Part shown: positions 1-64,000 of the stretch, piece by piece
Numbering within the stretch: position 1 is the stretch's first letter
How the letters are laid out: each line of letters starts with the position of its first letter
Source: Aquificota bacterium
GTDB taxonomy: Bacteria > Aquificota > Aquificia > Aquificales > Aquificaceae
Assembly (NCBI GenBank): GCA_030549905.1
Contig: JAUQQK010000001.1
Location: 124,001-188,000, forward strand
Reading direction: 5' to 3'
Length of the DNA stretch: 64,000 nucleotides
Notes under the pieces: model-generated
Database searches by the model: none
What the model was told of the DNA's origin: nothing
What the model saw: the letters and a program-made list of their open reading frames with translations, nothing else
Made by a program: the position numbers and the translations under genes

Positions 1-2
1 AT

Positions 3-191
3 AGGGTGGAGTCCTTTTTGAAAAGCCTTGAGGAAAAGTCCGGGGGTTCCTTGGAGCTTTCCATAATAAGGGAGGAAAACCTATCAGAGGGTGAATTTAT
101 ATTAGAAACACCCAAGCTCTGGATAGAGAGAAAATACGAGGACCTCCTTGAAGACCTTATGGAAGAGCTAAGAGATGAGGGGAGTGTATAG
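3..191 (+). CDS. fliH: FliH-like flagellar assembly protein, C-terminal part (5' end outside window)
   Basis: Frame is open to the window edge; C-terminal 'SIIREENLSEGEFILETPKLWIERKYEDLLEDLMEEL' fits FliH/YscL; overlaps the fliI start. Confidence 0.6.
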   Translation, partial: RVESFLKSLEEKSGGSLELSIIREENLSEGEFILETPKLWIERKYEDLLEDLMEELRDEGSV

Positions 192-1452
192 AATTTACAG
201 TAAGGTCTTCAAGGCGAGCGGTATATATGTGGAGGCTTACAACCATGATGGGGCTGTTGGGGACCATGTGATACTTTATCCCAGCAGGGGAAAGCCTGTA
301 GAGGGTGAAGTTATAGGCTTTAACGAGGATAGGTGCATAATCATGCCCTTTTCTTTCCCTGCAGGCATAAAGGCTGGAGACAGGGTGCTGATAGGCAAAG
401 GTCATATATCAACGGTTGTGGGCGAAGGTCTGCTGGGTGAGCTGATAGACCCTTTTGGCAGAAGGCTAAAGGACGGCTCAGTGGTAAGGGGTATAAAGGC
501 ACCTATCCTGCTTGAAAGCCTGAACCCCCTTGAAAGGGAAAGGATAAGAGAGGTTTTTGACTGTGGCATAAGGTCCATAAACGCCATGCTCACCTTGGGA
601 AAGGGTCAGAAGGTGGGCATCTTCGCGGGCGCTGGTATTGGTAAAAGCACCCTTCTGGGCATGCTGGTCAGGAACAGCAAAGCGGATGCGGTGGTTCTTG
701 CTCTTGTTGGCGAGCGTGGAAGGGAGGTAAGGGAGTTCCTTGAAGATGTGCTGGGTGAGGAAGGCAGGAAAAGGAGCATAGTCATAGCCACCACCTCAGA
801 CCAGACGCCCATACTGAAGGTTAAAGGTGCCATCAGTGCCTTAGTGCATGCCAGACATCTGGCAAGCAAGGGCATGCACGTGCTTTTAGTGATGGACTCT
901 ATTACGAGGCTTGCCATGGCTCAGAGGGAGGTGGGGCTTACAGCCGGAGAGCCACCCACCATGAAGGGCTACACGCCTTCTGTCTTCTACCTACTTTCAA
1001 AGGTGGTGGAAGCCTGCGGAAACTTTAAAAAGGGAAGCATAACGGGTGTCTTTAGCGTATTAGTGGAGGGAGATGACATTAGCCTTGACCCGGTGGCAGA
1101 TGCCCTTATGGGTATGCTTGATGGACATATAGTGCTATCAAGAAGGAGGGCACACGCGGGCATATATCCGGCGGTGGACCCGGTAAAAAGCTTAAGCAGG
1201 CTCATGCCCCATGTGGTGAGCGATGAGCATTTAAAGATGGCCCTGTATCTTAGGGAGCTTTTAAGCGTCTATGAATCTATGGAAGACATGGTGAGCCTGG
1301 GGCTATACACACCCGGAAGCAATCCTCTGCTGGATAAGGTTTTAAGGCACAGAGAGGAGATAAAGGCATTCTTCAAACAGGGGGTGGAGGAAAAGGTAAG
1401 CTACGAAGAGAGCTTAAGACAGCTTAAAGAACTTTATACCAAATTGCTATAA
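175..1452 (+). CDS. fliI: Flagellum-specific ATP synthase FliI
   Basis: 425 aa; Walker A GIFAGAGIGKSTLLGML, VLLVMDSITRLAMAQREVGL, typical FliI architecture. Confidence 0.95.
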   Translation: MRGVYRIYSKVFKASGIYVEAYNHDGAVGDHVILYPSRGKPVEGEVIGFNEDRCIIMPFSFPAGIKAGDRVLIGKGHISTVVGEGLLGELIDPFGRRLKDGSVVRGIKAPILLESLNPLERERIREVFDCGIRSINAMLTLGKGQKVGIFAGAGIGKSTLLGMLVRNSKADAVVLALVGERGREVREFLEDVLGEEGRKRSIVIATTSDQTPILKVKGAISALVHARHLASKGMHVLLVMDSITRLAMAQREVGLTAGEPPTMKGYTPSVFYLLSKVVEACGNFKKGSITGVFSVLVEGDDISLDPVADALMGMLDGHIVLSRRRAHAGIYPAVDPVKSLSRLMPHVVSDEHLKMALYLRELLSVYESMEDMVSLGLYTPGSNPLLDKVLRHREEIKAFFKQGVEEKVSYEESLRQLKELYTKLL

Positions 1453-1460
1453 TTTTAATC

Positions 1461-2774
1461 ATGGTTGAGCTAAAGTCCTACGCGGAGGAAAAGGTAGAAA
1501 GGGCAAGAAGGGTTTTAAGAAGCCTTATGAGCCTCAGCACTCAGGTAAAGGACAAAACCCTGCTAAGGTCTGCAGAGCTTCTTTTAGAGAGGAAGGACTA
1601 TATAAAAGAGGAAAACCAGAAGGATATAGAGTTTGCAAAGGCTCAGGGACTCTCAAACGCCCTCATTGACAGGCTGCTTCTCAACGACAAACGTATAGAA
1701 GGGATGGCAAAGGTGCTCAGAGATGTGGCAAGCCTCCCGGACCCAGTGGGAGAAATAACGCGTATGTGGACAAGGCCAAACGGTCTTATGGTGGGCAAGA
1801 TGCGTGTGCCCCTGGGGGTTATCTTTATCGTCTATGAAGCAAGGCCCAATGTTACCATAGAGGCGGCTTCCCTCTGCATGAAGTCTTCAAACGCAGTGAT
1901 ATTGAGGGGTGGCAAAGAAGCCATAAATTCCAACAGGGCTTTGGTGGAAGTGCTTCGTGAAGCCTGCAGGGAAACAGGCTTTCCGGAGGAGGCCATTCAG
2001 TTCATAGACAGACCGGAAAGGGAGATAGTGTGGGAGATTCTTCAGATGGAGGGCAAAGTAGATGTAGCCATACCGAGGGGTGGTGAGAGTCTGATAAGGG
2101 CGGTGGCTGAAAAGGCAAGGGTGCCAGTCATAAAACACTACAAGGGGGTCTGCAACATATATGTAGATGAAGAGGCGGACCTAAGCAAAGCCTATCATAT
2201 AGTTTATAATGCAAAGGTTCAGAGACCCTCTGTGTGCAATGCGGTGGAAAACCTCATAATCCACAGAAGCCTTCTTGAAACCTTCTGGGTAAAGATGGCG
2301 GATATCTTGGGAAGGGCTGGTGTGGAACTTCGCTGTGATGAGGAGAGCCTTAAGGTCATAAAGTCAAGACCTGAACTTTCGCATGTAAAGGCGGTGCCTG
2401 CTACGGAAGAGGACTACTATGAGGAGTTTCTTGACCTTATTCTGGCAGTAAAGACGGTGGGTTCCTTGGAAGAGGCTATAGAGTTTATTGAAAAATACGG
2501 CTCAAAGCATTCAGATGCCATAATCACGGAGAACTACACAAAGGCAATGAAGTTTATAAAGGAGGTGGATTCCGCCTCCGTTTATGTAAATGCCTCCACA
2601 CGCTTCACGGACGGAAACGAGTTCGGGCTTGGTGCGGAGATGGGCATATCCACCGATAAGATACATGCAAGGGGTCCCATGGCTCTTGAAGAGCTAACTA
2701 TTGAGAAGTTCATAATCTTCGGAAATGGACAGCTCAGGGACAACTTTGGGGTGCCTCCCGAATGGATGCCATAG
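1461..2774 (+). CDS. proA: Gamma-glutamyl phosphate reductase
   Basis: 437 aa; VIFIVYEARPNVTIEAASLCMKSSNAVILRGGKEA, FGLGAEMGISTDKIHARGPM. Confidence 0.95.
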   Translation: MVELKSYAEEKVERARRVLRSLMSLSTQVKDKTLLRSAELLLERKDYIKEENQKDIEFAKAQGLSNALIDRLLLNDKRIEGMAKVLRDVASLPDPVGEITRMWTRPNGLMVGKMRVPLGVIFIVYEARPNVTIEAASLCMKSSNAVILRGGKEAINSNRALVEVLREACRETGFPEEAIQFIDRPEREIVWEILQMEGKVDVAIPRGGESLIRAVAEKARVPVIKHYKGVCNIYVDEEADLSKAYHIVYNAKVQRPSVCNAVENLIIHRSLLETFWVKMADILGRAGVELRCDEESLKVIKSRPELSHVKAVPATEEDYYEEFLDLILAVKTVGSLEEAIEFIEKYGSKHSDAIITENYTKAMKFIKEVDSASVYVNASTRFTDGNEFGLGAEMGISTDKIHARGPMALEELTIEKFIIFGNGQLRDNFGVPPEWMP

Positions 2775-3106
2775 ACACGCAGGAGCTTTTAGATTTTCTG
2801 ACGCAGGGTGAGAGGGCAGAAAGGCTTGAAGAGTATTTCAGACAGGTGGAGAAAAGGAAAGGTAAGGTCTTTATATCTAACTACACCCTTTTGGAGCTTG
2901 CCTACCTTCTTGAATACGGACTGGGTGTAAGCAGGGACTTAGTTTTAAAAAGCATCAGAACCATACTGGAGGAGAGGCTCTTTAAGGTGGAGAGGAAAGA
3001 AGAGCTTGAAGAGGCATTAAGGCTATATGCACAGGGTATGGAGCTTATGCAGGCTTTGAAGGAAGTGCAGTATGAAAAGAATAAAGTCAGGAGGGTTTCC
3101 TTATGA
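2762..3106 (+). CDS. Small PIN-domain-like protein, apparently degenerate
   Basis: 114 aa; 'MDAIDTQELLDFL' and 'YTLLELAYLLE...RTILEE' resemble the PIN N-terminal half; the downstream acidic motifs are not evident. Confidence 0.5.
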   Translation: MDAIDTQELLDFLTQGERAERLEEYFRQVEKRKGKVFISNYTLLELAYLLEYGLGVSRDLVLKSIRTILEERLFKVERKEELEEALRLYAQGMELMQALKEVQYEKNKVRRVSL

Positions 3107-4890
3107 AGGTTAGCATTACAATAGACCTGATGCCCTTCCTGCCATGGCTTAGGGAATACGACAGGGACAAGTTTATAAGGGACCTGATAGCAGGGCTCAC
3201 GGTGGCGGCGGTGCTCGTGCCCCAGTCTATGGCTTACGCCCTCCTTGCAGGCATGCCTCCCATATACGGTCTTTACGCCAGCTTCCTGCCAGTGATAGTA
3301 GCAGCTCTTTTTGGAAGCTCACGCTTCTTGGCTACAGGTCCTGTGGCTATGACTGCCCTACTTACCTCCTCCGCTCTCTATGGGCTTGCTGAGCCCTCCA
3401 GCGAAAGGTGGGTTCAGTTAGCAGCGGTACTTGCCCTCATGGTGGGCTTCATAAGGCTCCTTGTGGGTCTTTTCAAGCTTGCCTTTGCGGTAGAGCTTAT
3501 ATCCACAAGCGTCATTGTTGGCTTTACAAGTGCTGGTGCCTTAGTGATATCGCTAAGCCAGGCGGGACATCTTCTGGGCTTTAAGATAACCCAAAGCACT
3601 CACATATACGAAGTGGTTTCAGATATAATAAGCAAGATATCTCAGACAAACCCCTACACCCTTGCAGTTGGAGTCTTTGCCTACGGAGTTATCTGGCTTT
3701 CAAGGAAGATAAGCCCCCTCGTACCGGGAGCCCTTCTGGCGGTAGTGCTCACATCTCTTGCTTCTTACTTCTTCGGTCTTCAAAACTACGGCGTTTCCCT
3801 AGTAGGAAACGTACCGAGCGGTCTTCCAAACTTTGAGGCGCCTTCTGTAGATTACAGAACACTTTCTCAATTATGGGTAGGAGCTCTTATAATATCCGCC
3901 TTCGGTCTTATGGAGGCGGTAGCCATTGCAAAACAGCTGGCGATAAAGGTTGGAGACAAGTGGGACCCAAACCAGGAGCTCATAGGTCAGGGGCTTGCCA
4001 ACATAGTAGCAGGGCTCTTTAAGGGCTTTCCCGTGGGTGGCTCCTTCTCAAGGTCAGCGCTAAACTTCCAGCTTGGGGCAAAGACACCTATAGCCAGCGT
4101 GATAACGGGTCTTACGGTGGGCTTTACCCTTATTGTGCTTGCACCTCTCTTTTATTACCTTCCAAAGGCTACCCTGTCCGCTATAGTACTTTCTGCGGTC
4201 ATAAACCTCATAAAGCCTCAGGAGATATTAAGGCTCTACCGCATAAACCCTACGGACGGTGTGGTGGCAGGTATTACTTTTGCAACCGTATTCTTTATGG
4301 ACCTATGGGTTGCCATAACCCTCGGCACTCTTATAGCCTTCGGCACTTTTGTCTATAAGACCATGTATCCACGTATAGTGGTGCTTACAAGAAACCCAAA
4401 ATCCGCCACCTTTGTAAACGCAGAAAGGGAAATGCTGCCAGAATGCCCCCAGATACTCTACATAAGACCCAACATGTCCCTGTACTTTGGCAATGCGGAG
4501 TATGTGTATGAATATATCCTGCAGAAGGTGGCTGAAAGGAAGAAGGCTCTCAAGTTTGTGCTAATAGACCTTGAGGCAGTCAATTACATAGACGCTACGG
4601 GAAGCCTCGTTCTGATGAGGCTCTTAGACAAGATAAGAAGCATGGGCATAGAGCCAGCCTTAGCAAACATAGGATGCACCATATATCCCCTTTTGGAGAA
4701 TGTGGAAATAGACAGACATATGGACACAGACCTTATTTTTGACTCAAAGGGTCAGTCCATCACTGAGCTTTTCAAGAGGCTGGACCACGAATACTGCAGA
4801 AAGAATTGTCCCTATGCGGTCTTCAAAGAGTGCTGGAGCGTAAAGGAGGAAGGTTTTAGGGCGGTGGAAACTCTGAGGTCTGTGGCTTAG
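3103..4890 (+). CDS. SulP family anion transporter with C-terminal STAS domain
   Basis: 595 aa; DLIAGLTVAAVLVPQSMAYALLAGMPPIYGLYASFLP; STAS 'LIDLEAVNYIDATGSLVLMRLL'. Confidence 0.93.
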   Translation: MKVSITIDLMPFLPWLREYDRDKFIRDLIAGLTVAAVLVPQSMAYALLAGMPPIYGLYASFLPVIVAALFGSSRFLATGPVAMTALLTSSALYGLAEPSSERWVQLAAVLALMVGFIRLLVGLFKLAFAVELISTSVIVGFTSAGALVISLSQAGHLLGFKITQSTHIYEVVSDIISKISQTNPYTLAVGVFAYGVIWLSRKISPLVPGALLAVVLTSLASYFFGLQNYGVSLVGNVPSGLPNFEAPSVDYRTLSQLWVGALIISAFGLMEAVAIAKQLAIKVGDKWDPNQELIGQGLANIVAGLFKGFPVGGSFSRSALNFQLGAKTPIASVITGLTVGFTLIVLAPLFYYLPKATLSAIVLSAVINLIKPQEILRLYRINPTDGVVAGITFATVFFMDLWVAITLGTLIAFGTFVYKTMYPRIVVLTRNPKSATFVNAEREMLPECPQILYIRPNMSLYFGNAEYVYEYILQKVAERKKALKFVLIDLEAVNYIDATGSLVLMRLLDKIRSMGIEPALANIGCTIYPLLENVEIDRHMDTDLIFDSKGQSITELFKRLDHEYCRKNCPYAVFKECWSVKEEGFRAVETLRSVA

Positions 4891-4905
4891 GAAAGCCTGT
4901 ATTTA

Positions 4906-5511
4906 TCAAGGAGAAGCTCGCCCCCTGTATAGACTCTTTTCATGTATGTATATTTCTACCTCTTCTGGCACCAGCCACCTTATGCTTTTGCCCTCCTTCA
5001 CCCTTTTTCTTATCTCGGTAGAAGACACATCCACCCTGCGTGTAGCCACCAAAAGGTAGTCCTCACCCTCCTTTAGGAAAGGAAAATACTCCTCCACGTA
5101 AAGCTTTATAAGCTTAGCTTTACCTTCCCTGTCCGCCACCACAAAGCGGGCAAGCCTTAAAAGCTCCACAGGCTCCTTCCATACATGAAGGCTCAAAAAG
5201 CTGTCAGCACCCACAAGAAGAAAAGGTCTTTCGCCCAGAGTGCTATAAAGCTCTCTGGCTGTATCCACCGTGTAGGATATGCCACCTCTTTTTATCTCCA
5301 AGTCGCTCACCTCAAAAAAGGGCTCTTTAAGGGCAAGCTCAAGCATTCTGAGCCTGTCTTCAGGGCTTGCCTCATGAGGTCTCTTTATGGGTGCCTGAAA
5401 GGCAGGCAGGAAAACTATCTTCTGAAAGCCCAAAGCTTCCAAAACATCCCTTGCTACTAAAAGATGTCCCACATGCACAGGGTCAAAGCTACCACCAAAG
5501 TAGAGCTTCAT
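4906..5511 (-). CDS. nadD: Nicotinate-nucleotide adenylyltransferase
   Basis: MKLYFGGSFDPVHVGHLLVARDV...SSTEIRKRVKEGKS; start taken at the internal ATG (5511), not the 5745 ORF start. Confidence 0.92.
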   Translation of the reverse strand: MKLYFGGSFDPVHVGHLLVARDVLEALGFQKIVFLPAFQAPIKRPHEASPEDRLRMLELALKEPFFEVSDLEIKRGGISYTVDTARELYSTLGERPFLLVGADSFLSLHVWKEPVELLRLARFVVADREGKAKLIKLYVEEYFPFLKEGEDYLLVATRRVDVSSTEIRKRVKEGKSIRWLVPEEVEIYIHEKSLYRGRASP

Positions 5512-5527
5512 GTGATAAGATAATAGC

Positions 5528-6277
5528 ATGCTCTGTGTGGATTTGTCAGGCAAAAGGGCTCTAATAACAGGCTCCACAAGGGGCATAGGAATGGCAATAG
5601 CCATGTATCTGGCAAAGGCAGGTGCCAGTGTAATAATAACGGGCAGGGATGAGGGTAGAGCAAAAGAGGTGGCACAGCACATAAGTAGCGAGTTCGGTGT
5701 GGAAGCCCTTGGCGTAGGCATGAATATGGAAGACATGCGTTCCATAGAGGAAGCCTACAGAAGGGTTGAAGCCCAGTGGGGTGGCGTAGACCTGCTTATA
5801 AACAACGCAGGCATAACAAGGGATAAGCTCTTTTTGAGGATGTCCTTAGAAGACTGGGAGCAGGTTCTTAAGGTAAACCTAACAGGCACCTTTCTTATTA
5901 CTTCCCTTGCGGTAAAAGGTATGTTGAAAAACAGGTGGGGAAGGATAGTAAATATATCCTCCGTGGTAGGCTTTACGGGCAATGTGGGACAGGTAAACTA
6001 TTCTGCCACCAAGTCCGCCCTGATAGGCTTTACAAAAAGCCTGGCAAAGGAGCTGGCAGGCAGGAACATAACAGTGAACGCAGTAGCCCCCGGCTTTATT
6101 GAAACGGATATGACCGCCGTGCTATCTGAAGAGATAAAATCCGCATACCTCAAGAACATACCCTTGGGGAGGTTTGGAAAGCCCGAGGATGTGGCTGGTA
6201 TGGTGGTTTTTCTATGCTCTGAGTATGCCAGCTACATAACAGGTGAAGTGGTGCATATAAACGGGGGTATGTATTAA
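5528..6277 (+). CDS. fabG: 3-oxoacyl-[ACP] reductase
   Basis: SDR: ALITGSTRGIGMAIA, NNAGITRDKLFLRM, YSATKSALIGFTKSLAKELAGRNITVNAVAPGFIETDMT. Confidence 0.95.
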   Translation: MLCVDLSGKRALITGSTRGIGMAIAMYLAKAGASVIITGRDEGRAKEVAQHISSEFGVEALGVGMNMEDMRSIEEAYRRVEAQWGGVDLLINNAGITRDKLFLRMSLEDWEQVLKVNLTGTFLITSLAVKGMLKNRWGRIVNISSVVGFTGNVGQVNYSATKSALIGFTKSLAKELAGRNITVNAVAPGFIETDMTAVLSEEIKSAYLKNIPLGRFGKPEDVAGMVVFLCSEYASYITGEVVHINGGMY

Positions 6278-6286
6278 CTTTTTTAC

Positions 6287-6775
6287 ATGCCCGTATGCTA
6301 CATAGCCTTCGGAAGCAATGTGGGAGACCGTTTAGCCTACATTCTGAAGGCTCTTGAGCTTTTAAAAGAGTATGGAAAGATAGAAAAGGTTTCCACCATA
6401 TATGAGAGCAAGCCCTGGGGGGTAGAAGAACAGGCACCCTTTCTCAACGGCGTGTTTGAATTTACAACAGAACTGGACCCTATTAGACTACTTTTTGTGC
6501 TAAAAGACCTTGAAAAAAGGGTTGGAAGAAAGCCACGTCAGAGGTGGGGACCAAGAGAGATAGACCTTGACATACTGCTTTACGAAAACCACATTGTGAT
6601 GCTTAGCTTTCTGAGGGTTCCTCATCTTTATCTGACAGATAGGGACTTTTTCCTCTTCCCCCTTTTGGAGATAGCCCCTAACCTAATACACCCGATAACA
6701 AAGGCACCCCTTTCAGAAAAAGCCCAAAGCTTAGAAAACCGTTTAAAACCCTTCGCCTGCCTTCTACCACCTTAG
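6287..6775 (+). CDS. folK: 2-amino-4-hydroxy-6-hydroxymethyldihydropteridine pyrophosphokinase
   Basis: YIAFGSNVGDR, VSTIYESKPWGVEEQAPFLNGV, RWGPREIDLDILLY, PHLYLTDRDFFLFPLLEIAP. Confidence 0.93.
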   Translation: MPVCYIAFGSNVGDRLAYILKALELLKEYGKIEKVSTIYESKPWGVEEQAPFLNGVFEFTTELDPIRLLFVLKDLEKRVGRKPRQRWGPREIDLDILLYENHIVMLSFLRVPHLYLTDRDFFLFPLLEIAPNLIHPITKAPLSEKAQSLENRLKPFACLLPP

Positions 6776-8827
6776 CTCGCTTCTCTTGGCGTAGGTCTGA
6801 GGCTTTGCTTGGAAAAAGTCCGTTTTTGTATCGTTTATGGTCCTAAACTGGTCTATCCACTTCATGGGGTTTTCTGTAATATCTGGATAAAGGGGCTTAT
6901 AGCCAAGCTGTGTGAGCCTTAAATTGCTAAGGTATTTTATGTATCTGTCTATAAGGTAGTCATTAAGCCCCAGTATCTGGTTTTGGGTCACATACTTACC
7001 CCACTCTATCTCCTTTTCTGTGGCAAACTTGAAAAACTCATAGACCCACTTTTCTATCTCAGGAGTAAACAGCTCAGGCTGTTCCTCTTTTAGCGTGAGT
7101 ATGATGTTTCTAAAAAGAGAAACATGGCAGTTGCCAGCCACGCATACGCTATCTTTGTACCTCACTATGATGTTCCCAGAGGGTACACTCACGCAATAGA
7201 CTTTACCCTCGTAGTAAAACTCTTCCTTTACCATTGACTGAGTATTTATGCAGTCTTCTTCCACATACATCCATATACGATAAACGGGGTTTTTAGCCTT
7301 TGGGTTTTTCTCCCTTGAGACTGCCGTCCTTATGCCCGCAAGGGCACACAGAGCCTGCAGAAAGTCCTTGTTTCTTTTTTCTTTTGTAGAGTAGTAATAA
7401 ACTTTCTTTCTGTTCCTGCCTTTAGGCATATGTCCGTCCCAATGCACCAGCTCCTCTACAAAGTCCCTTATCCACTCTGCAGAAACCTCCTCTAAGTTTA
7501 TCCACTCATCAAAATACTTGGAAGGAGCAGGGTAAAGCTCCACAGGATAATATACCGTGTATGCATAGCCTTCTCTTCTCCTGTACCTTCTGAACCATAT
7601 GCCATACTCCTTGCAGGCTAAAAGAATTTCCTCAAACCTCCTTATTTTTCTTTCCACTGAAAAGTAAAACCTTAGCTGTCTGTAGCCTGTGAATTTTCCG
7701 TTCCTTTCCTTATCCACCGTACCATCCGCCTGAAGTGCCACTAACAGTCTTTCAACCGCACTGAGAGAAGTTTTTACTTTCTTCCTCTCAATAGTCGTTG
7801 TTTTTGCCAGTATATCAAACCAGTCTCCGTATTCTTCCACGTGCCCTTCATACCTTCCTGCCACGGGTACAGCCTTGTAAGGGTGAAGTTTTATGTCCTC
7901 TATCCTCTCTTTTCTCTGCCTTTTACTCTTTAAGTCCCTGACCACAAACTCGTGCCCTTCAGTTGCTACTACCTCCCACCCAGATTTTGGATGTTTTAGC
8001 CTGAACATGCTACCTTTGTATTCTCTTGCAATGTATGCATAGGGCTTTACCCAAGAAATTTTGCCCGTCCGTAGGTCATACTGAACCACAAGGTCCTCCT
8101 CTCTCAAATCCCTAAAATCCACAAACCCCCTCTTTGTCAAAACCTCCGTCCCCTCAATGAAACAGAGTTCGTCTCTGTTAATGTATTTAATCTGCTGAAC
8201 CGTGTTTCTCATCTTTCCTTGTCTTCCAAGCGTGTAGAAAAAGGCAAAACCGGAATAGAAGTAAAGGCTTTCCAAAACATAGTTTCCAAATACGGCTTTT
8301 ATGAAGTTTTCTTCTGTGGGTTTTCTTATAAATTCATTGTAAAGCTCCGCAATTACCCTGTTTCTTTCCATTAAAACCTTATCCTGCCTCCAGTAATTGT
8401 ATATTTCATCAGCCACCGTAGGGTCTACCACACTTTCAAGAATGAACTGATATGAGTAAGAATGAAGTGCTTCTTGAAATTCCTGAGATGTAAGTGCCAT
8501 AACAAGCTCAGGTGCAGTAATGTACCTTGCAAACTCCTTGAGCATATTTACCTGGTAAGAGTCTAAGGCTATTAGGAAAGAAAGCACCATCTCGTAGGCT
8601 CTTTTTTCATATTGGGAGAGCTCCCTTTCATACTGCTTTCTGTCCTCCTGCATGGGTATCTCTTCAGGTATCCAGAAGTTGGTAAAGCCCATCGTTTTGT
8701 ACAGGTCAAAAGCCCACTGGTACTTAACATTGTTCAGTTCCATTATGTTAGTTGGGTTGCCAAAAACTAACTTCCTTTTTGAGACTTCTCTGTCTCCTTC
8801 AGGATTAAAGATAATGGTTCTTTCCAT
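6764..8827 (-). CDS. nrdB: Ribonucleotide reductase beta subunit precursor with intein
   Basis: 687 aa; R2 exteins 'SQEFQEALHSYSY', 'INRDEL|CHVSLFRNI', interrupted by a 345-aa intein. Confidence 0.95.
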   Translation of the reverse strand: MERTIIFNPEGDREVSKRKLVFGNPTNIMELNNVKYQWAFDLYKTMGFTNFWIPEEIPMQEDRKQYERELSQYEKRAYEMVLSFLIALDSYQVNMLKEFARYITAPELVMALTSQEFQEALHSYSYQFILESVVDPTVADEIYNYWRQDKVLMERNRVIAELYNEFIRKPTEENFIKAVFGNYVLESLYFYSGFAFFYTLGRQGKMRNTVQQIKYINRDELCFIEGTEVLTKRGFVDFRDLREEDLVVQYDLRTGKISWVKPYAYIAREYKGSMFRLKHPKSGWEVVATEGHEFVVRDLKSKRQRKERIEDIKLHPYKAVPVAGRYEGHVEEYGDWFDILAKTTTIERKKVKTSLSAVERLLVALQADGTVDKERNGKFTGYRQLRFYFSVERKIRRFEEILLACKEYGIWFRRYRRREGYAYTVYYPVELYPAPSKYFDEWINLEEVSAEWIRDFVEELVHWDGHMPKGRNRKKVYYYSTKEKRNKDFLQALCALAGIRTAVSREKNPKAKNPVYRIWMYVEEDCINTQSMVKEEFYYEGKVYCVSVPSGNIIVRYKDSVCVAGNCHVSLFRNIILTLKEEQPELFTPEIEKWVYEFFKFATEKEIEWGKYVTQNQILGLNDYLIDRYIKYLSNLRLTQLGYKPLYPDITENPMKWIDQFRTINDTKTDFFQAKPQTYAKRSELRW
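7130..8164 (-). other. Intein in NrdB, bifunctional with LAGLIDADG homing endonuclease domain
   Basis: Starts C-FIEGTEVLTKRGF, block B TEGHEFVV, LAGLIDADG-like 'LLVALQADGTVD' and 'FVEELVHWDGHM', ends IIVRYKDSVCVAGN followed by +1 Cys. Confidence 0.93.
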
Positions 8828-8841
8828 GCTTTCTTACCTCC

Positions 8842-11136
8842 TTAAGCACTGCAACTTTCGCACTCTTCAATGTCTGTCATGGATTTGCTCCTGCAGTAAT
8901 ATACGGTCTTTAGTCCAAGCTCCCATGCAAGCTCATAAAGTCTTGAGAGTTTCGGACCATCTATCTGTTCAGGGTCTATGAAAAGGTTTAAAGACTGCGC
9001 CTGGTCTATCCACTTTTGCCTAACTGCTCCCGCACGAATAACCCATTCTTGGTCTATGTTATAGGCACTCTTGTAATGCCAGAAGTATTTGTCTATCTCT
9101 GGAGGTACCTGAGGTAATATGCCAGACATGTTTTCTTCCTTGTAGTATTTGGCAAATATGGGGTCTATGGATGGGGTGGCACCTATTATAAGAGATGTGG
9201 AGCCTGTGGGCATCAAGGCTATAAGATAGGCGTTTCTCATGCCGTGTTTTTTAACCTCCTCAGCAAGCCCTATCCAGTCAAAGCCGTTTTTGGAGATTTT
9301 TTGGTTCTCCTCCGCAGTCCTTCCAAAGAATATGCCTTTGCTCCAGTCTGAGCCTTCAAAGAGCGGATACCTGCCCCTTTCCTTTGCCAGCTCCATAGAA
9401 CCCTTTATAGCATAGTATGCTATCCTCTCAAATAGCTCGTCCGCAAATTCAAGGTGTTTTTCAGACTCCCACGGAATATGGTTTTTTACAAGGCAGTAGT
9501 GGTAGTTGCTTACTCCTATGCCTATGGCTCTGTAGCGTCTGTTAGTATATTCCGCTTCCTTTATGGCATAGTAGTTTATAGATATAACATTGTCAAGCAT
9601 TCTAACGAGCAAAGGCACTACCCTTTCCATATCTTCTTTTGTATAAACCTTACCAAGGTTTATAGAACCAAGATTGCAGACCACCACGTCCCCAGACCTT
9701 TTCCTGTGAGTGATTATTCCAGTTTCCGCATCCAGTGAATCCTCTATATGTTGTGTTGCGGACATGTTCTGAATGATTTCCGAGCAAAGGTTTGAGCTAT
9801 AAACCATTCCGCAGTGTTTGTTGGGGTTCAGTCTGTTGGCAGTATCTCTGAAAAATATGTAAGGTTCTCCCGTTTCAAACACGACAGTTAGCAGCCTCTT
9901 CCATAGCTCAAAGGCATCCACCTCCTTTTTAGCCTCTGGTGGCAGTTCTCTCTCAAGCCTTTCATAAAGTTCTTCAAACTCTTTTCCGTAAAAATCCTCA
10001 AGGTTTTTACCATCCTTTACATTTTTACAGTAGTATGGGTCAAAAAGGGTCCATTTTTCTCCAACTCTCAGTCTTTTCATAAAGAGGTCTGGTATGGATA
10101 TGGCTGGATGTATGTCATGGGCTTTTTTCCTCTCATCTCCTACATTGGTCTTTACTTCAAGAAAGTCAAGCACATCCTTATGCCATATATCAAGGGTTAT
10201 CGAGGCTGAGCCCTTCCTCATACCAAGCTGGTCCACGTATATCATCACATCGTTGAGTATTTTGACTACTGGCAGAACTCCAGAGCTTGCCCCTTTAAAC
10301 TTCCTTATTGGAGAGCCTGTAGCCCTTATCTTGCCCAGGTATATACCAAGTCCGCCCGCAAACTTGGATATCTGTCCCGCCTTCTGCACATTGTCAAAGA
10401 TGTCATAAAGGTCGTCCTCCACTGTCAAAACAAAACAGGAGCTTAGTTGTGTATGTGTTCTTCTTGCGTTCATAAGGGTTGGAGTGGCAAGTGATATCTC
10501 ATGCCTGCTCATAAGGTCGTAGAAGAGCTTAGCATATTTTAACCTTTCTTCTTTCCTTTCAGGAATGGCAAGGGTCATGGCAATAAGCATATACATTTCC
10601 TGCGGTAGCTCTATAATATTGCCGTCTTCATCCCTCACCAGATACCTGTCCGCCAGTACCTTAATACCCGTATAGTTAAAAAGAAGGTCTCTGTCCGGGT
10701 CTATATATCTTGCAAGCTCGTTAAACTCCTCTTCCGTGTAGTTTTCAAGAAGATACTCGCCATAAATTCCCTTTTCCGCATATTCCTTCACAAGCCTGTA
10801 AAAGCTATCTGGATTATAAGGCTTGTATTTGCCGTTTATCTTGTCCTTGACTTTGTAGCCTCTTAAATGCCCCACATCCTTGTAAAGGTCATAAAGAAGC
10901 AATCTTGCCGCCACATACTGCCACTGAGGTGTTTGAGGAGACACCTTTTCAGCAGCAGTCCTTATAAGGAGCTGTTGTATCTCCTTTGTAGTAATTCCGT
11001 CTCTGAACTGAATCTGAGCATCCAGCTCCAGTTCCATGGGGTCCACGTCTATATCCTTACAGGCAAAGTCTATGACTATACGAATCTTTGATATGTCAAG
11101 CCTTTCCCTTCTTCCGCCACGTTTGACGACATGCAT
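8842..11136 (-). CDS. nrdA: Ribonucleotide reductase alpha subunit
   Basis: 764 aa; N-terminal ATP-cone-like region, [43 protein letters not shown]-terminal CESCSA. Confidence 0.95.
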
Positions 11137-11270
11137 GGAAGTCCTCCTTTTTGGTTTATTAGTTTATAGCCTGCTCTGTCCTGTGTAAAGCCTTTTCACC
11201 CTTACAGAAGACCAAGTTGAAGCATTCGGCTCAAGTGCAAACCCCTTCATAAAAATAGAGCCTGTCCTTA

Positions 11271-12521
11271 TCACTCAAGGCTTAGCTTAGCTATGGCTTC
11301 CATATGATATGTGTTTGGAAAGTTATCCACCATCAGGAGGCTTTTGAGCCTGTAGCCGCCTTTTACGAGCACCTTCAGGTCTCTTGCAAGGGTGCTGGGT
11401 TCGCAGGATACATAAACTATATCCCTAGGTTTGTTGGCTAAGATAAGCTTTGCCTCACCACTTGAAAGCCCGCTTCTGGGCGGGTCAAGGAAAATAAGGT
11501 CAAAGATATCACCTCCATGTTTTTTAAGAGCCTCTTGGCTGGTGAGATGTCCGAAGCTAACATTGGCAACCTTATTAAGCCTTGCGTTATACTCCGCATC
11601 TTTGATGGCACTTCTGTTGCTATCGTAAGCCTGCACATGCTCGCTTTTCTCAGATAAAAACAGGCTGAAAAAACCAATACCACAATGAAGCTCTAACACC
11701 TTCCTGTACCTATCCTCCGGCACAGCACCCTTTACAAACCTTTCCCAGAGCATGTAATTAACCTGTATAAAGGAATCCATGCTCACACGATAACGGTATG
11801 GACCGATAAGAAAAAAGGTAAAGTCCCTGCCCTTTAGGTAGACCTTCTGCCCCATGTAGTAAAATCCCACACCGCATACATTGACAGGAAGCACATCATC
11901 CATCAGCTTCTTGAACTTTTCTCTACCCATAGGCTCTTCTGAAAGGAGCTTTATCAAAAACTCATCATCAGAAGGCGAGTAAAGCACGTGTATTTCTTTG
12001 AGCCCTTTAACTCTTTTAGACAGCTCCTTAAGAGCAGGGATAAGCCCGTTTATGGCAGGATGAGCTACAAGGCATTCTTCTATTTCCACTAACCTGTGGC
12101 TTTTCCTTTCAAAAAAGCCTAACTTTCCTCCGGAAACTTTAAACTGAACCTTTACTCTATAACCAAACTCCTCTCCGTATATGCTACCATCAAGCCCCTT
12201 GACCTCTACCTTTCCAATCCTTCTTATTGTTTCTAAAAGAATTTCCTCCTTAGCCCTTATCTGAAGTCCATAGCTGGCATGCTGGAGCTGACAGCCCCCG
12301 CAGGAGCCATAGTAAGGGCAGGGTGGGTCCCTCCTTTCAGAAGATGGCAGAATTACCCTTTTGATTTTTGCAATTGTATAATCCTTTTTCTCCTTGAGCT
12401 TTTCTACTTCAACAAGCTCGCCGGGTAGGGCGTATTCTATAAAAAGGGTCCTGTTCTTATCCTCCGCCAAACCATAGCCACCATAAACCAGCTTCTTAAC
12501 CAAAACTGCTTCAGGACTCAT
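11271..12521 (-). CDS. TrmA/RlmD-family RNA (uracil-5-)-methyltransferase
   Basis: TRAM-like N-terminus, Fe-S Cys CPYYGSCGGCQLQH, VLELHCGIGFFSLFL, FLDPPRSGL, YVSCEPSTLARDL. Confidence 0.93.
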   Translation of the reverse strand: MSPEAVLVKKLVYGGYGLAEDKNRTLFIEYALPGELVEVEKLKEKKDYTIAKIKRVILPSSERRDPPCPYYGSCGGCQLQHASYGLQIRAKEEILLETIRRIGKVEVKGLDGSIYGEEFGYRVKVQFKVSGGKLGFFERKSHRLVEIEECLVAHPAINGLIPALKELSKRVKGLKEIHVLYSPSDDEFLIKLLSEEPMGREKFKKLMDDVLPVNVCGVGFYYMGQKVYLKGRDFTFFLIGPYRYRVSMDSFIQVNYMLWERFVKGAVPEDRYRKVLELHCGIGFFSLFLSEKSEHVQAYDSNRSAIKDAEYNARLNKVANVSFGHLTSQEALKKHGGDIFDLIFLDPPRSGLSSGEAKLILANKPRDIVYVSCEPSTLARDLKVLVKGGYRLKSLLMVDNFPNTYHMEAIAKLSLE

Positions 12522-13501
12522 TTTAGGCTTGCAAGTTTTTCAAAATCCTCTTCTGACATTACATCTATATACCAGCCTGTTAGTTTGTTTGCCAGTTTTA
12601 CATTAACACCATGCTTACCTATAGCTATAGATAGCTTTTCCCTTGGGACTGCCACTTCAGCCCTTTTTTTCTGCCAGTCTATTCTAATCTTTGAAACGGC
12701 GGCAGGAGCTAGGCTCCTCTTTATAAGCTCCTCCACATTAGGCGTCCACCTTATTACATCAATCTTCTCACCAGCAAGCTCTTCAGAGATGGGTGCTATC
12801 CTTGAACCCTTTACACCCACAATAACCCCCACGGGGTCAATCTTTGCATCTTCCGAATGCACAAGCACCTTAGCCCTTTCGCCAGGCTCACGAACTATGT
12901 TTTTTACAACTATATCCCCTCTTTTTATCTCAGGCACCTCCTGTTCTAACAGTTTTCTAAGTAGCCTCGGGTGGGTTCGTGAAAGCACTATCTCATACCG
13001 ACCTCCCCGCCTTTTAACGCTCAGTATAAGGAATTTGAACTTGGCTCCGGGTTTATACTCTTCCTTCTTTATCTGCTCCTTCTTCGGAAGTATGCCCACA
13101 ACCCTGCCCAAATCTACAAGCACATCGCCCTTTTCCTCCACCTTTCTCACTATGCCCACCACCACCTCACCTTCCAGCTCAAGGTATTCAAGATAACCCC
13201 TTTCCTCCTCAGCCTTTTCCAGCTCTCTTAAAAACTCCTCCTTTGCCGCATGAGCGGCAAGCCTGTTCACGTCTTCTGTGCTTATATCAAGGGGAAACCT
13301 CACCATCTCACCATTAGCCCTTCTTACCACATAAACCCTTATCTGGTCCTCCTCAAGGCTAACCTCTATATCCTCCTTTAGCCTTCTGTCCTTCTTTATG
13401 GCAAGGGCTATGGCATTTTTTAAGGCTCTTTCCACAACCCACTCAGGCAGGTTTTTGTCCTTTGCTACTTGTTCTATAAGCCTTTTGAGGTTTTTTACCA
13501 T
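12518..13501 (-). CDS. nusA: Transcription termination/antitermination factor NusA
   Basis: S1-like GIVRKVEEKGDVLVDLG, KH regions DPVGVIVGVKGSRI, IDVIRWTPNVEELIKRSLAPA. Confidence 0.95.
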   Translation of the reverse strand: MVKNLKRLIEQVAKDKNLPEWVVERALKNAIALAIKKDRRLKEDIEVSLEEDQIRVYVVRRANGEMVRFPLDISTEDVNRLAAHAAKEEFLRELEKAEEERGYLEYLELEGEVVVGIVRKVEEKGDVLVDLGRVVGILPKKEQIKKEEYKPGAKFKFLILSVKRRGGRYEIVLSRTHPRLLRKLLEQEVPEIKRGDIVVKNIVREPGERAKVLVHSEDAKIDPVGVIVGVKGSRIAPISEELAGEKIDVIRWTPNVEELIKRSLAPAAVSKIRIDWQKKRAEVAVPREKLSIAIGKHGVNVKLANKLTGWYIDVMSEEDFEKLASLK

Positions 13502-13968
13502 TTATCTATCTCCAAGTTTGCCCTTGCTATAGCTGACAGGGGCACATGGTATTCCCTGCCTGTCTCCTTCTCCTCCAACAGTAAAATACCCTCAGAAACT
13601 TCCTTTATTACCCCCTTGAGCTCTCGCCTACCCTCTACGGGTTCCCTTAGAACAGCCCTTATAAGCCTTCCTTTGAAGAATTCAAAATGTGAGGGCTTGG
13701 TAAGCTCCCTCGTAAGCCCCGGCGAGGAAACCTCAAGCACATAAGATACGGGTATAATATCCTCCACATCAAGCAAGGCTCCTATTCTTTTGCTCACCTC
13801 CTCACAATCGCCTATGGTAATTCCGCCTTCCTTATCAAGTATTATCCTTAGAACCCACCCCCTTTCAGATTTAAACTCCACATCAAAAAGTCTATACCCC
13901 ATATTTTTTACTATGGGCTCTACCAACTCTCTAACCTTTTCAGCTATAACCCTTTCCTGTATATGCAT
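13495..13968 (-). CDS. rimP: Ribosome maturation factor RimP
   Basis: LGYRLFDVEF-type region, GGITIGDCEEVSKRIGALLD, YVLEVSSPGLTRELTKPSHFEFFKGRLI; upstream of nusA. Confidence 0.93.
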   Translation of the reverse strand: MHIQERVIAEKVRELVEPIVKNMGYRLFDVEFKSERGWVLRIILDKEGGITIGDCEEVSKRIGALLDVEDIIPVSYVLEVSSPGLTRELTKPSHFEFFKGRLIRAVLREPVEGRRELKGVIKEVSEGILLLEEKETGREYHVPLSAIARANLEIDKW

Positions 13969-14007
13969 AGCCTTAACAATTATAGCACTGGTATAATCAT
14001 TATTCGC

Positions 14008-14919
14008 ATGGACATAGAAAGTGTTATTTCAGAGATAAGGAGGGTAATAAAGGGTAAGGACGAGGTTATCAGGTATTCTCTCGTATGTTTCTTCTCAGGA
14101 GGGCATCTTCTGCTTGAAGATGTGCCGGGCGTTGGCAAGACTACCCTTGCCCTTGCCATGGCAAAAGCCCTTGGACTCTCCTTCGCCCGTATTCAGTTTA
14201 CCAGCGACCTGCTACCCTCAGACATAATCGGCGTTAGCGTGTATGACCAGTCTAAGAAAAGCTTTACCTTTAAAAAGGGACCCCTCTTTAACAACCTCAT
14301 ACTTGCAGATGAGATAAACAGGACCACACCAAAGACACAGAGTGCACTGCTTGAAGCTATGGCGGAAGGCAAGGTTTCAGTAGACGGTATAACCTATGAA
14401 CTTCCAAAGCCCTTTTTTGTAATAGCCACACAAAACCCCGTGGAACAGCATGGCACCTATCCACTGCCCGAGTCTCAGCTTGACCGCTTTTCCATGAAGC
14501 TAAGCCTTGGATATCCAGACCCGGAAACAGAGGCACAGATAATAAGGGGTGAAAACCCGCTTGAGAGCGTGGAAAGGTTAAAGCCGGTGGTTAAGCCTCA
14601 AGAGGTGCTAAGCACTATGGAGAGCATAAAAAGGTTTTATGTATCGCCAGAGGTTTCAAGGCTTGCGGTAAGTATAGCTCAAGCCACAAGACAAAGCCCC
14701 AAGGTTTTACTGGGTGTATCCACCAGAGGGCTGATACATTTAATAAACTGTGCTAAGGCACTTGCCTACCTCAAGGAGAGGGATTTCGTAGTGCCAGAAG
14801 ATATATTTGAGCTTGCACCCCTATGCCTTGCCCACAGGCTGATAATGAGAGAAGGCACTACTGGCGAGGAGTTTATAAGACAAGCAGTAGAAGAGTTAAA
14901 GCTGGCAGTTAAATTTTAA
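14008..14919 (+). CDS. MoxR-family AAA+ ATPase
   Basis: HLLLEDVPGVGKTTLALAMAKAL, FTSDLLPSDIIGVSVY, ATQNPVEQHGTYPLPESQLDRF. Confidence 0.93.
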   Translation: MDIESVISEIRRVIKGKDEVIRYSLVCFFSGGHLLLEDVPGVGKTTLALAMAKALGLSFARIQFTSDLLPSDIIGVSVYDQSKKSFTFKKGPLFNNLILADEINRTTPKTQSALLEAMAEGKVSVDGITYELPKPFFVIATQNPVEQHGTYPLPESQLDRFSMKLSLGYPDPETEAQIIRGENPLESVERLKPVVKPQEVLSTMESIKRFYVSPEVSRLAVSIAQATRQSPKVLLGVSTRGLIHLINCAKALAYLKERDFVVPEDIFELAPLCLAHRLIMREGTTGEEFIRQAVEELKLAVKF

Positions 14920-14935
14920 TGGAAAATTAATATTT

Positions 14936-14964
14936 TTGATGTATGATTTCTTGCGATGTATAAT
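14936..14964 (+). promoter_or_regulatory. Sigma70-like promoter
   Basis: TTGATG - 17 bp - TATAAT upstream of the OmpA/Pal gene, followed by AAGGAGGTGA RBS. Confidence 0.6.
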
Positions 14965-14985
14965 CTTAGAAAAGGAGGTGAAGCA

Positions 14986-15648
14986 ATGAAGAAGATGACA
15001 TTAATCTTAGCGGTGGGCTCGGGAGTTGTCTTTGCTCAAGAGGCAGGAAAATCTTTAGACCCTTGCGGTAGCCCAAAGGAGTTTTACTCCAAGTATTTGC
15101 TTGACAAATGCTACAAGGGCTACTTTGATGCTATAGTGGAGAGCAAGAGGCTCGCAGAAGAAGCCTCAAAAAAGGCTGAGGATGCAGCCAAAAAGGTTGG
15201 AGACCTTGAGGGAAGGGTCAAGAAGCTGGAAGACACAGCGGAGGACCACGAAAGAAGGATAAGGGCACTGGAAGGCAGACAAACTCAGAAAAAGGAAGAT
15301 GGTGTAGGTCCATACAAGTGGCAGCTGGAAGAGGTGGGAGCTGTCCATTTTGACTTTAATAAGTTCAACATAAGAAAGGACCAGAGGGATGCTTTGAAAA
15401 GCATAGTGGATAAGGTTAAAGGGGACGGTAGAGAGGTTCTTGTGGTGGGTTTTGCGGATAAAAGGGGCTCAAGCAAATACAACTTTAACCTTTCTCTGTG
15501 GAGAGCACAGATGGTAGCCAGTGAAATGGCAAAGCAGGGTGTAGATATAGGTAAGATAAGGGTCGCCTCTTATGGTAAAGAGGTGGCTGATATGCTTGGA
15601 AAGAAGTATGCTGACCAGAGGGTGGTCAGGGTTTATATCATTAAATAG
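14986..15648 (+). CDS. OmpA/Pal-family outer membrane lipoprotein-like protein
   Basis: Signal peptide, coiled coil, OmpA-C: VHFDFNKFNIRKDQRDALKSI...VVGFADKRGSSKYNFNLSLWRAQMV. Confidence 0.85.
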   Translation: MKKMTLILAVGSGVVFAQEAGKSLDPCGSPKEFYSKYLLDKCYKGYFDAIVESKRLAEEASKKAEDAAKKVGDLEGRVKKLEDTAEDHERRIRALEGRQTQKKEDGVGPYKWQLEEVGAVHFDFNKFNIRKDQRDALKSIVDKVKGDGREVLVVGFADKRGSSKYNFNLSLWRAQMVASEMAKQGVDIGKIRVASYGKEVADMLGKKYADQRVVRVYIIK

Positions 15649-16754
15649 TCTCTAATCCTTCTGGCTCCCTCCTTGAGGGAGCCCCCATCCTTTGCATAAG
15701 ATATTCTTATCTTATATGCTGTGTTATTTTTCCCAAAATCTATACCAGGCGTTATAGCCACCCCTGCTTCTCTCAAAAGCCTCATGGACAGTTCATATCC
15801 CTCAACCCCATACCTGCTCACATCCGCCCATAAATAAAAAGCCCCCTCCGGGTATACTTCCACGTCAAGCACCTCCTTTAATTCCCCATAAAGCATATCC
15901 CTCCTTTTCCTGTATGTTTCCCTTACCTTTTCAAGGTATTCATAATCAAAAGCTTCTAAAGCCGCATACTGACTTAGCACGGGTGCGGAGATGTACAGGT
16001 TCTGTATGATAAGCTCCGCCTTTCTTACCAATTCTTCCTCCGGCAGGATAGCCCACCCAAGCCTGAAGCCCGGCATGCAGAAGGCTTTTGAAAAGCCGTT
16101 TATTACTATTGCCCTACGGCTAAATTCAAGGGCTGTTCTCTCCCTTTTATCATACACAAGCCCATGGTATACTTCGTCAGATATAAGGTATATGCCCCTC
16201 TCCTCACAGTATTCCGCAAGGGCTTTTAAATTGTCCTCCGAGTAGAGGTTTCCGGTTGGATTAGAGGGTGAGGATATATGAAGGGCTTTTATGTCTTTAT
16301 GCTCTTTCAGGTGGTCGGTGGTTATCTGATAGCTGGTGTCCTTGCCTATGTCTATGAAAAGGGGCTGTATATCCAGCACATGGGCGAAGTTTTTATAGCA
16401 TGGATAAGAGGGGTCTGGAAGGGCTATACTTTCACCGGCGCTTAGCAGCAGGGCATACACGACAAGAAAGGCACCAGATGTACCTGTGGTTATAACTACC
16501 CTTGAGGGTGAAACTTCCACACCATACTTATCGTGGTAGTGCTGAGCTATTCTTTCTCTCAGCTCCATAAGACCTAAGCTGGGTGTGTAGAAATACCTTC
16601 TATCCTTTATGGCTTTGTGCAGGGCTTCTATTACGCCGGGTGGAGGGTCAAGGTCTGGCTCTCCTATCTCCATATGCACCACATCTTTTAAAGATTGAGC
16701 CTCTCGAAGAAGGTCCATAACGATAAAGGGACTTAGCTTATCTACCCTTTTCAT
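15633..16754 (-). CDS. Class I/II PLP-dependent aminotransferase
   Basis: VVITTGTSGAFLVVYALLLS, SSPSNPTGNLYS, SDEVYHGLVY, GFSKAFCMPGFRLGW. Confidence 0.93.
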   Translation of the reverse strand: MKRVDKLSPFIVMDLLREAQSLKDVVHMEIGEPDLDPPPGVIEALHKAIKDRRYFYTPSLGLMELRERIAQHYHDKYGVEVSPSRVVITTGTSGAFLVVYALLLSAGESIALPDPSYPCYKNFAHVLDIQPLFIDIGKDTSYQITTDHLKEHKDIKALHISSPSNPTGNLYSEDNLKALAEYCEERGIYLISDEVYHGLVYDKRERTALEFSRRAIVINGFSKAFCMPGFRLGWAILPEEELVRKAELIIQNLYISAPVLSQYAALEAFDYEYLEKVRETYRKRRDMLYGELKEVLDVEVYPEGAFYLWADVSRYGVEGYELSMRLLREAGVAITPGIDFGKNNTAYKIRISYAKDGGSLKEGARRIRDYLMI

Positions 16755-17019
16755 CTCTCATATTTTCAAGGAGAAACTTTGCTACGCCTATACCACCAGC
16801 CTGTGCAAGTTTCCTGCTAAGGTTTTCCAAAAAGCTATCATAGTATAACCTGTAATCAAAAGACTTGCTCTCTAACATGGGCTTAAAAGCTTCTTTAAGA
16901 ACCTCCTTTAGAAGTATAGCTTCAAACTCTACAGCCAGTTCCTTTTTATCCTTTTTAAGCATCTCCTGATAGTTCATGCCTGGTAAGGAATAGTTTATTC
17001 TGCCCGTTCCCTCCATCAT
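16738..17019 (-). CDS. flgJ: FlgJ-like flagellar rod-binding protein (short, no muramidase domain)
   Basis: 93 aa; AVEFEAILLKEVLKEAFKPML...YYDSFLENLSRKLAQAGGIGVAKFLLENM. Confidence 0.75.
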   Translation of the reverse strand: MMEGTGRINYSLPGMNYQEMLKKDKKELAVEFEAILLKEVLKEAFKPMLESKSFDYRLYYDSFLENLSRKLAQAGGIGVAKFLLENMRDEKGR

Positions 17020-17032
17020 TTAAAATTATAGC

Positions 17033-19633
17033 ATGCTTCCACTTTTTCTGCTCCTTATTCCACTTACAGCTCTGGCAAACGTCTTTTTAATGTCAAACTA
17101 TCCTCTCAGAGGCACAAACCTTGAAAAGGTAATAAATAAGGACAACTACAGGGAAATGGTGGAAATACTCAAAAACATTGAGGACGTAAAGGAAGTTTAT
17201 GTGATGGAGGAGGAAGATAAGGTTTATCTTTACATAGAAAGATACCCCATAATCAAAAAGGTAGAAATAAGGGGAAATGTGGCAATTGCTAAGGAGGATG
17301 TGCTATCTTATCTTGGTATTTATGAGGGAATGCCTGTAAAGAAGGAGGGGTTAAAAGAGGAAGAGCTTTCGGAAAGGATAAAAAGACTGTATATGGATAG
17401 GGGGTTTCTTGACGCACAGGCAGCCATAACCCTTTATATGGATGAGGAAGGCTATATATACCTTTATGTGGGTGTAGATGAGGGTCCCGTTTACTTCACA
17501 GAGGGTGGTGTGTATAAAGGTTCCACCTATCCACCAGAAAGGCTTGATAGGGTGGTGGGTATAACCAAGGGAAGAGTGGTAAATGAAGGCAATCTTAGGG
17601 ATGGCATTTTTAAACTTCAGGATTTTTACATAAAGGAGGGTTTCCTTGATAGTTTTGTTTATTACGAGGGTCTTCAAAAGATAAGGCTAAACAAGCCATA
17701 CATGAAGGTCTTATTGCCTATGGACCCACTTGCTAAGAAGAGCCCCCTTAGAATACTGGGTTCTATATCGGAGGGCATATCTAACCTGTTCAGACATCCA
17801 CTGGCTATCTTTGGTTCTTTAATAGGCAGGGGACATGTGGCAAAACCCCTATTCCAGATAGTGGAAGGTGCAAGGTACAACATTGAATTTCACGGGCAAA
17901 GCTTTTTTGACGCAAAAACTTTAAGAGAAGTAAGCGGGCTCGAAAGGAAGGGAATAGACTCTTTCTCCCTTGATGAGGCAAGAGAAAGCCTCCTGTTAGC
18001 CTATAAGAGAAAGGGCTTTTTTGATGCGGAGATTAACTACACCTTTGAAGGAAACAGGGTGGATTTTTACATAAAGGAAGGAGAAAGATACAAAACCATT
18101 GGTGAAGGTTTTGACGGAAAGCCCTACGATGAAGAAACTATAGAAGGTGTGCTTGCTTTAAGGTTAGAAGCCTTAAAAAGAGAAGGCTATACCCTTGCGG
18201 ACGGCAGGTTAAAAAAGGAAGTTTTGAGGGACAAAAAAGAAGTAAAAGTTTCCTTTGAAATAGAAAAGGGTAAAAAACAGATACTCAAGGATATCATATA
18301 CGAAGGCGAGGAAAAGGAACTTAAGAAAATATTCAGAAAACACAGAGAAAAACTGCCAGCCATTTTCAATACGGAGCTCATAGAAGCTTTAAACTTGGAC
18401 ATAAGGCAATACTTTCTGAAAAAGGGCTTTATGGAGGGCGATTTTGATATAAAGGTGGATATAAAGGAGGAAGGGGATACCACCTATTATACTTATTTAT
18501 ACACCATAAGGGAAGGACCTTCATACAAACTTGGGGAAACCATCTACTATGGATATAAAAAAACAAGGCAGAGGGAACTAAGCTACATTACAGAATATGG
18601 CACTAAATACAGTGAGGAGTTGAACAATAAAACCTTATACAGCCTTTTAAACAGCGGTATTTTTAGCGGTGTTAACATAAAAACTTTTATGGATAGAGAT
18701 AAAAAGCTTGTGCATAGACTTATTGAGGTTTCAGAAGACAAAAGGGGACTGCTGGACTTTTCCTTAGGCTACAACACGGAAGAGAAACTATCCCTTGAAA
18801 CCTTTTTTGGTGCCAAGAACCTTTTAGGGGTGGGTATATCCGCAGGGGCAAGATATAGAAAAACAGGAAAGCGGGAGCTATACAGCTTAGAGCTTTCGGA
18901 CAATTTTCTCTTCAGCAGAAGGCTCTGGTTTAAAAGCTCCATCTTCAAAACCTATGAAGAGCATAAAAGCTACAACCTGGACTCCCATGCCATAACAGGG
19001 CAGGTGGGTTATAGAATTACCGCCAATACATCCATAGGTCCAGCCTTTAGCCTTCTTGAAAACAAAGTGGAGGGCACCACCTATAATATAAAGAAATATG
19101 GCTTTTTCCTGTTGAGGGAGTATAAGGACGATATTTTCTTACCAAAGCGAATACATTACGACAACTTGAGCTTAAGCTTTGCCGATGGAGATGTAAGATA
19201 CTGGAAGTCTGAGCTTTCCACCTTTTATCTCATACCTCTCAGAAGAAACTATAAACTGAGCTTTAAGGTAGCTGGTGGTGCAGTGTCAAAATCTGCTCCT
19301 GTATTTGAACGGTTCTTCCTTGGCGGACTGAGGGACCTCAGGGGTTATTCTTTTGAAGATATAGGTTATCCTAAAGGTGGGCGATACTACATTTTCGGAA
19401 GGTTAGAGTTTATAGCACCTTTAAAGGAGCCTTTTATAGGTGTGGTCTTCACAGACATAGGCAACACGGCAGAAAGGTATAAAGACATGTTTAAGAGCAT
19501 GAAAAAGGACGTGGGCTTGGCGGTAGGCGTTGACACACCAATAGGTCCTATAAGGCTTGACGTGGCTTTTCCCATGGAAAAGGAAGTTCACACAAGGTTT
19601 AAGATATATCTATCTGTGGGCTATTATTACTGA
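17033..19633 (+). CDS. BamA/Omp85-family outer membrane protein with POTRA repeats
   Basis: 866 aa; several POTRA-like segments, C-terminal 'FERFFLGGLRDLRGYSFEDIGYP', ends in an amphipathic beta strand. Confidence 0.88.
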   Translation: MLPLFLLLIPLTALANVFLMSNYPLRGTNLEKVINKDNYREMVEILKNIEDVKEVYVMEEEDKVYLYIERYPIIKKVEIRGNVAIAKEDVLSYLGIYEGMPVKKEGLKEEELSERIKRLYMDRGFLDAQAAITLYMDEEGYIYLYVGVDEGPVYFTEGGVYKGSTYPPERLDRVVGITKGRVVNEGNLRDGIFKLQDFYIKEGFLDSFVYYEGLQKIRLNKPYMKVLLPMDPLAKKSPLRILGSISEGISNLFRHPLAIFGSLIGRGHVAKPLFQIVEGARYNIEFHGQSFFDAKTLREVSGLERKGIDSFSLDEARESLLLAYKRKGFFDAEINYTFEGNRVDFYIKEGERYKTIGEGFDGKPYDEETIEGVLALRLEALKREGYTLADGRLKKEVLRDKKEVKVSFEIEKGKKQILKDIIYEGEEKELKKIFRKHREKLPAIFNTELIEALNLDIRQYFLKKGFMEGDFDIKVDIKEEGDTTYYTYLYTIREGPSYKLGETIYYGYKKTRQRELSYITEYGTKYSEELNNKTLYSLLNSGIFSGVNIKTFMDRDKKLVHRLIEVSEDKRGLLDFSLGYNTEEKLSLETFFGAKNLLGVGISAGARYRKTGKRELYSLELSDNFLFSRRLWFKSSIFKTYEEHKSYNLDSHAITGQVGYRITANTSIGPAFSLLENKVEGTTYNIKKYGFFLLREYKDDIFLPKRIHYDNLSLSFADGDVRYWKSELSTFYLIPLRRNYKLSFKVAGGAVSKSAPVFERFFLGGLRDLRGYSFEDIGYPKGGRYYIFGRLEFIAPLKEPFIGVVFTDIGNTAERYKDMFKSMKKDVGLAVGVDTPIGPIRLDVAFPMEKEVHTRFKIYLSVGYYY

Positions 19634-19779
19634 TTCCTATGGAACCTTGTATTTATCTTTTGCCTGTATTCATCTATCTTGTCCCTTCTGTGCTGTGGGT
19701 TGCTAAAGTATAGCAAGCTTAATAAAAGGGAAAGCAGGGCAAGCAGAAGCAGTAGAAGAAGCGCGGTGCTTTTCTTCAT
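19627..19779 (-). CDS. Candidate 50-aa single-TM small protein downstream of coxA
   Basis: MKKSTALLLLLLLALLSLLLSLLYFSNPQHRRDKIDEYRQKINTRFHRNQ*, read by hand; not in the ORF track. Confidence 0.35.
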   Translation of the reverse strand: MKKSTALLLLLLLALLSLLLSLLYFSNPQHRRDKIDEYRQKINTRFHRNQ

Positions 19780-19792
19780 ATTACAAATAAGA

Positions 19793-19808
19793 GGGGGCAA
19801 TCGCCCCC
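19793..19808 (-). terminator. Rho-independent-like terminator of the cox operon
   Basis: GGGGGC-AATC-GCCCCC hairpin, followed on minus strand by TCTTATTT. Confidence 0.6.
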
Positions 19809-19815
19809 GAAGGCT

Positions 19816-21435
19816 TTATGCCTTCTTATGCTGTTTTTCAAGCCATTCATAGTTGTATGGGTCCCAGTCTTCTGGCATGTGAGGTATCTTATCAAAGTTG
19901 TGGGGTGGTGGTGGTGAAGGTATGAGCCACTCGAGAGAAGGAGACTGCCAGGGGTTGTCTTCCGCCTTAGGTCCAAGCTTGGTGGATAGTATAAGGTTTG
20001 CAAGGGCTATGAATACTCCAAAAGCAAGGATAAAGGCACCTATGGTTTGGAGCTCATGAAGTCTAACCCACTCAGGTATAGGTGGATAGTCCGCATACCT
20101 TCTTGGCATACCTTCAAGACCCACTATGAACTGAAGGAAGTAAAAGAGGTTAGAGCCTATCATGATTATTACAAGACCTATCTTACCCCACAGCTCACTA
20201 TACATTCTGCCGGTTATCTTTGGATACCAGTAGTGGAAGCCACCAAAGACTGCAAGGGTAAGAGCCATTCCAAGCACATAGTGGAAGTGGGCTACTACAA
20301 AATGAGAATCGTGCACTGCTATGTCAAAGGCAGGAAGGCCAAGGGGTATTCCAGTAAGACCACCAATAAGGAACATGAATATGGCACTGAGAGTATAAAG
20401 CATGGGTGTGGTAAACCTGACAGAACCCTTGTAAAGGGTAAATACCCAGTTGAATATCTTTATACCCGTAGGCACGCCTATGAGCACAGTGGTGTAGGAA
20501 AAGAGTATCCTTATCCAGTCTGGCACACCGCTGGTAAACATGTGATGTATCCATACCATAAAACCAAGGATTGCTATACCCCATATGGCGAATATCATGG
20601 AAGTTCTTCCGAATATCTCCCTTCTTGAGAAGGTGGCTATCATCTCAGATATAAGGCCAAAGGCTGGTAGTATCATCACATATACCACAGGGTGAGAATA
20701 AAACCAGAAGAGGTTCTGATACAGAAGCGGGTCTCCACCCCTTGTAGGGTCAAAGAAGGCAGTATGGAAATACTTATCCATAAGGAGCATGGTTACGGCT
20801 CCTGCAAGGGCTGGCACGCCGAGAATCTGTATTACGTTCATGGCAAGGAAAGCATGAAGGAAGAGGTTCATCTTTCTGAGGGTTATACCGGGTGCTCTCA
20901 TGGTAAGGTTTGTCACCACAAGGTTTATGGCACTGGCAAGGGAGGAAGCTCCAAGCATGTGTATTATAAGAGCATAGAAGGCAACTGGTCCTGCATTCTC
21001 GTTAAGTGAGAAGGGGGGATAACCCGTCCACATCATTCTGATATGGTTCCCGGGCAGGAATGTAAGCAATGCCAGGACGCTTGCTGCGAAGAAAAGCCAA
21101 TAGCTAAGGGCGTTAAGCCTTGGGAAGGCTACATCTCTTGCACCTATCATTAGTGGCAGTAAATAGTTTCCAAAGGAACCCCATATGGCAACTGCCCACC
21201 AGAACTGCATAAGGACTCCGTGAACTGTAAGAGCCTGATTGTACGCATCTTCCGACATGTACTGGAGACCAGGCTGATAGAGTTCAAGCCTTATGGCTAA
21301 GGCGGAAAGCCCTGCTATGAGGAAGAAGATAAGGCTTGTGATGCCATACATGATGCCTATCTTCTTGTGGTCTGTGGTAAAGAGCCACTCTTTGAGCCCT
21401 GCACTAAAATATGGTCTGTAGCTTACTGCTGCCAT
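19816..21435 (-). CDS. coxA: Cytochrome c oxidase subunit I
   Basis: 539 aa; WLFTTDHKKIGIMY, FWFYSHPVVYVMILPAFG, HHMFTSG, HFHYVLGM. Confidence 0.96.
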   Translation of the reverse strand: MAAVSYRPYFSAGLKEWLFTTDHKKIGIMYGITSLIFFLIAGLSALAIRLELYQPGLQYMSEDAYNQALTVHGVLMQFWWAVAIWGSFGNYLLPLMIGARDVAFPRLNALSYWLFFAASVLALLTFLPGNHIRMMWTGYPPFSLNENAGPVAFYALIIHMLGASSLASAINLVVTNLTMRAPGITLRKMNLFLHAFLAMNVIQILGVPALAGAVTMLLMDKYFHTAFFDPTRGGDPLLYQNLFWFYSHPVVYVMILPAFGLISEMIATFSRREIFGRTSMIFAIWGIAILGFMVWIHHMFTSGVPDWIRILFSYTTVLIGVPTGIKIFNWVFTLYKGSVRFTTPMLYTLSAIFMFLIGGLTGIPLGLPAFDIAVHDSHFVVAHFHYVLGMALTLAVFGGFHYWYPKITGRMYSELWGKIGLVIIMIGSNLFYFLQFIVGLEGMPRRYADYPPIPEWVRLHELQTIGAFILAFGVFIALANLILSTKLGPKAEDNPWQSPSLEWLIPSPPPPHNFDKIPHMPEDWDPYNYEWLEKQHKKA

Positions 21436-21450
21436 GGTGATGCACCTCCT

Positions 21451-22167
21451 TTAAAGGTTTCCTTTATTTAAAACTTCGCTCGTTTGCATACCCTGATTTA
21501 GCCATTTTTCAAACTCCTCTTTTGGTACCACCTTGAGAACAGCTGCCATCTTAGAATGCTGTGTGCCACAATACTCTCTGCAGAAGACCCAGTATTCACC
21601 AGGCTTGTTTATCTGGAACCACATGTGGGTTATCCTTCCGGGAACTGCGTCCTCCATAACTTTTGCAGGATGAACGTAGAAGGAATGTATTACATCTCTT
21701 GAAGTAAGAAGAACCTTCACCGGTGTTTCAGCGGGCAGATACGCCTTGAACATATCGTTGACCTCTTCAGGCTTAAGGTAGGTATTAGTCTCTGGGTTTA
21801 CCACGCTGTTGAAGAAGGAAAACACCTTTTTGCCATTTGGATATTCAAACTCCCAGCCCCACATGAAGGCGGTAACCTTTATTTCCATAGCCTTTTCTGG
21901 TGCGTTTCTCTGAACCCTGTAGAAGGCAAAGCTATGAGTTGCCAAATATATAACCACTATGGTGGGTATTATGGTCCAGAGCACTTCTAAAGCCTTGCTT
22001 TCATGCACATGCTGAGCCTTTTCATTCACACCCTTCCTGTAGCGGTATTTCCAGAGAAATATGGCCGCTGGTATGAAAACCACCAGATAAATTACAACAG
22101 CCACGAACAGCCAAATTTCATACATGGTCTGCCAGTAGTTGGCAGGATAGGCTAGCACTTCCTTCAT
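21451..22167 (-). CDS. coxB: Cytochrome c oxidase subunit II (CuA)
   Basis: CuA motif CREYCGTQHSKM; VIHSFYVHPAKV. Confidence 0.95.
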   Translation of the reverse strand: MKEVLAYPANYWQTMYEIWLFVAVVIYLVVFIPAAIFLWKYRYRKGVNEKAQHVHESKALEVLWTIIPTIVVIYLATHSFAFYRVQRNAPEKAMEIKVTAFMWGWEFEYPNGKKVFSFFNSVVNPETNTYLKPEEVNDMFKAYLPAETPVKVLLTSRDVIHSFYVHPAKVMEDAVPGRITHMWFQINKPGEYWVFCREYCGTQHSKMAAVLKVVPKEEFEKWLNQGMQTSEVLNKGNL

Positions 22168-22961
22168 TGGTGCACCTCCTTTCTATTTCTGTTATAAAAA
22201 TATGCAAGGGATAAGGTGGCAAAAAGGCCAAAAAGCCCCATACCTGCAAATATGAGGGTAGGGTCTATCACATACCTGCTTCTTGCATGGTCATAACGGT
22301 AGCAGGCAAGTATGGCAAGGTCTACAAGCCTGTTTACAGAGGGTCTTTCCCTCTGGGCATCTATAAAAGCAAGGCTCACATCCTTCTCTCTAAGGAAAGC
22401 CCCATACAGATACCTCATCACCTTACCATCAGGAGATAGGAATATGGTAGCGTTTGGGTGTATGAATATCTTGTCCCTGTCTATGTAGTAAAACTTATAA
22501 CCCACAGCCTGTGTTAGTTTTCTTATATCTTCCTTAGATAGAAGACCTACCAGCCAGTTAGATGGAGGTTCTGTTGTCTTGAAATTCTTCAGCATAAAAT
22601 CCCGCATGGTTTGAAAGTTATCCCTATCATCAAAGGAAAGCACCACATACCTGTAGTCCTCAGAGAGGTTTTTTGATACCTTATACAGATGTTCTGCAGA
22701 TATGGGACACACAGAATCGCAGGTGTAGTATGCAAAAAGTAGAGCCGTAGGCTTGCCCTTTATAAACTCCCTAAAGCTCACTTCGCCCCTTGGCGTCTTT
22801 ACCTTCACATCAGGCACCTCTTTGCCTATGTAAAGGTCCTCCTGAATTCTTACCACGCTTACATCCTGCTCACCGTAATAGCTTGTGTATCTGCCATACT
22901 CATAGGGCTCTCGGGCAAAGGAGAGGGATATAAGAAGCATGATAACTGCCCACATGCTCAT
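22164..22961 (-). CDS. SCO1/SenC-family copper chaperone
   Basis: ALLFAYYTCDSVCPISAEHLYKV, IFIHPNATIFLSPDGKVMRYLYG; between coxC and coxB. Confidence 0.9.
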   Translation of the reverse strand: MSMWAVIMLLISLSFAREPYEYGRYTSYYGEQDVSVVRIQEDLYIGKEVPDVKVKTPRGEVSFREFIKGKPTALLFAYYTCDSVCPISAEHLYKVSKNLSEDYRYVVLSFDDRDNFQTMRDFMLKNFKTTEPPSNWLVGLLSKEDIRKLTQAVGYKFYYIDRDKIFIHPNATIFLSPDGKVMRYLYGAFLREKDVSLAFIDAQRERPSVNRLVDLAILACYRYDHARSRYVIDPTLIFAGMGLFGLFATLSLAYFYNRNRKEVHQ

Positions 22962-23743
22962 GCCAGACTACCTATAAGATATGCACTGCTTGCCACAAGA
23001 AGCCACATGATATCCACAAAGTGCCAGTAAAGGGTTATCGCCTTTATGTAGGTGTGTCCCTTGTGCTCGCTGGCTTTTCCGCTCAGAAGCAGGTAAAGGC
23101 CCACCACCATGGTAAGAAGACCAACCACTATGTGAGAGGTATGTATGCCCGTAAGCATGTAAAAGCCCGTGCCATACATGTTTGAGCTGAGGGTAAAGCC
23201 CTCGTGCCAGAGGTGTAGCCACTCAATTATATGTATTACCATGAAGGCACCACCAAGAAACATGGTAAGCAGCATAAAGAGGGCGGAAAGGGCATTTTTA
23301 CCCTTTTCAAAGAGCTTTTCAGATATGGCTATGGTGCCGCTGGAAGCCCACAGGATAAAGGTGAGAAGAACTGGTATTTTAAGGTTCATGCCTTCGGGAA
23401 CCCACTGATGCCAGATATCCGCATGGGTAGCCCTTGCCATGTAAAAGCCTGCAAACATGGTGCCGAATATGACCACCTCCGAGACGATAAAGAACATCAT
23501 GGCGGGCATACCAAGCCCTTCCTCGTGTCCCTTTGAGAAAAATTCCTGAATCCACCCAGCTATACCCACCACAAACAGGACCAGGCTCACACCCCCGAAA
23601 AGGAGGGCAAGCATGGGCTTCTGCCATACCATATAGGCTATGAAGGTAAGGGGGACCAGAAGAACCGCGAGACCTACTGGCAGGGGCCAGTAGCTATACT
23701 CGTGCTCTCCAAGGTGATGGTGATGCACCTCATGCTGTGCCAT
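22958..23743 (-). CDS. coxC: Cytochrome c oxidase subunit III
   Basis: MMFFIVSEVVIFGTMFAGFY, HTSHIVVGLLTMVV, LYWHFVDIMWLLVASSAYLIG. Confidence 0.95.
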   Translation of the reverse strand: MAQHEVHHHHLGEHEYSYWPLPVGLAVLLVPLTFIAYMVWQKPMLALLFGGVSLVLFVVGIAGWIQEFFSKGHEEGLGMPAMMFFIVSEVVIFGTMFAGFYMARATHADIWHQWVPEGMNLKIPVLLTFILWASSGTIAISEKLFEKGKNALSALFMLLTMFLGGAFMVIHIIEWLHLWHEGFTLSSNMYGTGFYMLTGIHTSHIVVGLLTMVVGLYLLLSGKASEHKGHTYIKAITLYWHFVDIMWLLVASSAYLIGSLA

Positions 23744-23847
23744 TTTTCAACCTCCTCTTTAAGAACTCTAACACCATTAATTTAAAACACCAAAGCCAGG
23801 CAATTTATAACATATGTTTATATTATTATAAAAGATTTTTATTCAAA

Positions 23848-24744
23848 CTAAAAGGCAACCTCCAATATCCTCTCCCTTTCCTCCTTCCAGCTTAATCTCC
23901 TCTGCAGGCTGACTTTTAAAGCCTTAAACTCACGCCATGGCAGGTCTATGTAGGTAGGCACACCATAAACCAAAGCATTTTTAGCCTGATAGGAAAGCAC
24001 TTTTACAAACCTTGAGGTTTCTCCATTTTCAAATAGTGCCTCCACAACTATGTATAGCTTTGGGTCCCCCTGGTCTGCGGTAGGCAGGTTATGAGGCACG
24101 CCCACATTGGTTATCTTTAGCCTTATGGTCTCAGCCTGCTCCAGCTCTACCTTTATGTCTTCAGGTTTTGCTATGCCCGCAGGAAAGCTGTGGTCATGCC
24201 TCGTCTTTTTGCTGTGGAAGTATTCAAAGGGGAACTTCTGGACAAGCCTTTTATTACCCAAAGAGGGCATGTGGCAGTCCTGACAGGACGTTTGAGCTTT
24301 GGTTATGTGCCATTCCTTGTAAGTTTCCTGATGACAGCCAGCACAGAAAGAGGATTTAGAGTAGCTGAGGTCCTGCCTTGAGGGGTGTGGTGGAGACCAG
24401 ACCTTGTGTGGTCCGTGCATGGCTTTTGTCTCTTCCTTAAAATGGCAGGCTACGCAGGACACTCCATCCTCCTTGAACTCAGCCCTTAGAAGGGGCTTTA
24501 TCTGAGGGTCTACCTGATGGGGTGCATGGCAGGACAGACACTTATTTTTCGTGTAGTTTTCGCTCTCAAGCCTGAATTTTTCACTCTTCCAGGCAACCGC
24601 ATGCCTGCTCTTTTCCCATTCTTTGAATACCTCCGCGTGGCAGTCGGAACACCTCTTTGCCTCAGGTCTCTGAAAAAGGTCTTCTTCCACAAACATATCT
24701 CCGCAGGAGCTAAGGAGGGCAAGGGCAAGCAGTAGGGCTACCAT
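23848..24744 (-). CDS. Pentaheme c-type cytochrome, putative lipoprotein
   Basis: Five CxxCH motifs (CSDCH, CLSCH, CVACH, CAGCH, CQDCH); lipobox-like LLSSCG. Confidence 0.9.
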   Translation of the reverse strand: MVALLLALALLSSCGDMFVEEDLFQRPEAKRCSDCHAEVFKEWEKSRHAVAWKSEKFRLESENYTKNKCLSCHAPHQVDPQIKPLLRAEFKEDGVSCVACHFKEETKAMHGPHKVWSPPHPSRQDLSYSKSSFCAGCHQETYKEWHITKAQTSCQDCHMPSLGNKRLVQKFPFEYFHSKKTRHDHSFPAGIAKPEDIKVELEQAETIRLKITNVGVPHNLPTADQGDPKLYIVVEALFENGETSRFVKVLSYQAKNALVYGVPTYIDLPWREFKALKVSLQRRLSWKEERERILEVAF

Positions 24745-24781
24745 TTTCCTCTCTCCTGTTATATAATTTTAAATGTTCAAA

Positions 24782-24854
24782 GGCCCGGTAGCTCAGCTGG
24801 TAGAGCACCCGGCTGAAAACCGGGGTGTCGGCGGTTCAAATCCGCCCTGGGCCA
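24782..24854 (+). tRNA. tRNA-Phe (GAA)
   Basis: 73-nt cloverleaf: acceptor GGCCCGG/CTGGGCC, anticodon stem CCCGG-CTGAAAA-CCGGG, T-loop GGTTCAAATCC. Confidence 0.95.
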
Positions 24855-25758
24855 TTTTTAAAAGCTCCACCCTCACCCTGTAGTCTATTAATATCTCTAT
24901 TTCCTCCCTGTCTAAATATGGGTCAAGGAAGGGTATGGCATAAGGCGAGTGGTTTATCTTATTCATTTCCTGCTTGCTAAGCTCATCTCTACCCACAAGG
25001 CATGCCCTCGTGCCTGACCTTTTCCTTCCCACACTGCCCGTGCCTGAAAGTCTAAAGCCAAGTTCCTTAAGAGCCTTCCTGACAGCCAAAGAAGATGTGT
25101 AGGAGACCCATACACCTTCCTCTTCCATGAGCCCTTTAACCCTTTCAAGAAAATGCAAAGACCAGAGCTCAGGGTTCCTGTAGGGTGAAAAGCCGTCATG
25201 AAAGACCGCATGGGCTTTAAACTCCTCTACTTCTCTTATCCTTTCCCTTGCATCGCCTAAAAGAAGCCTGAAGCTAATGCCTTCCCTTTCAAAGCCTGGA
25301 AGTCCATCCCACAGAAGCCTTAGGTATGTTTGATAAGGTTCTGGTAGTGGTGGCACCGCCCGTAAAAGCTCCTTCTCAAAGGATAGGATTTCTATTTCCA
25401 GCCTTGGGTTTATGGCTCTTAGCTCCCTTATGGCTACCGCCAGGTTGTAGCCAAGCCCAAAGCCCACATCAAGAATACGAACCCTTTTTAAATGCTCTGC
25501 CCTCTCTAAAAGACCAGAAGGCTTTAAAAACTTCTCAAGGCATTCTCTTACTGCACCTGCGGAAAGGCTGTGGTATGGCTCGCGGTAATGGGGATGTATT
25601 ATGGTGTAGTCTCCCTCTTGCGTCTTTGCCACTCCAGAGCCTTCCACAGAAGGGCATAGCCATACGGAAAGTTCTTTAAGTATGTTTTCAAAATGCACAC
25701 TGCTTAGCTCTATACCATGCTTCTGTAGATACAAGGTAAGCCTTTTGCTAAGCTCCAC
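24793..25758 (-). CDS. MnmC/MnmD-like SAM methyltransferase (DUF752 type)
   Basis: ILDVGFGLGYNLAVAIRE, VFHDGFSPYRNPELWSLHFLERVKGLMEEEGVWVSYTSSLAVRKAL; ORF continues antisense through the tRNA-Phe gene. Confidence 0.8.
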   Translation of the reverse strand: MELSKRLTLYLQKHGIELSSVHFENILKELSVWLCPSVEGSGVAKTQEGDYTIIHPHYREPYHSLSAGAVRECLEKFLKPSGLLERAEHLKRVRILDVGFGLGYNLAVAIRELRAINPRLEIEILSFEKELLRAVPPLPEPYQTYLRLLWDGLPGFEREGISFRLLLGDARERIREVEEFKAHAVFHDGFSPYRNPELWSLHFLERVKGLMEEEGVWVSYTSSLAVRKALKELGFRLSGTGSVGRKRSGTRACLVGRDELSKQEMNKINHSPYAIPFLDPYLDREEIEILIDYRVRVELLKMAQGGFEPPTPRFSAGCSTS

Positions 25759-25806
25759 AGGTTAAAATTTATAACGGATGAAGCCCTTTGAAGGGACGCC
25801 CCGTGG

Positions 25807-26082
25807 GATACTGTTGCCTCCTACTTTGCAAGGCAGATAAGCCTGCTGTATGCCTTCTTTACCGCCACCTCCATCATGACAGTGATAGGTCTTCAGGAAG
25901 AAATTAGAATTAAGGGAAAGGCTCTTGCTTGCGGAGTCCTTTAACTATCCGGGCATGTATGGACTTGTGATGTTCCTACTCTTTCTCACTCCGTATCCGC
26001 CTTTAAAAATGCGGGCTTTCCCACCTTTTCTGAAAACCTAAGGTTTGCAGTAATTCCCTCAGGCGATAAAGAAATGCTATGA
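25807..26082 (+). pseudogene. Decayed TrkH/KtrB-type potassium uptake protein
   Basis: Fragments in shifted frames: SLLYAFFTATS, ALLLAESFNYPGMYGLVMFLLF, LSHSVSAFKNAGFPTFSENLRF; frameshift and missing segments. Confidence 0.75.
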
Positions 26083-26146
26083 GAGGACATTTTATTAATT
26101 TTGGGAAGCAGGGAAAAGATAAGCCTTCTGTGATAAGATAACAGAG

Positions 26147-27259
26147 ATGCGCAGGCTCTTAAAGCTTTTCCTGCCCCTTAGCCTTGTGGCTTTGGGTTTT
26201 GCTCTATTCCTTTTAGCTAACAAAAGAAAGGAAAATTATGCAATGGTGGAGGAAAGGGAAGTCAAAACCCTCATATACTGCTCTGGCTATGCAAAGAGGG
26301 AGGACTATATCATAGTAAAGTCTGAAGTGTCTGGTTATGTGGAAGAAGTCCTTGTGGAGGAGGGACAAAGGGTAAAGAAGGGGCAGGTTCTTGCAAGGCT
26401 CAGCACGGGAAGCCTTGATGCAAGCATAAGGGAGGTCTCCGAGAGGTTAAGCCTGGCAGAGGAAAGGTTAAAGGAGGGCTCTGATTACTTTAGAACCTTT
26501 GAAAGCGCCGTAGAATCCGCCAGGTTAAGCATGGAAAGGGCAAGGGAAGCCTATGAGAGGAGGGAAAGGCTCTTCAGGCAGGGGCTTATACCGAAGGAAG
26601 CCTATGAGAACAGCAAGCTTCAGTATGAGACTGCCCTCAAAGAGTATGAAAGGGCAGTCAGCAGCTACAAAGATGCCAAGAAGGCTTTAGAATACGAAGT
26701 GAAGGTACTTTCCGCAGAAAGGGAAAGGCTCATGAAAGAAAAGGAAAAATACACAATAAAAAGCCCTGTGGAGGGCTATGTGCTTAAAAAGTTTGTAAGC
26801 GTCGGAGATTACATAAACCATATGAGTCAGGAAAACAGGCTCTTTTCCGTAGGCTCGGGCGGATGGGAAGTTTGGCTTGATGTGGATGAGGAGTATGCGG
26901 GGCTTGTAAAGGAAGGTCAGAGGGTCTTCCTCAGGCTTGATGCGTACCCCGGTCAGGTCTTTGAAGGAAGGGTCTTTCAGGTAATAAGGGAGGTAGACAG
27001 GAGCAGGAAGCTCTTCACCGTAAAGGCTAAGGCGGAGCTTCCTGAGGATATGCCCTCAGGCACCACGGTGGACGGGCAGATAGAAGTAGAACCAAGGAGG
27101 GTTTTACTGCTTCCGGTTCAGGCTTACAGGGACGGCTATGTGCTTGTATATGATGGTGTAAGATACATAAAGGTTCAGGTTAGGGTGGGCAGAAGGCTGG
27201 GAGACTACTATGAGGTGCTTGAGGGACTTAAAAAGGGAGACAGGGTGGTTCTGCCTTGA
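26147..27259 (+). CDS. HlyD/MacA-like membrane fusion protein
   Basis: 370 aa; signal anchor, lipoyl-like halves around a coiled coil, SPVEGYVLKKFVSVGDYI. Confidence 0.88.
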   Translation: MRRLLKLFLPLSLVALGFALFLLANKRKENYAMVEEREVKTLIYCSGYAKREDYIIVKSEVSGYVEEVLVEEGQRVKKGQVLARLSTGSLDASIREVSERLSLAEERLKEGSDYFRTFESAVESARLSMERAREAYERRERLFRQGLIPKEAYENSKLQYETALKEYERAVSSYKDAKKALEYEVKVLSAERERLMKEKEKYTIKSPVEGYVLKKFVSVGDYINHMSQENRLFSVGSGGWEVWLDVDEEYAGLVKEGQRVFLRLDAYPGQVFEGRVFQVIREVDRSRKLFTVKAKAELPEDMPSGTTVDGQIEVEPRRVLLLPVQAYRDGYVLVYDGVRYIKVQVRVGRRLGDYYEVLEGLKKGDRVVLP

Positions 27260-28473
27260 CGCACGTGCTCTTTGTGGCGGTCAAGCTTCTTTTAGAAAGA
27301 AAAAGGCAGACGCTCGTTTCTGTCCTTGGCGTTTCCATAGGAGTAAGTGCCTTCATAGTGATGAGCTCCTTAATGGTGGGCTTTCAGAGCTACTTTATAC
27401 AGCAGGTGATAGACCTTGAGCCTCACGTAAGGATAAAGCCAAGGGAGGAGCAGGTAAAACCATTGGAAGAAAAGGCTCTGCTAATGGGCGAAAAGCCAAA
27501 GGAAAAGGACAGGATACTCGGCTGGCAGGAAATGATGGCTAAGTTAGAGGGTGAGGTTCTTGGTATTGCACCAAGGCTTGTAAGCAGGGGCATACTCAAA
27601 TACGGCGTAAAGGAAAAGCCCGCCACCCTTCTGGGCATTGACCCGCAGAGAGAGCCAAAGGCATCGGTGGTGGAAAAGTTCCTCAGGTATAAAAACCTTC
27701 ATAAGCTTGAAAGCAACAGGACGGGCATTATCTTGGGTATTTTGGTGGCAAGAAGCCTCGGTATAAGGGAAAGAGGGCAGAAGCTTCTGCTTGTGGCTCC
27801 CAACGGTAAGTCCTTGATGGTAGTCGTGGAGGATTTTTTTGAATCGGGCATCACAAACATAGACGACACGAGGGCGTACATACACATAAAAACCCTTCAG
27901 GCTCTCTTAGACAGGCAAGGTGAGGTCAACGAGATAGTAATAAGGATTAAGGATGTAAACCAGGCGGAAAGGCTTGCAAAAAAGTGGCAGGGGGAAACAG
28001 GCTACGAGGTGGAAAGCTGGCAGAAGGCTTACAGAAACTTCCTGAGCATCTTCAAGATTCAGAACATAATAACCTACATGATTGTCTTTTCCATACTTAC
28101 CGTGTCCGCCTTTGGCATATTTAACATAATCATGTTTACCGTCCTTGAAAAGAAAAAAGACATCGCCATATTGATGGCTATGGGCTTTGAAAGGAGGGAT
28201 ATACTCTACATATTTCTCATACAGGGCTTGACGGTGGGGCTTCTTGGTGCCGTGCTTGGCTCCCTTATAGGCTTTGGGCTTCAGGAATACTTAGTTTCTG
28301 TCAGGCTTGATGTGGAAGGGCTTATAAGGACAAGGGGCTTTGTGTTAGACAGAAGCCCCCTTTATTACCTTTATGCCTTCCTGTTCTCCCTTTTCTTTTC
28401 ACTGCTTGCAAGCCTGTATCCTGCCCACAGGGCAAGCAGGCTAAACCCGGTGGACATATTCCGAAGCCAATGA
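27256..28473 (+). CDS. MacB/LolC-like ABC transporter permease
   Basis: FtsX domain: VSVLGVSIGVSAFIVMSSLM, KKDIAILMAMGFERRDILYIFLIQGLTVGLLGAVLG, YPAHRASRLNPVDIFRSQ. Confidence 0.92.
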   Translation: MTHVLFVAVKLLLERKRQTLVSVLGVSIGVSAFIVMSSLMVGFQSYFIQQVIDLEPHVRIKPREEQVKPLEEKALLMGEKPKEKDRILGWQEMMAKLEGEVLGIAPRLVSRGILKYGVKEKPATLLGIDPQREPKASVVEKFLRYKNLHKLESNRTGIILGILVARSLGIRERGQKLLLVAPNGKSLMVVVEDFFESGITNIDDTRAYIHIKTLQALLDRQGEVNEIVIRIKDVNQAERLAKKWQGETGYEVESWQKAYRNFLSIFKIQNIITYMIVFSILTVSAFGIFNIIMFTVLEKKKDIAILMAMGFERRDILYIFLIQGLTVGLLGAVLGSLIGFGLQEYLVSVRLDVEGLIRTRGFVLDRSPLYYLYAFLFSLFFSLLASLYPAHRASRLNPVDIFRSQ

Positions 28474-29138
28474 GCCTTTTAGAGCTAAGAAGGATAAGGA
28501 AAGTAATAGGTCAGGAGGAAATACTCAAGGGCATAGACCTCAAGGTGGAAAGGGGGGAGTTTATAGCCATAGTAGGGGTAAGCGGTTCTGGAAAAAGCTC
28601 TTTGCTTTACATAGCGGGGCTCTTGGACAGACCAACGGAAGGGGAAGTTTTCTTTGAAGAAAGGGCAATAGACTTTAAGCAGGAAAGGCTTCTTTCGGAG
28701 ATAAGAAACAGAAAAATGGGCTTTGTCTTCCAGTTCCATTATCTTCTGCCAGAATTTACCCTTCTTGAGAATGTAATACTGCCTGCCATAAAGGCGGGCA
28801 TGAAGAAAAGAGATGCGGAAGAAAGAGCTTATGAGCTTCTGAGAAGGCTTGGGCTTTCTGGTAAGGAAAGGAGAAGGCTTTATCAGGTCTCGGGCGGTGA
28901 GATGCAGAGGACTGCCATAGCGAGGGCTCTGATAAACAACCCCACACTGCTACTTGCGGATGAACCTACGGGCAACCTTGACAGCAAGAACACGGAGCGT
29001 GTAATGGAGATATTCAGTGAGATAAACTCGGAGGGAAGGAGCATACTGATGGTGACCCACGAGCTTGAGCTGACAAAATACGCTCACAGGGTTGTGGAGA
29101 TGAGGGACGGGCTTATAGTGGGCGAAAGAAGGGCTTGA
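28470..29138 (+). CDS. ABC transporter ATP-binding protein (MacB/LolD type)
   Basis: GVSGSGKSSLLYIAGLLDRPTEGEV, VSGGEMQRTAIARALINNPTLLLADEPTGNLDS. Confidence 0.95.
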   Translation: MSLLELRRIRKVIGQEEILKGIDLKVERGEFIAIVGVSGSGKSSLLYIAGLLDRPTEGEVFFEERAIDFKQERLLSEIRNRKMGFVFQFHYLLPEFTLLENVILPAIKAGMKKRDAEERAYELLRRLGLSGKERRRLYQVSGGEMQRTAIARALINNPTLLLADEPTGNLDSKNTERVMEIFSEINSEGRSILMVTHELELTKYAHRVVEMRDGLIVGERRA

Positions 29139-29172
29139 ACTTAAGTAATGTATTTTCCAATATATTCATCTC

Positions 29173-29202
29173 TTGACAAATGATTTAAGTTTTGCTTATA
29201 CT
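29173..29202 (+). promoter_or_regulatory. Sigma70-like promoter of the molybdoenzyme operon
   Basis: TTGACA - 18 bp - TATACT, RBS GGAGGTGA before ATG 29233. Confidence 0.65.
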
Positions 29203-29232
29203 TACGATTAAGGTCATAAAGGAGGTGAAGCC

Positions 29233-32200
29233 ATGGGAGACATCAGCCGTAGAGACCTTTTAAAAGCAGGAATGCTAAGCCTTACAGCTTTATCAAGCCC
29301 AGCTTTTGCCCTCAGGGTTTTTGAACCTGTAGTGAAGGTAGAGAACCCCCTTGCTTACTATCCAAACAGGGACTGGGAGAGGCTATACAGGGACATATAT
29401 AAGGCTGAATCTACTTTCACCTTCCTGTGTGCTCCCAACGACACTCATAACTGCCTGCTTACCGCCTATGTTAAGAACGGCGTAATAACAAGGATAGAAC
29501 CAACTTACAAGTTTGGGGAGGCTACAGACATATACGGGCTTAAGGCTTCTCACAGATGGGACCCAAGATGCTGTAATAAGGGTCTTGCCCTCATGAGAAG
29601 GTTTTACGGAGACAGAAGAGTAAGGGGTCCAATGGTAAGGAAGGGTTTTTATGAGTGGTATAAGGCAGGCTTTCCAAGAGATCCAAAAACGGGCAAGCCT
29701 CCAGAGAAATACTTCCAGAGGGGTAAAGACAAGTTTATAAAGGTTACATGGGACGAGGTAGCTGACATAATAGCAAAGGCTTTAATAAACATAGCCACCA
29801 CATACAGCGGAGAGGAAGGAAGAAAAAGGCTTGAAGCTCAAGGGCATTATCCTAAGCCCATGCTTGATGCAATGGAAGGTGCAGGCACTAGGGTTTTAAA
29901 GTTCAGGGGTTCCATGCCCTTTCTTGCAGTTATAAGATACACATCTCCCTACAGGTTTGCCAACATGATGGCTTTGCTTGACAGCCATATAAGGGGTGTA
30001 GGTCCTGACAAGGCTTTAGGTGGAAGAGGCTGGGACAATTATGCCTTCCACACGGACCTGGCTCCCGGGCATCCAATGGTGTCCGGTCAGCAGAATGTGG
30101 AGTTTGACCTCTGTATGTTTGAACATTCAAAACTTTTAATCCTCTGGGGTATGAACCCCTTCACCACCAAGATGCCAGACTGCCACTGGCTAACAGAGGC
30201 AAGGATTAAAGGCTCAAAGGTAATCGTTATTTCTAATGACTATTCACCTACAGCAAGGTCTGCCGATGAGCTTATAGTGGTAAGAACAGGCACAGACACA
30301 GCCCTTGCCCTCTCCATAGCCTACGTGATAATGAAGGAAAAGCTCTATCAGGAAAGGTATGTAAAGAGCTTTACGGATATGCCTTTGCTTGTAAGGATGG
30401 ACAACGGTAAGGTTTTAAGGGCAAGGGATATAATACCAAACTACCAGCCAAAACCTCTTAAAAAGGCTGTAGTCTTTAAACCGGGTGAAACATTGCCTCC
30501 CTTCTTCAAACAGGACAAGCAATACATACCCGAGAAGATAAGAGTGGAGGATATGGACGACTTTGTGGTCTGGGACAAAAATGCCAACCAGCCCAAGGTT
30601 ATAACAAGGGACGATGTGGGAGAGGACTTCTGGAAGCTGGGCATTGACCCGGCTTTGGAGGGTAGCTACAGGGTAAAGACCGTTGACGGAAAGGAAGTGG
30701 AGGTAAAGCCCCTCTTTCAGGTTTACCTTGAGTTCTTTGAGAAAAACTACACGCCAAAGCAGGCGGAAATAATAACAGGCGTGCCTGCAAGAAAGATAGA
30801 GGAGCTTGCAAGGGAGATAGCAAGGCATCCAAGAAACATGAAACTGGCTCAGGGCATGGGAGTAAACCAATACCAGCATGCGGACCTAAAGGATAGAGCC
30901 ATGTATATGATATGTGCTTTAACAGACAACATCGGACACGCTACTGGAAATATAGGCTCTTATGCAGGCAACTTCAGGCTTGCTCTCTTTAACGGAGCAC
31001 CCCAGTACCTTGCGGAGGACCCCTTCAACATAGAGCTTGACCCCAGCAAACCCGCCAAGGTGAGGTTTTACTGGAGACCTGAGTCAGCCCATTACTATTC
31101 CCACGATGACCATCCCCAGTATATGGGCGAGCATCTCATAACAGGTAAAACCCATATGCCAACCCCCACGAAGTTTGTGTGGTTTGTAGATGCCAACTCA
31201 GCCCTTGGAAATGCCAAGTGGAAATACAACATAATCATGAACACGCTACCGAAGATAGAGTGTATAGTCACCAACGAATGGTGGTGGTCCCTAACCTGCG
31301 AATACTCGGACATAGTGCTTGGTGTAGATGCCTGGAATGAAAACAAGTACTGGGACATAGCTGGCTCTGTTACAAACCCCTTCGTTTATGTATGGCCTAA
31401 AACTGGACACAGAAGGTTTTTTGACACGAAGAACGATGCAGAGGCTTTTGCAATCGTTGCCAACAGGCTCACGGAGCTAACGGGTGATGATAGGTTCAGA
31501 AATTACTGGAAGTTTGTCATTGAAGGCAAGCAGGATGTGGTCTATGTGCAGAGGGTAATAAACGCCTCTTCTAATCTACGTGGCTATAAACTTGAAGAAA
31601 TTGCCAAGAAAGCTCACGAAGGTATCCCCTCCCTCATAATGACAAGAAGCTACCCCAAGTATGTGGGAGAAGACCAGACAAAAGAGAGTATGCCATGGTA
31701 CACAAAGAGCGGAAGGCTTGAGTTTTACAGAGAAGAGCAGGAATTTATAGATGCTGGTGAGAACTTGCCTGTCTATAGGGAACCCATAGATTCCACACAC
31801 CACGAGCCTAATGTAATTGTGGCAAAGCCACACCCCTTACTAAGACCTAAAAAACCAGAGGACTACGGCGTTAGCAGTAAGGAAGCACTGCTAAATACAG
31901 AATGGAGGCAGGCGAGAAATATTCTTATAGAACCGGAAAAACTACCCGGCACGAAGCACCCCCTCATGGCTACTTTTGGAGCCACACACATAGTGCATAC
32001 GCCCAAATACAGGCACGCAGCACACACTACCACAGGTGATACGGATGTGACCACCCTCCTTTTTGGACCCTTTGGCGACATATACAGGCATGATAAGAGA
32101 ATGCCCTTTATATCAGAAGCCTACATAGATATTAACCCGAAGGACCTTCAAAAGATGGGCATACAGGACGGAGATTATGTGTGGGTGGACGCTGACCCGC

Positions 32201-32694
32201 AGGATAGGCCCTTCATGGGATGGCAAAAGAGACCAGAAGACTACGAGGTAGGAAGGCTACTTTTGAGAGCGAGGGCTTCCAACAACACACCTCCGGGGTG
32301 TGCAAAGATATGGTTCAACATGTATGGCTCTTCCCATGGCACTGTAAGGGGCACAAAGGAAAGAAAAGATGGAATGGCAAAGAACCCAGACACCAATTAC
32401 CAGTCTCTGTATAGGAGGGGCAGTCATCAATCTGTCACGAGGGGCTGGTTTAAACCTACCCTCCAAACGGACAGCCTTATAAGGAAGAACCTTATGGGTC
32501 AGATAATAGGAAAAGGCTTTGAGCTTGATGTGCATGGTCTAATAGGTGCGCCAAGAGAGGGCTTTTGTAAGATAACAAAGGCGGAGGACGGTGGCATAGG
32601 TGGTAAGGGTGTGTGGAGACCTGTTAAGCTTGGTCTTAGACCCACCACCGCCAATGAGGCAATGAAAAAGTATCTGAAAGGAAAATTTGTTTAA
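29233..32694 (+). CDS. Tat-exported molybdopterin oxidoreductase catalytic subunit, DMSO reductase type II, Nxr/Nar-like
   Basis: 1153 aa; SRRDLLKAG Tat motif; N-terminal Fe-S region FLCAPNDTHNCLLTAYVKNGV...RCCNKG; NarG/NxrA-like length and order. Confidence 0.88.
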   Translation: MGDISRRDLLKAGMLSLTALSSPAFALRVFEPVVKVENPLAYYPNRDWERLYRDIYKAESTFTFLCAPNDTHNCLLTAYVKNGVITRIEPTYKFGEATDIYGLKASHRWDPRCCNKGLALMRRFYGDRRVRGPMVRKGFYEWYKAGFPRDPKTGKPPEKYFQRGKDKFIKVTWDEVADIIAKALINIATTYSGEEGRKRLEAQGHYPKPMLDAMEGAGTRVLKFRGSMPFLAVIRYTSPYRFANMMALLDSHIRGVGPDKALGGRGWDNYAFHTDLAPGHPMVSGQQNVEFDLCMFEHSKLLILWGMNPFTTKMPDCHWLTEARIKGSKVIVISNDYSPTARSADELIVVRTGTDTALALSIAYVIMKEKLYQERYVKSFTDMPLLVRMDNGKVLRARDIIPNYQPKPLKKAVVFKPGETLPPFFKQDKQYIPEKIRVEDMDDFVVWDKNANQPKVITRDDVGEDFWKLGIDPALEGSYRVKTVDGKEVEVKPLFQVYLEFFEKNYTPKQAEIITGVPARKIEELAREIARHPRNMKLAQGMGVNQYQHADLKDRAMYMICALTDNIGHATGNIGSYAGNFRLALFNGAPQYLAEDPFNIELDPSKPAKVRFYWRPESAHYYSHDDHPQYMGEHLITGKTHMPTPTKFVWFVDANSALGNAKWKYNIIMNTLPKIECIVTNEWWWSLTCEYSDIVLGVDAWNENKYWDIAGSVTNPFVYVWPKTGHRRFFDTKNDAEAFAIVANRLTELTGDDRFRNYWKFVIEGKQDVVYVQRVINASSNLRGYKLEEIAKKAHEGIPSLIMTRSYPKYVGEDQTKESMPWYTKSGRLEFYREEQEFIDAGENLPVYREPIDSTHHEPNVIVAKPHPLLRPKKPEDYGVSSKEALLNTEWRQARNILIEPEKLPGTKHPLMATFGATHIVHTPKYRHAAHTTTGDTDVTTLLFGPFGDIYRHDKRMPFISEAYIDINPKDLQKMGIQDGDYVWVDADPQDRPFMGWQKRPEDYEVGRLLLRARASNNTPPGCAKIWFNMYGSSHGTVRGTKERKDGMAKNPDTNYQSLYRRGSHQSVTRGWFKPTLQTDSLIRKNLMGQIIGKGFELDVHGLIGAPREGFCKITKAEDGGIGGKGVWRPVKLGLRPTTANEAMKKYLKGKFV

Positions 32695-32705
32695 GGAGGT
32701 GAGCC

Positions 32706-33815
32706 ATGGCTAAGGCGTATAACTGGCAACTTAAGAGGGAAGTGGAGTATCCCTACGAGCCCAAAAGACCAAAAAGGCAGTTTGCGGTTGTTATGGACCT
32801 GAACAAGTGCATAGCCTGTCAAACCTGCACGGTAGCCTGTAAGACCACATGGACGCCGGGAAGGGGTCAAGAATACATGCTCTGGAACAATGTGGAGACA
32901 AAGCCCTGGGGCTTTTACCCTACTGCCTGGGATGTGAAACTTCTTGAACTGCTTGAAGGCAATAAAAAGACGGTTTTTGATGCACCAGAAGGCGAAAGGG
33001 TGCTTGGCTGGAGACCTGAGGAGCTTGACTGGATGCACCCCAACATAGGTGAAGACGAGGTGAATGAGCCTGTAGATGTGGGCACCGTATTGGAAGGGCT
33101 ACCACATCCCATATGGATGTTCTACCTGCCAAGGATATGCAACCACTGCACATACCCAGCCTGCCTTGCAGCTTGTCCAAGACAAGCAATATACAAGAGG
33201 GAAGAGGACGGCATTGTCCTTGTAGACCCAGAAAGGTGTGAGGGTTATCAGGAGTGTATAAAAGCCTGCCCCTACAAGAAGGTAATGTTCAACTTTGTGG
33301 CAAGAATATCTCAAAAGTGTATAGGCTGTTTTCCAAGGGTGGAGGATGGTCTCCAGCCTCAGTGCGTAATAACCTGTATAGGGAAAATAAGGCTTATGGG
33401 TTTTATAAACCCGCCAGACAGGGCAAGACCGGAAAATCCCATAGATTTCCTTGTGCATATAAAGAAGGTAGCCCTACCCCTATACCCGCAGACGGGTATT
33501 GAACCAAATGTCTATTACATACCACCCATTAACGTGCCTCTTAGCTTTCTAAGGCAGATGTTTGGCGATGGTGCGGAGCATGCGGTTAAAACCTACATGG
33601 CTATGAGGGAGGGCAAAGAACCTGAGCTTCAGGCACTTTTACACCTTTTTGGCTCTACTCCAAGAATCCCCCACTCCTTTGCGGTAGAAAAGAACGAAGT
33701 TATAGCGTATGATGAAGGAGGAAAGGAGATAGTTAGAGTGCCTATCGTGGAGCCTATACAGTATAGACCTCACAAAGACCCAAGGCTTGAAGTGGTAAGG
33801 CAGGACATACCATGA
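32706..33815 (+). CDS. Molybdoenzyme Fe-S (beta) subunit, NxrB/NarH-like
   Basis: CIACQTCTVACKTTW, CNHCTYPACLAACP, CEGYQECIKACPYKK, CIGCFPR; 'YNWQLKREVEYPYEPKRPKRQFAVVMDLNKC'. Confidence 0.92.
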   Translation: MAKAYNWQLKREVEYPYEPKRPKRQFAVVMDLNKCIACQTCTVACKTTWTPGRGQEYMLWNNVETKPWGFYPTAWDVKLLELLEGNKKTVFDAPEGERVLGWRPEELDWMHPNIGEDEVNEPVDVGTVLEGLPHPIWMFYLPRICNHCTYPACLAACPRQAIYKREEDGIVLVDPERCEGYQECIKACPYKKVMFNFVARISQKCIGCFPRVEDGLQPQCVITCIGKIRLMGFINPPDRARPENPIDFLVHIKKVALPLYPQTGIEPNVYYIPPINVPLSFLRQMFGDGAEHAVKTYMAMREGKEPELQALLHLFGSTPRIPHSFAVEKNEVIAYDEGGKEIVRVPIVEPIQYRPHKDPRLEVVRQDIP

Positions 33816-33826
33816 GGAGGTGAGCC

Positions 33827-34663
33827 ATGAGATACACAGGACTTTTAACCTTAGGGCTTGCCCTTGCGGGCATTTCCTTTTCGCAGGAACTTGTTTGTAA
33901 AAGAGCTGGTAGCGTGCCCCTTGACCCCTTTGACAGGGCATGGGGCAGTACCAAAGCCCTCGAAGTAGCTCTTAGCGGTCAGGCGGTGACAACACCGATG
34001 GAGCTAAAGCCTTCCGTTTCAAAGCTCTCCGTAAAATGCCTTAACGATGGAAAAAACATAGCCTTTCTTATAGTCTGGGAAGACCGCACAGAGGATAGGT
34101 TCCATCTTATAAGCACCTTTTCCGATGCGGTAGCCGTGCAGATACCCTACAAACCCACTCCTGATGTGCCGGTAACTATGGGAGATAAAGGTCAGAGGGT
34201 TTTGATACTGCACTGGTCAGCCTTCAGGCAGGAAAACATAGAAAGGGGATACTCCGACACCGCAAAAGTCTATCCCAACTATGCCTACGACTGGTATCCT
34301 CATGCGGAAGCACCTTACAAGTATCCAGAAAACTGGGCAAACCAGTATGCCCTCAACTACATAGGCGGTGAAAAGGTCTTTAGAAAGAATACCTTTAGAA
34401 CACCCGTGCGTGAGGTGGTGGCGGAAGGCTACGGCTCCTCCACATGGAAGGATATACAGGGAGCGGAAGGTAAAGGAGTTTACAGGAACGGCAAGTGGCA
34501 TGTGGTTATAAAGAGAGCCTTCGTAGAGGAAAACACATCAAACCCCGAGTGGGGACCCGGAAAGGAAACTTTTGTCAGCTTCGCAGTGTGGGACGGCTCT
34601 AACGGTGAGGTGGGGGCAAGGAAAGCCCTAAGCTACTCATGGATAAAGCTTAAGGTGGAATGA
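33827..34663 (+). CDS. Molybdoenzyme heme-binding (gamma) subunit, ethylbenzene dehydrogenase-gamma/NxrC-like
   Basis: Signal peptide; VPLDPFDRAWGSTKALEVALSGQ, ISTFSDAVAVQIPY, WHVVIKRAF; follows the beta subunit. Confidence 0.8.
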   Translation: MRYTGLLTLGLALAGISFSQELVCKRAGSVPLDPFDRAWGSTKALEVALSGQAVTTPMELKPSVSKLSVKCLNDGKNIAFLIVWEDRTEDRFHLISTFSDAVAVQIPYKPTPDVPVTMGDKGQRVLILHWSAFRQENIERGYSDTAKVYPNYAYDWYPHAEAPYKYPENWANQYALNYIGGEKVFRKNTFRTPVREVVAEGYGSSTWKDIQGAEGKGVYRNGKWHVVIKRAFVEENTSNPEWGPGKETFVSFAVWDGSNGEVGARKALSYSWIKLKVE

Positions 34664-34664
34664 G

Positions 34665-35378
34665 ATGGAACTCTACAGAGCTTTTATTTACAGATTTTTA
34701 TCGGTAGCCTTTGACGAGCCAACAGAAGAGAGCCTTGAAGCCTTGAGGGGAGGTCTTGATGACCTCTCCCTTTGCCTTTCAAAGATAGGTATGGATTTTG
34801 ATGTGAAAAAACTGGAAAGGCTTTTAGAGACCTTCAGGGAGGAGGAAAACCTGCTTGAGCTTAAAGGTGAATGGAATGCACTCCTTGGTGTCGGACTTAA
34901 AGCTCCCATGTGGGAAACCGCCTATGAGATTGAAAAGGCGGGAAGGAAGTCTCATGAGCTTTCAGATATTGAGGGCTTTTACAGAGCCTTCGGCTTTGAG
35001 GTAAAGCAGGGCTACGAACCAGACGGGCTTATAGCACAGCTCGAATTTTTAGCCCTCCTGCTTTTAAAGATAAACTATGCAAAGGATATGGGTCTTAAAG
35101 AGGAAGAGAAATTAACGGAAAAGGCTTACAGAGACTTTTTCAGAGACCATCTGGGAAGGTGGTACAGGCTTTTCTGCGAGCTTATTAATGAGTATGCGGA
35201 AGTGGAATACTATAAGGTGCTTGGGCAACTTTTCTTTTCTTTCCTTGAGCTGGAAAGAAAGGAGGTGCCAGATATAGTGGATATAGAGAGGTATGTGATG
35301 GAAACTCTTCAAGGCTCAAGCTGGGAATGTGGTATCACTGGAAGAAGACCCCTCAATCCAGAAGCTCCAGAGCCTTAG
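34665..35378 (+). CDS. TorD/NarJ-like molybdoenzyme chaperone
   Basis: YRAFIYRFLSVAFDEPTEESLEAL, LEFLALLLLKINYAKD, FFRDHLGRWYRLFCELINEYAEVEYY. Confidence 0.82.
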   Translation: MELYRAFIYRFLSVAFDEPTEESLEALRGGLDDLSLCLSKIGMDFDVKKLERLLETFREEENLLELKGEWNALLGVGLKAPMWETAYEIEKAGRKSHELSDIEGFYRAFGFEVKQGYEPDGLIAQLEFLALLLLKINYAKDMGLKEEEKLTEKAYRDFFRDHLGRWYRLFCELINEYAEVEYYKVLGQLFFSFLELERKEVPDIVDIERYVMETLQGSSWECGITGRRPLNPEAPEP

Positions 35379-36729
35379 AGAGGACCTCTTCCACCTCCCT
35401 CTGAGAGGGCATTTCCGCATAAACCCTTATTAGAGGCTCTGTGCCGGAGGCTCTCATGAGAAGCCAGCCATCTCCTTCAAAGACCAGCTTGAGACCATCA
35501 AGGGTGTTTACCCTTACCACTTTGTAGTTTCCGAGCCTCTCTGGCGGGTTGCTCATAAGCTCTCTGAGTTTTTGCTTTTTATCTTCCTGCGCATGAAGGT
35601 CTATCCTCTTATAATGGGCTTCTCCGTACCTTTTGAAAAGCTCCCTTATAACCTCCGAAAGGGGTTTGTCTATTAGAAGCAAAAGCTCAAGTATCATGAG
35701 ACCAGAGAAGAGCCCATCCCTTTCAGGAAGGAAATGGACTATTCCATAGCCTCCGCTTTCCTCTCCACCGAATATTACCTTTTCTTTGAGTATGAGCTCA
35801 TTTATGTTTTTAAAGCCCACCGCCACTTCCCTCAGCTCCACCCCTTCATCTTTGCATATCCTGTCCGCAAGGTAGGTAGTAGATACGGTCTTTACCACTA
35901 TACCATCTTTCAAACCTTTGTTTTTCAGAAGATGGTATAAAAGCAAAGCATATATAAGCTGGCTGTTTACAAAATCCCCTTTTTCATCCACAAGGGCTAT
36001 CCTGTCTCCGTCGCCGTCGTTGGCTATGCCCAGGTCTGCACCAAGAGCCTTCACCTTTTGCATGAGTATATGAAGGTGCTTTTCAACAGGCTCTGGTGCA
36101 TGCCCACCAAATAGAGGGTCCCTGTAGCTCCTTATAGCATGAACTGTAGCCTTACTGCCCGAAAGCACATGCTCGTAAGTGCCCGCAGAAGAACCATACA
36201 TGGCATCGTGCACAAGAAGAAGCTCCTTATGAGATAAAAGCTCCATGTTTATGTGGCTCTTTACCCCCCTCATATACTCTCCCCATATGTTTATATACTC
36301 AGGCTCATACTTCTCGGGCTTTATATCCCTCACTTCCTTCAGCCTTTCCTCTACTCTTGCTATAAAGTCCGGCGTGGCGGAGCCACCAAAGGAGTCCTTT
36401 ATCTTATAGCCGTTGTACTCGGGCGGGTTATGAGAGGCTGTTATCATAACACCGTTGTCAAAATTCATGTATTTGACCGCATAAGAAACCATGGGCGTGG
36501 TGCAGGCTTTGTTGGTAAGCAGGGCATAAAAGCCAAGGGTTCTGAAGACCCTGTAGACTTCTAAAGCAAAGGCTTCAGACATGAAGCGGTGGTCGTAGCC
36601 TATTATGACCCTGTTTTTTCCCTGCTCCTCAAGCACCATGGCATGGGCATAGGCTACTTTCCTGACGTTTTCAAAGGTAAAGGTGTCTCCTATAATAGCC
36701 CTCCATCCATCAGTGCCGAACTTAACCAT
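35353..36729 (-). CDS. Phosphoglucomutase/phosphomannomutase
   Basis: FGTDGWRAIIG, GVMITASHNPPEYNGYKI, DLGIANDGDGDRIALVDEKG, GGEESGGYG, RASGTEPLIRVY. Confidence 0.95.
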   Translation of the reverse strand: MVKFGTDGWRAIIGDTFTFENVRKVAYAHAMVLEEQGKNRVIIGYDHRFMSEAFALEVYRVFRTLGFYALLTNKACTTPMVSYAVKYMNFDNGVMITASHNPPEYNGYKIKDSFGGSATPDFIARVEERLKEVRDIKPEKYEPEYINIWGEYMRGVKSHINMELLSHKELLLVHDAMYGSSAGTYEHVLSGSKATVHAIRSYRDPLFGGHAPEPVEKHLHILMQKVKALGADLGIANDGDGDRIALVDEKGDFVNSQLIYALLLYHLLKNKGLKDGIVVKTVSTTYLADRICKDEGVELREVAVGFKNINELILKEKVIFGGEESGGYGIVHFLPERDGLFSGLMILELLLLIDKPLSEVIRELFKRYGEAHYKRIDLHAQEDKKQKLRELMSNPPERLGNYKVVRVNTLDGLKLVFEGDGWLLMRASGTEPLIRVYAEMPSQREVEEVLSKALELLD

Positions 36730-36792
36730 AAGTTCCCCTCTTTAAACATTTTAAGCCTTCTTACAAAGCTTATGCTATATTTATCTTTGTTA

Positions 36793-37890
36793 ATGATACC
36801 ACAAGAGCTTTTGAAGGAAGCCCTACGGAGAAACAGGCTAAAGAGCGAAGCCTTTGAGGGTTTTGAATACATAAGGTTTACAGACGACTTTAAGGAGGTA
36901 CCAAGAGGCACGGCAATATTTAAGGATTTTGTAGTCTGGGGCTATCCGCATATAGGAAGGATATTCCAGCTCAGCACGGGCATAAAAGAGCAGTTTTCAG
37001 CTCCCTTCTGGGTGGAGGAGAAGGTGGATGGCTACAATGTAAGGATATTCCAGCAGGAGGGAAAGGTATATGCCCTTACAAGGGGGGGCTATGTATGCCC
37101 CTTTACCACCGACAGGATTGAAGACTTCATAAACCTTAAGTTCTTTGAAGACAACCCGGACCTGGTGCTATGTGCGGAGGTGGCGGGTCCAGAAAACCCA
37201 TATGTGGAGGAAAGCCCGCCCCATGTGAAGGAAGACATAAGGTTTTTCGTCTTTGACATTATGGAAAAGAACGGACAGAGGTTTCTACCTTACAGAGAAA
37301 AGCTAAAGCTCATTGAAAAATACGCACTTCCCAGCGTGGAAAGTTTTGGGCTTTATAGGAAGGAAAACCTTGATGAATTAAAGGCACTTCTGAGAAGACT
37401 TAACGAGGAAAAGAAGGAGGGTGTGGTGCTAAAAGAAGACTCGGAAAGGGACAAAAGGGTCAAATACATAACAAGCTATGCCAACCTCAACGATATAAGA
37501 ATTACCTCTCTAAACATGCTCGGACTTCCTGCGGACTACTATACAAACAGGCTTTTAAGACTTGCCCTCTTTATTGAAGAGGAAGGACTTGAAAAGAAAA
37601 AGGAGCTATATGAAGAGCTTGGAAGAGCCTTTCTGGAGGGTCTTTTTGATGCCTGCAGGCTATCAAGGGAGGAGGGTAAAGTCTACAGGGTTTTCCGCTG
37701 TAGGTTTAAAAGGAGGGAAAGGGCTTTGATGTTCATAGAGCAGTTGAAACACGCCTCCGTTCATATACAGGTCATTGAAAGGAGGCTGGAGCGAGTTGGA
37801 GAATACTGGCTCCTTGAGTTTGAAAAGGTCTTTTTAAACATGACGGGGCTTTTGGGGCATGTGCTGTCTGGAGGCTCTATAATAGATTAA
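36793..37890 (+). CDS. ATP-dependent RNA ligase, Pab1020/Rnl3 type
   Basis: 365 aa from ATG 36793; nucleotidyltransferase motif [55 protein letters not shown]. Confidence 0.88.
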
Positions 37891-38468
37891 GTTTTCATAG
37901 TCAGGCTTTCTAATATGAACCTGAAGCCCTTCGGGTCTATCAGCTTTATACCCACCTTGTCCGCCCAATCCCTTAGCCCCTCATCGCCAGAAACCAGTAT
38001 GCCGTCCAGCTCGTAAGCAAGCAAAAGCACATCAAGGTCTTCCTTACTGTCTATTATGCCTGTCCTCAGGGCTTCCCTGTATTTCTCCCTCAGTTTGTTT
38101 ATGAGCCTTCCTACATCTTCTTCCGTGAGCCTTCCTGCCTCTTTTGTGTGCTCCTCCGCTATACGAAGCCCCTTGTTTATCCTGTATCTCACTTCTTCAA
38201 TAAACTCATAAAGGAACTCCGCCGGCACCATAAGGTTAAACCTTCTTGGAGACCTGATTCTGACTACCAACTCAAACCTTGGCTTTAGAGAACCCAGCTC
38301 CACCATCTTGTTGAACTCTTCATATACAGATGTGGGCATGTAAAACTGAGCCCTGCTGTGGCTTGCAAGGGTTATAAAGTCCTCTATGGCTCCAAGCTGG
38401 TCCTTCTCAAATTGACTGTACATATCTGGGTTCGTAAAAAGGCTCGTGTCAAGAACGAATATGTCCAT
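37887..38468 (-). CDS. PIN-domain 'RNA ligase partner' protein
   Basis: [61 protein letters not shown]; adjacent to the RNA ligase. Confidence 0.85.
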
Positions 38469-39276
38469 GTATATATCTTACAACAGCACATTTGACCACT
38501 TCATAGGGAACTTCTAAACCCGTCCATATGCGAAAACTTTCCATGCCCTGATACAACAGCATATCAAGACCATCCTTGTAGGCACAGCCCTTCCTTCTGG
38601 CAGACCTAAGGAGGGGCGTATCTTTGTAGATGAGGTCAAAGACACTGTGCCTTTCATTTAAAAGCTCATAGTTAAAGAGGGGCGGGTCATCTTCCTTTAG
38701 TCCTGAAGATGTAGAATTCACTATAAGCTGCACCCTATCAAGGACTTCCTCCGGTTTTTGAACCACCTGAAAACCAAACTCCTCCGCCAGCCTCTCAGCC
38801 CTCTCAAGAGTCCTGTTCCACACATATACCCTTGCCCCTTCTTTTTTGAGGGCGTAAGCCACAGCCCTTGCAGACCCTCCTGCACCAAGAAGCAGAACCT
38901 CCCTGCTTCTAATTTCAGGCATCAGCTGGCTAAGAGCCTTCAAAAAGCCTATCCAGTCCGTGTTGTAAGCATAGACACCTTCCTCTGTAAATTTGAGTGT
39001 ATTGGCAGAGCCTATGGCTTTTGCATGCTCGTCTGGAAAGTCAGAAAGCTCAAGGGCTCTTTCCTTGTGGGGCAGGGTTATGTTAAGACCCCTCACGCCT
39101 ATAACTTTGAAGCCCTTAAGGGCGGTTTCAAAGTCCTCTGGCTTTACCTCAAAGGGCACATAAACGGCATTTAGGTTAAAAAACTCAAAGGCTGAGTTTT
39201 GAAAAATTGGTGATAGAGAATGCTTTACGGGGTATCCCACAATGCCGTAAACATGGCTCTCGCCGTTTATGGTCAT
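38449..39276 (-). CDS. aroE: Shikimate dehydrogenase
   Basis: [67 protein letters not shown]. Confidence 0.95.
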
Positions 39277-39524
39277 CCTATATGATATTTGGGCTGGAGT
39301 ATCTCCACCTTTTTGACCCAGCTAAGATTACCCTTAATAGCCATATCCACCACGTTTTTGACGCTCACATCCACTATGGGACATTCGGTGCATCCACCCT
39401 CAAACTGAAGATACACCTCACCCTCTCTGATATCCACCACCTTAAGGTTTCCATGATGTTCCTTAAGGGCTGGTCTTATCTTTTCAAGTATCTCTTCCAC
39501 CTCTTTAAGCTCTTTTTCTTCCAT
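39273..39524 (-). CDS. NifU C-terminal domain (Nfu-like) protein
   Basis: IRPALKEHHGNLKVVDIREGEVYLQFEGGCTECPIVDVSVKNVV. Confidence 0.88.
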   Translation of the reverse strand: MEEKELKEVEEILEKIRPALKEHHGNLKVVDIREGEVYLQFEGGCTECPIVDVSVKNVVDMAIKGNLSWVKKVEILQPKYHIG

Positions 39525-39526
39525 GA

Positions 39527-39763
39527 CTAATCCTCCGTATCTCTGTATAAATCTTGTATCTCCTGCCAGAGATTTCCCTGAGCTTCATCATCAAGGTCCA
39601 TCAGCTTGCAAAAACCCTTAAGAGTTAGCTTGTCCACCACCACATCCTCTATGTCTTCTTCTACAAACTTGGAATAGCCGTATCTCATAAGCACCTCCTT
39701 TGCGGAGGGAAGTATCTGGATAAGCTCTGAAAGCCTTATGTCAAAGGTAAGCCTTTCCCTCAT
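39527..39763 (-). CDS. DUF1858-like small protein
   Basis: LSELIQILPSAKEVLMRYGYSKFVEEDIEDVVVDKLTLKGFCKLMDLD. Confidence 0.65.
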   Translation of the reverse strand: MRERLTFDIRLSELIQILPSAKEVLMRYGYSKFVEEDIEDVVVDKLTLKGFCKLMDLDDEAQGNLWQEIQDLYRDTED

Positions 39764-40011
39764 ATTTCCCTCACCTTCTTAACAAACAGGTGGTATTCAC
39801 CATCTTCCTCGTAAAGCCCTAAAAACTCCTGACCGGTAGCCTTACACCAGGCTGGTATGTCCTCCACCACGCCCGGGTCATCTGCTATAAGCTCTAACAC
39901 CTGCCCCACCTGCATGGTTTTGATAACCTTGGCAGTCTCCGCTATAGGCACGGGGCAGAAGGTGCCCACCACATCATGAACCACATCGGGTTTTATGTTT
40001 TCAAGCTCCAT
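39760..40011 (-). CDS. TusA-family sulfurtransferase
   Basis: DVVGTFCPVPIAETAKVIKTMQVGQVLELIADDPGVVEDIPAWCKATGQEFLG. Confidence 0.92.
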   Translation of the reverse strand: MELENIKPDVVHDVVGTFCPVPIAETAKVIKTMQVGQVLELIADDPGVVEDIPAWCKATGQEFLGLYEEDGEYHLFVKKVREI

Positions 40012-41047
40012 ATTTTGCCTCGCTCCTATTGTATATTTTATAAGCCTCCGCTACAGAATCCTCCACAGGCTCTCCCCAAATATAAAACTCTTTTCCCTTT
40101 AAATTAAAACTGACCTCGCAGGGCTCTCTTTTTGAGTATCTGGCTATAAGGTCTGCTATGAGCTTTAATTCCTCTTCCTTTGGCTCACCCTTTATGAGGG
40201 CAAAAGTGCCCCTGCCATCCCTTCTGCAGGCATAAGAATACCTGCTTCTGAAGCCCTGCAGGAACCTCACCTCCCCTTCGTTCCTCGCCATTATCAGCTT
40301 TGCACCAGAGGGCAGTCTAAAATGCCTTCCTACAGAAAACAGGATAAGGTCGTCTCTTGTAATCCTGCCTTCTACAGAAAAGGCTTCCCTAAATCTGTAG
40401 GCAAAGTTCTCGTCTGTAAGGTAGCAGCAGCCACCTGCGGGCTGTTCGTATTCAAGTCCATACTTTTGGGCTAAGGCTATCTGCTTTTTTCTGCTCCTTC
40501 CCCTTATGTCTAAAAGTTTGCTTCTGTCCACCCATCCAAGCTTTTCCGGAATGGTCTCTGGAAGGAGCTTTGCGGAAAGGGGTCTAAGAATATAACCCTC
40601 AAGACCGGCCTCTCTTTCAATAAGCATAAGCCTTTCAAAGGTCTGGCTCATGGGTCTTTGACCCAGCACCTCACCGGTTATCACAAAGTGATAGCCCTCT
40701 TTTTCCATTATTTCCTTTGCCTTTCTCAGCATAAAGATTCTACAATCCACGCAGGGGTTTACATTCTTGCCGTAGCCATACCTAGGGTTCAGGATTATCT
40801 CAAAGTATTCCTCCGATATATCTACTATCTCCACAGGAACCTGAAGGCGGGCTGCTGCCCTCAAGGCTGGGTTCACATAGTGCGACCCGTCTTCCCTCTT
40901 CAGTCCAAGGCGTCTCTTGTGTTCAGTTATGCAAAAGCCCGTATAGAAGTGGAGGGCTTTGACCTCCACGCCCTGGTCCTGAAGAAGCCGGACCGCTAAG
41001 GAACTATCAAGCCCTCCGGAGAAAAGAGCAACAGCCCTCACCTTCAT
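40001..41047 (-). CDS. PP-loop ATPase related to MnmA/ThiI, putative thiouridylase
   Basis: ALFSGGLDSSLAVRLLQDQGVEVKALHF, NPCVDCRIFMLRKA, ITGEVLGQRPMSQT, GCCYLTDENFAYRFRE. Confidence 0.85.
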   Translation of the reverse strand: MKVRAVALFSGGLDSSLAVRLLQDQGVEVKALHFYTGFCITEHKRRLGLKREDGSHYVNPALRAAARLQVPVEIVDISEEYFEIILNPRYGYGKNVNPCVDCRIFMLRKAKEIMEKEGYHFVITGEVLGQRPMSQTFERLMLIEREAGLEGYILRPLSAKLLPETIPEKLGWVDRSKLLDIRGRSRKKQIALAQKYGLEYEQPAGGCCYLTDENFAYRFREAFSVEGRITRDDLILFSVGRHFRLPSGAKLIMARNEGEVRFLQGFRSRYSYACRRDGRGTFALIKGEPKEEELKLIADLIARYSKREPCEVSFNLKGKEFYIWGEPVEDSVAEAYKIYNRSEAKYGA

Positions 41048-41505
41048 GTGGAAAGAAACTCAAACTCTCTGCTTTCCTCTTCCTCCTCCTCGTAGCAGTC
41101 GGGTATGCGCATGGCTTCCTCTACCCTTCCTTGCTTGAGGAGGTAGTCCTTTATAGCCACGTGGAGTGTCTCAAGCCCCAGGTTTGTGCAGTGTATCTTC
41201 TGAGGTGGAAGACCGCCAAGCTCATCAAAGATATCCTTGTAAGTAAGGTTGAGAGCGTAGCTTATGGGCTTGCCCTTTATCATCTCTGTCAGCTGAGAAG
41301 AAACCGCTATGGCAGAGCCACAGCCAAAGGTCTTGAACCTCACATCCTCTATAACATCGTTCTCGGGGTTTATCTTAAGGGTAAATAGCATAGCATCTCC
41401 ACAGGCAGGGTTTCCACACTGCCCTATGGCGTTTGCATCCTCTAAAACGCCCACATTCCGTGGGTTTAAAAAGTGGTCTAAAACCTTCTCGCTGTATTCA
41501 AACAT
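41044..41505 (-). CDS. iscU: IscU/NifU N-terminal Fe-S scaffold
   Basis: YSEKVLDHFLNPRNVGVLEDANAIGQCGNPACGDAM, KTFGCGSAIAVSSQLTEMIKGK, KIHCTNLGLETLHVAI. Confidence 0.93.
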   Translation of the reverse strand: MFEYSEKVLDHFLNPRNVGVLEDANAIGQCGNPACGDAMLFTLKINPENDVIEDVRFKTFGCGSAIAVSSQLTEMIKGKPISYALNLTYKDIFDELGGLPPQKIHCTNLGLETLHVAIKDYLLKQGRVEEAMRIPDCYEEEEEESREFEFLST

Positions 41506-41584
41506 ATCAGCACCTCCTTCAGTTGATGAAACATAATATTGCCTTTGCAGGCTATCTTGCTATGACCTTTATCAAATAAAGCTC

Positions 41585-42268
41585 TCATAGATAGTATTCC
41601 ACCAACTTTTGAAAAGCACTGCTCAGCCGGTGGTCATCTTCAAGCTCCACATACCTGCTTACCTTAACTTTACTGACAAAAAGCCTTGAATGTTCTACAG
41701 GCACCACTTTATCCATGTTTCCGTGGAAGATGTATATATCATAAGTAGGAAGTTCAGGAAAATAAACCTCGCCTCCCCTTATTATCTCATAGCCCCTTTG
41801 GAGTATATCCTTCGCAAAGTCCTTATGTATGGTCAGCTCAAGCCCAGTTTCACATTCTACAAAGTGCAGTTCCTCCTTCCCTTCAAGCCAGTTTCTACAC
41901 TTTTCTTCCCCCAGCTCCTTCAAGGTAAGGTCAAGAGTGGAATAGGAGGGTGCAAAGAGAAAGAGCCTCTTTATCTTCCTCTGAGGGTAAAACTTCATGT
42001 AGTTCAGCAACACATAAGCTCCATGAGAGCTTCCAGAGAGCCATATCTCATGATACTTTTGAGAAAAGCCAGCCAAAAGGGCATCAAGCACTTCAAGGGT
42101 TCTTGTGGTGGTGGTCTTGTGGTAATCCATGTCCATGGCAAAGAAGGAATACCTGCCTTTTAGAGACCTTTCCCTGAGGAGTGCCACCTTATTACCGCTC
42201 ACATTGCTGGCAAAGCCATGAAGGTGGATTAAAATAAGATTAGGGTTTGTTGGCTCATACACGAACAT
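41585..42268 (-). CDS. Alpha/beta hydrolase (esterase-like)
   Basis: LILIHLHGFASN, IWLSGSSHGAYVLLNYM, YDIYIFHGNMDKVVPVEHS, DDHRL; start at internal ATG 42268. Confidence 0.85.
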   Translation of the reverse strand: MFVYEPTNPNLILIHLHGFASNVSGNKVALLRERSLKGRYSFFAMDMDYHKTTTTRTLEVLDALLAGFSQKYHEIWLSGSSHGAYVLLNYMKFYPQRKIKRLFLFAPSYSTLDLTLKELGEEKCRNWLEGKEELHFVECETGLELTIHKDFAKDILQRGYEIIRGGEVYFPELPTYDIYIFHGNMDKVVPVEHSRLFVSKVKVSRYVELEDDHRLSSAFQKLVEYYL

Positions 42269-42842
42269 GTTAGAAATTATAAAGGAGCTGGAAACAAGAA
42301 GAAAGCTCTTCCATATGTGTGCTATTCTTCTTTGGCTTTTTCCCATTAAATTTTTCTCCTCCCTTTTACTGCATGCTCTATTTCTTGTCGTGCTTATGAT
42401 AAACCTTGCCACCATCTTCAGGCTTTTTGAAAAAGGGCTGAGCTTTTATTACAGGCTTGTTTATCTGCTTGAAAGAGAGAGAAATTATTCAAAGCCTTCC
42501 ATACAGGCTCTTTGGGCAAACCTTGGAATATACATGGTGCTTTTGCTTTTTGGCAGAGAGCCTGCGATGGTTTCTGTGGTGGTGCTGGCGGTGGGCGATG
42601 CCTTTGCAAGCCTTGTGGGTATGAAGTATGGAAGAACAAGAATAGGAGAGAAAAGCCTTGAAGGTGGCGTAGCCTTCTTTTTAAGCTCCTTTCTGGCTCT
42701 ACTGCCTTTTGTGGGCTTCTGGAGGGCTTTCTTAGTCTCTTTTATTAGTGCTTTTGTGGAGCTTTTACCCTTAAAAATAGACGATAACTTTATCGTGCCG
42801 TTGACTGCAGGGCTGGTGTTTTATATAATGTCCAGAGTTTAA
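42267..42842 (+). CDS. Dolichol/phytol kinase-like (SEC59/CTP-transferase) membrane protein
   Basis: LETRRKLFHMCAILLWLF, VVVLAVGDAFASLVGMKYGRTRIGEKSLEGG, DDNFIVPLTAGLVFY. Confidence 0.85.
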   Translation: MLEIIKELETRRKLFHMCAILLWLFPIKFFSSLLLHALFLVVLMINLATIFRLFEKGLSFYYRLVYLLERERNYSKPSIQALWANLGIYMVLLLFGREPAMVSVVVLAVGDAFASLVGMKYGRTRIGEKSLEGGVAFFLSSFLALLPFVGFWRAFLVSFISAFVELLPLKIDDNFIVPLTAGLVFYIMSRV

Positions 42843-42844
42843 CC

Positions 42845-43771
42845 ATGCTCATAGAAAAAAACGTCTCGCTTTCACCCTTCACCACCATAAAAATAGGAGG
42901 TACTGCCAGATACTTTGCAAGTCCGAAAAGCCTTGAGGAGCTCATATATGCTCTTGCCTTTGCAAGAGATAAGGGTTTGGGGGTTTTTGTGCTTGGAAGG
43001 GGTGCAAACACCATATTTGGAGACTTTGATGGGCTTGTGCTTCACATGAAGGCTTTCAGAGAGCTAAAGGTTCAGAGAAGTGGAGAAGGCTTTGAGGTCT
43101 TTGCCCAGGCAGGCACAAGTCTTCAGGAGCTTATAAGTCTTGCTCTAAAGGAGAATTTGGAAGGCATATACAGGCTGGCGGGCTTTCCTGCCACGGTGGG
43201 TGGTGCGGTTGCCATGAACGCAGGGGCTTTTGGCGTGGAGACAAAAGACTTTTTAAAGGAGGTTTTCTTTTTAGACTGGGAAGGAAACCTGCATGGGGTC
43301 AGGGTGGAGGAAATACCCTTTTCCTACAGGTATTCACCTTTTCCAGAGTGGGGCGTTGTGGTCTCGGCGGTCTTTAAGTTCAAAAGGACAAACAGGGAAG
43401 TAAAAAAGGAATATGAGGCTATAAGGAAAAAAAGAAAGGCTACACAGCCCCTGCATCTGCCCACAAGCGGTTCTACCTTTAAAAATCCAGAAGGAGAATA
43501 TGCGGGAAGGCTTCTTGAAAGGGCGGGCATGAAGGGTTTTAGAGTAGGAGATGTTGCCTTTTCAGAACTTCATGCCAACTTTCTCGTAAATCTTGGTGAA
43601 GGTAAGTTTTCACAGGTGGTTAAAATAATTCAGGAGGCTAAGAAGAGGGTCTTTGAAGAGTTTGGCATAAACTTTGAAGAGGAGGTTCGGCTCGTTGAGG
43701 GTGGTGGTACTTATGGGTGGAAGGTCAGCGGAGCGAGAGATATCTTTGAAAAGCGGGCAGGCGGTCCTTAA
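42845..43771 (+). CDS. murB: UDP-N-acetylmuramate dehydrogenase
   Basis: TTIKIGGTARYFASPKSLEEL, LGRGANTIFGDFDGLVLHM, AGFPATVGGAVAMNAGAFG, GSTFKNPEGEYAGRLLERAGMKG. Confidence 0.94.
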   Translation: MLIEKNVSLSPFTTIKIGGTARYFASPKSLEELIYALAFARDKGLGVFVLGRGANTIFGDFDGLVLHMKAFRELKVQRSGEGFEVFAQAGTSLQELISLALKENLEGIYRLAGFPATVGGAVAMNAGAFGVETKDFLKEVFFLDWEGNLHGVRVEEIPFSYRYSPFPEWGVVVSAVFKFKRTNREVKKEYEAIRKKRKATQPLHLPTSGSTFKNPEGEYAGRLLERAGMKGFRVGDVAFSELHANFLVNLGEGKFSQVVKIIQEAKKRVFEEFGINFEEEVRLVEGGGTYGWKVSGARDIFEKRAGGP

Positions 43772-44564
43772 GGCTCTGCAGGAGCTTGGTCATGAAGCCA
43801 TAGCCCTTGACATCACAGAAGACCTCTGCCAGAAACTTCTTGAGATAAAACCAGATAAGGTTTTTATAGCCCTTCACGGCACTTATGGAGAGGACGGAAG
43901 AGTTCAAGGTCTTCTGGACCTTCTTGGCATACCTTATGTGGGCTCTGGAGTGCTGGGCAGTGCCATAGCCATGGACAAGGATATAACAAAAAAAATCCTC
44001 AGCTTTCATGGACTTCCCGTGCCAAAATGGATAACCCTAAGAAGCTCCGATGAGGAAGCGAGCTGGGACACATACCCTGCAGTAGTAAAGCCGGCAGACC
44101 AAGGTTCAAGCGTGGGGCTTTATGTGGTGAAAGATGAGCATGAACTTAAAGAGGCTGTAAAAGAATGCTTTAAGCTCTCAAAGAAGGTGATGGTAGAGGA
44201 GTTTATAAAGGGCAGAGATGCTACGGTGGCAGTCTTGAAAAACATAGCCCTACCACCCATAGAGATAAGACCTAAAAAAGGTATATATGACTATGAAAGT
44301 AAATACACAAAGGGTATGAGCGAATACCTTTTTGTTGAAGAGGAAGAGCTGGCACAGAGGTTAAAAAGCCTTGCACTGTCAGCCCATAAATTCCTTGAGC
44401 TTAAAGACCTTTCAAGGATAGACTTCAGAATATCAGAAAGGGGAGACGCATACATACTTGAGGCGAACACCATACCAGGTATGACAGAGCTTAGTTTATT
44501 TCCTATTGCTTGTAAAAGGGCAGGGCTTGATTTCAAGGCTATGTTGAATATGTTATTATTTTAA
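43695..44564 (+). CDS. ddl: D-alanine--D-alanine ligase
   Basis: Probable TTG start: (M)RVVVLMGGRSAEREISLKSG; ALHGTYGEDGRVQGLLDLLGIPYVGSGVLGSAIAMDK; overlaps the murB 3' end. Confidence 0.93.
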   Translation: MRVVVLMGGRSAEREISLKSGQAVLKALQELGHEAIALDITEDLCQKLLEIKPDKVFIALHGTYGEDGRVQGLLDLLGIPYVGSGVLGSAIAMDKDITKKILSFHGLPVPKWITLRSSDEEASWDTYPAVVKPADQGSSVGLYVVKDEHELKEAVKECFKLSKKVMVEEFIKGRDATVAVLKNIALPPIEIRPKKGIYDYESKYTKGMSEYLFVEEEELAQRLKSLALSAHKFLELKDLSRIDFRISERGDAYILEANTIPGMTELSLFPIACKRAGLDFKAMLNMLLF

Positions 44565-44566
44565 CC

Positions 44567-45280
44567 ATGAAAAGAGGGAGAAGAGGGACAGCAATAGGTT
44601 ATGTGCTTTCCTTCCTCTGGCTTTTCGCAATGGCTCTTGCTGGCTTCTTTGTGCCACATTTTACAGACAACATAAACTTTTTTAAGATTAAGAAACTGTA
44701 TGTGGAAGGTTTAGAAACCATACCACCTGCTATAGTTGTGGAAGAGATAAAGAGGTTTAAAAATAACTGGCTATTTATAAATAAACAGGGTTTAATGAGT
44801 AATATAAATAAAGCAACCGGTAATGCGGTTAAGGACTTAAGAATTCACAGGATTTTCGGGAAAGATGGGGTAAGTTTAAGCATATATGTGCAGGAGAGAA
44901 AGCCCTTTATAACAGCTATAAAGGACAATGATGTTATATTCTATGATTCAGAAGGGACACCTTTTACCTCACCCTACGCACAACCTGTTAATATCATATA
45001 CACACAGGACATAGAACTTATCAACAAAAACTTTAATAAAATAAAAAATTTGATTGAAAGCCTCGGAAACAATATACGTGAAGCATATGCTACAGATTTA
45101 AACATGATAGTTTATACAAAGGATGGCGTGCGTCTTACCCTACCATCTCCCCTTCTATTAAACACTACCGCAATAAGGAATGCACTATCCGCATATAAAA
45201 CTTATAATAATGATATGTGGGCAAGAGAAATTGAAGTGGATACGGAAGGTATAGTAATAGTAAGAGGGAGCGCGAGATGA
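44567..45280 (+). CDS. ftsQ: FtsQ-like division protein with POTRA
   Basis: Single TM, IKKLYVEGLETIPPAIVVEEIK, VSLSIYVQERKPFITA; directly upstream of ftsA. Confidence 0.75.
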   Translation: MKRGRRGTAIGYVLSFLWLFAMALAGFFVPHFTDNINFFKIKKLYVEGLETIPPAIVVEEIKRFKNNWLFINKQGLMSNINKATGNAVKDLRIHRIFGKDGVSLSIYVQERKPFITAIKDNDVIFYDSEGTPFTSPYAQPVNIIYTQDIELINKNFNKIKNLIESLGNNIREAYATDLNMIVYTKDGVRLTLPSPLLLNTTAIRNALSAYKTYNNDMWAREIEVDTEGIVIVRGSAR

Positions 45281-46530
45281 AGGCATTAACCGCCCTTGAC
45301 ATAGGCACCAGTAAGATAGTAGCTCTTATGGCTGAGGTGGATAGCTATGGCGATATTCATGTGATAGGGCTTGGAGAGTGTCCCTCAAAGGGCATCGATA
45401 GGGGCTACATTACGCGCTTAGACCTTGCGGTGGCTTCAGTTGCTTCCGCTCTGAAAGACGCACAAGAAATGGCAGGAGTTAAAACATCTTCAGTGGTATT
45501 AGGCTTATCTGGTCCCACCTTGAAAAGCCAGAATGAAAAGGACCTTTTAAACATAGCACCTCAGCCTGCAGAAATAGACTACAGTCATATTCAAAGGCTT
45601 ATTGAAAAAGCCATACTGCGTTCAAAGGAAGAAGGATATGAAATACTTGATGCTATACCAAGGAAATTCATACTTGATGAACAGGAAGGTGTCATAGACC
45701 CTGTTGGACTGCTTGGTTCAAAGATATCCGCTGAGGTGCATGTAGTTAAAATAGGCTCAAGCCTTGTTAAAAACACAGAGAAGGTTATTTTAAATGCTGG
45801 TTTGTCCATAAATGCTCGTTTCCCCTCTGCTCTTGCAAGCGCTGAAGCGGTGTTAACCTTAGAAGAAAAGGAAGAAGGTGTCCTGCTTGTGGATATGGGG
45901 GCAGGGCTGACAAACTTTGCGGTTTTTTCAGAAGGTTCTATCCTTGCCACGGGAGTAATTCCAATGGGGGGTCTTAACATAACGAAGGATATTGCCCATT
46001 TTATGAAGATAACGAACGAGCAGGCGGAGAGGATAAAGATAGAAAGCGGTTATGCTTTGGCGGATGTGGTCAATGAAACGGAAAGGGTGAAGATAAAGCC
46101 GAGGGGTGAGGAAAGAGAAGTGGCAGTAAGCAGAAAACAGCTGGCGGAGGTCATACAGATAAGGCTTGAAGAAATAATGGAAAGGGTAAGTGAAAGCCTG
46201 AGCTCTCAGGGTGTAAATCTGGATACACTGCACGCTGGCATTGTAATCACGGGTGGTTCGAGCAAGCTGGCTGGAATAAAAGAGTTTCTGGAAAGATACT
46301 TTGACCTTCCTGTAAGGGTAGGTTTCCCTACTGGCATTGTGGGGCTTAAGGAAAAGGTGCAGGACCCGGCTTATGCAACTGCGGTAGGGCTTATAAAGCT
46401 CGCTTATAAAAAACATACGGAAGAGAGGCTGGTAAGCAGAAGTTATACGGAAAACAGAGAAAGCAATAACAGTTTTAATGTTTACAACCTTTTAATGAAA
46501 ATAAAATCCTTTTTCAGGGATATAATGTAA
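45277..46530 (+). CDS. ftsA: Cell division protein FtsA
   Basis: TALDIGTSKIVALMAEV, LVDMGAGLTNFAVF, IVITGGSSKLAGIKEF. Confidence 0.95.
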   Translation: MKALTALDIGTSKIVALMAEVDSYGDIHVIGLGECPSKGIDRGYITRLDLAVASVASALKDAQEMAGVKTSSVVLGLSGPTLKSQNEKDLLNIAPQPAEIDYSHIQRLIEKAILRSKEEGYEILDAIPRKFILDEQEGVIDPVGLLGSKISAEVHVVKIGSSLVKNTEKVILNAGLSINARFPSALASAEAVLTLEEKEEGVLLVDMGAGLTNFAVFSEGSILATGVIPMGGLNITKDIAHFMKITNEQAERIKIESGYALADVVNETERVKIKPRGEEREVAVSRKQLAEVIQIRLEEIMERVSESLSSQGVNLDTLHAGIVITGGSSKLAGIKEFLERYFDLPVRVGFPTGIVGLKEKVQDPAYATAVGLIKLAYKKHTEERLVSRSYTENRESNNSFNVYNLLMKIKSFFRDIM

Positions 46531-47631
46531 ATGAGGAGGAGTGAGATGGATGCACTTAACCCTACCAGGATTAAGGTCTTTGGTATAGGAGGGGGTGGTT
46601 CAAATGCGGTAAATAGAATGTTCCTTGAGGGTGTGGAAGGTGTAGAGCTTTTTGTCATAAACACAGACGTTCAGCACCTGTCATCCATAGCGGTGCCTAA
46701 CAAGATACAGATTGGAGAAAAGGTGACGAAAGGCCTCGGTGCGGGCGCAAAGCCGGAAATAGGTGAGCAGGCTGCCCTTGAGGATGCGGACAAAATAAGA
46801 GAGATATTAAGAAATACTGACATGCTGTTTTTAGCGGTGGGTCTGGGTGGTGGTACTGGCACCGGTGCAGCACCCATCATAGCGGAGATAGCAAAAGACA
46901 TGGGTATTCTCACGGTGGCGGTGGCTACAAAGCCCTTCAATTTTGAAGGTCCCAAGAGGATGCAGGTAGCCCTTGAGGGCTTGGAAAAACTAAAGGATAC
47001 GGTTGACACTTATATAGTGGTCAATAATCAAAAACTTGTTGAGCTGGCGGACAGGAATTTCAGCATAAAGGACGCCTTTAAAATGGTGGATGATGTGCTT
47101 GCAAAGGCTGTTATGGGCATAACCAGCATAGTGGTGACACCAGCCCTCATCAATGTGGACTTTGCGGATGTAAGAACTGTTATGGAGAAGGGAGGTCTTG
47201 CCCTTATAGGCATGGGTGAAGGCAAGGGTGATGGTAGAAGAGACTATGCGGTAGAGCAGGCAATTACGAGCCCACTTTTAGAAGGCAATAGCATTCAGGG
47301 TGCCAGAAGGCTTTTGGTGACCCTATGGGTAAGCGAGGACGTGCCCTTCAGGGAAGTGGAAGAGACCATAGGAAGAATAAGGGAATCCGCCCACGAAGAT
47401 GCCCTAATAATCTTTGGTGCAATGCTTGAACATGACAGAGAAAACTTTATAAGGGTGGCGGTAGTGGCTACAGACTTTGAAAACGCCCAGAGCATGGCGC
47501 AGTTTAAAGTGGTAAAGAAGCCAGAAATAAAGGAAGGATTGAAGAGAGCAGTTCCAGAAACAACCATAGAACCGATACCGCCAGAAATTGAAGAGATACC
47601 CGCATACCTCAGAAGAAAGAAAATGCTTTAA
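46531..47631 (+). CDS. ftsZ: Cell division protein FtsZ
   Basis: IKVFGIGGGGSNAVNRM, VGLGGGTGTGAAPIIAEIAKDMGILTVAVATKPF. Confidence 0.97.
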   Translation: MRRSEMDALNPTRIKVFGIGGGGSNAVNRMFLEGVEGVELFVINTDVQHLSSIAVPNKIQIGEKVTKGLGAGAKPEIGEQAALEDADKIREILRNTDMLFLAVGLGGGTGTGAAPIIAEIAKDMGILTVAVATKPFNFEGPKRMQVALEGLEKLKDTVDTYIVVNNQKLVELADRNFSIKDAFKMVDDVLAKAVMGITSIVVTPALINVDFADVRTVMEKGGLALIGMGEGKGDGRRDYAVEQAITSPLLEGNSIQGARRLLVTLWVSEDVPFREVEETIGRIRESAHEDALIIFGAMLEHDRENFIRVAVVATDFENAQSMAQFKVVKKPEIKEGLKRAVPETTIEPIPPEIEEIPAYLRRKKML

Positions 47632-47903
47632 TGCACAGGGTTGATGTAAAAAAGGATAAAGCCTTAGCCATTATAATGGGCTTGGCTTACGGATACAGAG
47701 GAGTTCCCTTAGAGTTTCAGGTTCTTAGCTTGGAAGAGTTCTCTGAAGAAAAACATGAGGAGGATAGGGTTTATTATATTAACAGGAAAAGTGGAGAGGT
47801 TTATGAGTGTTTAAAAGAAGGCATCACGCATATATGCGCATTAAGAGAGGATAAAATTAACGGTAAAGTTATGCTTTTTATCTATAAAAATAAAGTGAAA
47901 TAA
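47631..47903 (+). CDS. Hypothetical protein, 90 aa
   Basis: ORF abuts ftsZ; charged and compact, no family recognised. Confidence 0.6.
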   Translation: MHRVDVKKDKALAIIMGLAYGYRGVPLEFQVLSLEEFSEEKHEEDRVYYINRKSGEVYECLKEGITHICALREDKINGKVMLFIYKNKVK

Positions 47904-47922
47904 AAGACTTGAATTAAACTCC

Positions 47923-49125
47923 ATGTATACCTATAATTTCCACATGCTCTGTGTATTTTTCCTTCTTACGCTTTTTTCCTTCTCCACCGCAGAGGAGCTT
48001 GAAAAATTAATAAACTATGCCCTTGAAAATTCACCAAGATTAAAGGTATATGAACATACAAAAAGAGCTTTGAAAAGCAAGGAAGAATATTCAAAAAGTC
48101 TTCCAAACCCTTCTTTGACTTTTGGACTTAATAATCTACCTTTAAACAGACCGTATCCGAGCAAGTATGAACCTATGAGCAGTATGTCCTTTGGTATAGG
48201 TCAGATGTATGTGCTTCCAGTAAAGAGGGAAAGAGAGGCAAAGGTGGTAAGGTCTGAGATAAGTCTCTTAGAGGCTCAGGAAAATCAAGCAAGAAAAGAG
48301 CTAATAAGAGATATAAAGCTTGCCTATATAGATTGGTATTATACGATGAAAAGCATTGAATTATACGCAAAGGCTAAAGAGGAGTTGCTGGCTCTTGAAA
48401 AGCTTACTGAAGCAAACTATAAGCTTGGTAGGGCAAATCTGTCTGACTTGCTCTCTTTGAAGGCTGAGCTTATAAGGTTTGATAGGGAAATAAAGGACAG
48501 GGAAGCAAAAGTAAGGCTTTTGAAAGAAGAATTGGACTATCTGGTGGGCGATTCCTTTAAGCTAAAAGGCGAAGAACCAAAGGTAGAAAAAATAGACATA
48601 AAAGCTCTTTCAGAGGAAGCTTTTCCTTCTCTGCGTGTGCTTGAAAAAGAAAGAGAAAAGCTAAAGAAAGAGGTGGAAAGAAGGCAGGTAGAATACCTTC
48701 CGGATTTTGAGCTTATGGCGGAATATATGATAAGACCAGAGCTTGATAACATGTTTAGCTTGAGGTTGAGTTTTGGTCTTCCTATCAGGAAGTCAAAAAG
48801 GGAAGACCTTATGGTGCTTGAAAAGTTAGAAGAGGTTAAAGCAAAAGAAAGGGAATTTGAGAACTTGAGGCTTCTGGTAAGGAAGGAGATAAACTCACTG
48901 CGTGTTGAAGAAGAAAGGCTAAAGACTTTAAAGGAGCTAACAGAAAGGCTAATAAGGGAGAAGGAAGCGGAGCTTAAAGCCCTTGAGCTTGCCTACAGAT
49001 ACACAAAGGCGGACTTCAGAGACCTTTTAAGGCTCTACAGAGAACTTTGGGAGCTCAGGACAAACCTTCTGGAGCTGGAGGGAGAGCTTAAAAAGGTCTA
49101 CATAAGAGCGGAGGTGTTCTTATGA
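47923..49125 (+). CDS. TolC/CusC-like outer membrane efflux protein
   Basis: Signal peptide, LPNPSLTFGLNNLPLNR, long coiled-coil repeats; overlaps the adaptor gene. Confidence 0.88.
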   Translation: MYTYNFHMLCVFFLLTLFSFSTAEELEKLINYALENSPRLKVYEHTKRALKSKEEYSKSLPNPSLTFGLNNLPLNRPYPSKYEPMSSMSFGIGQMYVLPVKREREAKVVRSEISLLEAQENQARKELIRDIKLAYIDWYYTMKSIELYAKAKEELLALEKLTEANYKLGRANLSDLLSLKAELIRFDREIKDREAKVRLLKEELDYLVGDSFKLKGEEPKVEKIDIKALSEEAFPSLRVLEKEREKLKKEVERRQVEYLPDFELMAEYMIRPELDNMFSLRLSFGLPIRKSKREDLMVLEKLEEVKAKEREFENLRLLVRKEINSLRVEEERLKTLKELTERLIREKEAELKALELAYRYTKADFRDLLRLYRELWELRTNLLELEGELKKVYIRAEVFL

Positions 49126-50492
49126 AAAGGACTCTTTTTCTTAGTTTGCCTCTTCTGGTTCTGGCGGTAGCGGTAGGCTTATACCTTACTGTGGGGAAAA
49201 AGTCTGAGGGAGGCGTGCCTTCAGGATATAAACAGGTGCTAAGCATAAAGGCTGAAGGCTTTGAGGTCTTCTTATATACAAACGATGGAACGCTCAAGGT
49301 GGGTAAAAACCTGCTATATCTTCAGACGAAGCCAGAGAAGAAAATAGAAAGCCTTTACTTTTATATGCCACCTATGCCGGGCATGGGGGAGATGAGGGAA
49401 GATGCCCTTCTGAAGGAGATAAGTATAGGAAGGTATGAAGGCTCTGCAAACCTCAGCATGGCTGGATACTGGCAGTTGGTACTTCAGGTGGATGGAAAGG
49501 TCTATAAACAGGACCTAAACATACCTTATAAGCCCGGGGCTCAAAGGGAAGAAAAGAAGGAGGGGCTAATTGAGGTAAAGCCCTCCGCCCTTCAGCTGGT
49601 GGGCATTCAAACAATGCCTGTGGAAAAAAAGGAGCTATTGGAGTCCTTCTCTGTAGTGGGTTATGTTTCTTACGACCTATCAAGGGTTTATGAGGTGACC
49701 CTAAGAAGCGATGCATGGGTTATAGACACTTTTGGAAGGTTTGAGGGAGAGCTCATCTCAAAAGGAGAGCCACTTATGAGGGTTTTAAGTCCTGAGGTGG
49801 AGGTGGCAAAAGAGGAGCTAAGGCTTGCCAAAGAGCTGGGAAGAAGGGAGCTTGAAAGGGCTGTCCTTGAGAAGCTTTCATACCTTAAGGCTGGGGAAGT
49901 GATAGGCTCACCTTACAGCGGGGTAATAATTGAAAGAAAAGTCTCGCCGGGCGGTTATGTAAAGGCGGGGGAAACCGCCTACAGAATAGCGGACATATCA
50001 AAGGTCTGGGTAGTGACGGAGGTGCCATTTATTATGGCTTCTTCCATAAGGCGTGGTATGAAGGTTCTTATAACTCCTGTTGGCTCAGAGGAAAGCTTTG
50101 AGGGTCTTGTAGATTACATATTTCCAGAGGCTAACAAGGAATCAAGGACTTTAAGGGTAAAGATAAGCCTTCCCAACAGAAGCATAAAGCTTAAAGTCAA
50201 TCAGTTGGTGGAGGTTTATTTTGAAAAGCCTTTAGGTGAGGCACTGGCAGTGCCGGAAAGCGCGGTGGTAGATACGGGAAAAAGGCAGGTGGTCTTTGTG
50301 GAAGTAGAGCCCGGTGTGTATCAGCCAAGGTTTGTAAAACTTGGAAGAAGGGCGGAGGGGTATTATGAAGTGCTTGAAGGTTTAAAGGAAGGTGAGAAGG
50401 TAGTGATAAAAGGTACTTTCCTTCTGGACTCAGAAGCTCAGCTAAAAGGACTTTATGGAGAGGAGGTAAAGGCACATGAGCATCACCACTGA
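49122..50492 (+). CDS. CusB-like RND periplasmic adaptor
   Basis: SYDLSRVYEVTLRSDAWVIDTFGRFEGELISKGEPLMRVLSPEV, IERKVSPGGYVKAGETAYRIADISKVWV, C-terminal HEHHH. Confidence 0.92.
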   Translation: MKRTLFLSLPLLVLAVAVGLYLTVGKKSEGGVPSGYKQVLSIKAEGFEVFLYTNDGTLKVGKNLLYLQTKPEKKIESLYFYMPPMPGMGEMREDALLKEISIGRYEGSANLSMAGYWQLVLQVDGKVYKQDLNIPYKPGAQREEKKEGLIEVKPSALQLVGIQTMPVEKKELLESFSVVGYVSYDLSRVYEVTLRSDAWVIDTFGRFEGELISKGEPLMRVLSPEVEVAKEELRLAKELGRRELERAVLEKLSYLKAGEVIGSPYSGVIIERKVSPGGYVKAGETAYRIADISKVWVVTEVPFIMASSIRRGMKVLITPVGSEESFEGLVDYIFPEANKESRTLRVKISLPNRSIKLKVNQLVEVYFEKPLGEALAVPESAVVDTGKRQVVFVEVEPGVYQPRFVKLGRRAEGYYEVLEGLKEGEKVVIKGTFLLDSEAQLKGLYGEEVKAHEHHH

Positions 50493-50493
50493 G

Positions 50494-50589
50494 TTAGCCC
50501 TTGCTCATAAACCTGCTGTAGGCAAAAAGAAGGTAGAGCAGTATGCCTGTAAAGATAAAAAGCCCGGCAAAGTAAAGAAGGAAGTCCAT
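50494..50589 (-). CDS. Candidate 31-aa single-TM small protein, opposite strand
   Basis: MDFLLYFAGLFIFTGILLYLLFAYSRFMSKG*, read codon by codon; fills most of the cusB / Met-rich gene gap; no clear RBS. Confidence 0.35.
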   Translation of the reverse strand: MDFLLYFAGLFIFTGILLYLLFAYSRFMSKG

Positions 50590-50618
50590 AAAGAAAATTT
50601 TAAAAGGAGGTGTTTGCT

Positions 50619-50942
50619 ATGAGGAAGCTACTTGCAGGAGTCCTTTTGGCAGTTGGCAGTTTTTCAGTCCTTTATGCCCAGCAGGAGCACAAGCACGGCG
50701 AACAAAGCATCATGCCCATGATGCCCATGATGATGTCTATGATGATGGAAGACCCCGAGATGCGTAAAGCTATGATGGAACATATGCAAAAATGCAGACA
50801 GCAGATGATGAACACACTCATGGAGAACCCAAGGTTTATGGAGAGGCTTATTTCCACGATGCTTCAGCACAGGGAAACAATGAAAAAGGTTCTGGAAAAC
50901 AACCCTCAGATGAAAAAGCAGATGGAAGAACTCCTTAAGTGA
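50619..50942 (+). CDS. Exported methionine-rich protein, putative copper binding
   Basis: MRKLL signal peptide; IMPMMPMMMSMMMEDPEMRKAMMEHMQKCRQQMMNTLM; AGGAGG RBS; within copper cluster. Confidence 0.8.
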   Translation: MRKLLAGVLLAVGSFSVLYAQQEHKHGEQSIMPMMPMMMSMMMEDPEMRKAMMEHMQKCRQQMMNTLMENPRFMERLISTMLQHRETMKKVLENNPQMKKQMEELLK

Positions 50943-50957
50943 GTTGGAGGTTTTGTC

Positions 50958-51329
50958 ATGAAAACCTTTACAGCCCTGCTTTTATTAACGGCTTTTGTCT
51001 TAGCAGGTGAGATAACCGCTTACTACAATAAGAACTGCACATGCTGTGAAAAATACTTCTCAAAGCTTGAAAAGGAAGGCTTTAAGCTAAAGAAGGTTCA
51101 TGTAAGCCCGCAGGAGCTTATGCAGGTAAAGGAAAAGCTAAAAGTGCCTGTGGAGCTTCGCTCCTGTCATACGATGGTCTACGAAGGTAGGTTCATAGAG
51201 GGTCATGTAAAGCCAGATGGCGTAAGAAGGCTTATGAAGGACAAGAGCATAAAGGGTGTAGCTTCCACGCATGGCATAAGGAGCGGGAGAGGAGAGTATG
51301 AGGAAGAGTACAAAGTGGTAAGGAGGTAA
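50958..51329 (+). CDS. DUF411-family periplasmic metal-binding protein
   Basis: AYYNKNCTCCEKYFSKLEKEGFKL, LRSCHTMVYEGRFIEGHV. Confidence 0.88.
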   Translation: MKTFTALLLLTAFVLAGEITAYYNKNCTCCEKYFSKLEKEGFKLKKVHVSPQELMQVKEKLKVPVELRSCHTMVYEGRFIEGHVKPDGVRRLMKDKSIKGVASTHGIRSGRGEYEEEYKVVRR

Positions 51330-51332
51330 GAC

Positions 51333-51764
51333 ATGAAGAAGGCACTGCTTTTTACTCTGCTTGGCTTTTTGTTTGTTTTAGCCCAACCAAAAGAACCACC
51401 AAAGGGTGAGCGGTGCGTAGTCTGCAGTATGGACGTAAATATTGACCCCAAGCTTACCTCTCAGATAAAGCTCAAAGATGGCTCTTACAAGTATGCGGAA
51501 TCTCCAAAGCATATTTTACAGTTCTACTTTGAAAACAGGGGAAAGGTGGCAGAGCTTTGGGTAAAGGACTATGAAAGCGGTAAGTGGATAGATGGCACAA
51601 AAGCTTTTTATGTGCCTATAAAGGAGGGTCCAATGGGTCCAGACCTTGCTCCCTTCAGAAGCAAGCTATCCGCCCAAAAGTTTGCCGGTAAGGGAAAGGT
51701 TTATCAGCTCAAAGATATCACTAAGGACTTTTTAAAGCACCTTGATATGGGGCATGTGCATTAA
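51333..51764 (+). CDS. NosL-like copper protein
   Basis: GERCVVCSMDVNIDPKLTSQIKLKDGSYKYAESPKHIL. Confidence 0.82.
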   Translation: MKKALLFTLLGFLFVLAQPKEPPKGERCVVCSMDVNIDPKLTSQIKLKDGSYKYAESPKHILQFYFENRGKVAELWVKDYESGKWIDGTKAFYVPIKEGPMGPDLAPFRSKLSAQKFAGKGKVYQLKDITKDFLKHLDMGHVH

Positions 51765-51779
51765 AAGGAGGCGATAGAT

Positions 51780-53879
51780 ATGATGTGGGATATGCATGGA
51801 ATGGGATGGGGTATGGGTCTTTTATACCTGCTTGTGGTGCTTTTTCTACTTCTTGGCATAGGAGCCTTTCTTAAATACTTGCTAAAAGGTTACACTATGC
51901 ATACACACCATCATAAAGTTCCTGTTAGGCACAAAGACCACATAGAGGAGATTAAGAAAAAAGCCATCGTTTCAAGCATACTGACCTTACCTATACTTGC
52001 CTTTTCTGAAAGTTTCCAAAGGCTTATAGGCTTCAAAATTCCTGAGTTTTACGGAAGTAAGGTAATTGTTCCCTTACTTTCTTCCTTTATCTTTGTCTAT
52101 GGAGGGAGCTTCTTTATAAAGGGTTCTTTGGAGGAACTTAAAAAGAAAAAGCCGGGAATGTTCAGTCTTGTGGCTCTTGCAATAAGCGTTGCTTTCCTTT
52201 ACAGCCTATATGCAACCTTGCAGATGAAGATGGACTTCTTCTGGGAGCTTTCTACTCTTATTGTAGTAATGCTATGGGGACATTGGATAGAGATGCGGTC
52301 AACACTCGGGGCTTCAAAGGCTCTTGAGGAGCTTATGAGGCTTATGCCTACAAAGGCAAACCTTATGAAAGGGGATAAAATAATTGAAGTTCCTGTTTCC
52401 GAGCTTACACCCGGGGATATAGTCCTTGTAAAACCCGGTGAAAAAGTACCCGTTGATGGCGTTGTAGTGGAAGGCTCAAGTTATCTAAACGAAGCTATGC
52501 TCACAGGAGAATCAAAGCCTGTTTATAAAAGTTTAGGGGATAAGGTAATAGGCGGTTCCTTAAACATGGAAGGTTCTCTCAAGGTTAAGGTTGAAAAGAC
52601 TGGAGAAGAAGCTTATGTAGGTCAAGTCATAAAGCTTGTGAAGGAAACACAAGAATCAAAAACAAGACTTCAAGATATGGCAGACAAAGTTGCCTTCTAT
52701 CTCACCCTGATAGCTGTATTTGTAGGCTTTATATCCTTCTCTGTTTGGGTCTATTTAGCAAAAGACTTATCCTTTGCCGTTGAAAGGGCTGTTTCCGTCA
52801 TGGTGATAGCCTGCCCCCATGCTCTTGGTCTTGCCATACCGCTTGTGGTTGCCATATCCTCCTCCTACCTTGCAAGGAACGGCATACTGATAAGGAAAAG
52901 GCTTGCCTTTGAAATGCTTAAAGGTGTTGAGGCGGTGGTGTTTGACAAGACGGGCACACTAACAGAGGGGGTCTTTGGCGTCTCAGATGTTTTTTCTCCA
53001 AGCCTGTCAGAAGGAGAGCTTTTAAGACTTGCCTGTGCTGTTGAGAGATATTCAGAGCATGTGATAGGCAAGGCTATTGTAAAGGCGGTGCTGGAAAAAG
53101 ACATGCAAACGCCAGAGGTAAGGGACTTTAAAGCCTTTCCCGGAAGGGGTGTGCTGGGCAAGGTGGAAGGTAAAAACGTGGCGGTTGGAACCGCCCTGTT
53201 TATGAAGGAGCTTGGGGTTCAAGAGGATGATGAGGTTTTAAAAAAGGCTAAGGAGTTTGAGTCGCAGGGGAAGACGGTGGTCTTGGTGGCTGTAGATGGA
53301 AGGCTTTCTGGGGCAATAGCCCTGTCGGACAAAATAAGGCAAGAGTCTTATGAGGCTGTAAGGGAGCTTAAAGGTATGGGTAAGCGGGTTATTATGATAA
53401 CGGGGGATGCTGAAGAGGTGGCAAAGCACATAGCGGAGGAGCTTGGCATAGAGGAATACTTTGCAAGGGTTCTTCCAGACCAGAAGGCTCAGAAGGTAAA
53501 GGAGCTTCAGTTAAGGGGTATGAGGGTGGCTATGGTGGGGGACGGGATAAACGATGCCCCAGCCCTTGTGCAGGCGGATGTGGGTATAGCTATAGGCTCG
53601 GGAACAGATGTGGCTATAGAGAGCGCGGACATTGTCCTTGTGAAAAGCGACCCAAGGGATGTGGCAAAGGTGATAAAGGCTTCACGGATTACGGTTAGCA
53701 AGATGGCTCAGAACCTCTTCTGGGCTGTGGGCTACAATGTGGTAGCCATACCCCTCGCCTCGGGTGTGGCGGTGCCCTGGGGTCTTGTTCTAAAGCCCGC
53801 GGTTGGTGCCCTGCTCATGAGTGCAAGCACCCTCATAGTGGCAATAAATGCCATGCTTATGAAGAGGTCTTTAAGATGA
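51780..53879 (+). CDS. CopB-type P1B copper-transporting ATPase
   Basis: CPH motif VIACPHALGLAIPLV, DKTGTLTEG, MVGDGINDAPALVQADVGIAIGSGTDVA; Met/His-rich N-terminus. Confidence 0.94.
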   Translation: MMWDMHGMGWGMGLLYLLVVLFLLLGIGAFLKYLLKGYTMHTHHHKVPVRHKDHIEEIKKKAIVSSILTLPILAFSESFQRLIGFKIPEFYGSKVIVPLLSSFIFVYGGSFFIKGSLEELKKKKPGMFSLVALAISVAFLYSLYATLQMKMDFFWELSTLIVVMLWGHWIEMRSTLGASKALEELMRLMPTKANLMKGDKIIEVPVSELTPGDIVLVKPGEKVPVDGVVVEGSSYLNEAMLTGESKPVYKSLGDKVIGGSLNMEGSLKVKVEKTGEEAYVGQVIKLVKETQESKTRLQDMADKVAFYLTLIAVFVGFISFSVWVYLAKDLSFAVERAVSVMVIACPHALGLAIPLVVAISSSYLARNGILIRKRLAFEMLKGVEAVVFDKTGTLTEGVFGVSDVFSPSLSEGELLRLACAVERYSEHVIGKAIVKAVLEKDMQTPEVRDFKAFPGRGVLGKVEGKNVAVGTALFMKELGVQEDDEVLKKAKEFESQGKTVVLVAVDGRLSGAIALSDKIRQESYEAVRELKGMGKRVIMITGDAEEVAKHIAEELGIEEYFARVLPDQKAQKVKELQLRGMRVAMVGDGINDAPALVQADVGIAIGSGTDVAIESADIVLVKSDPRDVAKVIKASRITVSKMAQNLFWAVGYNVVAIPLASGVAVPWGLVLKPAVGALLMSASTLIVAINAMLMKRSLR

Positions 53880-56800
53880 TTTTGGAAGGCATACTGAGAT
53901 ACAGGCTTGTGGTGGTTATCTTCTCCATATTTCTTCTACTTTATGGCATTGACTCTTTGAGGAAAGTTCCCTTAGAGGCACTTCCAGACCTTACTGATAC
54001 GCAGGTGATAGTTTATTCTGAGTGGATGGGGCAGGCTCCTCAGGTGATAGAGGACCAGCTTACCTATCCGCTCACCTCCTCCATGCTTGGTCTTCCAAAG
54101 GTTAAGGCGGTAAGGGGCTATTCAATGCCCAACTATTCCTTGGTTTATGTAATATTTGAAGACGGGACAGACATATACTGGGCTCGCTCAAGGGTTCTGG
54201 AAAAGCTCTCTTCCATAAGAAGCCAGCTTCCTTCTCAGGCAAGGGTGGAGCTTGGTCCTGATGCCACCGGTCTTGGCTGGGTCTATCAGTATGCGCTCTA
54301 CTCAGAAAAGAGGAGCCTTGATGAGCTCTGGAGCCTTCAGAACTTCTACATAAAGTATGCCCTCCTTTCCGTGCCAAATGTGGCTGAGGTGGCTTCTGTA
54401 GGGGGCTTTGAAAGGGAATACCGTGTGTTGGTAAAGCCTGAGCTTTTAAGGTTTTATAACCTTTCCCTTCAGGATGTTGCAAGAGCGGTTTCTTCTTCTA
54501 CCGCTGAGAAGGGAGGCAAGTACGTGGAGATAAACGGAAGGGAGTTTCTCATAAGGCTTAGGGGTTATGCCACCTCTAAGGAAGACCTGCAGAAGGCTGT
54601 CATAAAGGAAGTGGGAGGCGTTCCTGTAAAGGTGGAAGATGTGGCAAGTGTGGTGGAAACTCCAGCCCTTCGTATGGGGACTGCGGACTACAACGGTCTT
54701 GGTAATGTGGTGGGCGGGATAGTGGTCATGCGTTATGGAGCGGACGCCTATAAAACCATAAAAGAAGTAAAGCAGAAGTTAGAAGAGGTAAAAAGAGGAC
54801 TACCGGAAGATATAAGGCTTGTGCCTGTATATGACCGTTCACAGCTTATAGAAAGTGCGGTTAAACACCTCTGGAGGGTACTCGTAGAAGAGTCCGTGGT
54901 GGTTGTGGTGGTAATAGGAGTGTTTCTTTTAAGCCTTAGTTTAAGCTTTGCTTTGCTTATTTTCTTACTTCTCTCCTTACTTGGTACTTTCATACTGATG
55001 AACCACCTTGGCATTAACTCCAACATTATGTCTCTTGGTGGTATAGCCATAGCCATAGGCACTATGGTAGATGCGGGCATAGTACTTGTGGAAGCCTTTG
55101 AAAGAAAGAGGGAGGAAGGGAAAGAACTTGTGCAGGCTATATTAGAATCCACTCAGGAGGTGGGAAAGCCCATCTTCTTTGCCCTCCTTGTGGTGGCGGT
55201 ATCCTTCGTGCCCATGCTTGCCCTCAAGGGTCAGGCAGGAAGGCTTTTCTCTCCCCTTGTGCTTACAAAGACCTTTGCCATGCTGGTGGCTTCCCTTCTC
55301 AGCCTTTTAGTTTTTCCTGTGCTTCTTTACTACTTTGGAAGAGGCAGGGCAATTCCAGAAGAAAAAAATCCATTAGTCAGGCTCTTAGTAGTTCTTTATA
55401 CACCTCTGTTTAGACTTTCCATAAGGTTTAGATACGTGCTTTTAGCCTTTGCTGTTCTCTCTGTGCCTGCCTCTTACCTGCTTTATGAAAGGCTTGGAAG
55501 GGAATTCATGCCAGACTTAAAGGAAGGAAGTCTCCTTTATATGCCCACTACAGCTCCCAGCATATCCATACAGGAAGCTCAGAGATTGCTTGTTCTTCAA
55601 GACCGAATAATAAAAAGTTTTCCAGAAGTAGAAAGTGTTTTTGGTAAAGCAGGCAGGGCAAATACACCTACAGACCCCGCACCCCTATCCATGATAGAGA
55701 CCACCATAATGCTAAAGCCAAAAGACCAGTGGCGTGAGGGAATGACCTATGAGAAGCTCCTTTCGGAGCTTGACAAAGCCCTTCAGGCACCCGGCGTAAT
55801 AAACAGCTGGACCATGCCCATAAGGGGAAGAATAGATATGATAAGCACGGGCATAAGGACTCCTCTGGGAATTAAGGTTTTTGGAAGCGACCTTCAGACT
55901 ATATCCAAGCTACTTTTGGATATAGAAAGCTCCCTTCAGGGTATGGAAGGTCTTTTAAGCGTTTATGGAGAGCGTATAGGAGGAGCCACCTATCTGGAGA
56001 TAATTCCAGACAGGGAAAAGTTAGCTCTTTACGGTCTTTCCTTAGAGGAGCTAACTTCAACCCTTGAGCTTCTCCTTGCCAACAGCCCCGTAAATATTTT
56101 CATTTCAGGCAGGGAAAGGTATGGCATAACCCTCGGCGTTCCAAGAGACTACAGGCAGGAGCTTGAAAACTTGGTCCTTCCCCTTGAAAACAAACTCATT
56201 CCTCTCAAGGCGGTGGCTGAGATAAAAAGGGTGGAAAGCCCTGCGGAGATAAAGTCAGAAAATGGGCTTCTTGTGGGCTATGTGTATATCACCCCAAAGC
56301 CTGAAGCAGACATGCAGGAAATAATTGAGGAAGGCGACAGAAGGATAAGGGAAAGGGTGCAGTTTCCAGCGGGCTATTATTATAGCTGGAGCGGGCAGTA
56401 TGAATACTGGAAGAAGGCGATGGAGGACCTAAAAGTTATAATCCCTCTTGTGCTTTTAAGCATCGTGCTTTTAGTGTATCTGAGCCTTGGAAGGCTCTTT
56501 GAAACTCTTCTTGTGCTTTTTACTCTGCCCTCTTCCCTCCTTGGAGGTCTTGTAGCCATGCACTTTTTTGACTATAAGCTCTCTGTGGCTTCCATAGCAG
56601 GCTTTTTAGCCCTTCTTGGCATTTCCGCTGAAATGGGCATTGTGATGGTGGTATATATAATGAAAGCTCTGGAAAAAGGCTATGAAAATCCTTATCAGGC
56701 AATATATGAGGGTGCGGTAAAAAGGATAAGACCCAAAAGCATGACCATGCTCGCCATTCTGTCAAGCCTTTTACCTGCGGTATATCTTGAAGGAACAGGC

Positions 56801-56917
56801 TCGGAGGTTATATCACGGATAGCCATGCCCATGCTGGGAGGAATTGTATCTTCCTTCTTTACAGCCTTGTTTATAGTACCAGCCCTATACAGCCTCAGAT
56901 ACAAGTTCAAGGAATGA
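53876..56917 (+). CDS. CusA/CzcA-like heavy-metal RND efflux pump
   Basis: 1013 aa; PLEALPDLTDTQVIVYSEWMGQAPQVIEDQLTYPLTSSMLGLPKVKAVRG, GAVKRIRPKSMTMLAI. Confidence 0.96.
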   Translation: MILEGILRYRLVVVIFSIFLLLYGIDSLRKVPLEALPDLTDTQVIVYSEWMGQAPQVIEDQLTYPLTSSMLGLPKVKAVRGYSMPNYSLVYVIFEDGTDIYWARSRVLEKLSSIRSQLPSQARVELGPDATGLGWVYQYALYSEKRSLDELWSLQNFYIKYALLSVPNVAEVASVGGFEREYRVLVKPELLRFYNLSLQDVARAVSSSTAEKGGKYVEINGREFLIRLRGYATSKEDLQKAVIKEVGGVPVKVEDVASVVETPALRMGTADYNGLGNVVGGIVVMRYGADAYKTIKEVKQKLEEVKRGLPEDIRLVPVYDRSQLIESAVKHLWRVLVEESVVVVVVIGVFLLSLSLSFALLIFLLLSLLGTFILMNHLGINSNIMSLGGIAIAIGTMVDAGIVLVEAFERKREEGKELVQAILESTQEVGKPIFFALLVVAVSFVPMLALKGQAGRLFSPLVLTKTFAMLVASLLSLLVFPVLLYYFGRGRAIPEEKNPLVRLLVVLYTPLFRLSIRFRYVLLAFAVLSVPASYLLYERLGREFMPDLKEGSLLYMPTTAPSISIQEAQRLLVLQDRIIKSFPEVESVFGKAGRANTPTDPAPLSMIETTIMLKPKDQWREGMTYEKLLSELDKALQAPGVINSWTMPIRGRIDMISTGIRTPLGIKVFGSDLQTISKLLLDIESSLQGMEGLLSVYGERIGGATYLEIIPDREKLALYGLSLEELTSTLELLLANSPVNIFISGRERYGITLGVPRDYRQELENLVLPLENKLIPLKAVAEIKRVESPAEIKSENGLLVGYVYITPKPEADMQEIIEEGDRRIRERVQFPAGYYYSWSGQYEYWKKAMEDLKVIIPLVLLSIVLLVYLSLGRLFETLLVLFTLPSSLLGGLVAMHFFDYKLSVASIAGFLALLGISAEMGIVMVVYIMKALEKGYENPYQAIYEGAVKRIRPKSMTMLAILSSLLPAVYLEGTGSEVISRIAMPMLGGIVSSFFTALFIVPALYSLRYKFKE

Positions 56918-56987
56918 TTTAGCTCATCTGTACTTTTGAAAAGAGCCTTTAAAATAGTAGGCAAATAATTAAGAAGGAGGTTCTACC

Positions 56988-57497
56988 ATGGCACAGACAG
57001 TTAATCTTAAAGGAAATCCTGTAGCTCTATGTGGTCCTGCTTTAAAGGTAGGAGACCCTGCACCTGTTGCTTATGTAGTTACAAAAGACCTGCAAGAAAT
57101 AGCCATAGGAGGCTCCAGCGACAAAGTGCAAGTAATAGTCACTGTTCCTTCTCTTGATACACCTGTGTGTGAAACAGAAACAAAGAAGTTCAACGAATTG
57201 GTGGCTGGTATGCAAGGTGTGGTAGTCTATGTAGTTTCTATGGACTTGCCCTTTGCACAGAAGAGGTTCTGTGAAAGCTTCAACATAGGCAACGTAGTAG
57301 TAGCTTCCGACTTTCGTTACAGAGACATGGAAAAGTACGGCGTTCTTATATCTGAAGGTGCTCTCAAAGGTATTTTAGCGAGAGCTGTCTTTGTAGTAGG
57401 AAAGGATGGTAAGATTGCCTATATTCAGATGGTGCCTGAGATAACTCAAGAGCCAAACTATGATGAGGTAGTTGCAAAGGTGAAAGAACTTTTATAA
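56988..57497 (+). CDS. tpx: Thiol peroxidase (atypical 2-Cys peroxiredoxin)
   Basis: KGNPVALCGPALKVGDPAP, VPSLDTPVCETETKKFNE, DLPFAQKRFCESFNIGNVVVASDFR. Confidence 0.95.
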   Translation: MAQTVNLKGNPVALCGPALKVGDPAPVAYVVTKDLQEIAIGGSSDKVQVIVTVPSLDTPVCETETKKFNELVAGMQGVVVYVVSMDLPFAQKRFCESFNIGNVVVASDFRYRDMEKYGVLISEGALKGILARAVFVVGKDGKIAYIQMVPEITQEPNYDEVVAKVKELL

Positions 57498-57506
57498 TAC
57501 TTATCA

Positions 57507-57522
57507 AGCCCCCTCGGGGGCT
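57507..57522 (+). terminator. Hairpin after tpx (terminator-like, weak U tract)
   Basis: AGCCCC-CTCG-GGGGCT. Confidence 0.4.
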
Positions 57523-57549
57523 GTTATAATAAAGGGAGGAGGTTCTGCA

Positions 57550-57759
57550 GTGGAAAGAGAAAGGCTCTACTCCAAAAAGTTGAACGCAGGAAAAAGGACA
57601 TACTATTTTGATGTGAAAAGAGGACGCGACGGCTCCGCCTATCTTGTAATAACGGAGCAAACAGATGAAAAAAGAAACAGGCTGATGGTCTTTGAGGACA
57701 AAATGGAAGAGTTTCTGAATGCCTTGCAGGATGCTGTCAGGAACATGAAGACAAAGTAA
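57550..57759 (+). CDS. Pur-alpha-like (DUF3276-type) nucleic-acid-binding protein
   Basis: 69 aa; ERLYSKKLNAGKRTYYFDVKRGRDGSAYLVITEQ...RLMVFEDKMEEFLNALQDAV; GTG start. Confidence 0.75.
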   Translation: MERERLYSKKLNAGKRTYYFDVKRGRDGSAYLVITEQTDEKRNRLMVFEDKMEEFLNALQDAVRNMKTK

Positions 57760-57788
57760 GAAACCTTTATATTAAGGGAGGTGCAGGC

Positions 57789-58031
57789 ATGAGGGTGTAC
57801 AAACTTCTTTTTATATCATTTAGCTTGAGCTTTGCCCTTGAATGCCAGAATACTATAGGCACAGAAAGGGCTATAGGGGTAGCAAAACAGTATGTGGGAG
57901 AGGTGCATGCCATAAATTTGTCCCAAAACAAGAAAACAGGTGAATGCTTCTATAGGGTGAGGGGTCAGGAGGGTACAGCCCTCATAGATGCAAAGGATGG
58001 GAAGCTTTTGAGGTTTTACAGGAAGCGGTAA
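57789..58031 (+). CDS. Small exported protein, possibly PepSY-like
   Basis: Signal peptide; AIGVAKQYVGEVHAINLSQ...CFYRVRGQEGTALIDAKDGKLLRF. Confidence 0.6.
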   Translation: MRVYKLLFISFSLSFALECQNTIGTERAIGVAKQYVGEVHAINLSQNKKTGECFYRVRGQEGTALIDAKDGKLLRFYRKR

Positions 58032-58039
58032 TATAAGGG

Positions 58040-58570
58040 CTACTTTGAGGGTCTAAAGGCTTTTATCTTTGTTTCATCGGTGGTTATGTAGGGACCGCCT
58101 ATGAGGTCTATGCAGTAAGGCACAGCGGGGAAAACTGCGTCAAGGCATACTTTTATGGATTGTGGTTTGCCCGGAAGGTTTATTATGAGGGCTTTGTTTC
58201 TTATGCCCGCAATCTGACGCGAGAGTATGGCGGTGGGTACCTGCTTTAATGAAACCGCACGCATCAACTCGCCAAAGCCGGGTAGTAGTTTCTGACATAC
58301 AGCCTCCGTAGCCTCCGGGGTTACATCTCTTGGAGCTGGTCCCGTCCCGCCTGTGGTGAGTATAAGACAGCAACCTTCCACATCAGCCATATGTATTAAA
58401 GCACCTTCTATAAGCTCTTTTTCGTCCGGCACTATGCGATAAATTATCTCAAAGGGTGAGCTAACCACATCTTTGAGGTATTCAATTATATATTTCCCGC
58501 TTATGTCCTCATACTCACCCCTGCTGGCTCTGTCTGAAATGGTAAGCACACCAAACTTAGCCCTTTCCAT
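58040..58570 (-). CDS. mog: Molybdopterin adenylyltransferase Mog/MoaB family
   Basis: FGVLTISDRASRGEYEDISG, LILTTGGTGPAPRDVTPEAT, ALIINLPGKPQSIKVCLDAVFPAVPYCIDL. Confidence 0.92.
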   Translation of the reverse strand: MERAKFGVLTISDRASRGEYEDISGKYIIEYLKDVVSSPFEIIYRIVPDEKELIEGALIHMADVEGCCLILTTGGTGPAPRDVTPEATEAVCQKLLPGFGELMRAVSLKQVPTAILSRQIAGIRNKALIINLPGKPQSIKVCLDAVFPAVPYCIDLIGGPYITTDETKIKAFRPSK

Positions 58571-58602
58571 AGGGTTTCTATTATATTAAAGAAGACGGAG
58601 AC

Positions 58603-58621
58603 CTGATATAATTAATATCAG
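58603..58621. promoter_or_regulatory. Inverted repeat CTGATAT-AATTA-ATATCAG overlapping a TATAAT -10 box
   Basis: Perfect 7-bp arms, 5-bp centre; TATAAT at 58607-58612; ATG at 58623. Confidence 0.6.
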
Positions 58622-58622
58622 T

Positions 58623-58886
58623 ATGAGGCTGGTTCTTACACTGCTGACAGCTCTACTTCTACTCTTCGCGGACTTTACTTCCGCAGAACACCACCACGAA
58701 GACTACCAGCTTCACACAGATTGTTCTGTATGTATCCTTCAACATTCACAGATAGATACATCTTCATATAAGCCTCAGATAAAACTCCATCTTAGAATAA
58801 GCCTTCTTCCTGTAGAGGAAAAACCAGAAACACTACCTTTAAAAACACTTCTAAAGACCACCAAAGACAGGGCACCTCCTGCATAA
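58623..58886 (+). CDS. Small exported His/Cys-containing protein
   Basis: Signal peptide then AEHHHEDYQLHTDCSVCILQHSQ; first gene of metal cluster. Confidence 0.6.
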   Translation: MRLVLTLLTALLLLFADFTSAEHHHEDYQLHTDCSVCILQHSQIDTSSYKPQIKLHLRISLLPVEEKPETLPLKTLLKTTKDRAPPA

Positions 58887-58944
58887 GGAAACTACCTATA
58901 CCTCCTTTCCCTTCATCTAAAAAAAATTTGCAGGAGGTGCTATC

Positions 58945-59283
58945 ATGAAAGTTGTCTATATTTTCAGCACACCTAATTCAGCTTCATACATACTGGGCAG
59001 GATGATACTGCCCCAGCTTGAAGCAAACATACATCCTGTTCAGGTGACAGGCATGTTTTTCTTCCTTGACAACAACTACGTTCTTGTAAAGGGAAATCCA
59101 ATAGGTGAAAGGCTTTCAAAACTTCTAAGAGAAGGCAAAGTAGGTTTTCTCATGGGGTGCGACCAGTGTTGTATGGAAAGAAACATAGAAGACCAGCTTG
59201 TGGAAGGAGCCACCATAGGATGCTTTCCGAACCTATACAAGAAAGCACAGGAATTGGGAGTGGAGCAAGTAATAACTTTGTAA
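58945..59283 (+). CDS. DsrE-like protein
   Basis: 112 aa; VVYIFSTPNSASYILGRMILPQLEAN, VGFLMGCDQCCMERNIEDQLVEGATIGCFPNLYKKAQELGVEQVI. Confidence 0.65.
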   Translation: MKVVYIFSTPNSASYILGRMILPQLEANIHPVQVTGMFFFLDNNYVLVKGNPIGERLSKLLREGKVGFLMGCDQCCMERNIEDQLVEGATIGCFPNLYKKAQELGVEQVITL

Positions 59284-59295
59284 GGAGGTATTACC

Positions 59296-60741
59296 ATGAA
59301 GAAAGTTTTGCTTTTGCTTGGAATATTTAGCTTTTCTTTTGCTCAGGAAGACCTTGAAAGCCTAAAGCGTCAGCTGGAAGAACAAAAAAGGCTTATCAAA
59401 GAGCTTGAGAAGAAGATAGAAGCCTTAGAGAAGGCTCAAAAGGAAGAAGAGCCACAGAAAAAAGAAGCAAGAGAAGGAACCAGACCGGCACCTGCGGACA
59501 GAAGCCTACAGCTAAGGTTAAAGTTTGACGAGAGGTTAAGAGCATACCAGATATCTCCTTTCAAACAGACTGCCTTCTTACCGGATATATCCTTTATAGC
59601 GGATACCTCTTTTGTAGCAAGAAACAGAAATGACCAAACTTTTAAAAAGCTTGAGATTCCAGAGTTATATTACACGCATGCCAATGATGGTCATGGTAAG
59701 CTCAACGAAAAGAGGGGCTTTAACTTAAACTATGGTGAGCTTTATCTTTATGCTCCAGTAGACCCTTACTTTGACCTGTATGCTACCATACCCTTTTCGG
59801 AAGAGGGGGTGGAGCTTGAAGAGGCTTATGCGGTTACAAGGGGACTTCCGGGAGGCTTTCAGCTGAAAGTGGGTAAATTCAGGAGCTCTTTTGGAAGATT
59901 AAACGCTCAGCATCCGCACACTTGGGACTTTGCCACTCAACCGCTACCCTATAAGGTCTTTCTTGGAGATGATGGTCTTGTGGAAAAGGGAATTCACCTA
60001 AACTGGCTTGCACCTGTGCCTTTCTATCTTCTTTTTGGTATGGAGGTTTTGCAGGGTGAAAATGAGCAGAGCTTCGGAACAGAGGGCTTTTCTGTAAATA
60101 CTAAAAAAGATGGAACGGGTAGTAATATAGAAGTAGGAGATACAAGAAAGCCCAACCTTTATGTGGGTTTTATAAAAACTTCCTTTGACTTAGGCAGGCT
60201 TTCCCTCCTTACAGGCTTGTCCTATGCAACTGGAAAGACAAGGATAAACCACCTTGATACAGAAGAACCGCACGCCTTTGCAGGCAAGACAAAGCTTTAT
60301 GGCTTTGACCTTACCGCCAAATACACCATAGACAGCATAAGGTATGTGTCCTTTCAGGGTGAGTATCTTTATAGAGACATGAAGGGAACCAGCTACGGTT
60401 ATGATGATAATGGAGACCTTTTTATGCCTTTTACAAGCAGAAAACAATCGGGCTTTTATGCACAGCTTGTGGCAAGATTTCACAAGCAGTGGAGAGCGGG
60501 CATAAGGTACGAGCTTATAAACAAAAATGAAGTAAAGAGTGATAGCACGGATAGAGGCTTGCCTAAGAACCTTCCTGCCTACTATGCCATGCTTGAGTTT
60601 AGTCCCACCGAGTTTTCCCGTATAGGGTTGCAGGTAGGTGAAAACAGAGCCTACTATCTTGAAGGTGTGCGAAAGCCTGTAAAGGAGCTAATCCTTCAGT
60701 TTAATTTTGCCATAGGAGCGCATGGTGCTCATCCTTTCTAA
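59296..60741 (+). CDS. Outer membrane porin-like beta-barrel with N-terminal coiled coil
   Basis: Signal peptide, EKKIEALEKAQKEEE coiled coil, repeated amphipathic strands, LKVGKFRSSFGRLNAQHPHTWDF. Confidence 0.78.
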   Translation: MKKVLLLLGIFSFSFAQEDLESLKRQLEEQKRLIKELEKKIEALEKAQKEEEPQKKEAREGTRPAPADRSLQLRLKFDERLRAYQISPFKQTAFLPDISFIADTSFVARNRNDQTFKKLEIPELYYTHANDGHGKLNEKRGFNLNYGELYLYAPVDPYFDLYATIPFSEEGVELEEAYAVTRGLPGGFQLKVGKFRSSFGRLNAQHPHTWDFATQPLPYKVFLGDDGLVEKGIHLNWLAPVPFYLLFGMEVLQGENEQSFGTEGFSVNTKKDGTGSNIEVGDTRKPNLYVGFIKTSFDLGRLSLLTGLSYATGKTRINHLDTEEPHAFAGKTKLYGFDLTAKYTIDSIRYVSFQGEYLYRDMKGTSYGYDDNGDLFMPFTSRKQSGFYAQLVARFHKQWRAGIRYELINKNEVKSDSTDRGLPKNLPAYYAMLEFSPTEFSRIGLQVGENRAYYLEGVRKPVKELILQFNFAIGAHGAHPF

Positions 60742-60748
60742 ACCTTAT

Positions 60749-60769
60749 GGGGGCTTTTGCCCCCTTTTT
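60749..60769 (+). terminator. Rho-independent terminator after the porin gene
   Basis: GGGGGC-TTTT-GCCCCC-TTTTT. Confidence 0.75.
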
Positions 60770-60782
60770 GAAGGAGGAAGAC

Positions 60783-60986
60783 ATGAAGGTCCTTTATAAG
60801 CTTTTGCCAAGTGCAAGCCTTATGCTTAGTTTTGGTACCTTTTCTGTGTGTGGATGCGGGCAATGTCCCGCCTGTATTGGAGCCTCCGCCAGCATGGTGG
60901 GTCTTTTAGCTTATATAAGCACAAAAAAGCTTGTAGTGGGTAAGGAGGCTTGGAATGGGAAAAAGCAAGAAGGAGGCATATCATGA
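60783..60986 (+). CDS. Small Cys-rich membrane protein
   Basis: 67 aa from ATG 60783 with AGGAGG RBS; SVCGCGQCPACIGASASMVGLLAYI. Confidence 0.6.
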   Translation: MKVLYKLLPSASLMLSFGTFSVCGCGQCPACIGASASMVGLLAYISTKKLVVGKEAWNGKKQEGGIS

Positions 60987-61855
60987 GGCTTATAGCTTTA
61001 CTTTTTCTATTTTTTAGTCTGTCTTTTGCTCAAATTAAAGTAGTTGCTACCTACGGCTGGATTGCGGACCTTGTTAAGCAAATAGGCAAAGAAAAGGTGC
61101 AGGTGCATACGATAGCTAAACCCTATGAGGATTTCCACTTTGTACTTCCAAGACCCTCAGAAATTGCAAAGCTCAGGCAGGCGGACCTGCTTGTGATAAA
61201 CGGAGCAAGCCTTGAAGTAGGTTTCCTACCTCCTTTGATTCAGCAGTCAAACAACCCAAAGATACAACCCGGAAGAGAAGGCTTTCTTGACCTCTCTCAG
61301 TTCGTGGAGCTTATAGATAAGCATAAAAAAGTCTCCAGAGAAATGGGAGACGTGCATCCAGAAGGAAATCCACACTATGTGTTTGACCCTCATAATGTAC
61401 CTGTACTTGCAAGGGCTATAACAGAGAGGCTGTGTCAGATTAACCAGAAAAACTGTTCCTACTACAGGGCAAACCTTGAGGATTTTTTAAGAAGGTGGAG
61501 TGCTAAGCTACGGGAATGGGATGCAGGTTTTTCAAAACTCAAAGGTCTTAAGGTGGTGCAGTATCACAAAACTTACAACTACCTTTTTAATCGCTACAGC
61601 ATCAGCACAGTGGGAACTGTAGAGCCACTTCCGGGCATTCCTCCTAATGCAAGGCATGTAGAAAACCTCTCAAAACAGGCTCAGGGTGCAAGGTTTGTGG
61701 TGGTGGAAGCCTTCAGAAGTAAAGACGGATACGCTCAGAGGGTGGCAGAGCTACTGGGGGCTAAACTTTTAGTTTTACCAAGCGATGTGGGGTCGGAAAA
61801 CACAAAGGACCTCTTTGACCTATTTGATACTTTACTGAGGAGGCTTTCTGGATGA
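60983..61855 (+). CDS. ZnuA-like metal ABC transporter substrate-binding protein
   Basis: Start at internal ATG 60983; IKVVATYGWIADLVKQIGKEKVQVHTI, NPHYVFDPHNVPVLARAI, VVQYHKTYNYLFNRYSI. Confidence 0.9.
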   Translation: MRLIALLFLFFSLSFAQIKVVATYGWIADLVKQIGKEKVQVHTIAKPYEDFHFVLPRPSEIAKLRQADLLVINGASLEVGFLPPLIQQSNNPKIQPGREGFLDLSQFVELIDKHKKVSREMGDVHPEGNPHYVFDPHNVPVLARAITERLCQINQKNCSYYRANLEDFLRRWSAKLREWDAGFSKLKGLKVVQYHKTYNYLFNRYSISTVGTVEPLPGIPPNARHVENLSKQAQGARFVVVEAFRSKDGYAQRVAELLGAKLLVLPSDVGSENTKDLFDLFDTLLRRLSG

Positions 61856-62598
61856 TTTTTGACCTTTTCCTTTCCAGCCTACTGTTATGTTTCTCCCTTG
61901 TGGGCATTCACGCCTATTTTGGAAGGCATATCATAAAAAGGGGTATAGTTTTTGCAGACATTGCGGTGGCTCAATTTTCAGGTCTTGGCATAGCCCTTTC
62001 CTTAACCTTTTTTCACGAAGAGTGGGCATACTATCTTTCCCTGACCCTTGCCCTTCTCTCCAGCCTGCTTATAGCCTTCTCCCAGAGGCTAAGTGCTTAT
62101 TCAGAAGCCTTTATAGGTCTTCTCTATGCCCTTGGCTTTTCCGCCACCGTCTTAGTACTTTCCCTCTCAGCCCATGGTATGGAAGAGTTCAAAAGACTTA
62201 CTGCAGGAGACCTTCTTTTTGTGCCTGTGCATGAAGTTATAAAGGCATGCCTTTTTTACGCCTTTGTGGGTCTTCTCCTGCATATGAGAGAACTTTTTCT
62301 AAAGGGCTTTTTAAAAGAGCTAAGCTTTTTTATACTTTTTTCTCTCACCCTTACAAGCTCTGTGAAGCTGGCGGGTATTTTAGTGGTCTTTTCTCTCCTG
62401 CTGGCTCCTGCCCTTTTCTCTATTCTTTTAGAAAAGGGTCTTTTCACTGCATGGCTTTGGGGCACCTTCTGGAGCTTCCTGGGTATTGTTCTATCCTTTA
62501 AGTTTGACCTTCCTACAGGCTACACGGTTGCCTTCCTGCAGGCTCTTTCTACAGGCTTTGTTTTCTGTCTAAAGATGGTTAAAAAAGGCTATTCTTGA
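61852..62598 (+). CDS. ZnuB-like metal ABC transporter permease
   Basis: GIHAYFGRHIIKRGIVFADIAVAQFSGLGIAL...SVKLAGILVVFSLLLAPALFSILL. Confidence 0.88.
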   Translation: MIFDLFLSSLLLCFSLVGIHAYFGRHIIKRGIVFADIAVAQFSGLGIALSLTFFHEEWAYYLSLTLALLSSLLIAFSQRLSAYSEAFIGLLYALGFSATVLVLSLSAHGMEEFKRLTAGDLLFVPVHEVIKACLFYAFVGLLLHMRELFLKGFLKELSFFILFSLTLTSSVKLAGILVVFSLLLAPALFSILLEKGLFTAWLWGTFWSFLGIVLSFKFDLPTGYTVAFLQALSTGFVFCLKMVKKGYS

Positions 62599-62599
62599 A

Positions 62600-63895
62600 C
62601 TAACCGCCAGCTTTTGCATAAACCCTTTCAAACCAGAAATACTCCTCCCTCTCAGGACCCGTAGAAAGCATCACTATGGGCACCTTAAGGTATTCCTGTA
62701 TAAACTCAAGGTATTCTATAGCTTCCTGCGGAAGCTCCTCTATGCTTCTTGCACCTTTTGTGCTCTTCGTCCAGCCTTTAAAGGTCTTATAAACTGGTTT
62801 TGCCTTTTCAAGCCAGCTGAGGCTTGCAGGAAAATGGTCTATCACCTTACCTTCCACCTCATAGGCTACACAGACCTTTACCTCCTCAAAGTGGTCTAAC
62901 ACATCAAGCTTTGTGAGGATAAGACCGTCAAGACCGTTTATATCCACCGCATGCTTCAGAGCCACAAGGTCAAGCCATCCACACCTTCTTGGTCTTCCTG
63001 TAGTAGCTCCATACTCTCCACCCTTCTGTCTTAAAAGCTCTCCAAGCTCGTTTTCAAGCTCTGTGGGAAAGGGTCCTTCTCCTACCCTTGTGGTGTATGC
63101 CTTGGAAACAGCCCAGAAATGAGCGTTGGAAAAGTATTTTGGCGGTAGCCCTGTGCCGTTTGAAAGCCCAAGGGCGGAGGCGTTTGAGGATGTCACATAG
63201 GGATAGGTGCCCATATCCACATCAAGAAGCGTCCCCTGAGCCCCTTCAAAAAGTACGTTTCTCTCAAAGCCCAGCAGGAACCTTGTGGCATCTACCACTC
63301 TGTCCTTTATCTTCTGGTAGTTTTCTAAGAGTTTCTCAAAGATTTCCTCCGCAGAAAGAGAATGGTTCTCACAATAAATCTTCTCGCACAGGTCCTTTAC
63401 AAACTCTATGTTCTCCTTTATAAGCCTGTAGGTTCTGTCCCTGTCTTCAAGGTCGCAGACCCTTATACCTTTACGTCCGTATTTAAACATGTAAGAAGGA
63501 CCTATGCCCCTCAGGGTGGTGCCTATCTTTCCTTTTCTTTCAAAAAGGGAGTCAAGAACCTTATGGTAAGGAAGCACCAAGTGTGCCCTGTCGCTTATGT
63601 AGAGCCTTTCCATTACTTTGAGCCCTCTCGCTTCAAGCTCCTCAATTTCTTTCACTAAAAGCTCCAGGTCCAGCACCATGCCCTGAGCCACTATGCCCCT
63701 TGTATGCTCATGAAGCATTCCTGTGGGAAGCAAATGCAAGACAAACTTTTGACCCTTTACCACCACCGTATGCCCTGCATTGCTACCCCCCTGATATCTA
63801 ACTACCGCCGAAAAGTCTTTGGACAGGAGGTCCACCACCTTACCCTTTCCTTCATCACCCCACTGGGCACCAAGCACCACCAGGTCCTTCTTCAT
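62600..63895 (-). CDS. purA: Adenylosuccinate synthetase
   Basis: GAQWGDEGKGKVVDLLSKDFSAVVRYQGGSNAGHTVVV, FEGAQGTLLDVDMGTYPYVTSSN. Confidence 0.97.
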   Translation of the reverse strand: MKKDLVVLGAQWGDEGKGKVVDLLSKDFSAVVRYQGGSNAGHTVVVKGQKFVLHLLPTGMLHEHTRGIVAQGMVLDLELLVKEIEELEARGLKVMERLYISDRAHLVLPYHKVLDSLFERKGKIGTTLRGIGPSYMFKYGRKGIRVCDLEDRDRTYRLIKENIEFVKDLCEKIYCENHSLSAEEIFEKLLENYQKIKDRVVDATRFLLGFERNVLFEGAQGTLLDVDMGTYPYVTSSNASALGLSNGTGLPPKYFSNAHFWAVSKAYTTRVGEGPFPTELENELGELLRQKGGEYGATTGRPRRCGWLDLVALKHAVDINGLDGLILTKLDVLDHFEEVKVCVAYEVEGKVIDHFPASLSWLEKAKPVYKTFKGWTKSTKGARSIEELPQEAIEYLEFIQEYLKVPIVMLSTGPEREEYFWFERVYAKAGG

Positions 63896-64000
63896 CTTTC
63901 CACCTCTTGAAGTTCTTCCACCATCTGCCTTATGGCTGTCAAAAGCTCCTTTATACCCCAGCCCTTTTGGGCGGATACTACCACAGCCCTGCCTTCCATA
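63892..64000 (-). CDS. C-terminal fragment of a probable small GTPase (truncated by window)
   Basis: ...EGRAVVVSAQKGWGIKELLTAIRQMVEELQEVER*; 'SAxKGxGIxELL' is a GTPase G5-region pattern. Confidence 0.45.
   Translation of the reverse strand, partial: MEGRAVVVSAQKGWGIKELLTAIRQMVEELQEVER

Follow-up and report, generated by a model that had tools for sequence, protein, structure and literature searches.

A protein-only RNase P and an Rnl3-type RNA ligase as a convergent gene pair in an Aquificaceae bacterium

The window analyzed here, a 64,000-nucleotide stretch of the genome of a heat-loving Aquificaceae bacterium, carries two genes that meet tail to tail: one encodes an Rnl3-type RNA ligase and the other a PIN-domain protein that is HARP (homolog of Aquifex RNase P), a protein-only RNase P. 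Where the two genes are co-located they are convergent, in about 70 genomes spanning two domains and no fewer than eight groups of phylum rank, and the trees of the two proteins agree. The explanation considered probable is that HARP performs a housekeeping function and that Rnl3 is an accessory enzyme working on 5'-phosphate and 3'-hydroxyl ends such as those that HARP makes.

The pair itself is already known. The HARP-Rnl3 link was published in 2025 on the basis of co-occurrence and co-location, including in Aquificales (Seshadri and Gopalan, PMC12153264), with an orientation described as "typically bidirectional" and about ten tandem cases in groups outside the present sample; the main proposal in that work is that HARP trims C/D-box precursors and Rnl3 circularizes them. 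The genome of the window fits this description in that both genes are co-located, but the present account differs in specifying the orientation as convergent, with abutting or overlapping stop codons, and in excluding the C/D-box explanation for bacteria. Added here are the strict convergence, the agreement of the trees, the exclusion pattern in Aquificota, the lack of a fibrillarin over cut-off in 28 bacterial genomes with HARP, and leads toward RtcB and a tRNA nucleotidyltransferase.

The two genes and their shared 3' end

The ligase gene (36793..37890, plus strand) encodes 365 amino acids. Its start is placed at the ATG at 36793 because the solved homolog 3qwu begins there; a GTG at 36589 was rejected, since it lies inside the neighboring mutase gene and upstream of the homolog's start. 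The protein is Rnl3, an ATP-dependent RNA ligase of the Pab1020 type named in an earlier, sequence-only reading of the window, as judged from its profile matches and motifs: its TIGR01209 match reaches 426 bits against a cut-off of 137, and it also passes the cut-offs of the Pfam families RNA_ligase and Lig_C ("Ligase Pab1020 C-terminal region"), the latter forming its C-terminal part. The nucleotidyltransferase motif set is complete, with motif I KVDG at residues 77-80 (K77; window 37021-37032), Ia TRGG at 96-99, III FVFD, IV EGVVLK at 209-214, and V KYITSYAN at 224-231. The nearest solved chain, 3qwu, is A. aeolicus-like, 63% identical, and named "DNA ligase" in the PDB; the next are 2vug (P. 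abyssi Pab1020) and 5d1o (M. thermautotrophicus MthRnl), with identities to archaeal chains of 36-40%. The window ligase shares with the archaeal enzymes (2vug, 8uce, 5d1o) the nucleotidyltransferase motifs, Lig_C, and a full-length alignment, but belongs to a bacterial subfamily for which C/D-box RNAs are not expected as substrates. Archaeal Rnl3 members carry out ATP-dependent circularization of 5'-phosphorylated RNA (PMC9014305; PMC5599603), joining 5'-phosphate to 3'-hydroxyl ends (PMC5599603), and an RNA-joining activity is predicted for the window ligase from its family.

The PIN gene (37887..38468, minus strand) encodes 193 amino acids. Its product matches TIGR03875 ("RNA ligase partner") with 226 bits where 95 are required, NF003344 with 312 bits where 241 are required, and PF08745 PIN_5 with 229 bits, above the curated cut-off; the family match is full-length, covering residues 4-189, and the family matches of both proteins are far beyond chance. 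The sequence-only reading had placed the protein correctly in the "RNA ligase partner" family and had held that this family has no settled function, a view that reflects an old family name: the protein is HARP, whose RNase P activity has been on record for the A. aeolicus enzyme since 2017 (review: PMC10941002) and for which solved structures and biochemistry are published (PMC10652100; PMC8266387; PMC10941002). It is 81% identical to 8ssf, the RNA-free ribonuclease P Hth1307 of Hydrogenobacter thermophilus (PMC10652100), and 74% identical to 8kd9; close relatives cleave pre-tRNA at the 5' end in vitro and form a ring-like oligomer (PMC10652100). The aspartates D7, D138, D142, and D161 shown to be indispensable in A. 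aeolicus Aq880 (PMC8266387) correspond in the alignment to D7, D140, D144, and D162 of the window protein. All four of these catalytic residues are present, and they are invariant in every aligned HARP that covers them (66-68 of 68); the active site is intact. The window protein shares family, length, and the four aspartates with Aq880 and Hth1307, and at the level of sequence no difference from them was found.

The stop codons share a TTAA (37887..37890), a four-base convergent overlap in which the ligase stop TAA occupies 37888-37890 and the HARP stop TAA is the complement of 37887-37889, exactly as first read. Upstream of the ligase, a 63-base stretch (36730..36792) separates it from a divergent phosphoglucosamine/phosphoglucomutase-like gene (35353-36729, minus strand); no sigma-70-like site beyond chance was found in this stretch, and ligase expression must start within it or within the mutase-like gene. 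HARP is the final gene of a tightly packed minus-strand run, its start overlapped by the last 20 bases of aroE (shikimate dehydrogenase; 38449..39276, minus strand) directly upstream. No clear terminator was found at the junction of ligase and HARP. In the gene list for window positions 1-43771, four of six convergent pairs overlap, by 4, 12, 16, and 26 bases; the TTAA is therefore no sign of antisense control, and the shared stop by itself is ordinary for this genome. What is unusual is that the convergent layout has been retained over such evolutionary distances. Elsewhere in the window, a tRNA-Phe (24782-24854) is the only Rfam match over its gathering score.

RNase P in Aquificota

The status of HARP, rnpA, and rnpB was tallied by hand in 136 Aquificota genomes, leaving out of the HARP count one genome (G078) with a sub-cut-off match containing internal stops. 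HARP is over cut-off in 69 of the 136, all in two families: 63 of 64 genomes in Aquificaceae (f1) and six of seven in f3. RNase P RNA and RnpA are confined to the other three families, and neither was found in any of the 64 Aquificaceae genomes. HARP alone thus occurs in 69 genomes, and rnpA and/or rnpB alone in 65; two genomes (G055, 87% complete, and G106) have neither form, and none has both. Across Aquificota, the protein and the RNA-based enzyme are mutually exclusive, and in Aquificaceae HARP takes the place of the RNA-based enzyme. In the genome of the window (G000, 99.9% complete) RnpA was not found, and the best rnpB candidate reaches 12 bits at a relaxed threshold, the gathering score being 100. 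The sole recognizable RNase P of this genome is therefore HARP. The second family with HARP, represented by genus g22 of f3 (G105, G107-G111), has RtcB, and RNase P RNA, RnpA, and Rnl3 were not found in these genomes.

Linkage and co-inheritance of HARP and Rnl3

Rnl3 is present in 56 Aquificota genomes. It adjoins HARP in 38 of them, with a convergent orientation in 38 of 38 (checked by hand), and in 17-18 of the 56 the genes lie apart or on different contigs. Genomes that we take to be of the A. aeolicus type (g2; G001) carry the genes far apart, at 607 kb and 773 kb in G001; linkage is therefore not required. HARP also occurs where Rnl3 is missing: in family f3, in the five genomes of genus g5, of which two are single contigs, and in G044, which is 99% complete and belongs to the genus of the window. 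The gene whose stop overlaps that of HARP in G044 encodes an MFS transporter; in genus g5 the neighborhood of HARP includes the mutase gene also present in the window and an NYN-like gene. Since HARP persists in these genomes, the RNase P function does not need the ligase: Rnl3 is accessory and dispensable, and HARP is not. HARP of genus g5 (G030-G034) is clearly more divergent, scoring about 173-177 bits against about 220-242 bits.

A scan beyond Aquificota gave 59 ligase loci, in Thermococci, Nitrospirota, Brocadiales (Scalindua and relatives), Thermodesulfobacteriota, WOR-3, Gammaproteobacteria, Tectomicrobia, Methylacidimicrobium, and a DPANN archaeon. HARP is over cut-off in 22 of the 23 ligase genomes tested there, so that the ligase depends on HARP and not the reverse; the co-occurrence asserted by the sequence-only reading is correct. 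RNA-based RNase P is also over cut-off in at least 14 of 17 scanned bacterial pair genomes outside Aquificota, with a fragment in one more, so HARP in those genomes is not kept merely as an essential RNase P. Two genomes with both HARP and Rnl3, G140 (Nitrospirota JdFR-88, locus L123) and G141 (Scalindua RBC_AMX3, locus L127), gave no bacterial type A RNase P RNA in the scan, perhaps because the genomes are incomplete, because a candidate was missed, or because of another replacement.

Co-located pairs are convergent at 56 of 56 loci, a set in which some loci repeat the same genome and a few species are perhaps in two collections, and in all 13 further Nitrospirota pairs. The gap between the genes is -54 to +54 bases in nearly all cases, most pairs abutting or overlapping, and the three exceptions have gaps of +320, +1070, and about +582 bases; neither the length nor the sequence of the overlap is conserved. 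The search for a third partner gene shared across groups gave none: the recurrent matches were frames antisense to the pair's own genes or reflected synteny within a lineage.

The HARP and Rnl3 trees agree (30 pairs, patristic r = 0.905, with 0 of 2000 permutations as high). Such congruence alone is compatible with joint transfer or ordinary descent. In both trees, Gammaproteobacteria/Chromatiaceae, Tectomicrobia, and Methylacidimicrobium group with Aquificota, the support for this placement in the ligase tree being moderate; agreement and placement together point to joint transfer of a two-gene cassette.

What the pair may do

In the preferred explanation, HARP would carry out housekeeping tRNA 5' maturation in the Aquificaceae bacterium of the window, the ribonucleoprotein RNase P having presumably been lost from its lineage. 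Rnl3 would have an accessory part, and the two genes would be inherited and transferred together as a cassette. RNase P products carry a 5'-phosphate and a 3'-hydroxyl. The job of Rnl3 would most likely be the sealing, by repair or circularization, of structured RNAs with such ends, left by HARP itself or by spontaneous or enzymatic hydrolysis followed by healing. That Rnl3 acts downstream of HARP is inferred; because the pair is kept even where an RNA-based RNase P exists, use by the ligase of ends that HARP makes or guards is the simplest inference. The cut-and-join module proposed in the sequence-only reading fits the matching end chemistries of RNase P and Rnl3 and the co-inheritance of the pair, but HARP persists without the ligase, and the module remains plausible rather than proven. 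tRNA splicing was rejected as a task for the ligase, as the 42 tRNA genes found in the genome, covering all 20 amino acids, contain no intron; no intervening sequence was found in the 5' 2100 model positions of 23S rRNA, the remainder of which runs off the contig.

An unlikely alternative is that the two proteins do not cooperate directly, hot or saline habitats favoring HARP and RNA repair independently and adjacency being the relic of one ancestral transfer. This caveat was already raised by Seshadri and Gopalan (PMC12153264), and it is consistent with the unlinked genes of 17-18 Aquificota ligase genomes and with the retention of HARP where the ligase is missing. Co-selection in hot or salty habitats could explain co-occurrence but not adjacency, which, with its orientation, has been kept across all of the phylum-level groups and both domains; moreover, the ligase is hardly ever found without HARP, and the pair extends to mesophilic anammox-type genomes with an RNA-based RNase P. 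Coupling of the two transcripts, whether by colliding RNA polymerases or by antisense pairing where the 3' ends are shared, appears quite improbable. The uniform convergence, the mostly abutting or overlapping genes, and the lack of a clear terminator at the junction would suit such regulation, but the overlap varies widely, three pairs are far apart, unlinked pairs exist, and overlapping convergent ends are common in the genome of the window; the mutual antisense control suggested by the sequence-only reading is likewise not upheld.

Two further proposals would assign the pair a more specific function. The membership of HARP in the VapC-like PIN group (PMC10941002), together with adjacency and compatible ends, invites a toxin-antitoxin-like arrangement in which HARP would cut tRNA or rRNA during stress, with Rnl3 resealing the RNA or restraining HARP. 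This is very improbable: toxin-antitoxin pairs are normally co-directional operons, whereas HARP and Rnl3 are convergent; HARP is the sole RNase P in the genome of the window and survives loss of the ligase in G044, g5, and f3, when loss of an antitoxin should be lethal; and deletion of Rnl3 is viable in T. kodakarensis (PMC9014305). The pair thus lacks both the co-directional layout and the toxin intolerable alone that would mark a type II system. Least probable of all is the published proposal that HARP trims C/D-box guide RNA precursors for circularization by Rnl3 (PMC12153264). It draws on the finding that deletion of Rnl3 abolishes C/D-box RNA circles in T. kodakarensis (PMC9014305), but fibrillarin (PF01269) is over cut-off in five of five archaeal and none of 28 bacterial HARP genomes, at least 23 of which have Rnl3, the sub-cut-off bacterial matches being methyltransferase matches of 40-60 residues. 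The genome of the window likewise has no fibrillarin over cut-off, its one match covering 46 residues at 23.8 bits (cut-off 27). Another substrate is therefore needed in bacteria; C/D-box circularization cannot be the bacterial function and may hold in archaea. The circularization raised by the sequence-only reading accordingly has its precedent in archaeal Rnl3 acting on C/D-box RNAs, which are not expected in these bacteria, none of them with a fibrillarin over cut-off.

A more speculative idea, improbable on present evidence, is that bacterial Rnl3 acts on tRNA 3' ends in the HARP pathway, instead of or besides making circles. Rnl3 could strip or remodel CCA so that HARP can cut, or take part in an end-repair cycle with nucleotidyltransferase and RtcB. 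The archaeal relative MthRnl removes a 3'-terminal adenosine, leaving a 2',3'-cyclic phosphate (PMC5599603), and a 3'-CCA slows HARP 10-fold (PMC10652100); about 10 of the 42 tRNA genes in the genome of the window encode CCA. In seven Nitrospirota genomes (L106, L118, L119, L192, L195, L196, L198) the ligase frame shares bases with the end of a same-strand tRNA nucleotidyltransferase gene of the CBS/DHH/poly(A)-polymerase type; at five other Nitrospirota loci (L185-L187, L191, L194) the divergent neighbor resembles, by eye, glutaminyl-tRNA synthetase, and the ligase follows MnmE in Methylacidimicrobium and KsgA in one WOR-3 genome (also named by eye). These neighbors, with MthRnl and the aversion of HARP to CCA, are a weaker lead toward a role at tRNA 3' ends, the argument from neighbors being post hoc. 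In the genome of the window, tRNA-Pro(tgg) and tRNA-Arg(tct) genes stand with zero spacer (locus L086 3257-3405, contig C25), so that one cut of the RNase P type would yield both the 3' end of one tRNA and the 5' end of its neighbor. A weak partial tRNA-like match (C19:7082-7140, 30.8 bits) gave no tRNA or tmRNA with ARAGORN.

RtcB, also an RNA ligase of the window's genome (C19:12119-13417), differs from Rnl3 both in fold and in the ends it works on, 2',3'-cyclic phosphate or 3'-phosphate together with 5'-hydroxyl. Among Aquificaceae genomes of 95% completeness or more, the set lacking Rnl3 (G030, G032, G033, G034, G044) is exactly the set lacking RtcB, a joint absence that amounts to about two events and, as another weaker lead, also enters the tRNA 3'-end idea because RtcB is the ligase for cyclic phosphate ends; genus g5 (G030-G034), the clade with divergent HARP, lacks both. 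RtcB was rejected as an obligate companion, being absent from Methylacidimicrobium and WOR-3 genomes that have the pair. In several Aquificota (G018, G020, G021, G063, G107, G111, and others) the RtcB frames are 826-972 amino acids long with the match split near residue 49-50, a pattern suggestive of an intein.

Why a protein-only RNase P accompanies an RNA ligase is a question posed in print in 2025, and the comparisons made here set bounds to it: in bacteria the pair must have some substrate besides C/D-box RNAs, the ligase, unlike HARP, can be dispensed with, and the two genes travel as a convergent unit. A natural comparison for circular or end-modified RNAs is offered by Aquificaceae that have or lack Rnl3, among them G044 from the genus of the window.
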